Position numbers and translations under genes: made by a program
Notes under the pieces: model-generated
Database searches by the model: none
What the model saw: only the letters and a program-made list of their open reading frames with translations
What the model was told of the DNA's origin: nothing
In this document: positions 1 through 64,000 of the stretch, one piece after another
Layout of the letters: every line of letters starts with the position of its first letter
How positions within the stretch are numbered: position 1 is the stretch's first letter
Origin: Alphaproteobacteria bacterium
GTDB taxonomy: Bacteria; Pseudomonadota; Alphaproteobacteria; Rhizobiales; Xanthobacteraceae
Direction: 5' to 3'
NCBI GenBank assembly: GCA_005884685.1
Contig: VBAH01000015.1
Span: forward strand, 1-64,000
Length of the DNA: 64,000 nucleotides

Positions 1-50
1 ATCCAGTACTTGGTCAAGGCCCTGGACCCCCGCTTTCGCGGGGTGAGCGG
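1..50. repeat. Partial palindromic intergenic repeat (family A)
   Basis: This is the right half of a repeat whose full copies occur at 5193, 18009, 37051 and 46049. The visible hairpin is built on CCCGC-TTTC-GCGGG and followed by TGAGCGG. The other half lies left of the window. Confidence 0.7.
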
Positions 51-77
51 AGCAAGTTGCGCTCTCGCCACGCACCC

Positions 78-1382
78 CTACCGATACTGCTTCAAAATCC
101 GCTCCGCCTCGGCCTGCGCGTCCTTCATCGCCTGCTCAGCGGTCTTGGTGCCGGTCAACGCGGCCTGCAGTCCGTCGTTGAGCGCCTTGGTGACGCGCTG
201 GTTCTCGTGGGTCGAGAGCTCCGCCACCGCGAACTTGAGCTGATCGCGCGCGACCGCGGCGGCCGGGAAGTCTGCGACGTATTTCTTCATCGCCTCGGTC
301 TCGTACGCGTCGGGCCGCACCGCCACATAGCCGGTATCGATGCTCCATTGTGCGGCGCGCTCGGGCGTCGTGATCCACTTGATGAACTGGAAGGCGGCGG
401 CCTGCTCGGCGGCGCTCGCCTTCTTTGAGATGTAGAAGTTGCCGCCGCCGGTCGGCGAGCCGCGTCGCTTGTGCGCCGGCAGCATCGCGACGCCGAACGG
501 GAATTTCGCGTTCGCCTTCACGTTGGTCAGGTTGCCGGTGGTGGTCCACATCATGGCGACCTTGCGCTCGAAGAAATCCTTCGGCGTCGTACCCCACTCG
601 ACGATGCCGGGCGGATGAACCTTGTGCTTGCGCGAGAGGTCCACCCAGTACTGCAGCGCTTCGACAACTTCCGGCTTGTCGTAGAACGTGCGGTCGCCTT
701 CCGCATTCATCAGGATCGCGCCCGCCTGCGTGGTCAGCCCCTGGAACAGCCAGTAGGGAAAGCCGGACGAGGGGATCTGCACGCCCCATTGCGAGGTATT
801 GCCCGACGCGTCGCGCTTGGTGAGCCTCTCGGCGAACGCCGCCTGTTCCTCCCAGGTGGCGGGCCCCTTCTCGGGATCGAGCCCGGCCTCCTTGAACAGG
901 TCCTTGTTGTAGTAGAGCACGATAGTGGAACGCTGGAACGGCACGCCCCAGGTCTTGGCCCCGGTCTGGCTGTTCTCCATGAAGGCCGGGAAGAAACTGG
1001 CGAGCCACTTCCTGTCGTCGTCGGTCTTGATGAAGCCGTCGATCGGAACGATCGCTTCCTCGTCGATCAGCGTAAACATGTCGGTCGAGAGGAGCACCGA
1101 GGTCACCGGCGGCGTGCCGCTCTTGTGCGCGGTGAGCGCCTTGGTGATGCTTTCCTGATAGGTGCCCGAATAGATCGGCTTCACCCTGATCGACGGATTG
1201 GCCTTCTCGAAATCGGCCGCGTAGCCGTCGATGATCTTGGTGATCGGGCCGCCGACCGCGATCGGATAGAAGAACGAGACTTCGGTCGCGCCCTGCGCCA
1301 GCGCGGGTTTGGCGATTGTCGTGCCGGCGAGCGCCGCAGTACCTGACAGGAATTGTCTGCGATCCAGTCTCTTGCCTAACAT
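78..1382 (-). CDS. ABC transporter extracellular solute-binding protein (family 1, UgpB/MalE-like)
   Basis: This is a periplasmic binding protein of about 434 residues for a carbohydrate-type ABC importer. The N-terminus has a twin-arginine motif (DRRQFLSG, residues 7-14), then a hydrophobic stretch and an ALAQG cleavage region, so export is probably through Tat. The body has the family-1 solute-binding look, with PFQRSTIVLYYNKDLF-type and LSTDMFTLIDE-type segments. The gene lies 30 bp downstream of the ABC ATPase and should be in the same transcript. Permease genes are not in the window and would be expected to its left. The ligand is unknown. A nitrogen-containing or sugar-like compound would suit the neighbouring hydantoinase genes, but that is inference. 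Confidence 0.9.
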   Translation of the reverse strand: MLGKRLDRRQFLSGTAALAGTTIAKPALAQGATEVSFFYPIAVGGPITKIIDGYAADFEKANPSIRVKPIYSGTYQESITKALTAHKSGTPPVTSVLLSTDMFTLIDEEAIVPIDGFIKTDDDRKWLASFFPAFMENSQTGAKTWGVPFQRSTIVLYYNKDLFKEAGLDPEKGPATWEEQAAFAERLTKRDASGNTSQWGVQIPSSGFPYWLFQGLTTQAGAILMNAEGDRTFYDKPEVVEALQYWVDLSRKHKVHPPGIVEWGTTPKDFFERKVAMMWTTTGNLTNVKANAKFPFGVAMLPAHKRRGSPTGGGNFYISKKASAAEQAAAFQFIKWITTPERAAQWSIDTGYVAVRPDAYETEAMKKYVADFPAAAVARDQLKFAVAELSTHENQRVTKALNDGLQAALTGTKTAEQAMKDAQAEAERILKQYR

Positions 1383-1412
1383 CGTGTTCCTCCCTTTGGA
1401 TGCCGGTTTCTT

Positions 1413-2441
1413 TTATCGATCGATACGACATTGTGACGACAAGTCGAACCAGTGCGCCGCCGACGGTTCCCAGCTTATGCCAACCGTCTCGCCGACCGCG
1501 GCGGGCGCGCGGCCGGGCAGGCGCACGATGAAGGATTGATCCGCGATCCGGGTTTCGATCAGCGTGTCGGCGCCGAGATACTCGACTGCCGCGACGCTCG
1601 CCGGCACGCCATCCGCCGCGATACGCGTGGCTTCCGGCCGAATGCCGATCGCAAGTGTGTCGCGTGCGCGTCCCCCGGGCGGCGACGCCATGCTGGCGGG
1701 CACGAGCGAGGCGGGAATGACGTTCATCGGCGGAGTGCCGACGAAACGCGCCGCAAAGATCGTCGCGGGCTTCTCGTAAAGCGCGGCCGGCGCGTCGTCC
1801 TGCTCGATACGGCCGCCCCGCATCAGCACCACCTGATCCGCCATGGTCATCGCCTCGACCTGATCGTGGGTCACGTACAGCATGGTCATGCCGAGGCGGC
1901 GCTGCAACGAACGAATCTCGCGCCGCATCTCGACGCGCAACTGTGCGTCGAGATTGGAGAGCGGCTCGTCCATCAGGCAGACGCGCGTTTCGGCGACGAT
2001 CGCGCGGCCGAGCGCGACGCGCTGCTGCTGCCCGCCGGACAATTGCGAGGGCTTGCGGTCGAGCAATTGTTCCAGCCCGAGGATGCCGGCGGCGCGCTTG
2101 AGCCGCGCATCGCGCTCAGGCTTCGGCACGTCGCGCACGCGCAGCCCGAACATGATGTTCTCGGCGACCGAGAGATGCGGAAACAGCGCGTAGCTCTGGA
2201 ACACCATCGAGACGCCGCGCTTGGCCGGCGGCAGCGCGGTGACGTCGCGTTCGGCGATCCGGATCGTGCCGGCGCTTGCGGTCTCGAGCCCGGCGATCAG
2301 CCGCAATGTCGTCGACTTGCCGCAGCCGGAGGGGCCGAGCAGCGCCACGAGATGACCGGCCGGCGCCGAGAACGTGATGTCCTCGACCGCCGCAGCCGCG
2401 CCCCATGTCTTGGTGATCCCCTCGAGACGGACGTCCGCCAT
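1413..2441 (-). CDS. ABC transporter ATP-binding protein (MalK/UgpC-type)
   Basis: This is the ATPase subunit of a carbohydrate-type ABC importer, 342 residues. Walker A (GPSGCGKST) is at residues 36-44, the ABC signature LSGGQ at 134-138, Walker B (CLMDEP) at 155-160 and the switch histidine at about 192 (YVTHD). A C-terminal extension of about 100 residues has the TOBE/MOP pattern (IGIRPEATRI, VVEYLGADTL-like). That pattern is typical of MalK/UgpC and absent from amino-acid importers. It is followed at once by its binding-protein gene. The ATG is preceded by an AGGGG ribosome site. MalK-type regulatory roles cannot be judged here. Confidence 0.92.
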   Translation of the reverse strand: MADVRLEGITKTWGAAAAVEDITFSAPAGHLVALLGPSGCGKSTTLRLIAGLETASAGTIRIAERDVTALPPAKRGVSMVFQSYALFPHLSVAENIMFGLRVRDVPKPERDARLKRAAGILGLEQLLDRKPSQLSGGQQQRVALGRAIVAETRVCLMDEPLSNLDAQLRVEMRREIRSLQRRLGMTMLYVTHDQVEAMTMADQVVLMRGGRIEQDDAPAALYEKPATIFAARFVGTPPMNVIPASLVPASMASPPGGRARDTLAIGIRPEATRIAADGVPASVAAVEYLGADTLIETRIADQSFIVRLPGRAPAAVGETVGISWEPSAAHWFDLSSQCRIDR

Positions 2442-2501
2442 GCCCCTGAGCCTCGCGCAAAGGCGATCCTGTCCGGAGGCTCATGCGCGCGTCAACTCAG
2501 A

Positions 2502-2606
2502 CTGTCATCCCGGGCGAGCGCAGCGAGACCCGGGATCCATCGTGCCGCGGGAGAAATGGGTCCCGGCTCGCACGACGCGTCCCGCGTCGCTTGGCCGGGA
2601 TGACAG
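2502..2606. repeat. Palindromic intergenic repeat (family B)
   Basis: This imperfect palindrome of about 105 bp starts with CTGTCATCCCGGG and ends with CCGGGATGACAG. The two halves carry GGGATCCAT and ATGGGTCCC-type inner arms. It fills the gap between the hydantoinase stop and the ABC ATPase start. Other copies are at 4084, 15121, 25673, 29821, 41727, 60402 and 61041. Confidence 0.85.
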
Positions 2607-2611
2607 CGGAG

Positions 2612-4075
2612 TTAGCGCAACTTCGCGCCGAAATTCCGTTTCGGATCGAACTCCAGCGTCGCCCGCCCGAGCGGCTCGGCGGCCTTGCCGGCCTTGCGCG
2701 CCAGGAATTGGCCCGAGCCGGGCTTGCCGCGCAGCTTCTCGTTTTCCACCAGCACCTCGCCGCGCAGCAGCACGGTTACCGGCCAGCCCTTCACGGTGCG
2801 GCCCTTCCACGGCGTGTAGCCGGCGCGGTCCTTCACGGTCTTGTCGGAGAAGGTGACGCTCTTCTTCGGGTCCCAGATCGCCACGTCGGCGTCCGAGCCG
2901 ATCGCGAGCGTGCCTTTCTTCGGATAGAGGCCGTAGATCTTCGCCGGATTGGTCGAGGTCCATTCGACGAAGCGCGAGACATCGAAGCGGCCGCGCGACA
3001 CCATCTCGTCGAACACCACCGGCAGGCGCGCCTCCACCCCCGGCATGCCGTTCGGGATCCGCTTGAACGTAGACTTTTTCCCCGCCACCAGCTTGCCGCT
3101 CTTGTCGTAGGCGTAAGGCGCGTGGTCGGACGAGATCACCTGCAGGTCGCCCAGCGCCAAGGCCTGCCACAGCGCCTCCTGGTCGGACGCTTCGCGTGCG
3201 GGCGGCGAGAACATCCACTTCGCCCCTTCGAGCCCCGGCTTGTCCAGATCCGCCTTGGTCATGAACAGATATTGCGGGCAGGTTTCGGCGAACACCTTCA
3301 GGCCCTCGCCGCGCGCCTGCCGGATCACCGCGCAGCCTTCGGCGGTCGAGACGTGGAAGATCATGATCGGCTGATCGACCAGCGCGGCGCACGCGATGAG
3401 GCGCTGGAACGCTTCCGGCTCGCACACGCGCGGATGCGAGATCGAATGGAATTTCGGCGCCGTGTAGCCGTGCTTGACCAGCCGCTTGCCCATCCACGAG
3501 ATCATGCCGTGGTTCTCGGCATGCACGCACACCATCGCGCGATTGTCGCGCGCGGACTGCAGCACATTGAGCAGCTGCTCGTCGTCGACCTTGAGCCGGT
3601 CGTAGGTCATGAACACCTTCAGCGAGGCGTGGCCGGCCTTCACCAGCGGCGGCACCTCCTTTTCCAGCACCTCCTCGCGCGGGTCGGCGAGGATCATGTG
3701 GAACGCGTAGTCCACAACGGCACCGCGCTCGGCGTACTGGTGATACTCGTCCACCACGGTCTTCAGGCTCATGCCGACGTGCTGCGCGGCAAACGAGATC
3801 ACCGTGGTGGTGCCGCCGAACGCCGCCGCCGTGGTGGCGCTCTGAAACGTGTCGGCGTTCATCAGGCCGGAGGCGGAGAGCTGCTCGATGTGGCTGTGGC
3901 TGTCGACGCCGCCGGGCAGCACGAATTTCCCGCGCGCGTCGATCTCGCGTTTGCCCGTGTCGAGCCCTTGGCCGATCGCCGCGATGGCCGCGCCGCGAAT
4001 GCCGACGTCGGCCTTGAACGCGTCGGTCGCGGTCGCGACCGTGCCGCCGCGGATCACCAGATCGAAGGGTTGCAT
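2612..4075 (-). CDS. hydA: Dihydropyrimidinase / D-hydantoinase family amidohydrolase
   Basis: This is a cyclic amidohydrolase of 487 residues that opens dihydropyrimidine, hydantoin or similar cyclic-imide rings. Metal ligands visible by family alignment are H60 and H62 (DSHSH), the likely carboxylated lysine K153 (ASLKVFM), H185 (VHAENH), H241 (IFHVS) and D317 (SSDHAP). I place the start at the second ATG (4075), because a GGAGAG ribosome site sits just upstream, inside the longer reading (4090). The gene is divergent from the DapA-like gene across a repeat-filled gap. With hyuAB nearby it suggests degradation of a cyclic amide. The exact substrate cannot be read from the sequence; allantoinase is less likely. 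Confidence 0.9.
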   Translation of the reverse strand: MQPFDLVIRGGTVATATDAFKADVGIRGAAIAAIGQGLDTGKREIDARGKFVLPGGVDSHSHIEQLSASGLMNADTFQSATTAAAFGGTTTVISFAAQHVGMSLKTVVDEYHQYAERGAVVDYAFHMILADPREEVLEKEVPPLVKAGHASLKVFMTYDRLKVDDEQLLNVLQSARDNRAMVCVHAENHGMISWMGKRLVKHGYTAPKFHSISHPRVCEPEAFQRLIACAALVDQPIMIFHVSTAEGCAVIRQARGEGLKVFAETCPQYLFMTKADLDKPGLEGAKWMFSPPAREASDQEALWQALALGDLQVISSDHAPYAYDKSGKLVAGKKSTFKRIPNGMPGVEARLPVVFDEMVSRGRFDVSRFVEWTSTNPAKIYGLYPKKGTLAIGSDADVAIWDPKKSVTFSDKTVKDRAGYTPWKGRTVKGWPVTVLLRGEVLVENEKLRGKPGSGQFLARKAGKAAEPLGRATLEFDPKRNFGAKLR

Positions 4076-4083
4076 GCTCTCTC

Positions 4084-4260
4084 CTGTCATTCCGGGGCGG
4101 CGCCAAAAGCGCGTTCACGCGCGTCTGCGACGCGCTATGGCGCCGGGCCCGGAATCCATAGCCACATGATTTTCAGTATTGTACGGTCGCGCCGCTGTCG
4201 AGACGACAGTGGTTATGGATTCCCGGCTCGCGAGCTGACGCTCGCGCCCCGGAATGACGG
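4084..4260. repeat. Composite palindromic repeat (family B)
   Basis: CTGTCATTCCGGGG at the left is mirrored by CCCCGGAATGACGG at the right. Inner arms GGAATCCATA and TATGGATTCC flank a short centre, and one half contains a small extra hairpin with CGCGTCTGCGACGCG. It fills the divergent intergenic region between the hydantoinase and the DapA-like gene. Promoters for both must lie in or beside it. Confidence 0.85.
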
Positions 4261-4266
4261 AGACAC

Positions 4267-5184
4267 ATGCCCCTGCTCGATACCTCCGCCCACGGCGTCT
4301 ACATCATCGCGGCGACGCCGTTCACCGACGACGGCGCCATCGATACCGCCAGCCTCGACCGGCTGATGGATTTCTACCTGCGCGCCGGCATCACCGGCGT
4401 CACCGTGCTCGGCATCATGGGCGAGGCGCCGAAGCTGACCCACGCCGAGGCGGTCGCGCTGACGCGGCAGGTGGTGCGGCGCGTCAACGGCCTGCCGGTG
4501 ATCGTCGGCGCCTCCGCGCCGGGTTTCGCCCAGATGGCGGCGCTCGCCAAGGACGTGATGGACGCCGGCGCGGGCGGCGTGATGATCGCGCCGCCGGGGA
4601 CGCTCAAGACCGACGACCAGATCGTGACGTACTTTTCCCAGGCCGTGGAGGCGATCGGCGCCGACGTGCCGTTCGTGCTGCAGGACTATCCCTATGCGTC
4701 GGGCGTGTTCATGGCGCCGTCCGTCATCAAGCGCATCGTGACCGACAATCCTTCGTGCAAGATGGTCAAGCACGAGGAGTGGCCGGGGCTGGAAAAGCTC
4801 ACCGCGCTGCGGAGCCTGATGGCCGACGGCATGCGCAAGGTCGCGATCCTCACCGGCAACGGCGGCATCTTCCTGCCGCACGAGCTGGAGCGCGGCGCGG
4901 ACGGCGCGAATACCGGCTATGCGTATCCCGAAATGCTGGTGCAACTCGTCAAGCTGATCAAGGCGGGCGAGCGCGCGGCGGCGCACGACCTGTTCGACCG
5001 CCACCTGCCGTTGTTGCGCTACGAGCAGCAGCCCGGAATGCTCGGCCTGGCGGTGCGCAAGTACATCCTCAAGCGGCGCGGCGCGATCGCCAGCGATGCG
5101 CAGCGCAAGCCGGGGATCAGGCTTTCGCAGAAAGCGATCGCCGAGATCGAGTTCCTGATCGCCCGGCTGGAACGGAATCATTAG
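4267..5184 (+). CDS. DapA/NanA-superfamily class I aldolase or dehydratase, not a typical dihydrodipicolinate synthase
   Basis: This is a (beta/alpha)8 Schiff-base enzyme of 305 residues in the dihydrodipicolinate synthase superfamily. The probable Schiff-base lysine is K168 in KMVKHEE. The usual GTTGE motif reads GIMGE (residues 49-53). The strand that carries the catalytic tyrosine (YNVP in DapA) reads QDYP (139-142), so the tyrosine-threonine relay is not conserved. It is therefore unlikely to be DapA. Superfamily members lacking this tyrosine include keto-acid dehydratases such as L-2-keto-3-deoxyarabonate dehydratase (from memory). The context with hydantoinase and molybdenum-hydroxylase genes suggests a catabolic lyase or dehydratase step. 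Confidence 0.85.
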   Translation: MPLLDTSAHGVYIIAATPFTDDGAIDTASLDRLMDFYLRAGITGVTVLGIMGEAPKLTHAEAVALTRQVVRRVNGLPVIVGASAPGFAQMAALAKDVMDAGAGGVMIAPPGTLKTDDQIVTYFSQAVEAIGADVPFVLQDYPYASGVFMAPSVIKRIVTDNPSCKMVKHEEWPGLEKLTALRSLMADGMRKVAILTGNGGIFLPHELERGADGANTGYAYPEMLVQLVKLIKAGERAAAHDLFDRHLPLLRYEQQPGMLGLAVRKYILKRRGAIASDAQRKPGIRLSQKAIAEIEFLIARLERNH

Positions 5185-5192
5185 CCCTAATC

Positions 5193-5262
5193 CCGCTCGT
5201 CCCCGCGAAAGCGGGGACCCAGAGCCAAGAACTGGATGCCCGCTTTCGCGGGCATGAGCGGA
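5193..5262. repeat. Palindromic intergenic repeat (family A)
   Basis: Two hairpins with GAAA/TTTC-type loops, CCCCGC-GAAA-GCGGGG and CCCGC-TTTC-GCGGG, are arranged as CCGCTCGTCCCC...GGCATGAGCGG. The stems differ between copies but stay self-complementary. Confidence 0.85.
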
Positions 5263-5311
5263 GAGGGGGCACAGGCTTCCGCCTCGCGCCCTGCCATGCG
5301 AACATCGCGCC

Positions 5312-7402
5312 ATGCTTGCTCCCAATCCTGGCCGCGACGTCCGCATGGCGGTCGATATCGGCGGCACCTTCACCGACATCGTACTCGAACGCGGCCCCTC
5401 GCGGATCACCCGCAAGGTGCTCACCACCGCGAAGCGCCCCGAGGAGGGCGTGCTCGACGGGGCGCGCCTCGTGCTCGGCGACGCCGGCCTGCACTTCTCC
5501 GACATCGACGTGTTCATTCACGGCACGACGCTCGCCACCAACGCGATCATCGAGCGGCGCGGCGCGCGCACCGCGCTGATCGCCACGGACGGTTTCCGCG
5601 ACACGCTCGAGATCGCGAACGAGAGCCGCTACGACCAGTACGATCTTGCGATCGAGAAGCCGCAGCCGCTGGTGCCGCGCTCGCTGCGCTTCACGGTGGG
5701 CGAGCGCGTCGACGTGCACGGCACGGTGCGGCTCGCGCTCGATGAGGCCGCCGTAGACGCCCTGATCGGGCGGTTGCGGGACAACGGCATCGAGGCGGTC
5801 GCGATCTGCTTCATGCACTCGTATGTGAACCCCGCCCACGAGCAGCGCACAGCGGAAATTCTCAAGGATGCGATGCCGGGTTTGAGCATCACGCTCTCGT
5901 CCGAGGTGTGCCCGGAGATCCGCGAATACGAGCGCACCTCGACGGCGGTGGCGAATGCGTATGTGCAGCCGCTGATGGATGGCTATCTCGCCCGCATGGA
6001 CGAGGCATTGCGCGCCGAGCAGTTCCGCGGCGCGATCTATCTGGTGACCTCCGGCGGCGGGCTGACCTCGATCGACACCGCGCGCAAGTTTCCGGTGCGG
6101 CTGATCGAGTCGGGCCCGGCCGGCGGCGCGATCTTCGCCGCCCAGGTTGCGGCGCGCGCGGCCGAGAAGAAGGTGCTGTCGTTCGACATGGGCGGCACCA
6201 CGGCGAAGATCTGCCTGATCGAGAATTTCGAACCGAACTCGGCGCGCATCTATGAAGTCGATCGCGCGGCGCGCTTCCTCAAAGGGTCGGGGCTGCCGGT
6301 GCGCATCCCGGTGATCGAGATGGTCGAGATCGGCGCGGGCGGCGGCTCGATCGCCAAGGTCGATGCGTTGAAGCGCGTCACCGTCGGCCCGGAAAGCGCA
6401 GGCTCCGAGCCGGGGCCCGCCTGCTACCGCCGCGGCGGTACGCTGCCGACCGTCACCGACGCGGATGTGGCGTTGGGCATGATCGATCCGGCGGCGTTCG
6501 CGGGCGGCACCATTTCGCTCAATCCGGATCTGTCGCGCGCGGCACTTGCCGCCGCGGTCGGCGATCCGCTCGGCTTGTCCCCCGAGACCGCCGCGTATGC
6601 GGTGCACGAAATGGTGTGCGAGAACATGGCGAGCGCGGCGCGCGTGCACGCGGTCGAGCGCGGCGAGGTGGTGAGCGATCATACGCTGATCGCGTTCGGC
6701 GGGGCCGCGCCGCTGCATGCGGCGCGCGTTGCCGAGAAGCTGGGGCTTGCGCGCGTCGTGGTGCCGCCCAATGCCGGCGTCGGATCGGCGGTCGGATTTC
6801 TCGTCGCGCCGATTTCCTACGAGCTGGTGAAGAGCCGCCACATGCGGCTCGACAATTTCGATTTTGCCGGCGCGTCCGCGCTGCTCGCCGGGATGTCGCG
6901 CGATGCGCGCGCGCTGGTCGAGCCGGGCGCACGCGGCGCGCCGGTGACCGAGCGGCGGCTCGCCTACATGCGCTACGTCGGGCAGGGACACGAGATCACG
7001 GTGCCGCTGCCGGTGCGCGATCTCGCCGCCGACGATGCCGCGGCGCTGCGCGACACGTTCGAGCGCGAGTATTCGGTTCTGTTCAAGCGGCCGATCCCCG
7101 GCGCCGCGATCGAGGCGCTGAGTTGGTCCGTGCTGATCTCGACGCAAGCGCATCGGCCGGAGGCCATGACGGCGGCTCCCGAGAAACGCGCACCGTCGCC
7201 CGGTGGCAGCCGCGTTTTCTTCGACGGCCGGTCCGGCGGTTCGATCGACGTGCCGACCTATCGCCGCGCGCGGCTCGAGGCCGGCGCGCGCGTACCCGGT
7301 CCTGCGATCATTGCCGAGGACGAAACCTCGACCTTCATCACGGCAAGCTTCGACGCGCACATCGACGGCGCGGGGTGCATCGTGATGCAGCGGAGGGTGT
7401 GA
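5312..7402 (+). CDS. hyuA: Hydantoinase/oxoprolinase subunit A (N-methylhydantoinase A-like)
   Basis: This is the ATP-binding subunit of an ATP-dependent hydantoinase, oxoprolinase or acetone-carboxylase-like enzyme, 696 residues. It has the ASKHA phosphate loop MAVDIGGTFTDIV near residues 12-24, LSFDMGGTTAKI in the middle, and GPACYRRGG followed by TVTDADV, all diagnostic of HyuA. The first ATG (5312) lacks a clear ribosome site and the internal ATG at 5345 is an alternative. HyuA works with HyuB, which here starts 582 bp downstream. In most relatives the two are directly adjacent; here a DUF559 cassette separates them. Confidence 0.93.
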   Translation: MLAPNPGRDVRMAVDIGGTFTDIVLERGPSRITRKVLTTAKRPEEGVLDGARLVLGDAGLHFSDIDVFIHGTTLATNAIIERRGARTALIATDGFRDTLEIANESRYDQYDLAIEKPQPLVPRSLRFTVGERVDVHGTVRLALDEAAVDALIGRLRDNGIEAVAICFMHSYVNPAHEQRTAEILKDAMPGLSITLSSEVCPEIREYERTSTAVANAYVQPLMDGYLARMDEALRAEQFRGAIYLVTSGGGLTSIDTARKFPVRLIESGPAGGAIFAAQVAARAAEKKVLSFDMGGTTAKICLIENFEPNSARIYEVDRAARFLKGSGLPVRIPVIEMVEIGAGGGSIAKVDALKRVTVGPESAGSEPGPACYRRGGTLPTVTDADVALGMIDPAAFAGGTISLNPDLSRAALAAAVGDPLGLSPETAAYAVHEMVCENMASAARVHAVERGEVVSDHTLIAFGGAAPLHAARVAEKLGLARVVVPPNAGVGSAVGFLVAPISYELVKSRHMRLDNFDFAGASALLAGMSRDARALVEPGARGAPVTERRLAYMRYVGQGHEITVPLPVRDLAADDAAALRDTFEREYSVLFKRPIPGAAIEALSWSVLISTQAHRPEAMTAAPEKRAPSPGGSRVFFDGRSGGSIDVPTYRRARLEAGARVPGPAIIAEDETSTFITASFDAHIDGAGCIVMQRRV

Positions 7403-7414
7403 TGTGCGGGAGAC

Positions 7415-7481
7415 GAGCCGCACACTCGGTCACCCTCCCCTGGAGGGGGAGGGTCGCCGGCGAAGCCGGCGGGGTGGGGTG
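7415..7481. repeat. Left inverted repeat of the DUF559 cassette
   Basis: A 16-bp outer arm (7415-7430) is followed by a 50-bp palindromic unit (7432-7481). The unit has a 9-bp hairpin ACCCTCCCC/GGGGAGGGT (7432-7454) and a second hairpin CGCCGGC-GAA-GCCGGCG (7455-7471), then GGGTGGGGTG. It is the reverse complement of the unit at 7900-7951 except that the second hairpin has a different stem sequence. Confidence 0.9.
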
Positions 7482-7489
7482 ACAATGTT

Positions 7490-7987
7490 ATGGTGACGCG
7501 ACGACCTATCGACAGCTTCCGGCGCGAAACAGCGCGGCGTCTGCGCGCGAGCAGCACGGCCGCGGAGATCCTGCTGTGGCGAAAGCTGCGCTTGCTGGAA
7601 ACCAAAGGAACGCATTTCCGTCGGCAAGTACCGATCGGCCCATACGTCGCGGATTTTGCCTGTTTGGCATCGCGCCTTGTCATTGAAATCGACGGTTCGC
7701 AGCATGGCGACGAGCCAAACAGACTACGAGACGAGAATCGTACCCGCTGGCTGGAGTCTGAGGGATATCGTGTTGTCCGTTTCTGGAACAACGACATCAC
7801 GCAGAATCCGGCCGGTGTTCTCGACCTGATTTATGCGGCACTCTACGGGAGCCGCGACACGGAGCCCAAAGTGCTCAAGCATCGCCGCAAACGCGGCTTC
7901 ACCCCACCCCGGCGCGCTTCGCGCGCCGACCCTCCCCCTCCAGGGGAGGGTAGCACCGAGCGCGCGGCTCGGAAGGTGCACTCATGA
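7490..7987 (+). CDS. DUF559 domain protein (Vsr/PD-(D/E)XK-like endonuclease fold)
   Basis: This 165-residue protein has a DUF559 core at about residues 10-120. The recognisable parts are RRLRASSTAAEILLW-like N-terminal residues, HFRRQVPIGPYVADFAC, LVIEIDGSQH (acidic residues of the nuclease-like site) and YRVVRFWNNDI. The fold is related to very-short-patch-repair endonucleases, but a cellular role is not established. About 30 C-terminal residues (from around HRRKRGFTPPRR) are a translation of the right inverted repeat and flank. The stop TGA overlaps the hyuB ATG as ATGA, so translation may be coupled to hyuB. The gene interrupts the hyuAB pair and was probably acquired. Confidence 0.85.
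   Translation: MVTRRPIDSFRRETARRLRASSTAAEILLWRKLRLLETKGTHFRRQVPIGPYVADFACLASRLVIEIDGSQHGDEPNRLRDENRTRWLESEGYRVVRFWNNDITQNPAGVLDLIYAALYGSRDTEPKVLKHRRKRGFTPPRRASRADPPPPGEGSTERAARKVHS
7900..7970. repeat. Right inverted repeat of the DUF559 cassette
   Basis: This is the mirror of the left repeat: CACCCCACCCC, a hairpin CGGCGCGC-TTC-GCGCGCCG (7910-7928), ACCCTCCCC...GGGGAGGGT, a 3-nt spacer and a 16-bp outer arm (7955-7970). The hairpin stem differs in sequence from the left copy but is still perfectly paired. The DUF559 reading frame runs through it. Confidence 0.9.
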
Positions 7988-9654
7988 CCTCCGCCACCCA
8001 GCTCATCGACCTGCAGATCATGTGGAACCGGCTGATCGCCGTGGTGGAGGAGCAGGCGCAGGTGCTGATGCGCACCGCGTTCTCGCCGATCGTGCGCGAG
8101 TGCGGCGACCTTTCGGCCGGCGTGTTCGATCGCCGCGGCCGCATGCTCGCGCAGGCCGTGACCGGCACGCCGGGCCACGTCAACTCGATGGCGGAATCGG
8201 TGAAGCACTTCATCCGCCATTTCCCGCTTGAGACGATGAAGCCCGGCGACGCCTACATCACCAACGACCCCTGGATGGGGACCGGCCACCTGAACGATTT
8301 CGTCATCACGACGCCCGCGTTCAACTCGAAGGGCGAGCTGGTCGCGCTGTTCTCCTGCACCAGTCACCTGATGGACATCGGCGGCATCGGCTTCGGGCCG
8401 GACGCGACCGACGTGTTCATGGAAGGCCTCTACATCCCGATGCTCAAGCTGATCGATCAGGGCACCGTGAACGAGACCCTGATGGCGATGATCCGCGCCA
8501 ACACGCGCCTGCCGATCGACACCGAGGGCGACACCTATTCGCTCGCCGCCTGCAACGATGTCGGCGCCAGGCGTCTCGCCGAGATGATGGACGAGTTCGC
8601 TATCGACAGTCTCGATCCGCTCGCCGAGCATATCGTCGCGCGTTCGCGCGAGGCCGTGATGGCGGAGATCGCGAAACTGCCGCGCGGCACCTGGCGCAAC
8701 GAGATGGTCGTCGACGGTTACGATGCGCCGGTGACGCTGGCGGCGACACTGACCGTGTCGGACAGCGGCATCCATGTCGACTACACCGGCACCTCGCCGC
8801 AATCGCGCTACGGCATCAACGTGCCGCTCGCCTACACCACCGCCTACACGGTGTTCGGGCTCGGCTGCGTGGTGGCGAGCCAGATCCCGAACAATGCGGG
8901 ATCGCTAGGGGTCCTCACCGTGTCGGCGCCGGCCGGCTGCATCCTCAATGCGCCGAAGCCCGCGCCGGTCGCGATCCGCCATGTGACCGGACAGATGCTC
9001 CCCGATGTGGTGTTCGGCTGCCTGCGCCAGCTTGTTCCCGAACGCGTGCCGGCGGAAGGCACGTCGTGCCTGTGGAATCTGATCGTGCGCGGCGAAACGC
9101 AATCGGGCGCGGGCGGCAACTACGGCTTCTCGATGGCGATCACCTCGAATGGCGGCACCGGCGCGCGGCCCAACAAGGACGGACTGTCGGCGACCGCGTA
9201 TCCGAGCGGCGTGCGCGGCACGCCGGTGGAGATCGCCGAGAGCCAGACGCCGCTGATCTTCTGGAAGAAGGAGCTGCGGCCGCAATCGGGCGGGGCCGGG
9301 CGCACGCAGGGCGGCCACGGTCAGGTGATCGAGATCGGCAGCGGCATCGATCGGCCATGGGACATTCTGGCGGCGTTCGACCGCATCGAGCACCCGGCGC
9401 GCGGGCGCGCGGGCGGCCAGGACGGGGCCGCGGGTTATGTCGGACTGAAGTCCGGGCTGAAGATGCGCGGCAAGGGTTTCCAGAGCGTACCGCCGCACGA
9501 CCGGCTCGTGGTGCTCACGCCGGGCGGCGGCGGCATCGGCGCGCCCGGCGAGCGCGCGTCCGAGCGGGTTGCGCGCGATCTCGCGGACGAGCTGGTGTCG
9601 CCCGACCGGGCGCGCTCGCTCTACGGTTACACCGGCGCGAAGGCCGCGGAGTGA
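7984..9654 (+). CDS. hyuB: Hydantoinase/oxoprolinase subunit B
   Basis: This is the catalytic partner of HyuA, 556 residues. Typical HyuB features are LQIMWNRLIAVVEEQAQVLMRTAFSPIVRE at the N-terminus (residues about 8-37), GDAYITNDPWMGTGHLNDF, GGIGFGPDATDVFMEG, and a glycine-rich C-terminal GGGGIGAP. The ATG overlaps the stop of the DUF559 gene (ATGA). Before the insertion the start was probably placed just after hyuA in the same manner. The reaction is ATP-dependent opening of a lactam or hydantoin ring; the substrate is undetermined. Confidence 0.93.
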   Translation: MTSATQLIDLQIMWNRLIAVVEEQAQVLMRTAFSPIVRECGDLSAGVFDRRGRMLAQAVTGTPGHVNSMAESVKHFIRHFPLETMKPGDAYITNDPWMGTGHLNDFVITTPAFNSKGELVALFSCTSHLMDIGGIGFGPDATDVFMEGLYIPMLKLIDQGTVNETLMAMIRANTRLPIDTEGDTYSLAACNDVGARRLAEMMDEFAIDSLDPLAEHIVARSREAVMAEIAKLPRGTWRNEMVVDGYDAPVTLAATLTVSDSGIHVDYTGTSPQSRYGINVPLAYTTAYTVFGLGCVVASQIPNNAGSLGVLTVSAPAGCILNAPKPAPVAIRHVTGQMLPDVVFGCLRQLVPERVPAEGTSCLWNLIVRGETQSGAGGNYGFSMAITSNGGTGARPNKDGLSATAYPSGVRGTPVEIAESQTPLIFWKKELRPQSGGAGRTQGGHGQVIEIGSGIDRPWDILAAFDRIEHPARGRAGGQDGAAGYVGLKSGLKMRGKGFQSVPPHDRLVVLTPGGGGIGAPGERASERVARDLADELVSPDRARSLYGYTGAKAAE

Positions 9655-9732
9655 CGCACGCCTTGCGCCGATTGCCCTTGCCTGGCCACCGCCCTATCGT
9701 CCGGCCCCGATAGCGATCAGAGGAAAACAAAA

Positions 9733-12057
9733 ATGGCCAAGTTCGGAATCGGGCAGGCGGTGCGGCGCGTCGAGGATGCGCGTTTCCTCACCGGGTCGGG
9801 GCGCTATGTCGACGACATTACGCTGCCCGGCATGTGCCACGGTGTGGTGCTGCTCTCGCCGCACGCCCACGCGCGCATCAGCAAGATCGACACCGCGAAG
9901 GCCAAGGCCGCCTCTGGCGTGCTGCTCGTCCTGACCGGGACCGATGCCGCGGCCGACAAGCTCGGCGCCTATACGGCCGCCATGATGCCGGAAGATATCG
10001 GCGGGCCGAAGGGGCATCGCATCCACCAGCAGATCCTGCAGGCCGAGAAAGTACGCTTCGTCGGCGACCGCGTGGCGTTCGTTGTCGCCGAAACGCAGGC
10101 CCAGGCGCGCGATGCCGCCGACATGATCGAGGTCGACTACGAGACGCTGCCCGCCGTCGCGCTGCTGGAGGATGCCGCCAAGGACGGCGCGCCGAAAGTG
10201 TGGGACGACAATCCGAACGGCAACGTTGCCTTCGTCCTCGGCTTCGGCGACGAGAAAGCCACTGATGCGGCATTTGCCGGCGCCAAGCATGTCGTGAAGC
10301 TGCGCATGGAGAACAATCGCATCACGCCGGTGTCGATGGAGCCGCGCACCGCGATCGGCGACTACAATGCCATCGACGATTTCTACACGCTCTACACGTC
10401 GTCGCAGAACCCGCACGGGGTCCGGGCTGAGATGGCGGGGCTGTTGAAGGCGCCGGAGAACAAGATCCGGGTGGTTGCGCCCGATGTCGGCGGCGGCTTC
10501 GGCCTCAAGGGCGGATCGTTCCCCGACGATGTCCTCACGTTGTGGGCGTCGAAGAAACTCGGACGTCCGGTCAAATGGGTCGCAACGCGCTCCGAAAGCA
10601 TGATGAACGATCACACCGGCCGCGATCTCGTCAGCTACGGCGAACTTGCGCTCGACGAAAGCGGCAAGATCCTGGCGATCCGTTCGCAGTCGCTGTTCCA
10701 GATCGGCGCCTATTTCGTCGGTCCCGGCATGTTCACCGGCCTGTTCTCGCTGCGCTTCATCCCGGAAGCCTACGACGTGCAGACCATGCATATCGTGTGC
10801 AAGGGCCTGTTCACCAACACGCCGCAGGCCGGCCCCTATCGCGGCGCCGGCCGGCCGGAGGCCGCGTATTTCACCGAACGCATGATCGAGCACGCCGCAA
10901 AGCAGATCGGAATCGACGTCGCTGAAATCCGGCGCCGCAACCTGATCGCGCCGAACAAATTCCCCTACGAGACCCCGACACACTACGTCTACGACTCGGG
11001 CGAGTTCGTGCGGCTGCTCGACAGATGCGTCGAGATGATCGACTGGAAAGGCTACGAGAAGCGCCGCAAGGCCTCCGAGAAAGAAGGCAAGCTGCGCGGC
11101 CGCTCGGTCTGCTACTACATTGAGTTCGGCGGCATCTTCAACGACCGCATGGACATCCGGTTCGATCCGGGCGGCAACGTGACGGTGTTCGGCGGCACGC
11201 ATTCGCATGGGCAGGGCCACGCGACCGTGTTTGCGCAACTCGTGCACGAGTTTCTCGGCGTGCCGTTCGAGAATATCCACTACGTCCAGGGCGACACCGC
11301 GCAAGTGCAGTTCGGGCGCGGCACCTACGGAGCGCGTAGCGCCGTGGTCGGCGGCAGCTCGCTCAAGGTCGCGGCCGACGCGGTCATCAACAAAGCGAAG
11401 CCGATGGCCGCCGCGATGCTGGAAGCGGATGTGGGCGACATCGAGTTCAAGGACGGCATGCTGAAAGTCGCGGGCACCGACAAGGCGATCCCGCTCACCG
11501 AAGTGGCCAAGGCCTCGTTCGCCCCGATGGGCCCGATGACGAAATTCGGCATCGGACTGGAGGCCTCCGGCTCGCATTCGCCCGAGCCGCCGAGCCATCC
11601 GAACGGCGCGCATGCGGTCGAGGTCGAGATCGATCCGGAAACCGGCGAGGTCAAAGTCGACCGCTACGTGATGGTCGACGATCTCGGCCAGGTGCTCAAC
11701 CCGATGATCGTCAACGGCCAGCAGCATGGCGGCGTCGCGCAGGGGATCGGGCAGGCGCTTTACGAGCATGCGGTGTATGACCGCTCGTCCGCGCAGCTCG
11801 TGACCGGCTCGTTCATGGACTATGTGATGCCGCGCGCCGACATGCTGCCGAACTTCGAGATCGCGCTGGAAGAGGTGCCGTGCCTGACCAACCCGATCGG
11901 CGTGAAGGGGATCGGCGAATCCGGCACGATCGGCGCGCCGCCGGTGGTGATCAACGCGGTGATCGATGCGCTCTCGCCGCTCGGTATCGACCGCATCGAC
12001 ATGCCGGCGACGCCGAGCCGGGTGTGGGCGGCGATTCAGGGGGCGCGCGCCAACTAG
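9733..12057 (+). CDS. Xanthine dehydrogenase family molybdopterin-binding subunit (CoxL-like, form II type)
   Basis: This is the large molybdenum-cofactor subunit of a molybdenum hydroxylase, 774 residues, which would hydroxylate a ring carbon with water as oxygen donor. DVGGGFG is at residues 251-257 and PYRGAGR at 368-374. The latter is the form II pattern rather than the AYXCSFR loop of true CO dehydrogenase. The conserved catalytic glutamate is E729 in GIGESGTIGAPP. An AGAGGAAAA ribosome site precedes the ATG. The FAD and 2Fe-2S subunits (CoxM, CoxS types) are not adjacent, so partners must be encoded elsewhere or the electron route differs. It lies downstream of hyuB in the same direction. 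Confidence 0.9.
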   Translation: MAKFGIGQAVRRVEDARFLTGSGRYVDDITLPGMCHGVVLLSPHAHARISKIDTAKAKAASGVLLVLTGTDAAADKLGAYTAAMMPEDIGGPKGHRIHQQILQAEKVRFVGDRVAFVVAETQAQARDAADMIEVDYETLPAVALLEDAAKDGAPKVWDDNPNGNVAFVLGFGDEKATDAAFAGAKHVVKLRMENNRITPVSMEPRTAIGDYNAIDDFYTLYTSSQNPHGVRAEMAGLLKAPENKIRVVAPDVGGGFGLKGGSFPDDVLTLWASKKLGRPVKWVATRSESMMNDHTGRDLVSYGELALDESGKILAIRSQSLFQIGAYFVGPGMFTGLFSLRFIPEAYDVQTMHIVCKGLFTNTPQAGPYRGAGRPEAAYFTERMIEHAAKQIGIDVAEIRRRNLIAPNKFPYETPTHYVYDSGEFVRLLDRCVEMIDWKGYEKRRKASEKEGKLRGRSVCYYIEFGGIFNDRMDIRFDPGGNVTVFGGTHSHGQGHATVFAQLVHEFLGVPFENIHYVQGDTAQVQFGRGTYGARSAVVGGSSLKVAADAVINKAKPMAAAMLEADVGDIEFKDGMLKVAGTDKAIPLTEVAKASFAPMGPMTKFGIGLEASGSHSPEPPSHPNGAHAVEVEIDPETGEVKVDRYVMVDDLGQVLNPMIVNGQQHGGVAQGIGQALYEHAVYDRSSAQLVTGSFMDYVMPRADMLPNFEIALEEVPCLTNPIGVKGIGESGTIGAPPVVINAVIDALSPLGIDRIDMPATPSRVWAAIQGARAN

Positions 12058-12100
12058 GCCCTTTGCCGTACATTCACACACGCTGCGCTCGCGGCGCTGC

Positions 12101-12844
12101 CTAGACCACCCGCTCGCTCATAATCCCCCGGCAATCCATCTCGTATTCCAAACCCGTCACCGGCGGGCGCGCGTAATGCCAGGTGAGGCCCGCGCGCGCG
12201 GCGCCGCGGCGAACGATCTCATTCGCCAGGAATGGATGCAGGTCGTGCACGGTGTAGACCTGGCTGGCGGTGGTGCCGGCCCAGGTGAAGCCGAGCAGGC
12301 CGAGCCTGCGCTCCATCTCGCCGAGCACGAAGCGCGCCTTCTCGGCCATCGCGTCCGGCGAGGTCTCGCCATAGCGCACCGTGTGGTCGCGGTAATTGGA
12401 TTGTCCCTCCACCGCCTCGCCGCTGCCGGCGACCACGAATGTGGACGTCGCGTGTCGCGCCGCGACCGTGAAGCAGAAAGCGTGGAATGACGGCTCGCTT
12501 GGCGGCTCGATTTCAGGGCACACGTTGCTGCGCGCGACCGGGTTGGTGTCGCCCTGCATGACGCCCCATCGGCGCAGCGTACCGGCATAGGTCTCATTGA
12601 AGGCGCGGAAGCCCTCCTCGGTGAATGGCGCTGGCGAGCGCAGCTCGCAGGCACAGAATGCGGTCAGCGGGCGGCCTGCCTCGCGGATGATGCTTTCGGC
12701 GGACGCGAAACCGTGCCTCAGCGGCACGGGATCGCGAAAGCGCACGCGCACGATCGCGAAGCCGGGCTCCGCCGCGACGCCCCCGGAATACTGGAAGACC
12801 GCCGGGATAAAGCGATAGCCCCCGGCCGCAAACACGGTCGTCAT
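12101..12844 (-). CDS. RidA/CnbZ-like putative deaminase
   Basis: This is a protein of 247 residues. The segments YRFIPAVFQYSGGVAAEPGF, RPLTAFCACELRSPAPFTEEGF, YRDHTVRYG and TTASQVYTVHDLHPFL resemble, from memory, the family named after 2-amino-5-chloromuconate deaminase CnbZ. That family is distantly related to RidA imine deaminases. The start is taken at the ATG at 12844, which has a GAAGGG site; an upstream in-frame start at 12874 is less likely. The gene is convergent with the molybdenum subunit and divergent from the Liv importer. If the assignment is right, it would remove ammonia from an enamine or imine product. The family name is tentative. Confidence 0.6.
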   Translation of the reverse strand: MTTVFAAGGYRFIPAVFQYSGGVAAEPGFAIVRVRFRDPVPLRHGFASAESIIREAGRPLTAFCACELRSPAPFTEEGFRAFNETYAGTLRRWGVMQGDTNPVARSNVCPEIEPPSEPSFHAFCFTVAARHATSTFVVAGSGEAVEGQSNYRDHTVRYGETSPDAMAEKARFVLGEMERRLGLLGFTWAGTTASQVYTVHDLHPFLANEIVRRGAARAGLTWHYARPPVTGLEYEMDCRGIMSERVV

Positions 12845-12961
12845 CTGGCGCCCTTCTGCACGAACTTGCGGCACGCTGCGGCATCATCGCGCCATTGACA
12901 AGCGTGCACCGCGCTCCGCACACTTGAGCCCAAGAAACAACGGATTCCAGGGGAGGACTTG

Positions 12962-14251
12962 ATGCCGCGTGCCGTCACGAAACTGGCTCTCACCTTTGCC
13001 GCCGCACTTCTCTGCGGCCCGGCCTTCGCCGCCGACGACATCAAGATCGGCGCGATCTACGACCTGACCGGCCCGTTCGCGGGCGGCGGCTCCAAGCCCG
13101 CCTCGATCGGCAACAAGATCGCGATCGACATGATCAACGAGCGCGGCGGCGTCGAAGGGCACAAGATCGTCGGCATCTTCGTCGACGCGCAGTCCAAGAT
13201 CGACGTCGCGATCAACGAGGCCGAGCGGCTCCTGAACGAGCAGAAGGTCGACGTGCTGATGGGCGTTTATTCGAGCGCGCAATGCGTGCCGATGTCGGCC
13301 AAGGTCGATGCGGCCAAGAAATTCCTCTGGATGAACGTCTGCATCTCGTCCGCGGTGTTCAAGAACAAGAACCTGCAGTACGTGTTCCGCCCGACGATCC
13401 ATTCGGACCAGTATGGCGATGCCTCGTGCTCGTTCATCCGCGACTGGGCGAAGCCGAAGCTCAACAGGGAGCCGAAGGACATCAAGGTCGCGATCATTCA
13501 CGAGGACGGCCCCTACGGCGTCGGCGTCGCGTCGAGCAGCGAGACGAAGTGCAAAGAGTTCGGCATGCAGGTCGTGCACAAGGAGGCCTATTCGGCGACC
13601 ACGACCGACCTCTCCGCCATGGTTTCCAAGCTGCGTCGCGCGCAGCCCGACGTGATCCTGCACACCGGCTACAATCCCGACATCACGCTGTTCCTGCGCC
13701 AGGCCAAGGAAGCCGGCCTGAAGTTCAACGCGCTGATCGGGCACGGCGCCGGCTACAGCCAGATCGACAAGCTCTACGAAACCTTCAAGGACGACGTGAA
13801 CTACCTGCTCGACGTCGACCCGGTTCCGGCGCAGCTGCTCGATGCAAAGACCCTGAAGCCCGGGCTCGGCGACCTTACCGCCGAGATGGTCAAGCGCTAC
13901 AAGGCCGAGACCGGCGCCGCGGAAGTGCCGCCGCACACCTCGATGGGCTTCAACAACACCTGGATCTTCCTCAACGACGTGCTGCCGCGCGCGATCAAGA
14001 AATACGGCGGCTACGATCCGGAAGCGCTGCGCAAGGCCGCGCTCGACACCGACATCCCGATCGGCGGCACCACGCAGGGCTACGGCGTGAAGTTCTTCCC
14101 GCCGGGCACCGAGATGGCGGGGCAGAACGAGCGCTCGATCGCGGTGGTGATGCAGTTCGTCGACGGCAAGACCACGGTGGTGTGGCCGAAGGAGATCAAG
14201 ACCGCCGACCCGGTGTTCCCACTGCCGAAGGGACACGCCTACGCGAAGTAG
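12962..14251 (+). CDS. livK: Branched-chain amino-acid-type ABC transporter substrate-binding protein
   Basis: This is a periplasmic binding protein of 429 residues and the first gene of a Liv-type importer. It has a Sec signal peptide (residues 1-22, ending PAFAAD) and then DIKIGAIYDLTGPFAGGG, the standard type I periplasmic-binding N-terminus. A GGGGAGG ribosome site lies 5 nt before the ATG at 12962; the TTG just upstream is less likely. The ligand could be an amide, an aromatic acid or an amino acid, since Liv-type systems in this group take up many non-amino-acid compounds. Continuity with livG, F, H and M makes one importer. A family A-like repeat separates it from livG. Confidence 0.9.
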   Translation: MPRAVTKLALTFAAALLCGPAFAADDIKIGAIYDLTGPFAGGGSKPASIGNKIAIDMINERGGVEGHKIVGIFVDAQSKIDVAINEAERLLNEQKVDVLMGVYSSAQCVPMSAKVDAAKKFLWMNVCISSAVFKNKNLQYVFRPTIHSDQYGDASCSFIRDWAKPKLNREPKDIKVAIIHEDGPYGVGVASSSETKCKEFGMQVVHKEAYSATTTDLSAMVSKLRRAQPDVILHTGYNPDITLFLRQAKEAGLKFNALIGHGAGYSQIDKLYETFKDDVNYLLDVDPVPAQLLDAKTLKPGLGDLTAEMVKRYKAETGAAEVPPHTSMGFNNTWIFLNDVLPRAIKKYGGYDPEALRKAALDTDIPIGGTTQGYGVKFFPPGTEMAGQNERSIAVVMQFVDGKTTVVWPKEIKTADPVFPLPKGHAYAK

Positions 14252-14263
14252 CCCAACGCTCTG

Positions 14264-14350
14264 GCGTCATCGTCCGCGAAAGCGGACGATCCAGTAAGCA
14301 CTGACAGACTTGTGTTTACTGGATGCCCCGCCTTCGCGGGGCATGACGCG
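14264..14350. repeat. Long palindromic repeat (family A variant) between livK and livG
   Basis: An outer arm GCGTCAT...ATGACGC encloses two GAAA-type hairpins, CGTCCGC-GAAA-GCGGACG and CCCCGC-CTTC-GCGGGG, joined by GATCCAGTAA and TTACTGGAT arms. The whole unit could fold as one long stem. It could attenuate or stabilise the livK transcript; this is inference. Confidence 0.8.
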
Positions 14351-14375
14351 TGAGGAATGTTTGGAAGGCACCCCC

Positions 14376-15110
14376 ATGCCGATGCTCACCGTCTCCGGCC
14401 TCACCAAGAGGTTCGGCGCCCTGCGCGCGGTGAACAATGTCTCGTTCGACGTCGACGGAGGCGAGATCCTCGGGCTGATCGGCCCGAACGGCTCGGGCAA
14501 GAGCACCACGTTCAACTGCATCGCCGGCCTCTACGCGCCGGACGCCGGGACGATTGCGTTCGAGGGCGCGGAAATCTCGGGGCTGCCGCCGTACCGCATC
14601 TGCCACAAGGGGATCGCGCGCACGTTCCAGATCCCGCGGCCCTTTCACAATCTGAGCCTGCTGGAGAACGTCGCGCTGTCGGCTTTCTTCGGGCGTGACC
14701 GCGCTGTGACGCAAAAGGCCGCGTGGGATTATGCCGAAGAAGCGCTCGCGATGGTCGGGCTGCCGACCGATGCGCGCGTCACCACCGATGGGCTGGGCGC
14801 TGCCGCACTGAAGAAACTCGAGCTTGCGCGCGCGCTCGCGACGCAGCCGCGGCTGCTGCTGGCGGACGAAAGCCTCAACGGACTCGACCACACCGAGATG
14901 GAGCAGGCCGCCGACATGCTCCAGCGCATCCGGCGCGAGAAGGGCATCACCATCGTCTGGGTCGAGCACATCATGGGCGTGCTGATGCGCGTGGTCGATC
15001 GCGTGGTGGTGCTCGACCATGGCGAGGTGATCTTTGCCGGCGCGCCCAAGGAGGCGCAGGAGAATGCACGCGTGGTGGAGGTGTATTTGGGATCGGAGGC
15101 GGTGGCATGA
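14376..15110 (+). CDS. livG: ABC transporter ATP-binding protein LivG
   Basis: This is the first ATPase of the Liv-type importer, 244 residues. Walker A is GPNGSGKST and the Q-loop region reads [10 protein letters not shown], which is LivG-typical. Walker B is LLLADE ([14 protein letters not shown]), and the late segment reads [11 protein letters not shown]. The signature motif ([16 protein letters not shown]) lacks the standard LSGGQ. LivG proteins vary here, but this one is more divergent than usual. The start is taken at ATG 14376; an upstream ATG (14343) lies inside the repeat. Confidence 0.92.
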
Positions 15111-15120
15111 TGTGTGCTCA

Positions 15121-15270
15121 GCTGTCATCCCGGCCGAGCCTCAAGCGCGTTTACGCGCGTCTGCTACGCGCTATGGCGAGAGCCGGGACCCATTTATTCC
15201 AATGCGCCGGAGCCGGATTTGTGGCGCGATGGATCCCGGATAGCCGCTTCGCGGCTTCCGGGATGACAGG
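15121..15270. repeat. Composite palindromic repeat (family B) between livG and livF
   Basis: GCTGTCATCCCGG at the left is mirrored by CCGGGATGACAGG at the right. Each half carries its own smaller hairpins, including GCGCGTTTACGCGC and GCCGCTTCGCGGC. It sits inside the liv operon. Confidence 0.85.
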
Positions 15271-15277
15271 CTGAGAA

Positions 15278-15982
15278 ATGCTTGAGCTCTCCAATATCGA
15301 CGCGGGCTATGGCGGCTTCCAGGCGTTGTTCGGCGTGTCGATGACGGTGAAGGCCGGCGAGGCGGTCGCGGTGATCGGCGCGAACGGCGCCGGCAAGACC
15401 ACGCTGCTGCGCGTCATCTCCGGGCTGCTGCCCGCGACCGCCGGCACGATGACCATGGAAGGCGTGTCGCTGCGCGCAACGCCGCCGCACAAGATCATCT
15501 CCACCGGCATCGCGCACGTGCCCGAGGGGCGCCGGCTGTTTCCGCGCCTGTCGGTCGAGAACAACCTGAAGATCGGCGCCTTCATCCCGGCGGCGCGGCA
15601 AAAATTCGCCGAGCGGCTCGCGTTCGTCTACGAGCTGTTTCCGCGGCTGAAGGAGCGCCGCGCCCAACTCGCCGGTACCCTCTCGGGCGGCGAGCAGCAG
15701 ATGTGCGCGATCGCACGCGCACTGATGAGCGGGCCGAAGCTCGTGCTGCTCGACGAGCCGTCGATGGGACTGGCGCCGGTGATCGTCGCGCAGGTGTTCG
15801 ACCTGGTGCGGCGCATTCGCGGCGAAGGCTACACGGTGCTGATCGTCGAGCAGAACGTGCGCCAGGTGCTCAGGATCGCCGACCGCGCCTACCTGCTCGA
15901 AGTCGGGCGGCTCAAGGCGAGCGGCAGCGCCGCGGAGCTTGCCGCCAGCGACGAGATCCGCAAGGCGTACATGGGGATTTGA
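15278..15982 (+). CDS. livF: ABC transporter ATP-binding protein LivF
   Basis: This is the second ATPase of the Liv-type importer, 234 residues. Walker A is GANGAGKTT and VPEGRRLFPRLSVENNL is the LivF hallmark. The signature is LSGGEQQ, Walker B is LVLLDEPSMGLAP, and the end reads VLIVEQNVRQVL. The ATG follows directly after the family B repeat. Confidence 0.95.
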   Translation: MLELSNIDAGYGGFQALFGVSMTVKAGEAVAVIGANGAGKTTLLRVISGLLPATAGTMTMEGVSLRATPPHKIISTGIAHVPEGRRLFPRLSVENNLKIGAFIPAARQKFAERLAFVYELFPRLKERRAQLAGTLSGGEQQMCAIARALMSGPKLVLLDEPSMGLAPVIVAQVFDLVRRIRGEGYTVLIVEQNVRQVLRIADRAYLLEVGRLKASGSAAELAASDEIRKAYMGI

Positions 15983-16000
15983 TGATGGCGAAGTGCTTAT

Positions 16001-16109
16001 GGCCATGGTTCGAGACGCGTCGCTGCGCGACGCTCCTCACCATGAGGGTCGGTGTTTACAGACCTCATCCTGAGGAGCCCGCCGCAGGCGGGCGTCTCGA
16101 AGGATGGCC
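16001..16109. repeat. Palindromic intergenic repeat (family D) between livF and livH
   Basis: GGCCATGGTTCGAGACG is matched in inverted orientation by CGTCTCGAAGGATGGCC. Internal CCTCACCATGAGG and CCTCATCCTGAGG arms and a GCCCGCCGCAGGCGGGC hairpin are also present. This is the only family D copy in the window and the third different repeat inside the liv operon. Confidence 0.8.
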
Positions 16110-16126
16110 GCGAGCGGAACGCTAGC

Positions 16127-16996
16127 ATGGACTGCCAGCTCGACATCTTCTTCCTCGAGGCGGTGCTCAACGGGCTGTTGCTCGCCGGCCTGCTCGCGCT
16201 GCTCGCGCTCGGGCTGAACCTGATCTTCGGCGTCATCGACGTGGTGTGGATCTGCTACGCCGAGCTGGTGATGGTCGGCATGTACGGCATCTATTACGCC
16301 CACAAGGGCGGCGCGCCGTTCATCCTCGCGGCGGTCATCGGCATCGTGCTGGTGGCCGCCGCCGGTATCGTCCTGCATCAGCTGGTGATCCGGCCGGTGC
16401 TCGACTCCGCGCCGATCAATCAGCTGCTGGTCACCGGCGGCGTGCTGTTCTTCCTGCAGGCCGCCGCCACCATGGCGTTCGGAATCGACTTCCGCAACGT
16501 CGGCATCCGGCTCGGCTCGTTCAATGCCTTCGACATGTCGTTTTCCTATTCGCGCATCATCACCTTCGGCGTCGCGCTCGCCGCGATGCTGCTCTTATGG
16601 CTGTTCCTGTCGCGCAGCTATATCGGCATCGCGATCCGCGCCATCGCGCAGGACCGGCAGATCATGCCGCTGATGGGCGTCGACCAGCGCCGCATCTACA
16701 TGATTACATCGGCGATCGGCGGCGGGCTCGCGGGCCTTGCAGCCTCGCTGATGGTGCTGCAGTTCGACATCTACCCGCAGATCGGCCTGCAGTTCGGCCC
16801 GCTGATCTTCATGATCTGCGTGCTCGGCGGGCTCGGCAACATGCTCGGCGGCTTCATCGCGGCGTTCATCATCTCGGAGTTCATCGCGGTCGGCGGCTCG
16901 TGCTTCGCGACCGAATGGGGCTACGCGATCGCGTTCCTGTTCTTCATGGTGGTGATCTTCATCCGGCCGCAGGGGCTGTTCGGGGGCAAGTCGTGA
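16127..16996 (+). CDS. livH: Branched-chain-type ABC transporter permease LivH
   Basis: This is an inner-membrane permease of 289 residues with about eight hydrophobic segments. The motif LALGLNLIFGVIDVVW after the first segment and GLGNMLGGFIAAFI near the C-terminus are typical of LivH. The start is taken at ATG 16127; the longer reading from 16052 begins inside the repeat. The stop overlaps the livM start (TGATG). Confidence 0.93.
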   Translation: MDCQLDIFFLEAVLNGLLLAGLLALLALGLNLIFGVIDVVWICYAELVMVGMYGIYYAHKGGAPFILAAVIGIVLVAAAGIVLHQLVIRPVLDSAPINQLLVTGGVLFFLQAAATMAFGIDFRNVGIRLGSFNAFDMSFSYSRIITFGVALAAMLLLWLFLSRSYIGIAIRAIAQDRQIMPLMGVDQRRIYMITSAIGGGLAGLAASLMVLQFDIYPQIGLQFGPLIFMICVLGGLGNMLGGFIAAFIISEFIAVGGSCFATEWGYAIAFLFFMVVIFIRPQGLFGGKS

Positions 16997-18045
16997 TGCG
17001 CATCCCGAAGACCGCCCTGATCGGCGTTCCGATCCTGTTGCTGGTGCCGCTTGCGGTGCGCTTCGCCTTTCCGGCGGCGGAGAAATATTACCTGCACCTG
17101 CTGATCCAGATCCTGATCTGGTCGTTCATCTATACCGGCTGGTCGCTGATGGGCCGCTTCGGGCTCACTTCGCTCGGTCACGGCGCATTCACCGGCATCG
17201 GCGCCTACGTGATGGTGCTGTTGTGGAATTACGCCGGCATCACGCCGTGGATCGGCATTCCGGTCGCCATCGTCGTCTCGATCATCGTCGCATTGCTGGT
17301 CGGCTATCCCTGCTTCCGCCTGCGCATCGTCGGGCACTATTTCGCGCTGCTCACGCTCGCGCTGACCGAGTTCGTACGGCTCTGCATCGTCGGCCTGCGC
17401 GACTACACCGGCGGCTCGCTCGGCACGCAGCCGCGCCGCTTCGGCGACGGTGTCTCGCTCTATGCGCTGCAGTTCGAGCCGGACCGCGTGCTCTCCTATT
17501 ACGTCGCGCTCGCGCTGTGGGCGCTCGGCCTCTACGTCTGGTGGCGCATCGACCGCAGCATGGACCGCTATGCGCTCGACGCCGCGAGCCAGGACGAGGA
17601 TGCGGCGGCCTCGGTCGGCATCGACGTGACGCGCGAGAAGCTGAAGATCACCGCGATTTCGGCCGCCATGTGTGCGCTCGGCGGCGCGATCTACGCGCAA
17701 TACCAGATGTACATCGGGCCCGACACGATCGCGGGCTTGAGCGTCTCGCTCAACATCGTGTTCGCCGTGATCGCAGGGGGCATGTGGGTCATGCTCGGCC
17801 CGACCGTCGGCGCGGTGTTCACGCAGGTGCTGTCCGAGGTGCTGCGCGTCACGATCCAGAATTCGGCGGCGCTGCAGAAGGTCTTCGGCTCGGCGGTGCT
17901 GGCGCTCGACACGATGATCTACGGACTGCTGCTGATCCTGTTCATCATCTACATGCCGAAGGGGATACTCGGCACGCTGCTGGAACGGCGGGAGAAGAAG
18001 CAAGAAACTCCGCTCGTCCCCGCGAAAGCGGGGACCCGGAGCTAA
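16996..18045 (+). CDS. livM: Branched-chain-type ABC transporter permease LivM
   Basis: This is the second permease of the importer, 349 residues. LivM marks are SLGHGAFTGIGAYVMVLL, the ALTEFVRL segment, and GGMWVMLGPTVGAVF near the end. It overlaps livH by one base. The final residues (after KKQETP, reading LVPAKAGTRS) are translated from the family A repeat at 18009, which also supplies the stop codon. Confidence 0.93.
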   Translation: MRIPKTALIGVPILLLVPLAVRFAFPAAEKYYLHLLIQILIWSFIYTGWSLMGRFGLTSLGHGAFTGIGAYVMVLLWNYAGITPWIGIPVAIVVSIIVALLVGYPCFRLRIVGHYFALLTLALTEFVRLCIVGLRDYTGGSLGTQPRRFGDGVSLYALQFEPDRVLSYYVALALWALGLYVWWRIDRSMDRYALDAASQDEDAAASVGIDVTREKLKITAISAAMCALGGAIYAQYQMYIGPDTIAGLSVSLNIVFAVIAGGMWVMLGPTVGAVFTQVLSEVLRVTIQNSAALQKVFGSAVLALDTMIYGLLLILFIIYMPKGILGTLLERREKKQETPLVPAKAGTRS

Positions 18046-18087
18046 CAAGGAAGAACTGGATTCCCGCTTGCGCGGGAATGAGCGGAG
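18009..18087. repeat. Palindromic repeat (family A) overlapping the livM 3' end
   Basis: Hairpins CCCCGC-GAAA-GCGGGG and CCCGC-TTGC-GCGGG sit between CCGCTCG and TGAGCGG ends. The repeat lies between convergent livM and the NTF2-like gene and may act as a two-way transcription stop. Confidence 0.85.
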
Positions 18088-18093
18088 ATCGGG

Positions 18094-18465
18094 CTAACGC
18101 GTCTCCGTCTTGAACGCCTTGGCGACGATACGCCAGCCGTCCCTGGTCTTGAGCAGCGTCAGGTAGTCGACGAAAAAGCGTGGCGGCAGCGCGCATTCGA
18201 CCTTCGCGAAGGCCGAAACCGGCCCCGACTGGTCGATGGTCACGATGCGGTCGTGGCGCGCCAGTCCTTGCGATTTCGCCGATGGCCTGCTGCGTACCAT
18301 GTCGAGCCACTTGTCGCGCGGTACATCCGCGACATCGCCGTTCGTCTCCGAGTAGAGATGCGACACCGGATGGAACGCCTGCGCGATTTTCTCCGTGTCG
18401 CCTTCATGCAGGCCGTCGAGGTAGGTCCACAGCGTTTTTTCGATGGCGGCGGTTTCGCTGGTCAT
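18094..18465 (-). CDS. NTF2-like (SnoaL/lumazine-binding-like) protein
   Basis: This small cone-fold protein of 123 residues resembles the nuclear transport factor 2-like family. Recognisable parts are IEKTLWTYLDGLHEGDTEKIAQAFHP at the N-terminus and VDYLTLLKTRDGWRIVAKAF at the C-terminus. Such proteins range from steroid isomerases to ligand-binding domains and no activity can be assigned. It lies 12 bp downstream of the CorC-like gene and could be co-transcribed with it. Confidence 0.8.
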   Translation of the reverse strand: MTSETAAIEKTLWTYLDGLHEGDTEKIAQAFHPVSHLYSETNGDVADVPRDKWLDMVRSRPSAKSQGLARHDRIVTIDQSGPVSAFAKVECALPPRFFVDYLTLLKTRDGWRIVAKAFKTETR

Positions 18466-18477
18466 TCGGTTTCCTCC

Positions 18478-19767
18478 TCATGCCACTTTCGCTGCCGCGC
18501 CTTTGCGGTTGAGCGGCACGACCTGCAGCGCGGTGATGCGGTTGCGCTCTTTCTTCAGCACGCGGAAGCGGAAGCCGTGGAAGGTGAAGCTTTGCCCGGC
18601 TTCCGGGATCGCGCGCGCTTCGTGAATGACGAGGCCGGCGATGGTGGTCGCTTCCTCGTCCGGCAGGCTCCAGTCCATCAGCCGGTTGAGATCGCGGATC
18701 GGCACCGCGCCATCGACCACCACGGAGCCGTCCGGCTGCGGCTTGCAGCCGCTCACCGTGATGTCGTGCTCGTCGGAAATATCGCCGACGATCTCCTCCA
18801 GAATATCCTCCAGCGTCACCAGCCCCATTACCTCGCCGTACTCGTCGACCACGAGCGCGAAGTGCGTCTTGCGCCGGCGGAAGGCCTTGAGCTGCTCCGA
18901 CAGCGGGCGAATGTCCGGCACGAACCAGGGCGGCAGCGCGATCGCCGAAATGTCGATCTTCGACAGATCGCCGGCGGCCGCCTGAATCGCGCGCAACAGG
19001 TCCTTCGCATGCAGGATGCCGATGATGTTCTCGGCCGACCCGCGCCACAGCGGAACGCGCGTCACCGGCGCGGCGAGCACCGCTGCGATCACTTCCTCGG
19101 CCGGCTCGTCGACGCTCACGGTGATCATCTCGGTGCGGTGAATCATCACGTCGGACACCGTGAGATCGCGCAGGTCGAGCAGCCCGCCGAGCATGTCGCG
19201 GTCGAGCTTCTCGACGCCGCCCTCCTGGTGCAGGAGGTCGACGGTGCCGCGCAGCTCCTCATGGGCGGAGAGAACCGGACGGTCGCCGACCTGCGCGCCG
19301 GCCATCCGCAGGATCCCGCGCACCAGCGCCTCGATCGCGATCAGCACCGGTCCGAGCAGCCGTACCGACCAGTTGATCGGACGGGCTGCCAGCAGCGCAA
19401 TACGGTCCGGATCGTTGATCGCGACGGTCTTGGGCAGCACCTCCGCGAAGACCACGACCAGCACCGTCATGATGACGGTCGCGTAAACCACGCCGACGTC
19501 GCCGAACCAGACGAGGAACAGGCTGGTGGCGAGCGAGGAGGCCGCGATGTTCACCGCATTGTTGCCGAGCAGCAGCGCGCCGATCAGCCGCTCGCGCGCT
19601 TCGAGCAGCCGGTTGACGATGCCGGCGCTGCGGTTTCCCTTCTTCTCGAGCCGCAGCATGCGCCCGCGCGAAAACGCCATCAGCGCCGTCTCGCTGCCGG
19701 CAAAGAAAAACGACAGCAGCAGACAGACGAGGATGACGACGATCGAAAGCCAGTCGAAGAGCGTCAT
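18478..19767 (-). CDS. HlyC/CorC family protein (CNNM transmembrane domain, CBS pair, CorC domain)
   Basis: This integral membrane protein of 429 residues is of the CNNM/CorC class, linked to magnesium or cobalt handling. The N-terminal DUF21/CNNM membrane domain (residues 1 to about 190) includes FFAGSETALMAFSR and LLLGNNAVNIAAS. Two CBS motifs follow (about 200-330, with LVVDEYGEVMGLVTLEDILEEIVGDI). The C-terminal CorC_HlyC domain has PDEEATTIAGLV and FRFRVLKKERNRI. The start lies 3 bp after the aroB stop, so it is in the aroK-aroB transcript. Confidence 0.9.
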   Translation of the reverse strand: MTLFDWLSIVVILVCLLLSFFFAGSETALMAFSRGRMLRLEKKGNRSAGIVNRLLEARERLIGALLLGNNAVNIAASSLATSLFLVWFGDVGVVYATVIMTVLVVVFAEVLPKTVAINDPDRIALLAARPINWSVRLLGPVLIAIEALVRGILRMAGAQVGDRPVLSAHEELRGTVDLLHQEGGVEKLDRDMLGGLLDLRDLTVSDVMIHRTEMITVSVDEPAEEVIAAVLAAPVTRVPLWRGSAENIIGILHAKDLLRAIQAAAGDLSKIDISAIALPPWFVPDIRPLSEQLKAFRRRKTHFALVVDEYGEVMGLVTLEDILEEIVGDISDEHDITVSGCKPQPDGSVVVDGAVPIRDLNRLMDWSLPDEEATTIAGLVIHEARAIPEAGQSFTFHGFRFRVLKKERNRITALQVVPLNRKGAAAKVA

Positions 19768-19770
19768 GGC

Positions 19771-20913
19771 CTAGTTGAGCTTTTCCGAGAGAAACGCGCG
19801 CACCTGTGCGGCATCGACATCGCGTGCGACAAACGCCTGGCCGATGCCGCGCACGAGGATGAACGTGAGCTTGCCGCGCTGCACCTTCTTGTCCTGCGCG
19901 ATCAGACTCATCAGCGTATCGGGGTCGGTGCGCAAGGCCGGCACCTCGCTCAGCCGCGTCGGCAGGCCGGCAGCCGCCAGATGCTGCGCGACGCGGCCGG
20001 CGTCGTTGCCGGCCACGAGGCCGAGCCGGGTGGAGAACTCGAACGCACAGACGATACCGAGCGCGACCGCTTCGCCATGCAACAGCTTGTCGGAAAATCC
20101 GGCGGCGGCTTCAAAGGCGTGGCCGAAGGTGTGTCCGAGATTGAGCAGAGCGCGCTCGCCGGTCTCGCGCTCGTCGCGCGCGACGATGCCGGCCTTGCCG
20201 CGGCATGCGACCGCAATCGCGTGCTCGCGCGCCAAACTTCCCGAAGCGCTGCCGCCCGCGAACACGTCCTGCCGGTTCGCCTCGAGCCAGGCGAAGAAGC
20301 CCGCATCGCCGAGCAGCCCGAATTTCGCAAGCTCCGCGTAGCCGGCGCGAAACTCGCGCGGCGGCAGGGTGTCGAGCAGCGCGGTGTCGGCGATCACGTG
20401 GATCGGCTGATGGAAGGCGCCGACGAGGTTCTTGCCGTGCCGGGAGTTGATCGCGGTCTTGCCGCCCACCGAGGAGTCGACCTGCGCCAGCAGGGTGGTC
20501 GGCACCTGCACGACGTCGAGGCCGCGCCGCACAATCGCGGCGGCGAACCCCGCGAGGTCGCCGACGACGCCGCCGCCGAGCGCGATCACCACGTCGTTGC
20601 GCTCGATGCGCGCTTCGAGCAGCCGGTCGCAGACCTCTTCCAGGATGCGCCAGCTTTTCGTCGTCTCGCCGGGCGGCACGATGAGCGGGATCGCGCGGAT
20701 ACCAGCCTTGGCGAGCGACGCCGCGGCGGCTTCGAGATGGCGTGCCGCCACGGTCTCGTCGGTGACGATCGCGGCGGACGCGCCCGGCTTGAGCGCCGCG
20801 ATCCGTTTGCCCAGTTCGGCGAGCAGCCCGCGGCCGATCGCGATGTCATAGGCGCGTGCACCGAGCGCCACCGGCACCGTGGTTGTTTCGCCGACGCGCA
20901 GCGGAGCCGTCAT
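19771..20913 (-). CDS. aroB: 3-dehydroquinate synthase
   Basis: This is the second enzyme of the shikimate pathway, making 3-dehydroquinate from DAHP with NAD+ and a divalent metal. It has 380 residues. Motifs are IALGGGVVGDLAGFAA (NAD binding), VQVPTTLLAQVDSSVGGKT, LNLGHTFGHAFE and LLHGEAVALG (metal ligands). The ATG at 20913 overlaps the aroK stop as TGATG, which supports coupled translation; a GTG one codon earlier is possible. Confidence 0.97.
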   Translation of the reverse strand: MTAPLRVGETTTVPVALGARAYDIAIGRGLLAELGKRIAALKPGASAAIVTDETVAARHLEAAAASLAKAGIRAIPLIVPPGETTKSWRILEEVCDRLLEARIERNDVVIALGGGVVGDLAGFAAAIVRRGLDVVQVPTTLLAQVDSSVGGKTAINSRHGKNLVGAFHQPIHVIADTALLDTLPPREFRAGYAELAKFGLLGDAGFFAWLEANRQDVFAGGSASGSLAREHAIAVACRGKAGIVARDERETGERALLNLGHTFGHAFEAAAGFSDKLLHGEAVALGIVCAFEFSTRLGLVAGNDAGRVAQHLAAAGLPTRLSEVPALRTDPDTLMSLIAQDKKVQRGKLTFILVRGIGQAFVARDVDAAQVRAFLSEKLN

Positions 20914-21530
20914 CACGGCGCCGCCTCGACGGCCGGCGTGAGCCCGGCACCGAGCACGCGCGCAAGCTCAGCCACGATCTCGTTGACGATGATCTCGTGC
21001 GACACTTCGCGCGACATCACGGTGACGTCCGCCTGCGCGTAGATGGGATAGCGCTCGTCCATCAGATGGCGGATGCGCTGCGCCGGTTCGCCCTGCAGCA
21101 TCGGGCGGTCGGCGGTGGCGCGCCGTTTGACGCGCCGCATCAGCACCTCGAACTCGGCCTTGAGCCAGACCGAGACACCCTTCTGGCGGGTGGCGGCGCG
21201 CGTCTCGGCGTTCATGAAGGCGCCGCCGCCGGTCGCGAGCACCTGCGGGCCGCTCTCCAGAAGCCGGGCAATGACGCGTTGCTCCCCCGACCGGAAGTAG
21301 GGTTCGCCATAGGTGGCGAAAATCTCCGCGATGGTCATGCCGGCCGCGGCCTCGATCTCGGCATCGGCATCGACAAAGGTCAGGCCCAGCCGCTGCGCCA
21401 GCCGGCGGCCGATCGAGGACTTGCCGGCCCCCATCATGCCGACGAGCACGACCGAACGCCGCCCGAGCACCGCCAGCAACGCGGTCTCTTGCGGCGCAAC
21501 GCCCGCGTCTTGTGTGGCCGCTTCGCTCAT
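20913..21530 (-). CDS. aroK: Shikimate kinase
   Basis: This enzyme phosphorylates shikimate in aromatic amino-acid synthesis, 205 residues. The P-loop GMMGAGKS is at residues 31-38. Shikimate-binding residues appear in DADAEIE and GGGAFMN, and a lid-type segment is near RVKRRATADRPML. It has a 25-residue N-terminal extension before the P-loop domain. It is the first gene of aroK-aroB-corC and is divergent from the small membrane peptide and xerD. Confidence 0.96.
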   Translation of the reverse strand: MSEAATQDAGVAPQETALLAVLGRRSVVLVGMMGAGKSSIGRRLAQRLGLTFVDADAEIEAAAGMTIAEIFATYGEPYFRSGEQRVIARLLESGPQVLATGGGAFMNAETRAATRQKGVSVWLKAEFEVLMRRVKRRATADRPMLQGEPAQRIRHLMDERYPIYAQADVTVMSREVSHEIIVNEIVAELARVLGAGLTPAVEAAP

Positions 21531-21733
21531 CTGATTCGTGTTCCGGGCCGCGCCGAACAGGCGCCGTGCGCGTTGATTTTCCGTAACGATATACCGCGGC
21601 GCCGCCGCCCTTGCCAGTTGTGACGGAACGTGATGGTTAGGGGCTTCCGCGCATTCTGCCGGACCGGGATGTCGGGTTCACGTTGACCCTGCGGCGGGCA
21701 TTTCCGGATTGCGGATGTTGACGAGTTGCCACA

Positions 21734-21883
21734 ATGCCGAGCCTGATCCGCCTTCTCGTGGTTGTCGGCCTCCTGGGCGGCGCCGCCTACGGCGCAATGT
21801 TTGCGCTCGCCAATTTCGTGCAGCCGAAGCCGCGCGAGATGACCATCACGATCCCGCAGCAGCGGCTCACCAAGCCGAACTGA
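21734..21883 (+). CDS. Small single-pass membrane protein of unknown function (49 residues)
   Basis: This is a short open reading frame encoding 49 residues. An N-terminal transmembrane helix (about residues 5-28, rich in L, V, G and A) is followed by a polar tail with PKPREMTITIPQQRL. It lies between divergent aroK and co-directional xerD. From memory a similar small protein sits at this place in Bradyrhizobium relatives, which supports it being real. Codon use matches the neighbours. No function is known. Confidence 0.7.
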   Translation: MPSLIRLLVVVGLLGGAAYGAMFALANFVQPKPREMTITIPQQRLTKPN

Positions 21884-21937
21884 TTTTGCTCCCCCGCAAG
21901 CGGGTCAACGGGTAATGCTTCATGCGGGACGATTCCT

Positions 21938-22888
21938 ATGAAGCCAACCGACGAGCGGCTGATCGACCTCTATCTCGACATGCTGGCGGCCGAGCGCGGC
22001 GCGGCGGCGAATACGCTCGAAGCCTACCGGCGCGACCTTGAGGATTTCTCCGGCGATCTCCGTCAGCAGGGCGGCACAATCGCGGCCGCGGACAGCGACG
22101 CGATCCGCGACTACCTCGGACGCTTGAGCGCGCGCGGATTTTCCGCCGGCTCGGTCGCACGGCGGCTCTCGGCGGTGCGCCAGCTCTATCGCTTCCTTTA
22201 TGCCGAGGGAAATCGCAAGGACGATCCCGCGGCGGCGATCGAGGGTCCGAAGCGTGGCCGCGCGCTGCCCAAGGTGCTGTCGGTCGGCCACGTCGATCAG
22301 TTGCTCGCGACCGCGCGCAGCGCGATGGGCGAGGGTGCGATCATGCAGCGCGTGCGTGCCGCGCGGCTCAACTGCCTGCTCGAGGTTCTCTACGCGACGG
22401 GCTTGCGTGTTTCCGAGCTCGTCACGCTGCCGGCGTCCGCGGCGCAGCGCGACCAGCGCATGCTGATCGTGCGCGGCAAGGGCAACAAGGAGCGGCTCGT
22501 GCCGCTCAACGAATCCGCCCGGCAGGCGATGCGCGACTATCTCGCGCTGCGCGAGGAGGCGGGCGCGAAGCTTGCCAGCAAGGGCTCGGCCAGGCCGGCG
22601 AAGTGGCTGTTCCCGTCATTCGGTGCGAGCGGACATCTGACGCGCCAGCACTTTGCGCGCGATCTGAAGGCGCTGGCCGCTGCGACCGGGCTCAAGCCGA
22701 CGCAGGTCAGCCCGCATGTGCTGCGCCATGCGTTCGCGAGCCACTTGCTGCAGAACGGAGCCGATCTGCGCTCGGTGCAAACGCTGCTCGGCCACGCCGA
22801 CATCTCGACCACGCAGATCTATACGCATGTGCTGGAGGAGCGGCTGAAAAGCCTGGTGCGCGACCTGCATCCGCTGGGGGAAACGTGA
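21938..22888 (+). CDS. xerD: Site-specific tyrosine recombinase XerD
   Basis: This recombinase resolves chromosome dimers at dif together with XerC. It has 316 residues. The catalytic set is complete: R157 (GLRVSELVTL), K182 (GKGNKERLVPL), H260 and R263 (SPHVLRHAFASHLL), H286 (LLGHADISTTQIYTH) and Y295. The N-terminal SAM-like core-binding domain spans about residues 8-95. Housekeeping context (accA, aroK) and length argue against a phage integrase. Confidence 0.95.
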   Translation: MKPTDERLIDLYLDMLAAERGAAANTLEAYRRDLEDFSGDLRQQGGTIAAADSDAIRDYLGRLSARGFSAGSVARRLSAVRQLYRFLYAEGNRKDDPAAAIEGPKRGRALPKVLSVGHVDQLLATARSAMGEGAIMQRVRAARLNCLLEVLYATGLRVSELVTLPASAAQRDQRMLIVRGKGNKERLVPLNESARQAMRDYLALREEAGAKLASKGSARPAKWLFPSFGASGHLTRQHFARDLKALAAATGLKPTQVSPHVLRHAFASHLLQNGADLRSVQTLLGHADISTTQIYTHVLEERLKSLVRDLHPLGET

Positions 22889-22992
22889 CGCCAAGGCTGG
22901 AATGCCAGTCCCTTTCTTGACTCGGCGGCACCCAGCAGCCAGTTTCCGCCGCCTGCGGCAGGCGCCGGATGTTGTCCCCATATTGAGGCGCG

Positions 22993-23943
22993 ATGCGCTC
23001 TTATCTCGATTTCGAAAAGCCGGTCGGCGAGCTCGAGCAGAAGATCGAGGAGCTGCGCGCCATGCAGGCGAGCGGCGACGTGTCGGTCGCCGACGAGATC
23101 GAACGACTCGAAGCCAAGGCGGCACAGACGCTCACCGAGCTCTACGAGAATCTCACGCCGTGGCAGAAGACGCAGGTCGCGCGCTGGCCGACGCGGCCGC
23201 ACTGCCTCGACTACGTGGCTGCGCTGATCACGGATTTCACGCCGCTCGCGGGCGACCGCAAGTTCGGCGACGATGAGGCCATCGTCGGCGGCTTCGGCCG
23301 CTTCCGCGGCGAGAGCGTCTGCGTTATCGGCCAGGAAAAGGGCTCCACGACCGAAAGCCGGCTCAAGCACAATTTCGGAATGGCGCGGCCCGAAGGCTAT
23401 CGCAAGGCGGTGCGGCTGATGGACATGGCCGACCGCTTCGGCATCCCGGTGATCGCGTTGGTGGATACGGCCGGCGCGTACCCGGGAATCGGCGCCGAGG
23501 AGCGCGGGCAGGCGGAGGCGATCGCGCGCTCGACCGATGCGTGTCTCATGCTCGGCGTGCCGAACGTCGCGGTGATCCTGGGTGAGGGCGGGTCGGGCGG
23601 CGCCATCGCGATTGCGACCGCGAACCGCGTGCTGATGCTGGAGCACGCGATCTACAGCGTGATCTCGCCCGAGGGCGCGGCCTCGATCCTGTGGCACGAC
23701 ACATCGAAGGCGCAGGAGGCCGCCACCAACATGAAGATCACTGCCGAGGACCTGATGCGCTTCGGGGTGATCGACGAGATCGTCCCGGAGCCGGTGGGGG
23801 GCGCACACCGCGATCCGGCGGCCGCGATCGAGGCGACGGGGGCAGCCATCGGGAACGCCCTGGCGGGCCTCTCGGGCCTTGACCGGGATGCCGTCCGGCG
23901 CCAGCGGCGCGAGAAATTCCTCAATATCGGCAGGGTGCTTTGA
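22993..23943 (+). CDS. accA: Acetyl-CoA carboxylase carboxyltransferase subunit alpha
   Basis: This is the carboxyltransferase alpha subunit that, with AccD, makes malonyl-CoA for fatty-acid synthesis. It has 316 residues. It starts with the AccA signature [18 protein letters not shown] and contains [29 protein letters not shown] and [12 protein letters not shown], followed by [13 protein letters not shown]. The gene stands alone downstream of xerD. Confidence 0.97.
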
Positions 23944-24099
23944 CCCGCTTTTGACCCTGGTTTACCTTTCGTTCACCATATCCGTGCTGCAAGCGGGGTC
24001 AGTGTTCCGCCTGCCTTGCGATTGCCGCATCTTTAAGGATAACGGATACGTAATAGGGGCCTGCCGGGACCAGCCGGACACAGGCCGGGGAGCACGGGG

Positions 24100-25668
24100 T
24101 TGACGATTTCTGGCTGCCTCAGGGGCCTGATGACGTCGGCGGCGCTGGCCGCCGCGGTGGCGCTCGCCGGCTGCGAGACCGACGGCCTGCAATCCGGCCG
24201 CGCGATGAAAGAGCTTTCGGCCGAAATGCGCGCCGAGCTCACGCAGAAGAACATGCCGCTCGAGTCGCCGCTGCTGGTGCGGCTGTTCAAGCAGGAAGCC
24301 GAGCTCGAGGTCTGGAAGCAGGACGCCTCCGGCCGCTATGAACTCTTGAAGACCTATCCGATTTGCCGCTGGTCGGGCGAGCTCGGCCCGAAGGTCAAGG
24401 AAGGCGACCGCCAGGCGCCCGAGGGCTTCTACACCATCACCCCGGCGCAGATGAACCCGAATTCGCAGTTCTACCTGTCGTTCAACATGGGCTTCCCCAA
24501 CGCCTACGACAAAGCGTGGGGGCGCACCGGCGCGCACCTGATGGTGCACGGCGATTGTTCCTCGCGCGGCTGCTACGCGATGACCGACGACCAGATCGGC
24601 GAGATTTATGCGCTCGCGCGCGAGAGCTTCTTCGGCGGGCAGCGCGCCTTCCAGGTGCAGGCCTATCCGTTCCGCATGACGCCGGCGAACTTTGCGAAGC
24701 ACCGCAACAATCCCAACATTCCCTTCTGGCGCATGCTGAAGGAAGGCAACGACCACTTCGAGGTCACGCACCAGGAGCCGGTCGTCGAGGTGTGCGAGAA
24801 GCGCTACGTGTTCAATCCCGGCGCACCGCAGAACTACACGCCCGCCAACAACGGCATCAAGCTCGGCACGCCATGGGGCGGTTTCCGCGATCAGCAGACG
24901 CAACCTGTTTCGCTCAAATTCAATCCGGCCGGAAAGTGCCCGGCTTACGAGGTACCGTCCGAGGTGCTCGCCGAAGTCAAGGCGAAGCAGCGCCAGGACG
25001 ACGCGCAGATTGCTTCGCTCTCGAATCGCGTCAGCGCCGCGCCGATCAAGACCGGGCGCGACGGCGGCATGCACCCGATGTTCCTCGCCAAGCTCAAGCC
25101 GCAGGAAGTGCGCGAGCCGGACGGCACCGTGCGCTACATGGTCGACGAGAGCGCCAAGAAGAAGCTCGGCACCTACGTCAATCCGCCGATCGAGACATAT
25201 CCGACCGAGCCCGAGACCGTCACGACGGCGGCGAACGCGCCTGCTTCGCGCACCGCTCCGAAGCAGAATGGCGGCAGCGTCTACATGACGGCGGCGGCGG
25301 AATCGAAGCCCGCCCCGGCGCCGGCGCCTGCATCGTCTCAATCCGGCGGGATGTTCTCCGGCCTCGTCGCCTCGGCGGGCCGCTGGTTCGGTAGCGATCG
25401 CGAGGATACCAAGCCGGTGTCGCCGCCCGCAGCCAGAGCGGCCGCGCCGGCGCCTGCGCCAAAGCCGCGGCCGCAGCCCGCCGCGACGGCGGCCGCGCAC
25501 CCCAAGATGCAGCCGGGCGCTCCTGTCCCGGAGGAGCAGACCGCGCAGGCTGCGCCGGCGTCGACACCCGCGCGGCAGTCGGCGGCGAGCGGCGCGAGCC
25601 TGATGAACGGTGCGGCGCCGACCGTGCCGACCGGCAGCTTCGATCAGCGCTGGGGCCCGGTGCGGTAG
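24100..25668 (+). CDS. L,D-transpeptidase family lipoprotein (YafK-like) with a long proline/alanine-rich tail
   Basis: This is a probable peptidoglycan-modifying enzyme of 522 residues. The N-terminus is a lipoprotein signal with lipobox LAGC (Cys about residue 25). The catalytic YkuD/YafK motif is HGDCSSRGCYAM at about 149-160, with GFYTITPAQMNPNSQF upstream. The C-terminal 150 residues are low-complexity A/P/K/Q sequence, probably a disordered periplasmic linker. I use the TTG at 24100 because a GGGGAG site precedes it; ATG 24130 would also leave a valid lipoprotein signal. No neighbour shares an operon. Confidence 0.87.
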   Translation: MTISGCLRGLMTSAALAAAVALAGCETDGLQSGRAMKELSAEMRAELTQKNMPLESPLLVRLFKQEAELEVWKQDASGRYELLKTYPICRWSGELGPKVKEGDRQAPEGFYTITPAQMNPNSQFYLSFNMGFPNAYDKAWGRTGAHLMVHGDCSSRGCYAMTDDQIGEIYALARESFFGGQRAFQVQAYPFRMTPANFAKHRNNPNIPFWRMLKEGNDHFEVTHQEPVVEVCEKRYVFNPGAPQNYTPANNGIKLGTPWGGFRDQQTQPVSLKFNPAGKCPAYEVPSEVLAEVKAKQRQDDAQIASLSNRVSAAPIKTGRDGGMHPMFLAKLKPQEVREPDGTVRYMVDESAKKKLGTYVNPPIETYPTEPETVTTAANAPASRTAPKQNGGSVYMTAAAESKPAPAPAPASSQSGGMFSGLVASAGRWFGSDREDTKPVSPPAARAAAPAPAPKPRPQPAATAAAHPKMQPGAPVPEEQTAQAAPASTPARQSAASGASLMNGAAPTVPTGSFDQRWGPVR

Positions 25669-25672
25669 CGGG

Positions 25673-25796
25673 CTGTCATTCCGGGGCCGAGCGAAGCGAG
25701 GAGCCCGGAATCCATAAACACGAGACCGTCCGTATCACGCAGTATTGCGGTTATGGATTCCGGGCTCGGCGCTGCGCGCCGCCCCGGAATGACAAC
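25673..25796. repeat. Palindromic intergenic repeat (family B)
   Basis: CTGTCATTCCGGGG is mirrored by CCCCGGAATGACA. Inner arms GGAATCCATAA and TTATGGATTCC surround a 30-bp centre. It lies between the convergent L,D-transpeptidase and secA genes and is a candidate two-way terminator. Confidence 0.85.
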
Positions 25797-25800
25797 TGCC

Positions 25801-28602
<2,802 letters not shown>

Positions 28603-28922
28603 CAGTGGCAAATCCTTTTCGGTTCCGCATCTGTCCGATGCGGCCTGCGCCGCCCGATGCGCCTTGAGGATGGCGCTTTTCGGGCTTGTCGGGCGGGCAA
28701 CATAAAGAGCCCCGCCGGACGGGCCTGCGAGGTGCTGGGCAGAGATAGGAGGGGGTCCAATCCTTGTCAATCGGCCCGGTTTTGCCGTTTTTCTGCGCGA
28801 AAGCTGCCGCTCACGCCGTTGTCAAAGCGCCCGAGCAATCTGCCATTGCCATCAATGTACGATTGCGCGAGTGTCCGCCGCCTATCGCGGGGGCATTTTT
28901 TCCCGGACCGAAGGACCCTTCC
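28603..28922. other. Divergent intergenic region between secA and the parvulin gene
   Basis: These 320 bp separate two divergent starts and must hold both promoters. I see no member of the repeat families, no convincing terminator and no RNA gene. An AAAGGA sequence about 10 nt before the secA ATG is a plausible ribosome site. Open frames extend into the region from both sides but do not resemble the families. Confidence 0.6.
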
Positions 28923-29819
28923 ATGACTCTGCTGCCGTCAGCCGCCCGCCTGGGCTTGTCACGGGCCAGCCTGCTCGTTTCCGCGCTTGCCATCGCCGCC
29001 GTGCTCGCGATGCCGCTCGCCCGCGCGCAGGACGACCCGATGGTCGCGCGCGTCAACGGCACGGATGTGCGCCAGAGCGATCTCGCGGCGGCCGAAGAGG
29101 ACCTCGGCGGCAACATCCCGCAGATGACGCCGGAGGCGAAGCGCGACTATCTGATCACGTTTGTCGGCGACATGATCCTGGTCGCAAAGGCGGCCGAAGC
29201 CAAGAAGATGGGCGACACCGACGAGTTCAAGAAGAAGCTCGCCTATGCGCGCACCAAGCTCTTGATGGAGCAGTTGCTGCAGAACGAGGCGAAGGCCGCC
29301 GTTACCGACGCGGCGCTGCACAAGGTCTACGACGAGGCGATCGGGCAGATGAAGAAGGAGCCCGAGGTGCGCGCCCGCCACATCCTGGTCGAGACCGAGG
29401 ACGAGGCGAAAGCGGTTGTCGCCGAGCTGAAGAAGGGCGCCGACTTCGCGGAGCTGGCGAAAGCGAAGTCGAAGGATCCGGGCTCGGCCGATGGCGGCGA
29501 TCTCGGCTACTTCACCAAGGACCAGATGGTGCCGGAATTCTCCGAGGTTGCGTTCAAGCTCGACAAGGGGCAGCTGTCCGATCCGGTGAAGTCGCAGTTC
29601 GGCTGGCACGTCATCAAGGTCGAGGACAAGCGCGAGCGCCAGCCGCCGGAGTTCGAGAAGGTGAAGGACCAGCTCGAGAACTTCCTGGTGCGCAAGTCGC
29701 AGAGCGAACTGATCACGAAGCTGCGCGCCGAAGGCAAGATCGAGCGTGTCGGCGCTGCCGCGACACCGGCGCCGGCTGCCCCGGCGCCCACCGCCCCGCC
29801 GGCAGAGCAAAAGAAGTAG
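28923..29819 (+). CDS. Periplasmic peptidyl-prolyl cis-trans isomerase (parvulin/PpiC type)
   Basis: This exported folding catalyst has 298 residues. The start at ATG 28923 gives a signal peptide of about 38 residues ending PLARAQ. A SurA-like N-terminal region follows (MVARVNGTDVRQSDL). The parvulin domain at about residues 140-235 contains RARHILVETEDEA, SADGGDLGYF and SQFGWHVIKVED. The tail is rich in alanine and proline. The family helps outer-membrane and periplasmic proteins fold. It is followed by argJ across a family B repeat. Confidence 0.92.
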   Translation: MTLLPSAARLGLSRASLLVSALAIAAVLAMPLARAQDDPMVARVNGTDVRQSDLAAAEEDLGGNIPQMTPEAKRDYLITFVGDMILVAKAAEAKKMGDTDEFKKKLAYARTKLLMEQLLQNEAKAAVTDAALHKVYDEAIGQMKKEPEVRARHILVETEDEAKAVVAELKKGADFAELAKAKSKDPGSADGGDLGYFTKDQMVPEFSEVAFKLDKGQLSDPVKSQFGWHVIKVEDKRERQPPEFEKVKDQLENFLVRKSQSELITKLRAEGKIERVGAAATPAPAAPAPTAPPAEQKK

Positions 29820-29820
29820 C

Positions 29821-29994
29821 TTGTCATTCCGGGGCCTCGCCAACGGGTCCGGCCTTTGGCCGGCCCGATGACAGGCTCCGCGAGGAGCCCGGAATCCATA
29901 ACCCCGATGACCGGGGGCAGGCACGGCTATCAAAATTGCTGCTGTTGTGGTTATGGATTCCGGGCTCGCGCCTTTCGGCGCGCCCCGGAATGAC
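29821..29994. repeat. Composite palindromic repeat (family B) upstream of argJ
   Basis: TTGTCATTCCGGGG is mirrored by CCCCGGAATGACA, with GGAATCCATAACC and GGTTATGGATTCC inner arms. It ends 5 bp before the argJ ATG, so it occupies the whole leader and could hide or expose the start by folding. Confidence 0.85.
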
Positions 29995-29999
29995 ACTCC

Positions 30000-31235
30000 A
30001 TGCCTCACGCTGTCTCGCCGCTCGCGCCGAAACACGTTCCGGATTTGCCGGAAATTTCCGGCATGCGCCTCGCCACCGGCGCGGCCGGCATCAAGTACCG
30101 GGGCCGCACCGATGTGCTGCTCGCGCTGTTCGACAAAGGCACGGCGGTCGCGGGGGTACTGACGCGCTCGAAATGCCCCTCGGCGCCGGTTGAATGGTGC
30201 CGCGCCAGGCTGAAAAACGGCAGGGCGCGCGCACTGGTGGTCAATTCCGGCAACGCCAACGCGTTCACCGGCAAGACGGGACGGGCGGCGACCGCATTCA
30301 CCGCAAAGCTCGCGAGTGAAGCGGCCGGCTGCCGGCCAGCTGAGGTGTTTCTTGCCTCGACCGGCGTGATCGGCGAGCCGCTGCCGGCGCAGCGCTTCGA
30401 CGGCATCATGCAGCAGCTTGCCAAGCAGGCCGCGCCTGGCCGGTTTCTCGATGCCGCGAAGGCGGTCATGACGACGGACACGTTTCCGAAGGTCGCGACC
30501 GCGCGCGCGAAAATCGGCGGCGCGACGGTGACGATCAACGGGCTCGCCAAGGGTGCCGGCATGATCGCACCCGACATGGCGACGATGCTGTCGTTCGTGT
30601 TCACCGATGCGCCGATCGCGGCCCCTGCGTTGCAGGCGATGCTGTCGGAGGCGGTCGTGGACACCTTCAACGCCGTCACGATCGACGGCGACACCTCGAC
30701 CTCGGACACGCTGCTCGTTTTCGCGACCGGCGCCGCGGCGGATGCGCCGAAGATCACCCGCGCCGCCGATCCGCGCCTGAAAGCCTTCCGCGCGGCGCTT
30801 AGCCAGGTGCTTGCCAATCTCTCCGAGCAGATCGCACGCGACGGCGAAGGCGCGCGCAAGCTGGTGGAGATCATCGTCGAGGGTGCGACGTCGAAGAAAT
30901 CCGCGCGGCGCATTGCGTTGTCGATCGCCAATTCGCCTCTGGTGAAGACCGCGATTGCCGGCGAGGACGCCAATTGGGGCCGCGTCGTGATGGCGGTCGG
31001 CAAGGCGGGCGAGCCCGCCGATCGCGACAAACTGTCGATCTGGTTCGGCAAGACCCGGGTGGCGCACAAGGGGGCGCGCGATCCGGCTTACGATGAGGCC
31101 GCGGTCTCGCACTATATGAAAAACCCCGAAATCAAGCTGAAAGTGGCGTTGGGGCTCGGCAAAGGCCGCGATCGCGTGCTGACCTGCGATCTGACCAAGG
31201 AATACGTCGCCATTAACGGCGATTACCGCTCGTAA
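30000..31235 (+). CDS. argJ: Bifunctional glutamate N-acetyltransferase / amino-acid acetyltransferase ArgJ
   Basis: This enzyme recycles the acetyl group in arginine synthesis by transfer from N-acetylornithine to glutamate, 411 residues. The self-cleavage site lies in [13 protein letters not shown], with nucleophile T195. It will mature into alpha and beta chains. Other family segments are [11 protein letters not shown] and [16 protein letters not shown]. The protein ends with [11 protein letters not shown], a standard ArgJ terminus. Confidence 0.97.
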
Positions 31236-31342
31236 TCGCCTCAACTTGTACGGTTCCGGTTAGCCGATATACCCGTGAGTTTCGCCGACCGTATTGAGCG
31301 GTCTTTAACCCGGAACCGCCTAGTCTCGCAGGGGCGCATGCG

Positions 31343-31741
31343 GTGAAAGTCGTTGTCGTCGTTGCCTGCGCCCTGGTCGACGCTGACGGACGCGTGCTGC
31401 TCGCACAGCGTCCGGAGGGCAAGCCGATGGCCGGCTTGTGGGAGTTTCCCGGCGGCAAGGTCGAGACGGGCGAAAGGCCCGAAGAAACGCTGATCCGCGA
31501 GCTTGAGGAGGAGCTGGGTATCGTCGTCAAGGAGGCCTGCCTCGCGCCGCTCACCTTCGCGAGTCACACCTATCCGGACTTCCATCTGCTGATGCCGCTT
31601 TACGTGTGCCGGCGCTGGGACGGAATAGTGACCGCGAGGGAAGGCCAGGGGCTCGCCTGGGTGCGGCCGAACCGGCTGCGCGAATACCCGATGCCGCCGG
31701 CGGACGTGCCGCTGGTGGCGCACCTGACGACTCTGCTCTGA
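31343..31741 (+). CDS. mutT: 8-oxo-dGTP diphosphatase (MutT/Nudix)
   Basis: This Nudix hydrolase of 132 residues removes oxidised dGTP. The complete Nudix box GX5EX7REUXEEXGU is at residues 37-59 (starts GGKVETGE, ends RELEEELGI). The end reads PPADVPLVAHLTTLL, as in MutT. The start is GTG at 31343; the nearby ATG at 31338 is out of frame. It follows argJ by about 107 bp, an arrangement common in this order. Confidence 0.93.
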   Translation: MKVVVVVACALVDADGRVLLAQRPEGKPMAGLWEFPGGKVETGERPEETLIRELEEELGIVVKEACLAPLTFASHTYPDFHLLMPLYVCRRWDGIVTAREGQGLAWVRPNRLREYPMPPADVPLVAHLTTLL

Positions 31742-31774
31742 ATTCCTTGTGCCGCGTAACAAGGGGCGAAGCTG

Positions 31775-31963
31775 ATGACTGGTGAGTTGCTCGGTTCCTT
31801 CGGAAGGCTCGCCCGGCATTTCCGTGCCGACGAGAGCGGCGCGACCGCAATCGAATATGCCCTGATCGCCGCCGGCATCGCGGCCGCCATCATCGTGACC
31901 GTCACCAATCTGGGCTCGACGATCAAGACGGCTCTGTGGGACAAGGTCGGCAACGCGATGTGA
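31775..31963 (+). CDS. Flp family type IVb pilin
   Basis: This prepilin has 62 residues. The leader ends before the hydrophobic stretch, and the core SGATAIEYALIAAGIAAAIIVTV is the Flp/Fap signature with the glutamate-tyrosine pair of class IVb pilins. An AAGGGG-type site lies upstream. No tad/cpa assembly genes are in the window, so it is an orphan pilin or serves a Tad system elsewhere. Confidence 0.9.
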   Translation: MTGELLGSFGRLARHFRADESGATAIEYALIAAGIAAAIIVTVTNLGSTIKTALWDKVGNAM

Positions 31964-32008
31964 CGGCGCGGCCGTATTCGCGCGCGCGAACCGGCTGTTG
32001 TCCGCGCA

Positions 32009-32052
32009 GGATCTTTTCCGAAAACCGGTACCCACTTTTCCGGATCATGCTC
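32009..32052. repeat. Palindromic intergenic repeat (family E)
   Basis: GGATCTTTTCCGAAAACCGG is followed by an approximate mirror ending CCGGATCATGC. A second copy in opposite orientation is at 39835. From memory this sequence is widespread in Bradyrhizobium and Mesorhizobium intergenic regions. Confidence 0.8.
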
Positions 32053-32093
32053 TAACATCCGTCCCCTGACTTGGGAGTCGTGGGGGGAACGGA

Positions 32094-33743
32094 GTGGACG
32101 CAGACGCCATCGTGGTCGGCGCCGGCCTGGCCGGCCTGGTCGCGGCCGCCGAACTCGCGGACGTGGGCCGCCGCGTCATCATCCTCGACCAGGAGCCGGA
32201 GGCTTCGCTCGGCGGACAGGCGTTCTGGTCGTTCGGCGGATTGTTCTTCGTCGACTCGCCGGAGCAGCGCCGCCTGCGCATTCGCGATTCGCGCGAGCTT
32301 GCGCTGCAGGACTGGCTCGGCTCGGCCGGGTTCGACCGCGACGAGGATCACTGGCCGCGGCACTGGGCCGAGGCCTATGTGGACTTCGCGGCGGGCGAGA
32401 AGCGCGCCTGGCTGCGCCAGCAGGGCTTGCGGATTTTCCCGATCGTCGGCTGGGCCGAGCGCGGCGGCTATCTGGCGACCGGACACGGCAATTCGGTGCC
32501 GCGCTTTCACGTCACCTGGGGCACCGGACCGGGCGTGATCGAGCCGTTCGTTCGCCGGGTGCGCGACGCGGAGAGCCGCGGGCTGGTGACATTGCGCTTC
32601 CGTCATCGCGTGACCGGTCTGACGGAAACCGGCGGCGTCATCGACGGCGTGCATGGAGACGTGCTGGAACAGAGCAACGCCGGACGCGGGGCCGCCAGCT
32701 CGCGCCGGCTCGCCGGCTCGTTCGCAATCCGTGCGCAGGCGGTCATCGTCACGTCCGGCGGCATCGGCGGCAATCACGCGCTGGTGCGGCGTTACTGGCC
32801 GAAGCGGCTCGGCCCGGCCCCGCGCCACATGATCTCCGGCGTGCCCGAACATGTCGACGGGCTGATGCTCGATGTCGTCAGGGCGAGTGGCGCGAGCGTC
32901 ATCAATTCGGACCGCATGTGGCATTACCCCGAGGGCATCCAGAACTACGCCCCGATCTGGAGCCGCCACGGCATCCGCATCCTGAGCGGTCCGTCGCCGC
33001 TGTGGCTCGATGCACGCGGGCGGCGGCTGCCGGCGCCGCTGTTTCCCGGCTTCGACTCGCTCGGCGCGCTCGAACAGATCACGCGCGAGGGGCACGATCA
33101 CTCCTGGTTCCTGCTCAATGAGCGCATCATCGGGCGCGAGTTTGCGCTGTCCGGCTCGGAGCAGAACCCGGATTTGACCGAGCGCAGCCTCAGACAAGTG
33201 CTCGGCCGCATCGGCAAGGGCGCGCCCGAGCCGGTGAAGCGCTTCATGCAGCGCGGTGCCGATTTCATTACCGCCAAGACGTTGCCGGAGCTGATCGCCG
33301 GGATGAACCAGCTCACCGCCGCGCCGCTGATCGACGCCGCCGAACTGGAGCGCGAGGTCGTCGCGCGCGACCGCGAGATCGACAACAAGTTCGGCAAGGA
33401 CGCGCAGGTGATGGCGATCCGCGCGGCACGCAATTATCTGGGCGACAAGCTGATCCGCGTCGCCAAGCCGCACAAGCTGCTCGACCCCTCGGCCGGACCG
33501 CTGATTGCCGTGAAACTCTCAGTCCTCACGCGCAAGACGCTGGGCGGGCTCGAGACCGACCTCTCGGCGCGCGTGCTGCGGCCGGGCGGCGAGCCGCTGC
33601 CCGGCGTCTATGCGGCCGGCGAAGTCGCGGGCTTCGGCGGCGGCGGCATGCACGGCTACCGCGCGCTCGAAGGGACCTTCCTCGGCGGCTGCATTTTCTC
33701 CGGCCGGATCGCCGGGAGAGCGGCCGCGGCGGTGGTGAAGTAG
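32094..33743 (+). CDS. FAD-binding dehydrogenase (fumarate reductase / 3-ketosteroid dehydrogenase-like)
   Basis: This flavoprotein has 549 residues. The N-terminal Rossmann motif is VVGAGLAGLVAA (GAGLAG at 9-14), with the glutamate-rich SLGGQAFWSFGGLFF following. The C-terminal FAD motif is AAGEVAGFGGGGMHGYRALEGTFLGG (given in part), typical of the FAD_binding_2 class. The start is GTG 32094 after a purine-rich GGGGGGAACGGA sequence. The substrate is unknown; relatives are annotated as FAD-binding dehydrogenases of ketosteroid type. It stands alone between two repeats. Confidence 0.88.
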   Translation: MDADAIVVGAGLAGLVAAAELADVGRRVIILDQEPEASLGGQAFWSFGGLFFVDSPEQRRLRIRDSRELALQDWLGSAGFDRDEDHWPRHWAEAYVDFAAGEKRAWLRQQGLRIFPIVGWAERGGYLATGHGNSVPRFHVTWGTGPGVIEPFVRRVRDAESRGLVTLRFRHRVTGLTETGGVIDGVHGDVLEQSNAGRGAASSRRLAGSFAIRAQAVIVTSGGIGGNHALVRRYWPKRLGPAPRHMISGVPEHVDGLMLDVVRASGASVINSDRMWHYPEGIQNYAPIWSRHGIRILSGPSPLWLDARGRRLPAPLFPGFDSLGALEQITREGHDHSWFLLNERIIGREFALSGSEQNPDLTERSLRQVLGRIGKGAPEPVKRFMQRGADFITAKTLPELIAGMNQLTAAPLIDAAELEREVVARDREIDNKFGKDAQVMAIRAARNYLGDKLIRVAKPHKLLDPSAGPLIAVKLSVLTRKTLGGLETDLSARVLRPGGEPLPGVYAAGEVAGFGGGGMHGYRALEGTFLGGCIFSGRIAGRAAAAVVK

Positions 33744-33854
33744 CGCCGCTCAGTGGACTTGGGAAGGGTTGGAGCGCGCCCCCCTTCGAGTCGGGCTTTA
33801 AGCCGTTGGCAGGTTTCCTGCCGGTAATGTCACGGGGGGCCGGAGGGACATCCA

Positions 33855-34190
33855 GTGGGCATTGATGACACCGTTCTGGTGCGCTGCACGCGATGCAAAT
33901 CGAAATTTCGAGACAAGGCCAGCCGGCTGCGGGACGGCTATACCCGGCAGTGTCCGACCTGCGAATGCATGGTGTTTTTCCTCGACGGGTCGCCCAATAA
34001 AGACATTCATGACGCGCTGCGCGAGGCGGAGCGGGTGCGCAAAGCCATCAGAGAGGAAGAAGCCGACAGAATCGTCCGTCCTGCGGCCAGCGCTGCGGAC
34101 ACGGATGATGCCGAGGTGGCTCCCGCGCTGTCACGCCGCGTCGACCGGCGCGCGCGCCCGGCGGGCAGAGCAACCATCAGATCGCGCTGA
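33855..34190 (+). CDS. Small zinc-ribbon protein of unknown function
   Basis: This 111-residue protein has two CxxC pairs, CTRC at residues 11-14 and CPTC at about 33-36, a zinc-ribbon pattern similar to the MJ0042 finger. A charged helical middle (residues 50-75) and an arginine-rich tail follow. The start is GTG 33855 with GGAGGG 9 nt upstream. It is convergent with gshB. A nucleic-acid or protein-binding role is possible but not shown. Confidence 0.65.
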   Translation: MGIDDTVLVRCTRCKSKFRDKASRLRDGYTRQCPTCECMVFFLDGSPNKDIHDALREAERVRKAIREEEADRIVRPAASAADTDDAEVAPALSRRVDRRARPAGRATIRSR

Positions 34191-34232
34191 GCGGCGAGAG
34201 TCATCGCGGAGCAACGCCGGGTCCATGAGGAG

Positions 34233-35177
34233 CTATCCCTTCCGCTTCCTCTCGATCTTGTCCCATACCAGCCTGGCGATGTCCGGCCCGCCGACGTTGC
34301 GCACGGCGCGGATGCCGGTCGGCGACGTCACGTTGATCTCGGTCAGGTAATCGCCGATCACGTCGATCCCGACGAGCAGCAGCCCGCGCGCGCGCAAGTG
34401 CGGACCGAGCCGCTCGCAGATGTGGCGCTCGCGTGGCGTGAGGTCGGTCGGCTTGGGCGAGCCGCCGCGCACCATGTTGGAGCGCAGATCGTCCGGCGCC
34501 GGCACGCGGTTCACCGCCCCGGCGAATTCGCCGTCCACCAAAATGATGCGCTTGTCGCCCTCCTTCACGGCGGGCAGCCAGGCCTGCACCACCCATTGCT
34601 CGCGGAACGTCACGGCGAACATGTCGTAGAGGGAGCCGAAGTTGAGGTCGTCGCGCGTCACGCGAAACACCGCGCCGCCGCCGTGGCCGTAAAGCGGCTT
34701 CATCACGATGTCGCCGTGCTCGGCGCGGAACGCCCGGATCTCCGCGAGGTCGCGCGTGATCAGGGTCGGCGGCATCAGGTCGGGGAATTCATTGACGAAA
34801 ATCTTCTCCGGGGCATTGCGCACATGCGCCGGGTCGTTGACCACCAGGGTGTTCGGGTGAACGCGCTCCAATAGGTGCGTCGTCGTGATGTAGGCGAGGT
34901 CGAACGGCGGGTCCTGCCGCAGCAGGATGACGTCCAGCTCGGCCAGCTCGATCCGGCGCGGCTCCCCGAGCGTAAAGTGATCCCCGAGCGTGTCGCGCAC
35001 CGATAGCGGCTGGACGCTCGCGAACACGCGGCCCTGCACCTGCGCCAACCGCTCCGGCGTGTAGTAGCTCAGCGTATGTCCGCGCGCCTGCGCCTCCAGC
35101 AGCAACGCGAAAGTCGAATCGCCGCGGATGTTGATCCGCTCGATCGGGTCCATCTGCACGGCGACGTTCAGCGCCAT
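34233..35177 (-). CDS. gshB: Glutathione synthase
   Basis: This enzyme joins gamma-glutamylcysteine and glycine with ATP (prokaryotic GshB type, ATP-grasp). It has 314 residues. It starts with [28 protein letters not shown], with its substrate-binding arginine and serine. [27 protein letters not shown] (ATP) and [14 protein letters not shown] at the metal site are clear. It normally follows rsmI-yraN in this order. Here a chemoreceptor gene on the other strand lies between. Confidence 0.96.
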
Positions 35178-35278
35178 TTATCTCAGCCTTTTCCACAATG
35201 TGCCGGGCATCGCCGCAACCCTCAACCGATGGTTAACGGATTGCATGCAATTTGACGGTCACTGTCTTCGGGGGGACC

Positions 35279-37042
35279 ATGTTCAAACTGCCCAGCCTTT
35301 CGATCGCCGCCAAGCTTTATACGATCTTTGCCCTGCTCGCGACCGTGACGATCGCCCTCGCCCTTATGGCCGCGCTCAATTCGCGGCAGAATTCGGCCCT
35401 GACCGACGATTTCGAGAAGGCCTTCCTCGGCGCGCAGAACGTCGAGCGCGTCAACGGCCTCATCTACGCGGTCGTGATGGAGTCGCGCGGCGTCTACATG
35501 TCGCCCGACCTCGCGAGCGGCAAGCGCTATGGCGATCTCATCCTGAAGCTGAACGAGCGCATCGCCCAGGTCGTGGCCGACTGGCGCAAGCACGTCGGCA
35601 GCGCAGATGCCGCGCAATTCGCCGAGTTCGAGAAGCGCATCCAGCAGTTCATGGGCTTCCGCAAGGAGCTGGCGCGGCTCGGCAGCGAAGTCAGTCCCGC
35701 CAAGGGGCGCGAGTGGGGCGACAACGAGGCGAACCGCAGCGTGCGTACCGCGCTCAACCAGGATCTCGACAAGCTCGCGCGCATCTATGACGCGCGCTCC
35801 CGACAGGTCTATAGCCAGATGGAGGCCGGCATCCAGCGCTCCGCCTGGCTGCTCGGTGCCCTCGCACTCGTTACACTCGCGCTTGCGCTTGCCGGCATTG
35901 CGCTCATCTGGCGCGCGGTGGCGCGGCCGCTGGCCGCCATCACGCGCGTGACCGAACAGGTGGCAGGGGGGGATACCAGCGTGGCGGTGCCCTATGCGGA
36001 GCGCCACGACGAGGTCGGCGCGCTCGCGCGCTCGATCGGCGTGTTCCAGAGCGCGATGGTGCGCAATGCCGAACTCAATCGCACCGTCTCGGAAGAGATC
36101 AAGGCACGCGAGGCACGCAACGGCCAGATCGAGAGTGCGGTCGAGACATTCCGCGTGTCGGTCGAGCAGTCGCTCGGTGCGGTCGGCAAGAACGCGGAGG
36201 TGATGCGCTCCACCGCGCAGGCGCTGACCGGCGTCGCCTCGCATGCGAAGGACCAGACCGGGTCTGCGGCGACCGCGTCCGACGATACCGCCACCAACGT
36301 CAACACCGTCGCGTCGGCTTCGGAAGAACTCACCGCGTCGATCCAGGAGATCGCGCGCCACGTCGTGCAGGCGACCTCGGTGGTGCGCGAAGCCGGCGCG
36401 ACGACCGAGTCCTCGGCCGCCGAAATCGAAGGTTTGGCGGCTGCGGGCCAGCGCATCGGCGCCGTGATCGACCTGATCCAGGCGATCGCGGCGCAGACCA
36501 ACCTGCTCGCGCTCAACGCCACCATCGAGGCGGCGCGCGCCGGCGATGCCGGCAAGGGCTTCGCGGTGGTGGCGCAGGAGGTCAAGTCGCTCGCAAACCA
36601 GACCGCGAAGGCGACCGAGGAGATCGCCCTGCAAGTCGCCGGCATTCAAACTTCGACCAAGAGTGCGGTGGAAGCGGTGCGCAACGTGGCGGCCTCGATG
36701 ACCGAGATCGAGAAGGTCACGACCGCCATTGCGAGCGCGGTGGAAGAGCAGGGCGCCGCCACGCAGGAGATTTCGCGCAACGCGACGCTCGCCGCACAGG
36801 GCACCAAGACGCTCGCAAGCAATATCGCGACCGTGAATGGCGCGATCGGCGAAACCACGCGCTCGGCCGGCGCGGTGCTCGATGCCTCGCTCTCGCTTTC
36901 GAGCGAGGCATCGCGCCTGACCGAGGAAGTGCAGAACTTCTTCAACGCACTGCGCGGCGGGGAGTTCGAGCGCCGCGTGGCCGAGAGGCCGGATTACCGC
37001 GGTCCCGAACGGCGCGCGGAGCGCAAGCCGAGGGCGGCCTAA
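35279..37042 (+). CDS. Methyl-accepting chemotaxis protein
   Basis: This is a transmembrane chemoreceptor of 587 residues. TM1 is about 11-33, then a periplasmic four-helix-bundle-type sensor, TM2 about 188-213, HAMP 213-265, and the cytoplasmic signalling domain. The hairpin tip reads [21 protein letters not shown] (given in part) around residue 396-420. The C-terminus [10 protein letters not shown] has no CheR-binding pentapeptide. The start at ATG 35279 has a GGGGG site; a TTG at 35252 is unlikely. It is divergent from gshB. Confidence 0.93.
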
Positions 37043-37050
37043 ATCCTCGA

Positions 37051-37134
37051 TCCGCTCATGCCCGCGAACGCGGGCATCCAGGGCGACGAATAAAAGGCAG
37101 CAACTGGGTCTCCGCTTTCGCGGGGACGAGCGGA
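37051..37134. repeat. Palindromic repeat (family A)
   Basis: Hairpins CCCGC-GAAC-GCGGG and CCGC-TTTC-GCGG are framed by TCCGCTCATG and GACGAGCGGA. It lies between the convergent chemoreceptor and yraN genes. Confidence 0.85.
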
Positions 37135-37142
37135 ATAGACGA

Positions 37143-37553
37143 TCAGTTGCTCGCGTCGAATGCCGCCACGATGTGACGCGGCAAGCTCTTCGGCGCGACC
37201 AGCATCACGTCGAAGCGGATGTCGCAGTTGACATCGTCGGGGTGGCTGGCGAGCCAGGCTTCGGCTGCCGCGATGATGCGCCGCTGCTGGCGCACGATTA
37301 CGGCCTCGGCCGCATCGTCGAGCCGCTCGCGCGCCTTCACCTCGACGAAGATCAGCGTTTTGCGCCGACGCGCCACGATGTCGATCTCGCCGACCGGGCT
37401 GCGGTAGCGCCGCGCCACGATGCGGTAGCCTTTCGCGATCAGCAGCGCGGCGGCGCGGCTTTCGGCCGAAAGGCCGAGCGCAAACGCGACCTGCCGCTCC
37501 GGGCGCGGCGCGACCGGCACGGCTGGCGGCTCATGTCGGGTCCGGCGCGCCAT
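37143..37553 (-). CDS. yraN: YraN/UPF0102 family endonuclease-like protein
   Basis: This protein of 136 residues has a PD-(D/E)XK nuclease-like core. The motif is [21 protein letters not shown] (given in part), and [12 protein letters not shown] lies just before it. The biochemical role is not established, although relatives are linked to DNA processing. I take ATG 37553 as start, which overlaps the end of rsmI by 23 bp and fits an rsmI-yraN operon; a longer reading to 37586 exists. Confidence 0.9.
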
Positions 37554-38484
37554 CGGGGTCCTTGGTGAGTGCGAGCGCGCGCGCATAAACGGCGCGGCGC
37601 GGCTCGCCGGTCGCGGCGGCGACTTCGGCCACCGCCTCCTTGACCGATGTGCGGCCGAGCGCGGCGCGCAGCAGCGCGTCGATGTCGGCGGAGCTCGGTT
37701 GCGCGTCGGCGCCGGGCGGCGCGATCACGATGACGATCTCGCCCCGCGTTTCGGCGCCCGCCGCATAGTCTGCCGCGAGTGCCGCGATATCGCCGCGCCG
37801 CACCTCCTCGTGCAGCTTGGTCAGTTCGCGCGTCACCGCTGCCTCGCGTGCGCCAAGGCCGGCTGCGAGAGCGGCGAGTGTCGCGGCCAGCCGCGGCCCG
37901 CTCTCGAACAGCACGAGCGTTGCCGGGATGCGCGCAAGTTCCCCGATGCGCGTGCGCCGTGCGGCTTCCTTCGCGGGCAGGAAACCCTCGAAGAAAAAGC
38001 GGTCGGTCGGCAGCCCTGAAACCGTCAGCGCCATCAGCGCGGCGGACGCGCCGGGCGCGGCAGTCACGGGATGACCTGCCGCGGCGGCGGCGCGTACCAG
38101 CCGGTAGCCGGGATCGGAGATCAGCGGTGTGCCGGCATCCGACACCAGCGCGACCGCGCCGCCCGCGGCAAGCTTTTCGAGGATTTTCGGCCGGGCCGTT
38201 TCGGCATTGTGGTCGTGGTAAGCGATGAGTGGCGTCGAAATCCCGTAACGATCGAACAGCTTCCGCGTCACCCGCGTATCCTCGCACGCCACCAGATCGG
38301 ACCCAGCCAGCGTTTCCAGCGCGCGCAACGTGATGTCGCGCAGGTTCCCGATCGGCGTCGCCACCAGGTAAAGCCCGGGCGCGAGCGGGGGCGCCTCGAC
38401 CGCCTGTCCGGTAACGGTATAGCGCCGGAGGCGCGGCGCGCCGTCGCCCGCCAGGTGTGCCCGCGAGATGTGCCCCTTCTGCAT
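37531..38484 (-). CDS. rsmI: 16S rRNA (cytidine(1402)-2'-O)-methyltransferase RsmI
   Basis: This SAM-dependent enzyme of 317 residues modifies C1402 of 16S rRNA. Family marks are [56 protein letters not shown] and [13 protein letters not shown]. The N-terminus has a 26-residue extension before [11 protein letters not shown]. It is divergent from the LppC-like lipoprotein gene and precedes yraN. Confidence 0.96.
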
Positions 38485-38619
38485 GCTCGACAGTCTAGCG
38501 GGCGTGCGCCGGCCCGTCGCGCATTGGAACTCAACCTTTTGACTTAATTAACCTTCAGCCCCAATATGACGGGGCGGGTGTGGACTGGCGCCGCAGTATG
38601 GCGTGCAGGGAGGGCAGCC

Positions 38620-39828
38620 TTGTCCCCCAATTGGCCGGAGAAATTGGTGGCGCGGACGCGCAATGCGCGTATCGCGGTCGTGGCGGCGCTCGGGCTGCTC
38701 GCCGCGGCCTGCTCGGGCATGCCGGGCGCGGACTATTTCAGCTTCGGTGCGCCGCCTCCTCCGCCGGGCGCCCAGCCGACCGCCGTCGGCGCCGGTCAGG
38801 TCAAGGTGGCACTGATCCTGCCGCTGTCGGCGCAGGGCAATGGCGCGGCGGTCGCGCAGTCGATGCGCAACGCCGCCGAAATGGCGCTCGCCGAGTTCTC
38901 GAATCCCGACATCCAGCTTCTCGTGAAGGACGACGGCGGCACGTCGTCGGGCGCCGCGCAGGCCGCCCAGCAGGCGCTGGCCGAAGGCGCCGAGATCATC
39001 CTCGGGCCGTTGTTCGCCGTGTCGGTCAGTTCGGCCGCACAGGTCGCGCGCGCGCGCGGCGTGCCGGTGCTCGCTTTTTCGACCGACTCCACAGTGGCGG
39101 CGCCCGGCGTGCACCTGTTGAGCTTCCTGCCCGAGTCCGATGTCGACCGCGTGATCGGTTATGCCATCCAGCAGGGCAAGCGCTCGTTCGCGGCGCTCAT
39201 TCCCGACAATGCCTACGGCAGCGTGGTGCAGGCCGCATTCCAGCAAGCGGTCGCGCGCGGTGGGGGGCGGGTCGTTGCGATGGAACGCTATCCGCTCGAC
39301 CGCGCGCAGATGCAGGGGCCCGTGCAGCGCGTCGCCGCGGCGATGCGCCAGGCCGATGCGATCTTCATCCCGGATGGCGCGGACGCGGTGGTGGCGGCGG
39401 CGCAGATGCTCGGCGCTGGCGGCGCGAACACGCGCCGTATCCAGCTGATCGGCACCGGGCTGTGGGACGATCCGCGCATCTTCGCCGAGCCGGCCGTGCA
39501 GGGCGGCTGGTTTGCGGCACCCGATCCGGGGGGCTACCGCGCGTTCTCGGGCCGCTACCGGTCGCGCTACGGACAGGATCCGCTGCGTCCCGCGACGCTC
39601 GCCTATGACGCGGTCTCGCTCGTCGCCGCACTGGTGAAGACGCAAGGCCCGGCGCGCTTTTCGGAAGAGGTGCTGACCAACGCGTCCGGCTTCGCCGGCA
39701 TCGACGGCGTGTTCCGCTTCCGCCCCGACGGCACCAATCAGCGCGGTCTGGCGGTGATGCGCGTCACGACATCGGGCCCGCAGGTGATCAGTCCGGCCCC
39801 GAAGGCGTTCAGCGCGGGCGGGACTTGA
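38620..39828 (+). CDS. Penicillin-binding protein activator-like lipoprotein (LppC/LpoA, type I periplasmic-binding fold)
   Basis: This is an exported lipoprotein with a leucine-binding-protein fold. The hydrophobic signal ends in lipobox LAAAC (cysteine 31 from this start). The mature part begins QVKVALILPLSAQGNGAAVAQSMRNA and contains GPLFAVSVSSAAQVARARGVPV. I prefer the TTG at 38620 (GGAGGG 5 nt upstream). GTG 38647 (GGAG 6 nt upstream) and ATG 38566 are alternatives that do not affect the mature protein. The N-terminal TPR domain of E. coli LpoA is absent, so PBP activation is by analogy only. Confidence 0.85.
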   Translation: MSPNWPEKLVARTRNARIAVVAALGLLAAACSGMPGADYFSFGAPPPPPGAQPTAVGAGQVKVALILPLSAQGNGAAVAQSMRNAAEMALAEFSNPDIQLLVKDDGGTSSGAAQAAQQALAEGAEIILGPLFAVSVSSAAQVARARGVPVLAFSTDSTVAAPGVHLLSFLPESDVDRVIGYAIQQGKRSFAALIPDNAYGSVVQAAFQQAVARGGGRVVAMERYPLDRAQMQGPVQRVAAAMRQADAIFIPDGADAVVAAAQMLGAGGANTRRIQLIGTGLWDDPRIFAEPAVQGGWFAAPDPGGYRAFSGRYRSRYGQDPLRPATLAYDAVSLVAALVKTQGPARFSEEVLTNASGFAGIDGVFRFRPDGTNQRGLAVMRVTTSGPQVISPAPKAFSAGGT

Positions 39829-39834
39829 GCCGCT

Positions 39835-39877
39835 TGATCCCGAAAAGTGGAAACCGGTTTTCGGATAAGATCATGCG
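39835..39877. repeat. Palindromic intergenic repeat (family E)
   Basis: TTGATCCCGAAAAGTGGAAA followed by CCGGTTTTCGGATAAGATCA is an inverted copy of the element at 32009. It sits between the convergent lipoprotein and hemW genes. Confidence 0.8.
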
Positions 39878-39888
39878 CAACAAAAAAA

Positions 39889-41094
39889 CTACGCCGCCAA
39901 ATCCGCCACCACGGCATCGAGCACCGGGAAGCCTGCGCGCGTGACGCGCAGGCGGCCGTCCGGAGTCGCTTCCACCATGCCCTCGGCGCCGAGCGCCGCG
40001 ATGCGCGCGGGATCGAGCGGGTGGCCGGCGAACGCCGCGTAGCGCGCGGGATCGATCCCTTCGGCGAGCCGCAGGCCCATCAGCAGATATTCGTCGGCCT
40101 GCTCGGCGCGCGTCAGCGTCTCGTCGGCGACGATGCCGTGGCCGCTTGCTTCGACACGCATCAGCCACGCCTCGGGACGCTTCTCTGTCGCCGTTGCACG
40201 GCGTTGGCCATCCACGACCAGCCGCCCATGTGCGCCGGGTCCGATTCCGGCGTATTCGTGATAGCGCCAGTAGACGAGATTATGCCGGCATTGCGCGCCA
40301 GGCCGCGCATGATTGGAAATCTCGTAAGCGGGAAGCCCGTGCGCGGCCGTGACCTCCTGCGTCACGTCAAACAGCGCACGCGCGTTGTCATCGTCGGGAA
40401 TGACCAGTTTGCCGGCCGCGTGCAGCGCCGCAAATGGCGTGTCCTGTTCGATGGTGAGCTGATAGAGCGAGAGATGCTCGGCGGCTTCGTCGATCGCCTG
40501 CGCCAGCTCCGCGCGCCATGCGTCGGGCGTCTGGCCCGGCCGCGCGTAGATCAGATCGAACGAGTAGCGGTCGAACGCCGCGCGCGCGATCTTCACGGCA
40601 TCGAGCGCTTCTTGCGCCGTGTGCAGCCGGCCGAGTTCTTTCAGCGCCGAATCGTCGAGCGCCTGCACGCCGAGCGAGACGCGGTTGACGCCGGCCGCGC
40701 GGTAGCCGGCAAAGCGTGTCGCCTCGACGCTGGTCGGATTGGCCTCCAGCGTCACCTCGACGTCGGGCGCGATGGCCCAATGCCTGGCCGTCGCATCGAG
40801 GATCGCGCCGACCGTCTCGGGCTTCATCAGCGACGGCGTGCCGCCACCCATGAAGATGGTCGTGACGGTGCGGCCGGGAACGCGTGCGGCCGTCGCGGCG
40901 ATCTCGGCGGCGAACGCCCGCACATAACGCTCTTCGTCGATGGCGGCGTGGCGGACGTGACTGTTGAAGTCGCAATAGGGGCACTTCGAGAGGCAGAACG
41001 GCCAGTGCACGTAGATGCCGAAAGCGCCCCCTCCCGGCTCGCTGCGCTCGCCGACCTCTCCCGCCTGCGGGGGAGGATTACTTCTGTCGAGCAA
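39889..41094 (-). CDS. hemW: Radical SAM heme chaperone HemW (coproporphyrinogen III oxidase-like)
   Basis: This radical SAM protein of about 401 residues has the 4Fe-4S motif CLSKCPYC (C34, C38, C41) after [45 protein letters not shown] and LSLYQLTIE follow. HemW delivers heme to respiratory proteins; the canonical HemN residue set cannot be judged here. The 5' end is unusual: the only available start is TTG 41094, overlapping the rdgB stop region, and residues about 6-23 are translated from a palindromic repeat. The coupling to rdgB suggests an operon. Confidence 0.9.
41027..41077. repeat. REP-like repeat of the DUF559-cassette family inside the hemW 5' end
   Basis: These 51 bp have the same layout as the units flanking the DUF559 gene. 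In the hemW direction they are a CCTCCCC...GGGAG hairpin, GGTCG, a second hairpin GGCGAGC-GCA-GCGAGCC with two internal G-A mismatches, and GGGAGGGGG. The repeat abuts the rdgB stop codon. It is translated in frame as the second to fifth turns of the HemW N-terminus. Confidence 0.75.
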
Positions 41095-41716
41095 GGCACG
41101 CCTCCGCGAGCTTGAGGAAGGCGCGCGCGCGATGCGAGAGGCCCTGCCCTTGTGGCGGCAGTCCGTGCTTTTGGTCGGCGGTCATCTCGCCGAATGTAAG
41201 GTCGAAACCATCGGGAAGGAACATCGGATCGTAACCGAAGCCCTTCTCGCCGCGCGGCGGCCAGACCAAAGTGCCGTCCACGCGCCCCTCGAATTCCTCC
41301 AAATGTCCGTCCGGCCAGGCCACCGCGAGCACCGAGACGAAGTGCGCCTTGCGCTGCTCGGGCTTGAAGCAATCGCGCTCGCGTAATCCCGCCTCGACCT
41401 TCTCCATCGCGTGGCGGAAATCCTTCGTCTCGCCGGCCCACCGCGCCGAGTATATCCCCGGTGCGGCGTCGAGCGCATCGACCGCGAGCCCGGAGTCATC
41501 AGCAAAAGCGGGCATGCCCGAAGCGCGCGCGGCCGCCTCCGCCTTGAGGCGCGCATTCGCCGCGAATGTGGTGCCGGTCTCCTCCGGCTCCGGCAGATTC
41601 AGCTCGCTCGCCGACACCGCCTCGACGCCATGGCGCGCGAGCAGGTCGCGCATCTCGGCGAGCTTGCCCTTGTTGTGCGTGGCGATGACGAGGCGGCCGG
41701 TGATGGGGCGGTGCAT
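41078..41716 (-). CDS. rdgB: Non-canonical purine NTP pyrophosphatase (RdgB/HAM1)
   Basis: This enzyme hydrolyses dITP, XTP and related bases to prevent their incorporation, 212 residues. Motifs are [19 protein letters not shown] at the N-terminus, [40 protein letters not shown] and LSHRARAF. The gene is followed directly by hemW. A family B repeat precedes it downstream of rph. Confidence 0.96.
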
Positions 41717-41726
41717 GATTCCTCAG

Positions 41727-41836
41727 CTGTCATCCCGGGCGGGCGAGCGCAGCGAGAGAGACCCGGGATCCATCGTCCCAAACGCGGCGCCGCGTTACAT
41801 GGGTCCCGGCTCTCGCTGCGCTCGGCCGGGATGACG
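41727..41836. repeat. Palindromic intergenic repeat (family B) between rph and rdgB
   Basis: GCTGTCATCCCGGG is mirrored by GGCCGGGATGACG, with GGGATCCAT and ATGGGTCCC inner arms and GAGCGCAGCGAG hairpins. It occupies almost all of the rph-rdgB gap. Confidence 0.85.
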
Positions 41837-41846
41837 CCATTCCAGA

Positions 41847-42560
41847 TCACATCACGGCGAGCTTCTGCAGATCGACGAGCTTCCCGATGCCCTTGCGCGC
41901 GAGCGCCAGCAGCGCCGACAGCTGCTCTTCGCTGAACGGGACTTTTTCGGCGGTCGCCTGCACCTCGACCAGATTGCCCGCGCCGGTCATCACGAAGTTC
42001 GCATCCGTATCCGCTTCGGAGTCTTCCGCATAATCGAGATCGAGCACCGCCACGCCCTTGTGCACGCCGCAGGATATGGCAGCGACGTGATCGCGCAGCG
42101 GATCGCCGCGCAGCATATCGCGCGCCTTCATCCAGTTGATGCAGTCCGAGAGCGCGACCCAGCCGCCGGTGATCGCCGCCGTGCGCGTGCCGCCGTCCGC
42201 CTGGATCACGTCGCAGTCGACCGTGATCTGCCGCTCGCCAAGCGCCGGCAGGTCGACCACGGCGCGCAGCGAGCGTCCGATCAGCCGCTGGATTTCCAGG
42301 GTGCGGCCGCCCTGCTTGCCGGCGGAGGCTTCGCGCCGCGTGCGCTCATTGGTGGCGCGCGGCAGCATGCCGTATTCGGCCGTGACCCAGCCGCGCGCCT
42401 GACCCTTGAGCCATGGCGGGAGGCGATCTTCGAGCGTGGCCGTCACCAGCACATGGGTGTCGCCGAACTTCACGAAACATGAGCCTTCGGCATACTTCAC
42501 CACGCCACGGTCGAGCGTCACGGTCCGCAGCTCGTCGGCTTGTCGGCGGCTTGGCCGCAT
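41847..42560 (-). CDS. rph: Ribonuclease PH
   Basis: This phosphorolytic 3'-5' exoribonuclease trims tRNA 3' ends, 237 residues. It starts [27 protein letters not shown] (given in part). [19 protein letters not shown], the phosphate-binding region, and [18 protein letters not shown] are clear. It is divergent from hrcA. Confidence 0.97.
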
Positions 42561-42666
42561 TCGTCCTCCAGAAGCGTCGATGAGTTGGCGCTGCTTTTAG
42601 GTGGGACGAGGCGGAACGACAAGGCTTGTGTTGGGGCGCTTTCAGGGACAAGTGTTGGCGTGAACG

Positions 42667-43761
42667 ATGGAGCAGCCCGTGTCGCAGGACATCCCTCTCG
42701 GACAATCGCAGGCGGGCCTCGCACAGCTCAACGAGCGCTCGCGCGAGATTTTCCGCCAGATCGTCGAAAGCTATCTTGCAACCGGCGAACCGGTCGGCTC
42801 GCGCAATCTCGCGCGTATCATCCCGATGACCCTGTCGCCCGCTTCGGTACGCAACGTCATGGCCGACCTCGAGCAGCTCGGCCTGGTCTATGCGCCGCAT
42901 ACCTCGGCCGGGCGGTTGCCGACCGAGCGCGGCCTGCGCTTCTTCGTCGATGCGCTGATGCAGATCGGCGACGTGACCGAGCGCGACCGTCAGGCGATCG
43001 AGGCACAGGTTGCCGCGGCCGGAACCTCGAAGTCGGTCGACGCGGTGCTCACCGAAGCCTCCGGCCTGCTCTCCGGGCTGACGCGCGCCGCCGGGGTGGT
43101 GCTGGCAGTGAAATCGAACACGCGGCTCAAGCACATCGAGTTTGTGCGGCTCGAACCCGAGCGCGCTTTGGTGGTGCTGGTCGCCGAGGATGGACAGGTC
43201 GAGAACCGCATCGTCAATCTGCCGCCGGGTTTGCCCAGCTCTGCTCTTTCCGAAGCGACCAACTTCCTCAATGCCCGCATCCGTGGCCGTACGATTGCCG
43301 AAGCGCGTGCCGAGCTCGACCGTGCGCTCGAAACCGGGAAGGCGGAGCTCGATCAACTCACCCAGCGCATCGTGGCGGCAGGGCTTGCCAGCTGGTCGGG
43401 CGGCGAGACCGCGGAACGCCAGCTGATCGTGCGCGGCCAGGCCAACCTGCTCGACGATCTGCATGCGCTGGAAGATCTCGAGCGTGTGCGGCTGCTGTTC
43501 GACGATCTCGAAGAAAAGCGCGGCGTCGCCGACCTGCTCGGGCGCGCCGAGCAGGCCGACGGCATGCGGATCTTCATCGGCTCGGAAAACAAGCTGTTCT
43601 CGCTCTCCGGCTCCTCCACCATCGTGTCGCCCTATCGCGACGGGCATGTCCGCATCGTCGGCGTGCTGGGGGTGATCGGGCCGACCCGGCTGAACTACGC
43701 GCGCATCATTCCGATGGTCGATTACACCGCCAAGGTGGTCAGCAAGGTCCTCGGGAGTTGA
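42667..43761 (+). CDS. hrcA: Heat-inducible transcription repressor HrcA
   Basis: This repressor binds CIRCE operators of chaperone genes, 364 residues. The N-terminal winged-helix has [31 protein letters not shown] (given in part). The [33 protein letters not shown] segment and a C-terminal [24 protein letters not shown]-type end follow. I found no CIRCE element near hrcA, grpE or dnaK; the usual target, groESL, is outside the window. It precedes grpE by 74 bp. Confidence 0.96.
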
Positions 43762-43835
43762 TCACGAAGGCTTGATTTTTCATGCCGCAGCGCTGATATC
43801 CCCTGCGACATTTCAACAGACCGAACGGAATTGGG

Positions 43836-44435
43836 ATGACGGATACGACCTCCGGCACCACTGGCGCTGAGACCGAGACGCCGGAAACCGCCGCTTCGGG
43901 TGAGACCGCACCAGATCCGGTCGCGGCGCTCACCAAGGAAACCGCGGACTTGAAGGATCGGTTGCTGCGTACGCTCGCCGAGATGGAAAACCTGCGCCGG
44001 CGCACCGAGCGCGAAGTCGCCGATGCGCGTGCCTACGGCGTGACCAGCTTCGCGCGCGATATTCTCGCCGTCGCCGACAACATGGAGCGCGCACTGAGGG
44101 CGCTCGACGACGAGATCCGCGAGAAGGCCGAAGCGGGCGTCAAGGCGTTGCTCGACGGCGTCGAATTGACCGAGCGCGAACTGATCAAGGCGATGCAGAA
44201 GCACGGGGTCAGGAAGATCGAACCGCAAGGGCAGAAGTTCGACCCGAACCTGCATCAGGCGATGCTCGAAATTCCGGATGCGTCGGTGCCGGCCGGCACC
44301 GTGGTGCAGGTCATGCAGCCTGGCTACACCATCGGGGAGCGCGTGCTGCGGCCCGCTTTGGTCGGCGTTTCCAAGGGCGGGCCGAAAGCCTCCGCGGCGG
44401 ATGCACCGGCGAACGACAATACGGAAGACAATTAG
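43836..44435 (+). CDS. grpE: Nucleotide exchange factor GrpE
   Basis: This is the exchange factor for DnaK, 199 residues. A low-complexity T/E/A N-terminus (1-30) leads into the long helix ([23 protein letters not shown]). The beta-wing domain reads [20 protein letters not shown] and [25 protein letters not shown]. It is coupled to hrcA as hrcA-grpE; dnaKJ lies 9 kb away. Confidence 0.96.
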
Positions 44436-44441
44436 TTTCTC

Positions 44442-44538
44442 CGTCGTGCCCGGCCTTGTGCCGGGCATCCCGATAGAGCGGACACGGCTTTGCGAACCTA
44501 AGCGGGATGGCCGGGACACGCCCGGCCATGACGAAGGA
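44442..44538. repeat. Palindromic intergenic repeat (family C)
   Basis: CCGTCGTGCCCGGCCTTGTG with GCCGGGCAT is mirrored by GGCCGGG...CCCGGCCATGACG. Related copies are at 50336, 58340 and 59634. It separates convergent grpE and the secreted-protein gene. Confidence 0.8.
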
Positions 44539-44542
44539 GGGG

Positions 44543-45505
44543 CTACCGCGGCTCGATGCTGTCGCGGATTGCGCGCAGCCTTGGGAACACGTCGCTCCAC
44601 GCGCTCTTGCGCACGATCGCGAACATCCGCAGATACCCGCTTTGTCCGAAGCGCACCCATTGGACCGCAGAGACATCGGTGCTCGATTTCGTGTCCTTGG
44701 CGTCGGCGACAATCTCGTAGCCCTGCGCCTGGCCGATCCGGAGCGGCTCGGAACGCGTGATCTTGACGTCCTTGAGCCCGGGTAGCGTGCCAAACAGCTG
44801 GCGCGCAAACTTGTCGCGGTCTTCGACTTTTGGCGGCTCGCCGGGGGCGACGGCGACCAGCATGAACGGCTGCTCGACCGCGGTGACCTCGTCGTTCGGG
44901 CCGTCGGTCAGGATCGCGACGCCTTCGCGCGCGGAACGCACGATGCGGAATTTGGCCAGGTTGCCGATCTTGTAGGGCAGCACCGCGAGCTTTTCGGCTT
45001 CCGGCACTTGCTGGCGTACCGCGAGCGTCTGGAACGTGTTGCGCATGATCGCGTCGGTCAGGGTCGCGCGCGTCGCCTCGACCATCTGCAGCGACACGAT
45101 CGCAGTGACGCCGTTCAGGGTGGCGACCATCACGGCCTCATGACGCTTCTGGCCGCCGGATTCCTGCGGGCCGGAGACGAAAAATCCCTTGCCGTCCTTG
45201 AAGGTGAGCGGCTCGCGCAGTTGCACCGTCATGCCGCGGGCTTTGAGCGCCTCGTCGGTAAAGCCTTTCTCGACGTCGGCGTAGGCATCGGCGGGGAGTT
45301 CAACCAGCAGGATCGCGGCGCTCGCCTGCGGGTTCTCGAACCCTGAAAACCGGCTGCTCGGCGTGAAGCCGGCCGGCGCAACGAGCCCGATGCGCGAATT
45401 GACCGGAAACACCGGATCGGCGGCCCGCGCGGGGGCGGCGGCCAGGATCAGGCCGGCCAGCGCGCCGAGCAGAGCGCGCGGCAGGATTTGCGGGAACAAG
45501 TTCAT
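44543..45505 (-). CDS. Secreted protein of unknown function
   Basis: This 320-residue protein has a Sec signal peptide (residues 1-29, ending PARAAD). After it comes DPVFPVNSRIGLVAPAGFTPSSRFSGFENPQASA, then repeated alpha/beta segments such as GFFVSGPQ and VAILTDGPNDEVTAVEQPFMLVA. No catalytic motif is recognised. The pattern resembles conserved periplasmic proteins of Bradyrhizobiaceae annotated only as hypothetical. The start at ATG 45505 is chosen because it begins the signal peptide; the longer reading is not credible. Confidence 0.75.
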   Translation of the reverse strand: MNLFPQILPRALLGALAGLILAAAPARAADPVFPVNSRIGLVAPAGFTPSSRFSGFENPQASAAILLVELPADAYADVEKGFTDEALKARGMTVQLREPLTFKDGKGFFVSGPQESGGQKRHEAVMVATLNGVTAIVSLQMVEATRATLTDAIMRNTFQTLAVRQQVPEAEKLAVLPYKIGNLAKFRIVRSAREGVAILTDGPNDEVTAVEQPFMLVAVAPGEPPKVEDRDKFARQLFGTLPGLKDVKITRSEPLRIGQAQGYEIVADAKDTKSSTDVSAVQWVRFGQSGYLRMFAIVRKSAWSDVFPRLRAIRDSIEPR

Positions 45506-45665
45506 GAACGGCCTTTCCGGGCAGTCGCGAAATCCGCCCGTTCGGGCGGCCACGGCATACATCGTCGCAACATGGGCGACAATGCGGCCGGCGCGCGGGC
45601 CACGGCCCGGGTCTTTCGACCGCCTTGGGCATGCTTTAGCGTGGCGGCGAGCGCAGGAGGGCGGC

Positions 45666-46043
45666 ATGGCGACGAATGGCAGCTTCTACTGGAACGAACT
45701 GATGACGCGTGACGCCGAAGCGGCGAAGAAATTCTATGGCGCAACGCTCGGCTGGACCTTCGAGCCGATGGAGGGCGGAGGCGGTCCGACCTACTGGGTC
45801 GCCAAGGTCGGTGATGAGTCCGTCGCCGGCATCTACACGATCGACGCGGATGATGCGGACACGGGCGAAGGCTGGTTCGCCTATGTGGCGGTGAACGATC
45901 TTTCCACCGCGCTCGCGCGCGCGACCAGCGAGGGCGGCGAGGTCGTGCGCGAGCCATGGGACGTGCCGGGTGTCGGCCGCATCGCGATCGTCAACGACAA
46001 TGCCGGCAACACGCTCGGTTGGATGACGCCGGCCGAGCAGTAG
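45666..46043 (+). CDS. VOC (glyoxalase/bleomycin-resistance-like) family protein
   Basis: This 125-residue protein has the paired beta-alpha-beta-beta-beta VOC fold. FYWNELMTRDAEAAKKFYGATLGWTFEPM at the N-terminus and VGRIAIVNDNAGNTLGWMTP at the C-terminus match this family of predicted lyases. The start at ATG 45666 is preceded by GGAGGGCGGC. No metal-ligand set or substrate can be fixed. Confidence 0.88.
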   Translation: MATNGSFYWNELMTRDAEAAKKFYGATLGWTFEPMEGGGGPTYWVAKVGDESVAGIYTIDADDADTGEGWFAYVAVNDLSTALARATSEGGEVVREPWDVPGVGRIAIVNDNAGNTLGWMTPAEQ

Positions 46044-46048
46044 TTTGA

Positions 46049-46124
46049 CCGCTCGTCCCCGCGAAAGCGGGGACCCAGGAGCCAAAACAAAGAGCTGGAT
46101 GCCCGCTTTCGCGGGCATGAGCGG
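46049..46124. repeat. Palindromic intergenic repeat (family A)
   Basis: This is almost identical to the copy at 5193: CCGCTCGTCCCCGC-GAAA and CCCGC-TTTC-GCGGGCATGAGCGG. It lies between the convergent VOC and alkB genes. Confidence 0.85.
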
Positions 46125-46126
46125 GG

Positions 46127-46750
46127 TCAATTCGGCCTCGTCACCCTCCTCAGCGTCAAATTGATCCGCCCACCCTCCGGCAGCAGCGTCGAGGTGCCGG
46201 GCAGGATCCTGTCCACCCCGTGAAACGCCAGCCGGCCTTGCCCGCCGAGCACGACGGCGTCGCCCGAGACGAGCCGCACCGAACGCGTCGGATCGCTGCG
46301 CTTCGACCCGCCGACGCGGAACAGTGCGGTGTCGCCGAGCGAGAGTGACACCACCGGAGCGGCGAAGTCCTGCTCGTCCTTGTCCTGATGCAGGCCCATG
46401 CGGGCGTCGGGCGCATAGAAATTGATCAGGCAGGCTTCGGGCGGCAGCGCATAGCCGCCGAGTTCGCGCCATGCCCGCAGCAGTACGTTAGGGATCGGCG
46501 GCCACGGCCTGCCGCTCTCGGGGTGTGTCGCCTGATAGCGATAGCCGTGCGCCTCGTCCGTCACCCAGCCGAGCGGCCCGCAGTTGCTCATGCGCACCGA
46601 CAATGGCTTGCCGGTGCGGGGCATGCGCGACAGGTAGAGCGGCGCCTCTGTGATAACTGTGCACACCGCGCAAAACAGCTCCTCCTGCGCGGCGCGGTCG
46701 AGATAGCCGGGCGTCAGTGTGACGCCGGGCGCGAGCGCGATCGTTGCCAT
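46127..46750 (-). CDS. alkB: AlkB-type 2-oxoglutarate/iron-dependent dioxygenase
   Basis: This enzyme would repair alkylated bases by oxidative demethylation, 207 residues. The iron ligands are HQD (in MGLHQDKDE) and the later histidine in AFHGVDR. The 2-oxoglutarate arginine lies in NLTLRRV. The substrate-side NFYAPDAR segment matches AlkB. It precedes no operon partner except the membrane-protein gene 6 bp upstream on the same strand. Confidence 0.9.
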   Translation of the reverse strand: MATIALAPGVTLTPGYLDRAAQEELFCAVCTVITEAPLYLSRMPRTGKPLSVRMSNCGPLGWVTDEAHGYRYQATHPESGRPWPPIPNVLLRAWRELGGYALPPEACLINFYAPDARMGLHQDKDEQDFAAPVVSLSLGDTALFRVGGSKRSDPTRSVRLVSGDAVVLGGQGRLAFHGVDRILPGTSTLLPEGGRINLTLRRVTRPN

Positions 46751-46756
46751 GACGGT

Positions 46757-48142
46757 TCAGATAGGCGAGGCGATGCGCGCCTGCGACCCGGTTTCGGAAC
46801 GCGCCCGAGGCAGCAGACGTCGCGTAACCAGCACCGTAGCTCCGATCACCGGAATGATGAGCAGCCGGGCCATGAAATAGGGGTGAACGGCGGTGTGATT
46901 GAGGAACGCCACGGACCACGCGATCAGCACCACGAGGCCGAGCCAGCACGCAATCAGGACCGAGCGATGGGCGCACCACGGCAGCTTGCGCGCACGCCAC
47001 GTCAGCGTCGCGAACACCCCCAATGCCGTCAGGACGAGGCCGGTACCGATGTTGGCCGAACCGAGCGCGATCAGCTTGCTCCAGATCCGATACGCGGCGA
47101 GCAGGAAGCCGAGCGTCAGTTTTGTGCCGCTCGCCGCGACCGGCTCGCCGTACATCCGATAGAACAGGAAATGCAGGAACGATTCCTCGTTGGCGAGAAA
47201 CACGCCTGTGAAGCCGCGTTTGATGACGAAACACGCGATGACGGCGGCGCAGAAGGCGGTCCACAGCTGAATGACCTGTGTGAGATAAGTCCGCCGCTCG
47301 CCCTCAAACCCCAAGGCAAGCAGCAGCGGGAGCAGAGCGAGCGCAAACGGAATGCCGCCGGTGAGCACCTCGAAGATCGCGGTCAGGCTGCCGTAACTCG
47401 CCGCATAGAGTGCCCGCCTCGCCGGGCTCAGGCGTGCGAGCGGCGCGATGAGGCTGATCCAGATGAAGGCGAAATGCACATAATCCGGCGGCGCGAAGAA
47501 GAAGGTTGCGTCGAAGTAATGCACCCCATAGAGCGCCGCGAGGCAGCCGGCGATGATCAGGTAGCCTGCCGGCAACTGAAGAGAGGAGCGCTCGGCTCTT
47601 GCCGTGCCGAGCTGCCACAGTGCCGTGAGACCGACCGCGCCGAGCAATGCGAACGCAATGCCGCGCATGATCCGGGCCGCCCGCTCAAGCGGCATGAGCG
47701 AGAGCACGCTGCGCGCAAAAATTCGGATGCCCATGATGTAGCGGTCGAGCGGCACATATTCGACGTCGCCATAGCCCGGTCCGAGTTCGGGGATCGCGCG
47801 CGCGAAAGCCTGGCAATCGAGCGTCTCGGGCATGCGCGGGTCGCGCCATGAGCCATTCACGACCGGCCAGCGGTTGCTCATCGCGTCGACCAGGGGGCCT
47901 GCGGACGGCGCAAGCAGCATGCTGCCGATCACGCAATCCATCGTGTGCCGCGGCCACACCAGCCCGCCGAAGGGACCGTACCCGAAGTGCGCGTTGAAGG
48001 TTCCGTCGAGAACCGCCGCAACGAGATGACGGCGGACGGCTTGCCGATCCTGCGGCAGCCACAGGGCCGCGGCCACGAAGGCTGCAAAGAAGCAGGCCGC
48101 AACGGCCACGCTGATGAACGCACCCCGGATGAGCTCTTTCAC
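46757..48142 (-). CDS. Polytopic membrane protein of unknown function (glycosylation cluster)
   Basis: This is a protein of about 461 residues with about ten hydrophobic segments. An early soluble loop is rich in conserved-looking residues (TMDCVIGSMLL, SWRDPRMPETLDCQAFARAIPELGPGYGDVEYVPLDRY). I do not recognise the family. The large periplasmic loop between the first two helices is the layout of lipid-linked-sugar transferases, but no GT-C motif is convincing. I use GTG 48142. It follows the FAD oxidoreductase and GtrA genes on the same strand. Confidence 0.65.
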   Translation of the reverse strand: MKELIRGAFISVAVAACFFAAFVAAALWLPQDRQAVRRHLVAAVLDGTFNAHFGYGPFGGLVWPRHTMDCVIGSMLLAPSAGPLVDAMSNRWPVVNGSWRDPRMPETLDCQAFARAIPELGPGYGDVEYVPLDRYIMGIRIFARSVLSLMPLERAARIMRGIAFALLGAVGLTALWQLGTARAERSSLQLPAGYLIIAGCLAALYGVHYFDATFFFAPPDYVHFAFIWISLIAPLARLSPARRALYAASYGSLTAIFEVLTGGIPFALALLPLLLALGFEGERRTYLTQVIQLWTAFCAAVIACFVIKRGFTGVFLANEESFLHFLFYRMYGEPVAASGTKLTLGFLLAAYRIWSKLIALGSANIGTGLVLTALGVFATLTWRARKLPWCAHRSVLIACWLGLVVLIAWSVAFLNHTAVHPYFMARLLIIPVIGATVLVTRRLLPRARSETGSQARIASPI

Positions 48143-48230
48143 GCGGCTCGCTGCGCCCCACAAGGATGCCAAGGGGATAGAACTGCGCGGGCGGGCTGTC
48201 CAGTAACGGAGAAAGGACCGACGGAAAGGC

Positions 48231-49760
48231 TTATGCGGCCGCGGTTTCGGTTTTCGTCTTCTGGGGCACCAGCCGCTCCGAGCCGAGCGCCTGCCGCACG
48301 CCCGAGCCGCCGGCCTCATGGTACTCGGCGTCCTCGTTGACGTTCCAGATGTCGTAGACGCGCGCGCCGCCCAAGATGTTCTTGGCGGTGAGCATCGCCG
48401 TCATCATGGCGTGGTCCTGGTTGTTGTATTTGTGCATGCCGTTGCGGCCGACCATGTGCAGCGTGGGATAAAGCCCTTCGAGGTCGCGCCGGACGATCGC
48501 GACGTTGTCGCGATAATTCTCGTCGTACACCGGATAGGCTTTCGGCTGGCGCACCACGCAGGCGTCGGTCACGTCGCTCTCGGCGATCAGGCCGATCTTG
48601 GCGATTTCCTTCTTCGCGAGCGCGATCAGTTCGGCGTCCGGCGCGCTCCACAGGCCGTCACCTTCAAAGCAGAAATATTCAAGCCCCAGACAGCTCATGC
48701 CCGGCCGCACCATCTCGGGCGACCACGAACGGAAGTTCTGCACCCGCCCGACCTGCACCGATGGGTCGTGGATATAGATCCAGTTGTCGGGGAAGAGGTC
48801 GGGCTTCTTCACCATCAGCGCGACGGTGAGGAAATCGCGATAGCGCAATTGCCGCGCATGCAGCCGCGAGATCGGGGAGGGGGTGATCTTCTCGGTGAGC
48901 TCACGCACCGGCGCGGAGGAGATCACGTGCGCCGCCGTGTAGCTCTCGCTGCGGCCGTCCGTGCAAGAAACCTCGATGTGCCAGAGCTTTCCGGCATGGT
49001 CGTAAGAGAGCTGCTGCAGCTCGCGGCCCTTGAGCACCTTGCCGCCCGCTTTCTGGATTTTGCGCGAGGCCGCTTCCCACATCATGCCGGGGCCGCGGCG
49101 CGGGTACTGGAAGCTTTCGATCAGCGTCTTGACCACCGGCCCGCCGGCTTTCGGCTTGCCCCTCATCATCCGGTCCGGCAACAGCGCTTTCTTCAGCGCG
49201 CTCATCACGGCGACGCCGAGATCGAGCCCCTTGATGCGCTGCGCGGCCCAATCGGCGGAAATCTCGTCGCACGACATGCCCCACACCTTCTCGGTATAGG
49301 TCTTGAAGAAGATCGAGAACAGTTTCTCGCCGAACTGGTTGCGCACCCATTCGTGGAAATTGCCCGGGCGCTCGATCGGGAGGAGCTTGGCGTAGGCGAA
49401 CGACAGCATGCAGGCGGCGCTGGTGAAGAGGCCGAGGTTCGACAGCGCCTCGAACGCGCTTAGCGGATACGAATAGTATTTGCCGCCGTAGTAGATGCGC
49501 GACAGGCGCGGCCGCTCGATGAAATCGTCGGGCAGGATCTCCTGCCACAGGTCGACGACCTCCTTCGCCTTCGAAAAGAAGCGATGCCCGCCGATGTCGA
49601 ACATGAAGCCGTTGTATTCGACCGTGCGGCTGATGCCGCCGACATAGACCGGGTCCTTCTCGATCACGATGACGGAAGCGTTTTCTTTCGTCAGGCAATA
49701 GGCGGCCGTGAGGCCCGCCGGGCCCGCGCCGATGACGAACACGTCGGCGTGCGTGCTCAT
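48231..49760 (-). CDS. NAD(P)/FAD-dependent oxidoreductase (UDP-galactopyranose mutase / protoporphyrinogen oxidase-like)
   Basis: This flavoprotein has 509 residues. The Rossmann motif VIGAGPAGLTAAYCL has GAGPAG at 11-16. GGISRTVEYNGFMFDIGGHRFFSK follows, as in amine-oxidase and UDP-galactopyranose-mutase-like enzymes of sugar clusters. The C-terminus has a FAD-site NNQDHAMMTAM. Its ATG overlaps the gtrA stop as ATGA, which argues for coupled expression and a role with lipid-linked sugars. The true substrate is not known. Confidence 0.85.
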   Translation of the reverse strand: MSTHADVFVIGAGPAGLTAAYCLTKENASVIVIEKDPVYVGGISRTVEYNGFMFDIGGHRFFSKAKEVVDLWQEILPDDFIERPRLSRIYYGGKYYSYPLSAFEALSNLGLFTSAACMLSFAYAKLLPIERPGNFHEWVRNQFGEKLFSIFFKTYTEKVWGMSCDEISADWAAQRIKGLDLGVAVMSALKKALLPDRMMRGKPKAGGPVVKTLIESFQYPRRGPGMMWEAASRKIQKAGGKVLKGRELQQLSYDHAGKLWHIEVSCTDGRSESYTAAHVISSAPVRELTEKITPSPISRLHARQLRYRDFLTVALMVKKPDLFPDNWIYIHDPSVQVGRVQNFRSWSPEMVRPGMSCLGLEYFCFEGDGLWSAPDAELIALAKKEIAKIGLIAESDVTDACVVRQPKAYPVYDENYRDNVAIVRRDLEGLYPTLHMVGRNGMHKYNNQDHAMMTAMLTAKNILGGARVYDIWNVNEDAEYHEAGGSGVRQALGSERLVPQKTKTETAAA

Positions 49761-50200
49761 TGCGTCACTCGCGCGAAGGCGAACAGGCGGTGGCCGTTGT
49801 AGCCGACCAGCGCGCCGGCAGCGGCACCGACGATGAGTGCGGCCTGCGGCAGCGCGCCGAACAGGGTGAGCACCAGTGCGGCGAACACCGCATAGCTCGT
49901 GCCTTGCGAGATGGCGGTCACGGCGGCGTAGCGCAGCGCCTCGTCATGCTGGCGCCGCCCGGAGTCGTCGAACGTGAGCGCGCGGTTGAGCCGCCAGGTG
50001 ACGAGCGTCGCGGCGGCGAGGGAGAACAGCCGCATCGAGAGCGGACGCGGCGCGTACCCCATCAGGATCGTGAACACGCAGATGTCGGTGGTGAGCCCGA
50101 TCGCGCCGACGGCCAGAAAGCGCAAGGGGCGGGGCAGATGTTGGGCGAGCAAACGCAACGGATCGGGCCGCATGCCCATGTCCAGCTTTCCAGCACTCAT
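49757..50200 (-). CDS. GtrA family membrane protein
   Basis: This small four-helix membrane protein has 147 residues. GtrA proteins flip or anchor polyprenyl-phosphate sugars during surface-glycan decoration. Typical segments are RFLAVGAIGLTTDICVFTIL near the first helix, LVTWRLNRALTF, and VGYNGHRLFAF at the end. It is the first gene of the minus-strand arm of the glycosylation cluster. Confidence 0.88.
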   Translation of the reverse strand: MSAGKLDMGMRPDPLRLLAQHLPRPLRFLAVGAIGLTTDICVFTILMGYAPRPLSMRLFSLAAATLVTWRLNRALTFDDSGRRQHDEALRYAAVTAISQGTSYAVFAALVLTLFGALPQAALIVGAAAGALVGYNGHRLFAFARVTQ

Positions 50201-50335
50201 AGGAAATTCCTGCGCGCCGTCCCCACGGCCGAGACTTGGCAGGATTTCGTTAATTTCGGGCTTACCGGGCGGCGCGAAATCGCGATTTAGGCGCGGGTTA
50301 TTAAGCGAAACTCAACGCTGTTGGCTCATTTGTGC

Positions 50336-50427
50336 CTCGTCGCCGCCGGGCCTGTCCCGGTCATCCACGTCTTCCTGTGCCGCACTCCAAGACGTGGATG
50401 CCCGGCACGAGGCCGGGCATGACGAGG
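50336..50427. repeat. Palindromic intergenic repeat (family C)
   Basis: CTCGTCGCCGCCGGGCCTG is mirrored by GGCCGGGCATGACGAG, with the arms CATCCACGTCTT and AAGACGTGGATG pairing perfectly in the middle. It fills the divergent gap between gtrA and the STT3-like gene, just before the latter's ATG. Confidence 0.85.
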
Positions 50428-50431
50428 AGAG

Positions 50432-52180
50432 ATGTCAGCATCCCGCCAGCCGAACTTTGCGCTCCTGCTTGGGCTCGCCTGGCTACTCGCCGCCATTCAG
50501 CTCCTCGCGCAGAGCTGGGGCGACACCGCGCAGACGCTTGCCGACACCGATGATGCAATGCGGCTCGCGCAATTGCGCGACTGGCTCGGCGGGCAGGGCT
50601 GGTTCGACTTGAATCAGCGACGCGTCGCCGGAGGCTACGAGTCGCATTGGTCGCGACTGGTCGATGCCGGCCTTGCCGGCACGCTGTGGGTCTTCGGGCG
50701 GTTCACCGAACCCGCGCTCGCCGAGCGGCTGATGCGCACGACCTGGCCGATGCTGTGGCTGTTGCCGACGATCGCGGGCACGGCGGCGATCGCATGGCGC
50801 ATCGCGGGCCGCGAAGCCGCGCTGATCGCACTGCTGCTCGCCGTGGTCGGGCTGCCGGCGTTTCACCAATTTCGTCCCGGCCGCATCGACCATCACAATG
50901 TGCAGATCGCGCTCGGCGTGCTCGCCGTTGCGGCGGCGGTGTGGTCCGACCGCCTACGCTGGGCGGCGACGGCGGCCGGTGCGGTGACCGGCTTCGCAAT
51001 GGCGGTCGGGCTCGAGTGCCTGCCGTATTTGATGGTGTGCGGCGTCGCGGTCGCGGCGCGCTATGTGGTCGATGCGAAAGGCGGGCAGGCGGCTGCCGAC
51101 TACGGATTGGCGCTGGCGGCGGGTTCGCTCGTCGGGTTCCTCGTCATCGTCGCGCCGGATCACTGGACGCGTGGCGTGTGCGACGCGATCGCCATCAACT
51201 GGGTTGCGCTCACGGTCATCGGCGGAAGCGGGTTGGCTCTCGCCGCGCGGTTCGCCGGCGAGCGTATGCCAATTCGTCTGGCGCAGATGCTCGCCGTCGG
51301 CATGGCGGCAACGGCGCTGCTTGTCGCGATCGAGCCGCGCTGCCTGCGTGGCCCCTACGCCATGATGGATCCGGCAGTGTGGCCGATCTGGCTCGCGCAT
51401 GTACGCGAGATGAAGCCGCTGCTCACGCTGACGATCGAAAGCCCGTTGACCGGCATTGCGATTGCGGCGTTCCCGGCGATGGCGCTCGCAGCCGCATTCG
51501 TTCTCGGGCGCTCGCGCGAATTGCGCGGCGACTTCGGCTTCCTCGTCGCGACCGCCGCATTCGCGGTGGCCGCTCTCACGACGCTCGCCGCCATCAAGTC
51601 CGCCTCTTACGCGACCTGGCTCGCCATGCCGCTGGTCGCGTGTTTCGCGCTGCATCTGTTCCGGCTGCTGGCGCTGGAATCGCTGGTGCCGCGCGCGGCC
51701 GTCGGCGTGCTGCTCACCCCGGCGGTGCTCTCGCTCGGCGCGATCACGATCGCGAATGCGGCCGGCTTTGGTGCGCACGACAGCTTCAACCGCAGCGAAC
51801 CCGACGTCTGCTTCAAGACCGAGAGCTACGCGGCGCTCGCGCAATTGCCGCCCGGGCTGGTCGCCACCGATATCGACTATGGCTCGTTCATCCTGGCGCT
51901 CACGCCGCACCGCGTCGTTGCGGCGCCGTATCACCGGCTCTCCGCCGGCATCCTGACGGCGCATCGGGCGCTCAGCGTCCCGCCGGACGAAGCGCGCGGC
52001 GTGCTCGCGCGCACGCATGCGGACTACGTCGCGATCTGCGGCAAAAGCGGCTTGCGCGGTCTCGGCACAGCGGAGCGCGAGGCAAGCCTGTGGGGCCGCC
52101 TGCAGGGGGGCGCCGTGCCCGGCTGGCTCGAGCCGCTCCCGGCCGCAGGCCCCTTCGCGGTCTATCGCGTGAAGCCATGA
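50432..52180 (+). CDS. STT3-like multi-spanning membrane protein (candidate oligosaccharyl or lipid-sugar transferase)
   Basis: This protein has 582 residues, about 11-13 hydrophobic helices, and a soluble C-terminal part of about 130 residues. After the first helix the loop has DTDDAMRL (38-45), which resembles the first acidic motif of GT-C enzymes. A second motif, PGRIDHHN (149-156), resembles the DHH sequence of archaeal AglB/STT3 proteins. The WWDYG sequence typical of STT3 is not present. The gene is translationally coupled (ATGA) to a GT87 protein. Function as a protein or lipid glycosyltransferase is a reasoned guess. Confidence 0.7.
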   Translation: MSASRQPNFALLLGLAWLLAAIQLLAQSWGDTAQTLADTDDAMRLAQLRDWLGGQGWFDLNQRRVAGGYESHWSRLVDAGLAGTLWVFGRFTEPALAERLMRTTWPMLWLLPTIAGTAAIAWRIAGREAALIALLLAVVGLPAFHQFRPGRIDHHNVQIALGVLAVAAAVWSDRLRWAATAAGAVTGFAMAVGLECLPYLMVCGVAVAARYVVDAKGGQAAADYGLALAAGSLVGFLVIVAPDHWTRGVCDAIAINWVALTVIGGSGLALAARFAGERMPIRLAQMLAVGMAATALLVAIEPRCLRGPYAMMDPAVWPIWLAHVREMKPLLTLTIESPLTGIAIAAFPAMALAAAFVLGRSRELRGDFGFLVATAAFAVAALTTLAAIKSASYATWLAMPLVACFALHLFRLLALESLVPRAAVGVLLTPAVLSLGAITIANAAGFGAHDSFNRSEPDVCFKTESYAALAQLPPGLVATDIDYGSFILALTPHRVVAAPYHRLSAGILTAHRALSVPPDEARGVLARTHADYVAICGKSGLRGLGTAEREASLWGRLQGGAVPGWLEPLPAAGPFAVYRVKP

Positions 52181-53382
52181 CGCATAGCGCTTGCGCCGAC
52201 ACGTTCTTCAAGCTCGCGCTCGCCTTCGGCATCGTCGTTGCCGGCGTCGAGGTCGGCTGGCTCATCACCGCGCCGCTTCCCTACGATGCGTTCGGCTACA
52301 TGATCGGGCGCGACTTCGTCGCCACCTGGGCGGGCGCGAAGGCGGCGCTCGGCGGCGATCCGGGGCAGTATTTCGAGGTGGGCGCCTACAACGCGCTGTT
52401 GCGGGGCCTCTTTGGCGAAAACTATCCGCCGCATATCTGGTCCTATCCGCCGCATCTCTTGCTGTTCACCTGGCCGCTCGCGCTCCTGCCCTACATGACG
52501 GCCTATGTGCTCTACTGCGCGCTCGGGCTGATCCTCTATCTGGCGGTGGTAACCGAAGGCGAGCGGCGCCTCGACCACATTGCGCTGCTCGCGCTTGCGC
52601 CTGCCGTGACGCTGAACATCTGGACCGGGCAGAACGGCTTTCTCACCACCGCGCTCTTGATCGGCGGTCTGATCCAGCTCGACCGCCGCCCGGTTCTTGC
52701 CGGCATCCTGTTCGGGCTGCTCAGCATCAAGCCGCAGCTCGGCCTCCTGCTGCCGGTGATGCTCGCGCTCACGGGCCGCTGGCGCGTCATTGCGGCGGCC
52801 GCGGCGACGATCGTCGCGCTTGCCCTCGCGACCAGCCTCGCCCTCGGCGCCAGTGTCTGGTCCGACTACCTGCATCTCGCGATGCCGACGCAGAGCCGCG
52901 CCATCACGGAAGGGACGGGCTTCTTCATCACCAACATGCCGACCGCGTTCATGAACATGCGGCTGATCGGCGTGCCGGCGAGCCTCACCTACGGGCTTCA
53001 GGCGGCCGTCTCGGCCGCGACGCTTGCCGCCACGCTCTGGGTCTTCTGGCGCCCGCGCGATCCGGTGCTCTCGCTCGCCTTCCTGGTCAGCGCGGCTTTC
53101 CTGTTCACCCCTTACGCCTTCAATTACGACATGGTTGCGTTCGGCTGGGTTATGCTCAGGCTGATGGAGCGCTCCGACAATGAGCCGCTCGACGACGTCC
53201 TGATGCTCGCGGTCTGGGCCTTGCCCTTCCTGACCATCCTGATGGGGCTTGCGCACCTGCCCGGCTCGTTCCTGCCGATCCTCGGGCTGACCGCCCGGCT
53301 CGCCTGGCGCATCCGGAAAGCCGCGCTGCCCTACGCCGCGGAAACCACACCCAAATTCGCGTCTCCTGCCTTGCAGCCATAA
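52177..53382 (+). CDS. GT87-family (DUF2029) polyprenyl-phosphate-dependent glycosyltransferase
   Basis: This GT-C type membrane transferase of 401 residues has about 9-10 hydrophobic segments. After the first helix it has DFVATWAGAKAALGGDPGQYF, the acidic loop typical of DUF2029, and YPPHIWSYPPHLLLF. The segment TGQNGFLTTALLIGGL and LFGLLSIKPQLGLLLP complete the match. Members transfer mannose or other sugars from polyprenyl phosphates. Its start overlaps the stop of the STT3-like gene (ATGA), and it ends inside the candidate dnaK promoter. Confidence 0.85.
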   Translation: MTHSACADTFFKLALAFGIVVAGVEVGWLITAPLPYDAFGYMIGRDFVATWAGAKAALGGDPGQYFEVGAYNALLRGLFGENYPPHIWSYPPHLLLFTWPLALLPYMTAYVLYCALGLILYLAVVTEGERRLDHIALLALAPAVTLNIWTGQNGFLTTALLIGGLIQLDRRPVLAGILFGLLSIKPQLGLLLPVMLALTGRWRVIAAAAATIVALALATSLALGASVWSDYLHLAMPTQSRAITEGTGFFITNMPTAFMNMRLIGVPASLTYGLQAAVSAATLAATLWVFWRPRDPVLSLAFLVSAAFLFTPYAFNYDMVAFGWVMLRLMERSDNEPLDDVLMLAVWALPFLTILMGLAHLPGSFLPILGLTARLAWRIRKAALPYAAETTPKFASPALQP

Positions 53383-53397
53383 CGGCTCCTCCTATAT
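53370..53397 (+). promoter_or_regulatory. Candidate heat-shock (RpoH) promoter of dnaK
   Basis: CTTGCAG (53370-53376), a 14-nt spacer, and CCTATATG (53391-53398) match the RpoH pattern CTTGAAA-N14-CCCCATNT in its alphaproteobacterial form. It overlaps the stop codon of the GT87 gene and lies about 145 bp upstream of dnaK, leaving a long structured leader. Confidence 0.5.
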
Positions 53398-53540
53398 GAG
53401 CCAAGGAACGCCGCCGGGGGGCGGCGCATCAGTTAATGGGGATCGACCGGGGGTGGTCCTGCGGGTTTCAAGCCCGTTCGGCCCCTCCCATCGGGCGCTA
53501 AATCTAGGCCCGGCCGATCTGCCGGAAAGAGAGGACAAAC

Positions 53541-55487
53541 ATGGCTAAGGTCATCGGCATCGACCTCGGCACGACCAATTCCTGCGTCGCCGTGATGGAA
53601 GGCGCGACGCCCAAAGTCATCGAGAACGCCGAGGGTGCGCGTACCACCCCGTCGATCGTCGCTTTCACCGATGACGGCGAACGTCTCGTCGGCCAGCCGG
53701 CGAAACGCCAGGCGGTCACCAATCCGGAAAAGACCATCTTCGCGGTCAAACGCCTGATCGGGCGCCGCTACGACGACCCGATGGTCGAGAAAGACAAGAA
53801 GCTCGTCCCTTACAAGATCGCGCGCGCCAGCAACGGCGACGCCTGGGTCGAGGAGGACGGCAAGCAGTATTCCCCCTCGCAGATCTCCGCCTTCATCCTG
53901 CAGAAGATGAAGGAGACCGCCGAAGCCTATCTCGGCCAGAAGGTCGAGCAGGCGGTCATCACGGTGCCGGCCTACTTCAACGACGCGCAGCGTCAGGCCA
54001 CCAAGGACGCCGGCAAGATCGCCGGCCTTGAAGTCCTGCGCATCATCAATGAGCCGACTGCCGCCGCGCTCGCCTATGGTCTCGACAAGCAGAAGACCGG
54101 CACCATCGCGGTCTATGACCTCGGCGGCGGCACGTTCGACATTTCCATCCTGGAAATCGGCGACGGCGTGTTCGAGGTGAAGTCGACCAACGGCGACACG
54201 TTCCTCGGCGGCGAAGACTTCGACATGCGGCTGGTGAATTATCTCGCCGACGAGTTCCAGAAGGAGCAGGGCATCGACCTGCGCCGCGACAAGCTCGCGC
54301 TGCAGCGCTTGAAGGAATCCGCCGAGAAGGCGAAGATCGAGCTCTCGTCCACCACGCAGACCGAAATCAACCTGCCGTTCATCACGGCGGACGCGTCCGG
54401 TCCGAAGCATCTGACCTTGAAGCTCACCCGCGCCAAGTTCGAGGCGCTGGTCGACGACTTGATCCAGAAGACGGTCGAGCCGTGCCGCAAGGCGCTCAAG
54501 GACGCCGGCCTGTCGGCAGCCGAGATCAACGAAGTCGTTCTCGTCGGCGGCATGACCCGCATGCCGAAGGTGCAGGACGTCGTGAAGCAGTTCTTCGGCA
54601 AGGAGCCGCACAAGGGCGTCAACCCGGATGAAGTCGTGGCCATCGGCGCCGCGATCCAGGCCGGCGTGCTGCAAGGCGACGTCAAGGACGTGCTGCTGCT
54701 CGACGTGACCCCGCTCTCGCTCGGCATCGAGACGCTGGGCGGAGTGTTCACCCGGCTGATCGAGCGCAACACCACGATCCCGACCAAGAAGTCCCAGGTG
54801 TTCTCGACCGCCGAGGACAATCAGACCGCGGTCACGATCCGGGTGTTCCAGGGCGAGCGCGAGATGGCGGCCGACAACAAGCTGCTGGCGCAGTTCGACC
54901 TCGTCGGCCTGCCGCCCGCACCGCGCGGCGTGCCGCAGATCGAGGTCACCTTCGACATCGACGCGAACGGCATCGTCAACGTGTCGGCGCGCGACAAGGG
55001 CACCGGCAAGGAGCAGCAGATCCGCATCCAGGCCTCGGGCGGACTCTCGGACAGCGACATCGAGAAGATGGTGAAGGACGCCGAAGCGCATGCCGAGGAC
55101 GACAAGAAGCGCAAGGCACAGGTCGAGGCGAAGAACCACGCCGAGGCGCTGATCCACTCGACCGAGAAGTCGCTCGCCGAGCATGGCAGCAAGGTGGGCG
55201 AGGCCGAGCGCCGCGCGATCGAGGATGCGCTCGCTGCGCTCAAGGAAGCCATCAAGGGCGACGACGCCGAGGACATCAAGGCGAAGGCCAATACGCTGGC
55301 GCAAGCCTCGATGAAGCTCGGCGAGGCGATGTATGCGCAGGCGCAGAAAGATCAGGCGGGTCCGGGCGGCCCCGGTGCCCCTGGCGCCGACGGCGGCGCT
55401 TCCGCGGGCGGCGCGCCGAAGGATGACGTGGTCGACGCGGAGTTCACCGAGGTCGACGACGACAAGAAGAACAAGAAGTCGGCCTGA
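53541..55487 (+). CDS. dnaK: Molecular chaperone DnaK (Hsp70)
   Basis: This ATP-driven chaperone has 648 residues. The N-terminus is [21 protein letters not shown]. ATPase signatures [19 protein letters not shown] and [17 protein letters not shown] are intact, as is the linker [15 protein letters not shown]. The C-terminal tail is glycine/alanine-rich and ends in [17 protein letters not shown]. It is separated from dnaJ by a strong terminator-like hairpin. Confidence 0.98.
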
Positions 55488-55529
55488 GCCACGCAAAGGC
55501 GGCGCATGGGCGACGGATACGAAATAGGG

Positions 55530-55563
55530 CACGCCTCCGAGTCCGTCTCGGGGGCGTGTTTTT
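55530..55563 (+). terminator. Rho-independent terminator or attenuator between dnaK and dnaJ
   Basis: A 12-bp stem pairs CACGCCTCCGAG (55530-55541) with CTCGGGGGCGTG (55547-55558), with one G-T pair, across a 5-nt loop, followed by TTTTT (55559-55563). This would reduce read-through into dnaJ and fit a higher DnaK than DnaJ level. Confidence 0.85.
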
Positions 55564-55588
55564 GTGACTGCGGAGGGGCTCCGATCTG

Positions 55589-56725
55589 ATGGCCAAGCGC
55601 GACTACTACGAGATCCTCGGGGTACAGCGCACCGCGACCGACGCGGAGATGAAGGCGTCGTATCGCAAGCTCGCGATGAAATGGCACCCCGACCGCAATC
55701 CCGGCGACAAGGATTGCGAGCACCAATTCAAGGAAATCAACGAGGCCTATGACGTCCTGAAGGACGAGCAGAAGCGTGCCGCCTACGACCGCTTCGGCCA
55801 CGCGGCGTTCGAGCAGGGCGGCGGCGGCCACGGCTTCAACACGGATTTCGGCGCAACCTTCTCCGATATCTTCGAAGGCATCTTCGGCATGTCCGGAGCG
55901 CGCGGGCGCAGCGGCGGGCGCGAGCGCGGCTCGGATCTGCGCTACAACATGGAGATCACGCTCGAGGAGGCATTCTCCGGTAAGACCGCGCAGGTGCGCA
56001 TCCCGACCTCGGTGACCTGCGAGGCCTGCTCCGGCTCGGGCGCGAAGTCCGGCTCCAAGCCGAAGACCTGCCCCACCTGCGGCGGCGCCGGCAAGGTGCG
56101 CCACACGCAGGGCTTCTTCACCCTGGAGCGCACCTGCGTCGCCTGTCAGGGGCGCGGCCAGGTGATCGACAATCCGTGCCCGAATTGTTCGGGCTCAGGC
56201 CGCGTCACGCGCGAGCGCACGCTCTCGGTCAATGTGCCGGCCGGCGTCGAGGACGGCACGCGCATCCGCCTCGCCGGCGAGGGCGAGGCCGGCTTGCGCG
56301 GCGGGCCGCAGGGCGACCTCTACATCTTCCTTTCGCTTAGCCCCCACCCGTTCTTCCAGCGCGACGGCGCCGACCTGCATTGCCGCGTTCCGATTTCCAT
56401 GGTGACGGCGGCGCTCGGCGGCGGCTTCGACGTGCCGACGATCGATGGCGGCAAGACCCGTGTGAAGGTGCCGGAAGGCACCCAATCCGGCCGCCGCTTC
56501 CGGCTCGCCAGCAAGGGAATGCCGGTGTTGCGCGCGCGCGAAAGCGGCGACATGTATGTTCAGGTCTTGGTCGAGACGCCGCAAAAGCTCACCAAGCGGC
56601 AGAAGGAATTGTTGCAGGAATTCGAGCAGCAATCGTCGCACGAGACCCAGCCGGAGGCCGAGGGCTTCTTCTCCAAGGTCAAGGACTTCCTTGAGGGCCT
56701 CGGAAACCGGCAGGGTTCAGCTTGA
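55589..56725 (+). CDS. dnaJ: Co-chaperone DnaJ (Hsp40)
   Basis: This co-chaperone of DnaK has 378 residues. The J domain has the HPD motif in KWHPDRNPG (about residue 35). A glycine-rich region follows, then four zinc repeats [24 protein letters not shown] and CPNCSGSG. The C-terminal substrate domain ends in a short extension. It lies 101 bp after dnaK with its own start region; the phospholipid methyltransferase gene follows. Confidence 0.98.
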
Positions 56726-56827
56726 AACATGCCGTAAACCTTGTTGTCGCCGGGGTGTCTTGACCCTCGCAATGCCCCGCTTTACGCGGTAGTGTTACAA
56801 ATCTGCCATAATCCGGTCACGTCCCCG

Positions 56828-57586
56828 ATGCCCATGCAGGCCCTTGAGCAGTTCGAAAGGCGGATCAAGCTTTTCGAGCAGATGATCGGCAAGAACATCG
56901 AGAAGCGGGTGCGGCTTTTCGAGCAGACGTTCGAGGAGAAGGTGGAGCAGCCGTTCCGCCGCATCGAGCGCAAGATCGGCCGCAACATCGAGACGCAGAT
57001 TCGCCGCTTCGGGCAGAAGAACGGCGTGCGCCTCGACGACGAGGTCCGCTTCATCGGCTCCTGGATCAAGAAGCCGCTCGATGTCGGCGCGGTGACCCCA
57101 TCCAGCAAGCCGCTTGCCCGTACCATGGCGCAATATGTCGATCCGCATGGCGACGGCCCGGTGATCGAGCTTGGGCCCGGCACCGGACCGATCACCGAGG
57201 CGTTGGTCGAGCATGGCATCGATCCGGCGCGCCTGGTGCTGGTCGAGTTCAACCCGACATTCTGCCAGCTGCTGCGCCAGCGCTTTCCTGAAGCCACGGT
57301 GGTGCAGGCCGACGCGTACCGTCTGCGCGAGTCGCTTGCGCACGTGACGCGCCATGGGGCATCCGCCGTCGTATCGGGGCTGCCGCTGATGACCAAGCCG
57401 CTGCGCATGCGGCTGCGGCTGCTGCGCGAGGCGCTGGCGCTGCTCGCGCCGCAGGCGCCGTTCGTGCAGTTCACCTACGCAGTGGTGCCGCCGATCCCGA
57501 AGCTCGCCGGCGTCAAGGTCGAGGCCTCGGAGCGCATCTGGCGCAACATGCCGCCCGCGCGCGTGTGGGTCTACCGGCACGGTTGA
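56828..57586 (+). CDS. pmtA: Phospholipid N-methyltransferase PmtA-like (class I SAM methyltransferase)
   Basis: This enzyme of 252 residues would convert phosphatidylethanolamine towards phosphatidylcholine. The SAM motif [12 protein letters not shown] is at 112-123, preceded by the PmtA-like [27 protein letters not shown]. The first 65 residues are an unusual amphipathic run of heptad-like repeats ([32 protein letters not shown]). The start is ATG 56828; earlier in-frame starts are unlikely. The dnaKJ-pmtA neighbourhood matches, from memory, that of Bradyrhizobium. Confidence 0.88.
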
Positions 57587-57635
57587 CTTGTGTGTGCCGC
57601 TGCGGCATCGCGTCCCAACAAATCCGGAGCACGCC

Positions 57636-58334
57636 TTGCCGCCACCCCGTGACCGCCTGATCGTCGCGCTCGACCTGCCGACCGTGCGCGACGCCGAGGC
57701 GATGGTCGAGCGGCTCGGCGACAGCGTCACCTTCTACAAGGTCGGCTATCAGCTCGCCTTTGCGAGCGGGCTGTCGTTCGCCGACACGCTGGCGCGCGCC
57801 GGCAAGCGCGTCTTCCTCGACATGAAGCTGCACGACATCGAGACCTCGGTCGCCAAGGGCGTCGAGAACGTCGCGCGGCTCGGCGTCAATTTCCTCACCG
57901 TGCACGCCTATCCGCAGACCATGAAGGCGGCCGTCGCGGCCAAGCGCGGCTCGGGCCTGAAGATCCTCGCCGTCACGGTGCTCACCTCCTACGACGATAT
58001 CGATCTTGCCGAGTCGGGCTATTCGATGAGCGTGGATGCGCTGGTCGCTCGGCGCGCGCAGCAGGCGCACGACTTGGGCGTCGACGGCCTCGTGTGTTCG
58101 CCCGAGGAGGCCTCGCCGCTGCGTCTCGCGGTCGGCAACGACATGCTGTTCGTGACGCCCGGTATCCGCCCGCAGGGCTCCGCGCGCGGCGACCAGAAAC
58201 GCGTGACGACGCCGAGCCAGGCGATCGCGGCGGGCGCGGACTATCTGGTGGTCGGCCGGCCGATCACGGAAGCCGGCGATCCGCGGGGAGCGGCCGAAGC
58301 GATCGTGGCCGAAATCGCCGTGGCGGCGAAGTGA
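57636..58334 (+). CDS. pyrF: Orotidine-5'-phosphate decarboxylase
   Basis: This is the last enzyme of UMP synthesis, 232 residues. The catalytic DxKxxD motif appears in [10 protein letters not shown] and the phosphate-binding end is VTPGIRPQG and [14 protein letters not shown]. The start is taken at TTG 57636, which has GGAG 6 nt upstream and gives the family's usual length; a TTG at 57588 is the longer alternative. Confidence 0.95.
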
Positions 58335-58339
58335 CGCTC

Positions 58340-58452
58340 CTTCGTCATCGCCGGGCTTGACCCGGCGATGACGATAAGGAACGGAAGATCGAGCAAATTC
58401 TATCGGGATCACCGGGTCACGTCGCTTGCGCGCCGGCCCGGTGATGACGCGG
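58340..58452. repeat. Palindromic intergenic repeat (family C)
   Basis: CTTCGTCATCGCCGGG with CCCGGCGATGACG forms one tight palindrome (58340-58374). CACCGGGTCA...GCCCGGTGATGACG forms the second half. It lies between pyrF and the DUF1330 gene. Confidence 0.8.
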
Positions 58453-58461
58453 GAGGGGATA

Positions 58462-58764
58462 ATGCCAAAGGCCTATTGGATCGTGCACATCGATGTCAGC
58501 AATCCGGAAGGCTACAAGGCCTACGTGGCAGCAAACGCCGAGCCGTTGCGCAAATACGGCGCGAAGTTCCTGGTGCGCGGCGGCCAGTTCGAAAATCCCG
58601 AGGGCAAGGTCCGCTCGCGCAATGTCGTGCTCGAATTTCCCGATTATGCGACGGCGCTTGCCTGCTACAACTCGCCGGAATATCAGCGCGCCATCGCACT
58701 ACGCACGCCGCATTCCACCGGCGATGTGATGATCATCGAGGGCTATGACGGCCCGCAGCCGTAG
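58462..58764 (+). CDS. DUF1330 domain protein
   Basis: This 100-residue ferredoxin-like (dimeric alpha-beta barrel) protein contains KAYWIVHIDVSNPEGYKAYVAANAEPLRKYGAKFLVRGG (given in part) and EFPDYATALACYNSPEYQRAIALR, which define DUF1330. The start at ATG 58462 has GGGAGGGG just upstream. The function is unknown. Confidence 0.9.
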   Translation: MPKAYWIVHIDVSNPEGYKAYVAANAEPLRKYGAKFLVRGGQFENPEGKVRSRNVVLEFPDYATALACYNSPEYQRAIALRTPHSTGDVMIIEGYDGPQP

Positions 58765-58816
58765 CTGACAATCCGGCTTTGCGTCGCTATACCGCTCGCG
58801 CAATGCGGAGGCATCC

Positions 58817-59629
58817 ATGCCTGACATGCGGCTGATCGTGGCGGGCGCCGGCGGGCGCATGGGGCGCACGCTCGTCAGGGCGATCGCCGAGACGCCGGGC
58901 ATGACGCTCGCCGGCGCGACGGAAAGCGAAGGCTCACCGTTTATCGGACAGGACTCCGGCGTGCTGGCCGGCCTGCCGCCAAACCGCGTGAACGTGATCA
59001 GCGAAGTCCGGCCCGGTTCCCTGGCCGCCGACGGCATCATCGATTTCACCGTGCCGGCCGCGACCGTCGCACTCGCGGCGCTCGCGGCGGAAACGAAGCT
59101 CGTGCACATCGTCGGCACCACCGGCACGTCGGCCGCGGATGACGCCAAGATCGCCGAGGCCGCGAAGAAAACCGCGATCATGAAGTCGGGCAACATGAGT
59201 CTCGGCATCAATCTGCTCGCTGTGATGACGAAAAAGATCGCAGCGGCGCTCGGCGATGAATTCGACATCGAGATCGTCGAGATGCATCACAACAAGAAGA
59301 TCGATGCGCCGTCCGGTACCGCGCTACTGTTCGGCGAGGCTGCGGCAGCGGGGCGCAAGATCGATCTCAAAAGCCATTCCGAGCGCGGGCGCGACGGCCA
59401 CACCGGCGCGCGCAAGGTGGGCCACATCGGCTTTGCATCCTTGCGCGGCGGCAATGTTGCAGGCGAGCACAGCGTGATCTTTGCGGGCGCCGATGAGCGC
59501 ATCGAGCTCACGCACAAGGCGACCGACCGCATGATCTTTGCACGCGGCGCGCTGAAGGCGGCGCTGTGGGCGCGCGGCAAGCCGCCGGGGCTTTATTCGA
59601 TGCTGGATGTGTTGGGACTGAAGGATTAG
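58817..59629 (+). CDS. dapB: 4-hydroxy-tetrahydrodipicolinate reductase
   Basis: This reductase of lysine and diaminopimelate synthesis has 270 residues. The dinucleotide loop is [13 protein letters not shown] at residues 8-20. The catalytic histidine and lysine lie in [34 protein letters not shown] closes the protein. DapA proper is not in the window; the DapA-like gene at 4267 is a different subfamily. Confidence 0.97.
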
Positions 59630-59633
59630 CACG

Positions 59634-59757
59634 CCTTCGTCATGGCCGGGCTTGACCCGGCCACCCACGTCTTGCTTGTTGCAGGAAAGACGTGGATGCC
59701 CGGCCATCAGGGCGTTTACGCCCGTCTTCGACGGGCTATGGCCGGCATGACGAAGGA
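59634..59757. repeat. Palindromic intergenic repeat (family C)
   Basis: GCCTTCGTCATGGCCGGG is mirrored by GGCCGGCATGACGAAGG. CCACCCACGTCTT and AAGACGTGGATG inner arms match the copy at 50336, and an extra GGCGTTTACGCC hairpin is inserted in one half. Confidence 0.8.
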
Positions 59758-59772
59758 GAGGAATAGAGCGCA

Positions 59773-60396
59773 ATGTCCGACCGACTTCTCGTGCTCGTGC
59801 GCCACGGCCAGAGCGAGTGGAATCTGAAAAACCTGTTCACCGGCTGGCGCGACGTCGATCTGACCGAAGCCGGCGTCGCGGAAGCGCGCGCGGCGGGACG
59901 CAAGCTTAAAGGCGAGGGGCTCGCCTTCGACGTCGCCTACACCTCCGCGCTGAAGCGCGCGCAGCGCACCCTCGACCTGATGCTGGAAGAGATGGGCCAG
60001 AGCGGCATTCCGATCGTGCGCAACCAGGCGCTCAACGAGCGCGACTATGGCGATCTCGTCGGCATGAACAAGGACGACGCGCGCAAGAAGTGGGGCGAGC
60101 AGCAGGTGTTGATCTGGCGCCGCTCCTACGACGTGCCGCCGCCGGGCGGCGAATCCTTGAAGGATACGGTCGCGCGCGCGCTGCCTTACTACGTGCAGGA
60201 GATCCAGCCGCGTGTGCTGCGCGGCGAGCGCGTGCTCATCTCGGCGCATGGCAATTCGCTGCGCGCGCTGATCATGGTGCTGGAGCGCCTCACGCCCGAG
60301 CAAATCCTGAAGCGCGAGCTCGGCACCGGCGTGCCGATCATCTACCGGCTCAATCCGGATTCGACCGTCGCCTCGCAGCTCGATCTGGCGGCGTAA
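59773..60396 (+). CDS. gpmA: 2,3-bisphosphoglycerate-dependent phosphoglycerate mutase
   Basis: This glycolytic mutase of 207 residues interconverts 3- and 2-phosphoglycerate. The phospho-histidine motif is [10 protein letters not shown] (His 11). [39 protein letters not shown] and [17 protein letters not shown] with the second catalytic histidine are present. At about 207 residues it matches the shorter alphaproteobacterial form. Confidence 0.95.
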
Positions 60397-60401
60397 CTTC
60401 G

Positions 60402-60521
60402 CTGTCGTCCCGGGCGACGTTCGCGAAGCGAACGAGACCCGGGACCCATTTCTCCGCAAACGAGGACCTATCGTGTTGCTCAATGGATCCCGGCTCTCGC
60501 TTCGCTCGGCCGGGATGACAA
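60402..60521. repeat. Palindromic intergenic repeat (family B)
   Basis: CTGTCGTCCCGGGCG is mirrored by GGCCGGGATGACA, with GACCCGGGACCCAT and ATGGATCCCGG inner arms. It ends a few bases before the ATG of the acetyltransferase gene. Confidence 0.85.
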
Positions 60522-60524
60522 GCC

Positions 60525-61040
60525 ATGTCTGTTGAAATCCTCGTTCTCGATCCCGCCGCGGCAACCGCCGCGATCGGCGAGCTCGCCGAAGTCCTCGCCG
60601 ATTGCGTCGCGGGCGGTGCGTCGGTGAGTTTCATGCTCCCGTTTAGCCGCGACGACGCGGCGGCTTACTTCGAGAAAGTCGTCGCGTCAGTTGCCCGCAA
60701 CGAAACCGTCCTCGTCGCAGCCCGGCTGAACGGCCGCATCGTCGGCACCGTGCAACTCGGCCTCGACATGCCGCCCAACCAGCCGCATCGCGCCGACATC
60801 CGGAAGCTCTTGGTGCACCGCTCCGCGCGCAATCATGGCATCGGCGCGGCCCTTATGGCGCGTGCCGAAACGGAAGCGAAAGCGCGCGGCCGCACGCTGC
60901 TGGTGCTCGACACCGCGGGCGTGGAAGCCGAGCGGCTCTATCTGCGCACCGGCTGGCAGCGCGTCGGCGTCATTCCCGATTACGCGATGTGGCCGGCCGG
61001 CGGTTTCTGCGCCACGACGTATTTCTGGAAGAAACTCTGA
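60525..61040 (+). CDS. GNAT family N-acetyltransferase
   Basis: This 171-residue protein has the GNAT acetyl-CoA site: ADIRKLLVHRSARNHGIGAALMARAETEAKARG (given in part; R/Q-x-x-G-x-A variant RNHGIGA) and a C-terminal AERLYLRTGWQRVGVIPDYAMW. The acceptor substrate is unknown. Its start and stop are each within a few bases of a family B repeat. Confidence 0.88.
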   Translation: MSVEILVLDPAAATAAIGELAEVLADCVAGGASVSFMLPFSRDDAAAYFEKVVASVARNETVLVAARLNGRIVGTVQLGLDMPPNQPHRADIRKLLVHRSARNHGIGAALMARAETEAKARGRTLLVLDTAGVEAERLYLRTGWQRVGVIPDYAMWPAGGFCATTYFWKKL

Positions 61041-61145
61041 CTGTCATCCCGGAAGCCGCGAAGCGGCTATCCGGGACCCATCTCTCACATTCTCGACCGT
61101 TGCTTGATGGATCCCGGCTCTCGCTGCGCTCGGCCGGGATGACAG
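61041..61145. repeat. Palindromic intergenic repeat (family B)
   Basis: CTGTCATCCCGG starts immediately after the acetyltransferase stop codon, and CCGGGATGACAG closes it. The inner arms are GGGACCCATC and GATGGATCCC. It separates convergent genes. Confidence 0.85.
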
Positions 61146-61150
61146 CCGCG

Positions 61151-62059
61151 TTACGCCGCGCTTACCTGCCCCGCCTCCCAGCCGAGCATCGCGCGCTTGC
61201 GCGTCAGCCCCCAGTGATAGCCGGTGATGTCGCCGGAGCGCCCGAGCACGCGATGGCAAGGCACCACGAACGACAGCGGGTTCTTGCCGACCGCGGCGCC
61301 GACCGCGCGGCAGGCTTTCGGCCGGCCGATCTTGCTGGCGATGGCCGAATAGGTCGCGGCCTTGCCCATCGGGATGCCGAGCAGCGTCTCCCACACGCGC
61401 ACCTCGAAGTCGGTGCCGATCATCACGATGCGCAGCGGACGGTCGGGACGCCACAGCTTGGCATCGAAGATGCGCGCGGCGAGCGGCGCGGTGATCGACT
61501 TGTCCTCGACGTAAGCCGCCTTCACCCAGCGGCCGCGCATGTCGGCGAGCATCGCCTTTTCCTCGCCGGTATCGCCGAACGCAAGTCCGGCGAGCCCGCG
61601 CGGCGTCGCCATCACCAGCGCGATGCCGAACGGCGAGGGGTGGAAGCCGTAGGAGATCGTCAGGCCCTCGCCGCCGGATTTCCATTCGCCCGGCGACATC
61701 GCCTCGTGCGTCACGAACAGGTCGTGCAGCCGGCCCGGGCCTGAGAGGCCGACCTCATAGGTCGCGTCGAGCACGCTCGCGGAATCGCGCAACAGCTTGC
61801 GCGCATTGTCGAGCGTGATCGCCTGCAGGAACGCCTTCGGCGTCAGTCCGGCCCAGCGGCGAAAGAGATGGTGCAGCTCGTCCGGCGTCACGCCGACGGC
61901 GTGTGCGATCTGCTCGATCTCGGGTTGGGCGCGCCAGCGCTCGGAGATGTAGGCAATCGCGCGGCGCACGATGTCGTAGTCGTCATTGGCAGCGCTGAGC
62001 GACGCCAGGTCGGGCAGGCGGTCGGGGGACAACATGGCGGTCTCCGGGATCATGTCCAT
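61151..62059 (-). CDS. AraC-type domain fused to methylated-DNA-[protein]-cysteine S-methyltransferase (Ada C-terminal-like)
   Basis: This is a two-domain DNA-repair protein of 302 residues. An AraC/Ada helix-turn-helix occupies about 30-115 (ISERWRAQPEIEQIAHAVGVTPDELHHLFRRWAG, in part). The alkyltransferase domain has the active-site PCHR in FVVPCHRVLG (Cys near 267) and the DNA-binding GKAATYSAIASKIGRP. The Ada N-terminal zinc/phosphotriester domain is missing. I place the start at 62059; ATG 62053 is also possible. Confidence 0.92.
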   Translation of the reverse strand: MDMIPETAMLSPDRLPDLASLSAANDDYDIVRRAIAYISERWRAQPEIEQIAHAVGVTPDELHHLFRRWAGLTPKAFLQAITLDNARKLLRDSASVLDATYEVGLSGPGRLHDLFVTHEAMSPGEWKSGGEGLTISYGFHPSPFGIALVMATPRGLAGLAFGDTGEEKAMLADMRGRWVKAAYVEDKSITAPLAARIFDAKLWRPDRPLRIVMIGTDFEVRVWETLLGIPMGKAATYSAIASKIGRPKACRAVGAAVGKNPLSFVVPCHRVLGRSGDITGYHWGLTRKRAMLGWEAGQVSAA

Positions 62060-62109
62060 TGCCTGCTGCTTAGGCCTGTACGGGACAGTGAACCACCCGA
62101 TTTCCGGCC

Positions 62110-62631
62110 TCAAGGGCCGCTTCGCGTGACGCCCCGTTTCGCCTCGCCGATCGCCGCGGAAAGCGCCTTGGCGAAGCTTTCCTTCTCGGCCGGCCCCAGA
62201 AAGCTTCCAACGACCAAATTCCTGCCGCGCGATACAAGCGAGAGCCGCAGCAACCCGTATTCCTCGTGTGTTTCGCGCTCGAGCCGCACCCAGACCGGAT
62301 TGAGCGACCATTCGGCGATTTTGCCGCGCGCGCTCACCTTCTTCACGCGCAGCTCGGAGGGCGTGACCGTCACCTCCTCGTAGGCGGCGGCTGCGAGGTA
62401 ATTCGCGCGAAACGCCCAGTAGATCAGCGCCACGTCGAGCCCAAGGAAGCCGATCACCGGCCAGGCGCCGGCGATGAAAAATATGAGCCCGCCGACGAAG
62501 CTGATGCCAGCGATCAGCCCCATTACGACGAAGAAGCCCACACTGCTGAGCGAGCGGTGCGGGGTCAGCAGCGCGGAAAAAAGCATGGGTTCAGGCGTTG
62601 CCGGGGCCGTCGGGGCGTTGCTCTCGCTCAT
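62110..62631 (-). CDS. DUF2244 family membrane protein
   Basis: This 173-residue protein has two adjacent transmembrane helices (about 28-75, with FFVVMGLIAGISFVGGLIFF and VIGFLGLDVALIYWAF, each given in part). The soluble part contains ARGKIAEWSLNPVWVRLERE and VGSFLGPAEKESFAKALSAAI, the DUF2244 pattern. The start is ATG 62631; it is divergent from nth with little room for separate promoters. No function is established. Confidence 0.88.
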   Translation of the reverse strand: MSESNAPTAPATPEPMLFSALLTPHRSLSSVGFFVVMGLIAGISFVGGLIFFIAGAWPVIGFLGLDVALIYWAFRANYLAAAAYEEVTVTPSELRVKKVSARGKIAEWSLNPVWVRLERETHEEYGLLRLSLVSRGRNLVVGSFLGPAEKESFAKALSAAIGEAKRGVTRSGP

Positions 62632-62651
62632 GCGTTCATTATACCGGCTTG

Positions 62652-63353
62652 ATGGCAAGCAAGACGACCCCCAAGGCTGCAAACAAATCTGTCAAAAGAT
62701 CCGGCAAGCCCAAGCCGTGGACGCCGGCCGAAGTCGAGGAGGCATTCCGCCGCTTCAAAAAGGCGAGCCCCGCGCCGCAGACCGAGCTCGCGCACATCAA
62801 TCCCTACACGCTCCTCGTCGCGGTCGTGCTCTCCGCGCAGGCGACGGACGCCGGCGTCAACAAGGCAACGCCCGCATTGTTCGCCGCCGCCGACACGCCG
62901 GAGAAAATGGCCGCGCTGGGCGAAGAGCGCGTGCGCGAATTCATCAAGACCATCGGCCTCTATCGCGGCAAGGCGAAGAACGTGGTCGAGCTTTCGCGCC
63001 GGCTCGTCGCCGAGCATGGCGGCCAGGTACCGCGCGAGCGCGCGGCGCTCGAAGCGTTGCCCGGCGTCGGGCGCAAGACCGCCAATGTCGTGCTCAACGT
63101 GGCGTTCGGCGAGCCGACGATCGCGGTCGACACGCATATCTTCCGCGTCGGCAACCGCACGAACATGGCGCCGGGCCTCACTCCGTTCGAGGTCGAGCTC
63201 AAGCTCGATCGGGTCGTGCCCGACAAGTACAAGCTGCACGCGCACCACTGGCTGATCCTGCACGGCCGCTACACCTGCATTGCGCGCAAGCCGCTGTGCG
63301 AAAAATGCATCATCAACGATCTGTGCCGCTGGCCGGAGAAGACGGTGGGCTAG
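62652..63353 (+). CDS. nth: Endonuclease III
   Basis: This DNA glycosylase/AP lyase of 233 residues removes oxidised pyrimidines. The helix-hairpin-helix LPGVGRKTANVVL contains the catalytic lysine and VDTHIFRV the catalytic aspartate. The 4Fe-4S motif C-x6-C-x2-C-x5-C is visible in CIARKPLCEKCIINDLC. The first 25 residues are a lysine-rich extension. ATG 62652 is chosen over an upstream reading. Confidence 0.97.
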   Translation: MASKTTPKAANKSVKRSGKPKPWTPAEVEEAFRRFKKASPAPQTELAHINPYTLLVAVVLSAQATDAGVNKATPALFAAADTPEKMAALGEERVREFIKTIGLYRGKAKNVVELSRRLVAEHGGQVPRERAALEALPGVGRKTANVVLNVAFGEPTIAVDTHIFRVGNRTNMAPGLTPFEVELKLDRVVPDKYKLHAHHWLILHGRYTCIARKPLCEKCIINDLCRWPEKTVG

Positions 63354-63403
63354 CCTCGCGCCGATGCCGCTTCCTATAATGCGACACAGGGAGAGAAACG
63401 AAA

Positions 63404-64000
63404 ATGCAGATCGCAACCGACGCCGTGGCGTCCTGGAGCGCAACGCGGCCGGAGATCGCGGGGCATTTCCAGCTTGATGCGGACGCGCACTCGAAATTCT
63501 GGCGCAAGGGCGCCGATCTGCTCGCGGCGTTGCCGGACAAGCCCAAGCGCCATCCGGCCGAGGCGCGCGCCGCCGAGACGATCCTGCGTACCGGGCGCGA
63601 GAGCCGCGAAGCCTTTCTCGGCCGTCATGCCGAGGCGGTCTACGGCGCGATCACCAAGGACATGACCGCGTTGGTTCGCGCCGAGCCGCTGGTCTACGAA
63701 GCGGCAAGCCTCGTCCCCGGCCTGACGCCGACGCGTGCCCAGGTTGCCGCGCAGAGCGAGAAACCGCAGCGCGACAAGGACGGCATCGAGATCGATCAGG
63801 GGATTTTCTTTGCGCGCGTGCTCGCGCATCCGGCTGCCGGCGCGCATCTCTGTCACGCTATGCTGCTGCCAAAGCCGGAATCCGTCGCGCGGCTCCCCGA
63901 GCTGCAAGCGAGAGGCGCGCTCGATCTCGGCACCGCGGCGGTGCAGCGCCACGGCAAGGCGACCATGGTGCTGCTGCGCAATCCGCGTTATCTCAATGCC
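63404..64000 (+). CDS. DpgC-like enoyl-CoA hydratase-fold protein (N-terminal part, cut by window edge)
   Basis: This reading frame starts at ATG 63404 and stays open for 199 codons to the window edge. The segments RHPAEARAAETILRTGRESREAFLGRHAEAVYG (in part), VPGLTPTRAQVA, KDGIEIDQGIFFARVL and HPAAGAHLCHAMLLPKPESV match, from memory, the N-terminal region of 3,5-dihydroxyphenylacetyl-CoA dioxygenase DpgC and its relatives. The crotonase catalytic part would lie to the right. A GGGAGAGAAACG sequence precedes the start. Confidence 0.65.
   Translation, partial: MQIATDAVASWSATRPEIAGHFQLDADAHSKFWRKGADLLAALPDKPKRHPAEARAAETILRTGRESREAFLGRHAEAVYGAITKDMTALVRAEPLVYEAASLVPGLTPTRAQVAAQSEKPQRDKDGIEIDQGIFFARVLAHPAAGAHLCHAMLLPKPESVARLPELQARGALDLGTAAVQRHGKATMVLLRNPRYLNA

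Follow-up and report, generated by a model that had tools for sequence, protein, structure and literature searches.

In the window analysed here, a stretch of 64,000 nucleotides from an alphaproteobacterium of the Xanthobacteraceae, a small DUF559 gene enclosed by two inverted hairpin repeats has been inserted between hyuA and hyuB, and the same association was found in the family, where 81 of the 93 small DUF559 loci that could be evaluated have such repeats on both sides, compared with none of 105 control open reading frames (ORFs). DUF559 genes therefore do carry such repeats more often than other genes, a comparison that a preliminary description of this DNA had proposed. The arrangement is consistent with a nuclease-carrying REP cassette, in which a free-standing DUF559 nuclease (Vsr/EDxHD fold) and two co-travelling inverted double-hairpin arms would spread in a homing-like manner, a reading to which we give a little better than an even chance.

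Structure and insertion of the hyuA/hyuB cassette

The gene encodes 165 aa, matches PF04480 with an E-value of 7.8e-36 (122.7 bits against a Pfam curated cut-off of 20.6) and is located between genes for Hydantoinase_A and Hydantoinase_B. It is framed, as first described, by inverted repeats, and in a BLAST self-match the two arms are 88% alike as an inverted pair (Table 1). Read from the outside inwards, an arm of this type, type A, consists of ~18-20 bases of common outer sequence, the fixed hairpin ACCCTCCCCTGGAGGGGGAGGGT (hairpin 1), a variable second hairpin (hairpin 2) and the tail GGGTGGGGTGA.

Table 1. Coordinates of the cassette and its neighbours in the window.
Feature	Position	Strand	Evidence and remarks
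Left arm, type A	7414-7482	+	Outer inverted part 7414-7431, hairpin 1, hairpin 2, tail; fold z -4.0
Left hairpin 1, ACCCTCCCCTGGAGGGGGAGGGT, type A	7432-7454	+	23 genome copies of the 24-base pattern
Left hairpin 2, variable stem CGCCGGC-GAA-GCCGGCG	7455-7471	+	DNA fold; pairing across 68 distinct sequences
Left inner tail, GCGGGGTGGGGTGA	7469-7482	+	Kept in short copies; motif alone at chance level in the window
DUF559 nuclease gene	7490-7987	+	Domain at 7523-7843; final ~29 codons within or past the right arm
Right arm, inverted copy	7899-7971	-	Order tail, hairpin 2, hairpin 1, outer part 7952-7971
Right hairpin 2, CGGCGCGC-TTC-GCGCGCCG	7910-7928	-	DNA fold
Right hairpin 1, same sequence as the left one	7929-7951	-	0 mismatches
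hyuA (hydantoinase/oxoprolinase A), left neighbour of the insertion	5312-7402	+	PF01968, E = 3.8e-85
hyuB (hydantoinase B), right neighbour of the insertion	7984-9654	+	PF02538, E = 1.4e-151

When folded as single-stranded DNA, the stretches 7422-7490 and 7895-7960 form two hairpins each (z = -4.0 and -5.8) and none of 200 shuffles folds as well. Hairpin 1 is the same at both ends (shuffles of the window expect a mean of 0), while hairpin 2 is unlike between the ends and fully paired in both, so that the earlier remark on stems which differ between ends yet pair completely applies to hairpin 2. The second hairpin takes 68 distinct forms in the 83 type A arms that were read, and the outer stem reaches at least 5 bp in 41 of these 68 sequences (shuffled mean 1.9, maximum 6). 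Pairing is kept while the sequence changes, and palindrome-correcting repair could yield the same as selection; of the proposal that the variable hairpins are under selection for their fold, pairing far above chance stands, and palindrome repair could explain it equally well. At another locus (L267) an element of ~200 bases with the ends CTAAGGCGTGCACACATCT lies within the loop region of hairpin 1, and a CCCCTTGTGGG stretch is repeated on its two sides.

The stop of the DUF559 gene overlaps the start of hyuB in the sequence ATGA at 7984-7987. This overlap, pointed out earlier, is real and looks incidental, since the ~29 C-terminal codons are read from the right arm or from sequence past it and a stop falls inside the translated range in 5 of 20 translated relatives (L184, L185, L187, L190 and L191). 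No RAYT was seen adjoining the cassette, in line with the preliminary description, and the window's genome has one marginal Y1_Tnp match elsewhere (23.9 bits, cut-off 23), in a locus of 3.3 kb with three CGTCAT motifs and no CCCTC-class motif; RAYT was rejected as the mobiliser on these grounds. The same genome holds three further small DUF559 loci (L002, L003 and L004), L002 with a clear pair of another subfamily, and as the domain is matched in two frames in the other two, these two of the four small DUF559 copies in the genome are probably broken.

The AlphaFold2 model of the protein (pLDDT 82) is predicted well in the core and poorly in the tail, and the nearest solved folds are 3hrl, another DUF559 protein (Z 13.8), I-Bth0305I (3r3p, Z 12.3) and Vsr (1cw0, Z 10.8). 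The residues E26, D55, E66, H72 and D81 are invariant in 21 sequences, and the conserved E, D, H and D we take to be the EDxHD residues; both the fold and the conserved residues of the EDxHD/Vsr superfamily are present in the window protein. The part of PMC12907096 consulted served in part to decide which residues of that superfamily are catalytic. Identity as a Vsr mismatch endonuclease was rejected (18.1 bits with TIGR00632, cut-off 97.85), as was membership of a defence system, for which weak partial matches only were obtained (DpdF, 1.1e-5). Rfam returned a single match of 16 bits, far below its cut-off of 88.

The cassette is an insertion, because in one of the two congeners compared, G056, the hyuA stop directly joins the hyuB start and no cassette is present; the cassette accordingly splits a pair of adjacent genes, as had been claimed. 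In the other congener, G012, a different palindromic element is situated at this junction. Empty sites of cassette-type elements, a point raised by the preliminary description, were found at hyuA/hyuB (G056), at pheS-pheT and at a short type A element on contig C3 of the window's genome, the site of which is empty in both congeners. Around the C3 element ~20 bases past hairpin 1 on either side are also absent from the empty sites, so the element is longer than its hairpins. When other short elements were compared, one was found in common with G012, and five sites have another palindromic element in that genome. Recent insertions were also looked for in a plasmid collection by comparison with near-identical records, of which 42 matched and none covered 80% of the query.

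These borders bear on the possibility that the nuclease is a conventional transposase which excises the cassette and inserts it at new places with target duplication. Terminal inverted arms would fit such a process, as would the outer sequence of an element whose site is empty in two congeners, a possible 6-base target duplication (CATGCG) at C3 and the spread of 21 type A cassettes over 8 different flank clusters, whereas no duplication of this type is evident at hyuA/hyuB. A weak TnsA-like fold similarity (Z 7.3) has to be set against the fact that Z values under 8 may reflect a common arrangement only, and Pfam gives DUF559 and MTES_1575 and nothing else for the window protein. As the reuse of the same gaps and the arms left over there (see below) fit site-specific reinvasion better, conventional transposition appears to us the least probable of the readings considered here.

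Small nuclease genes and their repeat classes

PF04480 is present in 59 of the 61 genomes of the family, as a small class, often with several members per genome, and a large class with open frames of about 400-500 aa in most cases and usually one per genome. The large loci (L102-L121) are without flanking repeats and are likely a separate host gene. The association was scored as the best inverted match between the 400 bases on either side of the domain, with a threshold of 16. The small class reached this threshold in 33 of 39 loci, in 63 of 72 evaluable ones with the next loci added and then in 18 of 21 more, the remaining 12 of the 93 being under it. These loci, including the window's own, were picked by match rank and not at random, the 21 later ones came mainly from genomes rich in type A hairpins, and two loci at contig edges (L032 and L083) were left out before counting. 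The controls were the 105 other ORFs (270-750 bases) of the same regions, large DUF559 genes, none of 20 of which reached the threshold, and positions in these regions, where 1 of 1079 did.

In a class-wide sample, PF04480 was matched in 43 of 115 genomes, and loci from other families carry arm pairs in 18 of 29 cases (controls 0 of 56). Named carriers with arm pairs are found in Bradyrhizobium, Pseudolabrys, Mesorhizobium erdmanii, Sphingopyxis and Sinorhizobium and, among gammaproteobacteria, in Rehaibacterium terrae. These carriers stand outside the 93 loci and were found by peptide patterns that include the repeat-derived protein tail, a search biased towards cassettes; 28 of 31 scored loci are such named loci, 22 of the 31 reach the threshold and several of those below it match by the protein tail only. 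No arm pair was seen at a further Sphingopyxis locus. Three plasmid loci were read, of which that of Sinorhizobium (L245) has a pair with a score of 36, and neither the Azospirillum locus (L244, 12) nor the locus of an E. coli record (L246, 9) has one. The literature searched, which comprised open-licence papers only so that absence proves little, did not mention an association between nuclease and repeat.

A second nuclease family showed a similar arrangement. PF01541 is found in 41 of 41 genomes, UvrC counted in, and small GIY-YIG genes are situated between inverted hairpin repeats in 32 of 50 loci (16 of the first 30 and 16 of the later 20), compared with 0 of 20 for UvrC genes taken as control; the other 18 loci are under the threshold. 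The repeats belong to another class. Of the GIY-YIG arms, 31 of 32 fit CGTC-type patterns and none fits the C-tract class, one locus fitting neither, while the DUF559 arms fit the C-tract class only in 77 of 81 loci and both patterns in the other 4. With these 4 left out, the unambiguous loci divide as 77:0 against 0:31 (Fisher p = 9e-28). The classes are broad text patterns of tags and tail motifs, drawn up once the first 30 GIY-YIG loci had been seen; among the 20 later loci, all 16 with arms are of the CGTC class. Spread over 41 flank clusters, the 50 GIY-YIG loci are bound to shared sites to a lesser degree than those of DUF559.

Recurrent sites, arm lineages and gene-less copies

At a protein identity cut-off of 40% for the flanking genes, 113 DUF559 loci form 58 flank clusters, two of which are large, glyQ/glyS with 18 loci and pheS/pheT with 16. 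According to tblastn, 14 of the former lie between glyQ and glyS and 4 have one of the two genes only, and 15 of the latter lie between pheS and pheT, L296 having neither gene beside it; smaller clusters occupy, by Pfam, the gap between MTHFR and a homocysteine methyltransferase and that between cysS and an HMGL-like gene. By coordinates, DUF559 adjoins pheS in at least 17 of the 58 family genomes with pheS. The 29 readable pheS-pheT gaps consist of 10 that are closed, 9 with DUF559 and 10 others, five of these with 121-200 bases (single hairpins and other palindromes among them) and five with unrelated small genes, so that recurrent site-specific occupancy together with empty alleles, as known for homing, is seen at this site. 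In three congeners, all with DUF559 in the gap, the DUF559 proteins are mutually 49-58% identical. The C-terminus of pheS, by contrast, shares 91% (G012) and 90% (G000) identity with its counterpart in G056, which makes replacement rather than descent likely. The small open frames without CCCTC-class motifs in the pheS-pheT gap (L370, L373, L383, L392 and L393) mark it as a general insertion hot spot.

In the glyQ-glyS gap cassettes of both type A and type E occur, in some cases together with arms of the other type. At L196 a type A pair encloses a type E cassette, at L290 a right arm of type A adjoins a type E cassette and at L187 a left arm of type E adjoins a type A cassette; L043, beside glyQ, likewise combines a type E cassette and a right arm of type A. 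Cassettes thus reoccupy the same gaps between conserved genes and arms of a second type are left at or around some of them. The recurrent sites may in part be old inheritance with loss. At one locus (L071) a short CCCTC-class pair of another subtype is located in frame within glyS, adding ~40-45 residues, and adjoins a type A cassette.

Mixed occupancy was also found in Bradyrhizobium, where the gap that separates an SDR gene from glpK was analysed at 30 loci from 79 genomes searched, and could be read at 23. Ten of these 23 hold a type A DUF559 gene (7 intact, 3 broken) and 13 do not, having instead a short type A pair, a collapsed pair or elements of other families, with one nearly empty. 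In L251 the extra hairpin of the left arm and the inner spacer of the right element are retained, which we read as the pattern expected from loss of the gene between two direct arms.

The cassettes can be read in another way, the hairpins being RNA structures, such as terminators or stabilisers, kept by selection beside small genes inserted into operons, and the nuclease a domestic repair enzyme. A palindromic element or its collapsed remainder is present in 22 of the 23 SDR-glpK slots, the remaining one holding a possible fragment, and the median dN/dS of DUF559 over 21 pairs, 0.12, indicates purifying selection; both would be expected of a structure and an enzyme in the service of the host. 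A model for such an enzyme is VsrA of Caulobacter (CCNA_02930), which shares with the window protein the DUF559 domain name and a Vsr-like fold and, in the part of PMC12907096 consulted, has a proposed role in mismatch repair tied to cytosine methylation, a reading different from the one given here to the cassette nuclease; the words 'inverted repeat' and 'palindrom' are absent from the main text of that article. This explanation has to account for a T-tract scan that found a terminator-like T tract at neither window arm, for cassettes within pheS-pheT and glyQ-glyS, where strong termination should be harmful, and for a window protein far under the Vsr cut-off (see above), and it leaves the dependence of repeat class on nuclease family unexplained. 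We consider it quite unlikely.

A comparison of protein identity with arm similarity between genomes revealed that arm and nuclease lineages go together. For 63 loci the correlation was 0.255 (rho; maximum of 300 permutations 0.12), and in 1800 pairs at different genomic sites only it was weaker, 0.198, a value not reached in any of 500 permutations; as these take no account of tree structure, they give no strict probability. Simple vertical inheritance through shared sites appears insufficient, as the correlation persists at different sites. Copies within one genome are no closer to each other than to others (0.507 against 0.503), which means that genomes hold several unrelated cassette lineages, and in 42 same-genome pairs of loci with arms no near-identical cassettes were found at two sites, the best pair being 82% identical and the rest at most 59%.

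Arms of type A also occur without a gene. In the window's genome (5.39 Mb, 107 contigs) hairpin 1 has 23 copies at up to 3 mismatches (reversed control 0), and seven short inverted pairs, in which the two copies of hairpin 1 start 107-118 bases from each other and have the outside-in orientation of the cassette, represent gene-less copies with the same ends, as would be looked for in a MITE-type element. Their spacers and second hairpins vary from copy to copy, in contrast to a recently amplified MITE. Within the family, hairpin 1 (at most 1 mismatch) is present in 24 of 61 genomes, often as short pairs, and one genome has as many as 65 copies. Fifteen genomes are rich in type A, with 4 or more hairpins of this type. 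At the loci examined, which cover all but a few of the matches in these genomes, 5 of the 15 showed an intact type A DUF559, compared with 1 of 46 other genomes, 1 showed a type A remnant and 9 showed no type A DUF559, so that the link at genome level between the number of type A repeats and an intact type A DUF559 is only partial. The DUF559 remnant in G012 belongs to a type E cassette, next to which a type A arm is situated, and in G042 the arms of the DUF559 locus L280 are close to type A and were scored as another subtype.

The frequency of gene-less short pairs and the 9 repeat-rich genomes in which no type A DUF559 was found would agree with hairpin pairs that are REP or MITE elements and owe their movement to a different agent, such as a Y1 transposase encoded elsewhere or host recombination, with the nuclease as caught cargo, and the one marginal Y1_Tnp match of the genome could be counted in the same direction. 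From such a process varied cargo would be expected, whereas two nuclease families recur, each with its own repeat class, in loci that were, it should be said, picked by nuclease match; no such pair surrounds any of the 105 other ORFs of the same regions, and arms and nuclease lineages co-vary across sites too. Unlikely as we judge it, a nuclease carried as a passenger is the alternative to which we give most weight.

Proposed mechanism and comparison with known systems

Returning to the nuclease-carrying REP cassette, the mechanism that we infer, next to the observed association, insertion and mixed occupancy, would start with a nuclease recognising its own arm class, or the junction of a cassette-less allele, and cutting or nicking it. 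Repair from a cassette-bearing copy could then install arms and gene in a homing-like manner, with the arms serving as landmarks for recognition or repair. Gene-less pairs would be left when the gene that the arms enclose is lost, and might be moved in trans, and by analogy small GIY-YIG nucleases may do likewise for REPs of the CGTC class. The spread of type A cassettes over 8 flank clusters and the purifying selection on DUF559 are also counted in favour of this reading. What counts against such homing is the lack, at the loci examined, of a type A DUF559 in 9 of the 15 type A-rich genomes, of recent duplicates within a genome, of a target duplication common to C3 and hyuA/hyuB and of an intact gene in 3 of 10 Bradyrhizobium copies and probably in 2 of the 4 small copies of the window's genome. 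The variable spacers and second hairpins of the short pairs, and the small DUF559 and GIY-YIG loci under the threshold, are set against it too. The wider proposal, that DUF559/EDxHD and GIY-YIG, two unrelated folds of homing endonucleases, are the mobility enzymes of two big alphaproteobacterial REP classes, is put forward tentatively, as a possibility somewhat short of an even chance.

GIY-YIG and EDxHD are both listed as families of homing endonucleases in the part of PMC3943268 consulted. The cassette nucleases resemble free-standing homing endonucleases in their folds (that of I-Bth0305I and the GIY-YIG domain PF01541, respectively), in the conserved E, D, H and D residues and in their recurrent occupancy beside conserved genes, and differ from them in that no intron or intein is involved and the gene is bounded by paired hairpins which also exist without it. 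I-Bth0305I and I-TevI, as treated in the same part of that source, are different in a further respect, as the 165 aa of the window protein leave no room for a long DNA-binding region like theirs.

Likeness to the REPtron is found at another level. According to the sections of PMC3733652 consulted, a REPtron is a RAYT gene flanked by GTAG REPs, which are also scattered or paired without the gene, and species with several repeat families have repeat-specific RAYT enzymes. Here, too, the gene of a DNA-acting enzyme lies between REP-like hairpins that are found gene-less, scattered and paired, but a DUF559 or GIY-YIG nuclease takes the place of the Y1 tyrosine transposase, type A arms consist of two hairpins, the second of which varies in its stem, and the cassettes recur in fixed gaps between conserved genes. 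In the window the gene between the repeats is a DUF559 gene, and a GTAG tag is likewise not a feature of the arms: the right hairpin 1 reads into GTAG by chance, while other hairpin 1 copies in the genome read GGGTAA, GGGTGA, GGGTAT or GGGTGG at this position.

The CGTC REPs of alphaproteobacteria, as far as the same sections go, apparently lack a dedicated transposase (PMC3733652). Many GIY-YIG arms match the written description of these repeats by Di Nocera et al. (2013), sharing with them a CGTC, TGTC or CCTC tag, a stem that starts with AT, a CCA-type tail and the occurrence as inverted pairs; the DUF559 arms form a separate C/G-tract class. In the main text of PMC3733652 the word 'nuclease' occurs once, and 'DUF' and 'CCCTC' are absent.

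REP-like palindromes are common in these genomes, and nuclease genes inside pairs of them are small, testable candidates for mobilisers. If the proposal is true it would explain the spread of these repeats, supply the mobilising enzyme that CGTC REPs reportedly lack and give a role to DUF559 and solo GIY-YIG genes annotated merely as endonuclease-domain proteins. It would also show how gaps in conserved operons such as pheS-pheT and glyQ-glyS come to be invaded repeatedly, and homing REPs would then be a kind of mobile element apart from IS elements, RAYT REPtrons and intron or intein homing.

When analysing the remainder of the window, CGTC-like inverted palindrome pairs, with TGTCATCCCGG or TGTCATTCCGGGG outward, were identified at 2506-2602, 4088-4256, 15126-15265 and 25677-25791, and further pairs of this kind at 29825-29992, 41731-41833 and 61045-61141. 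They are of the class that flanks GIY-YIG genes elsewhere.
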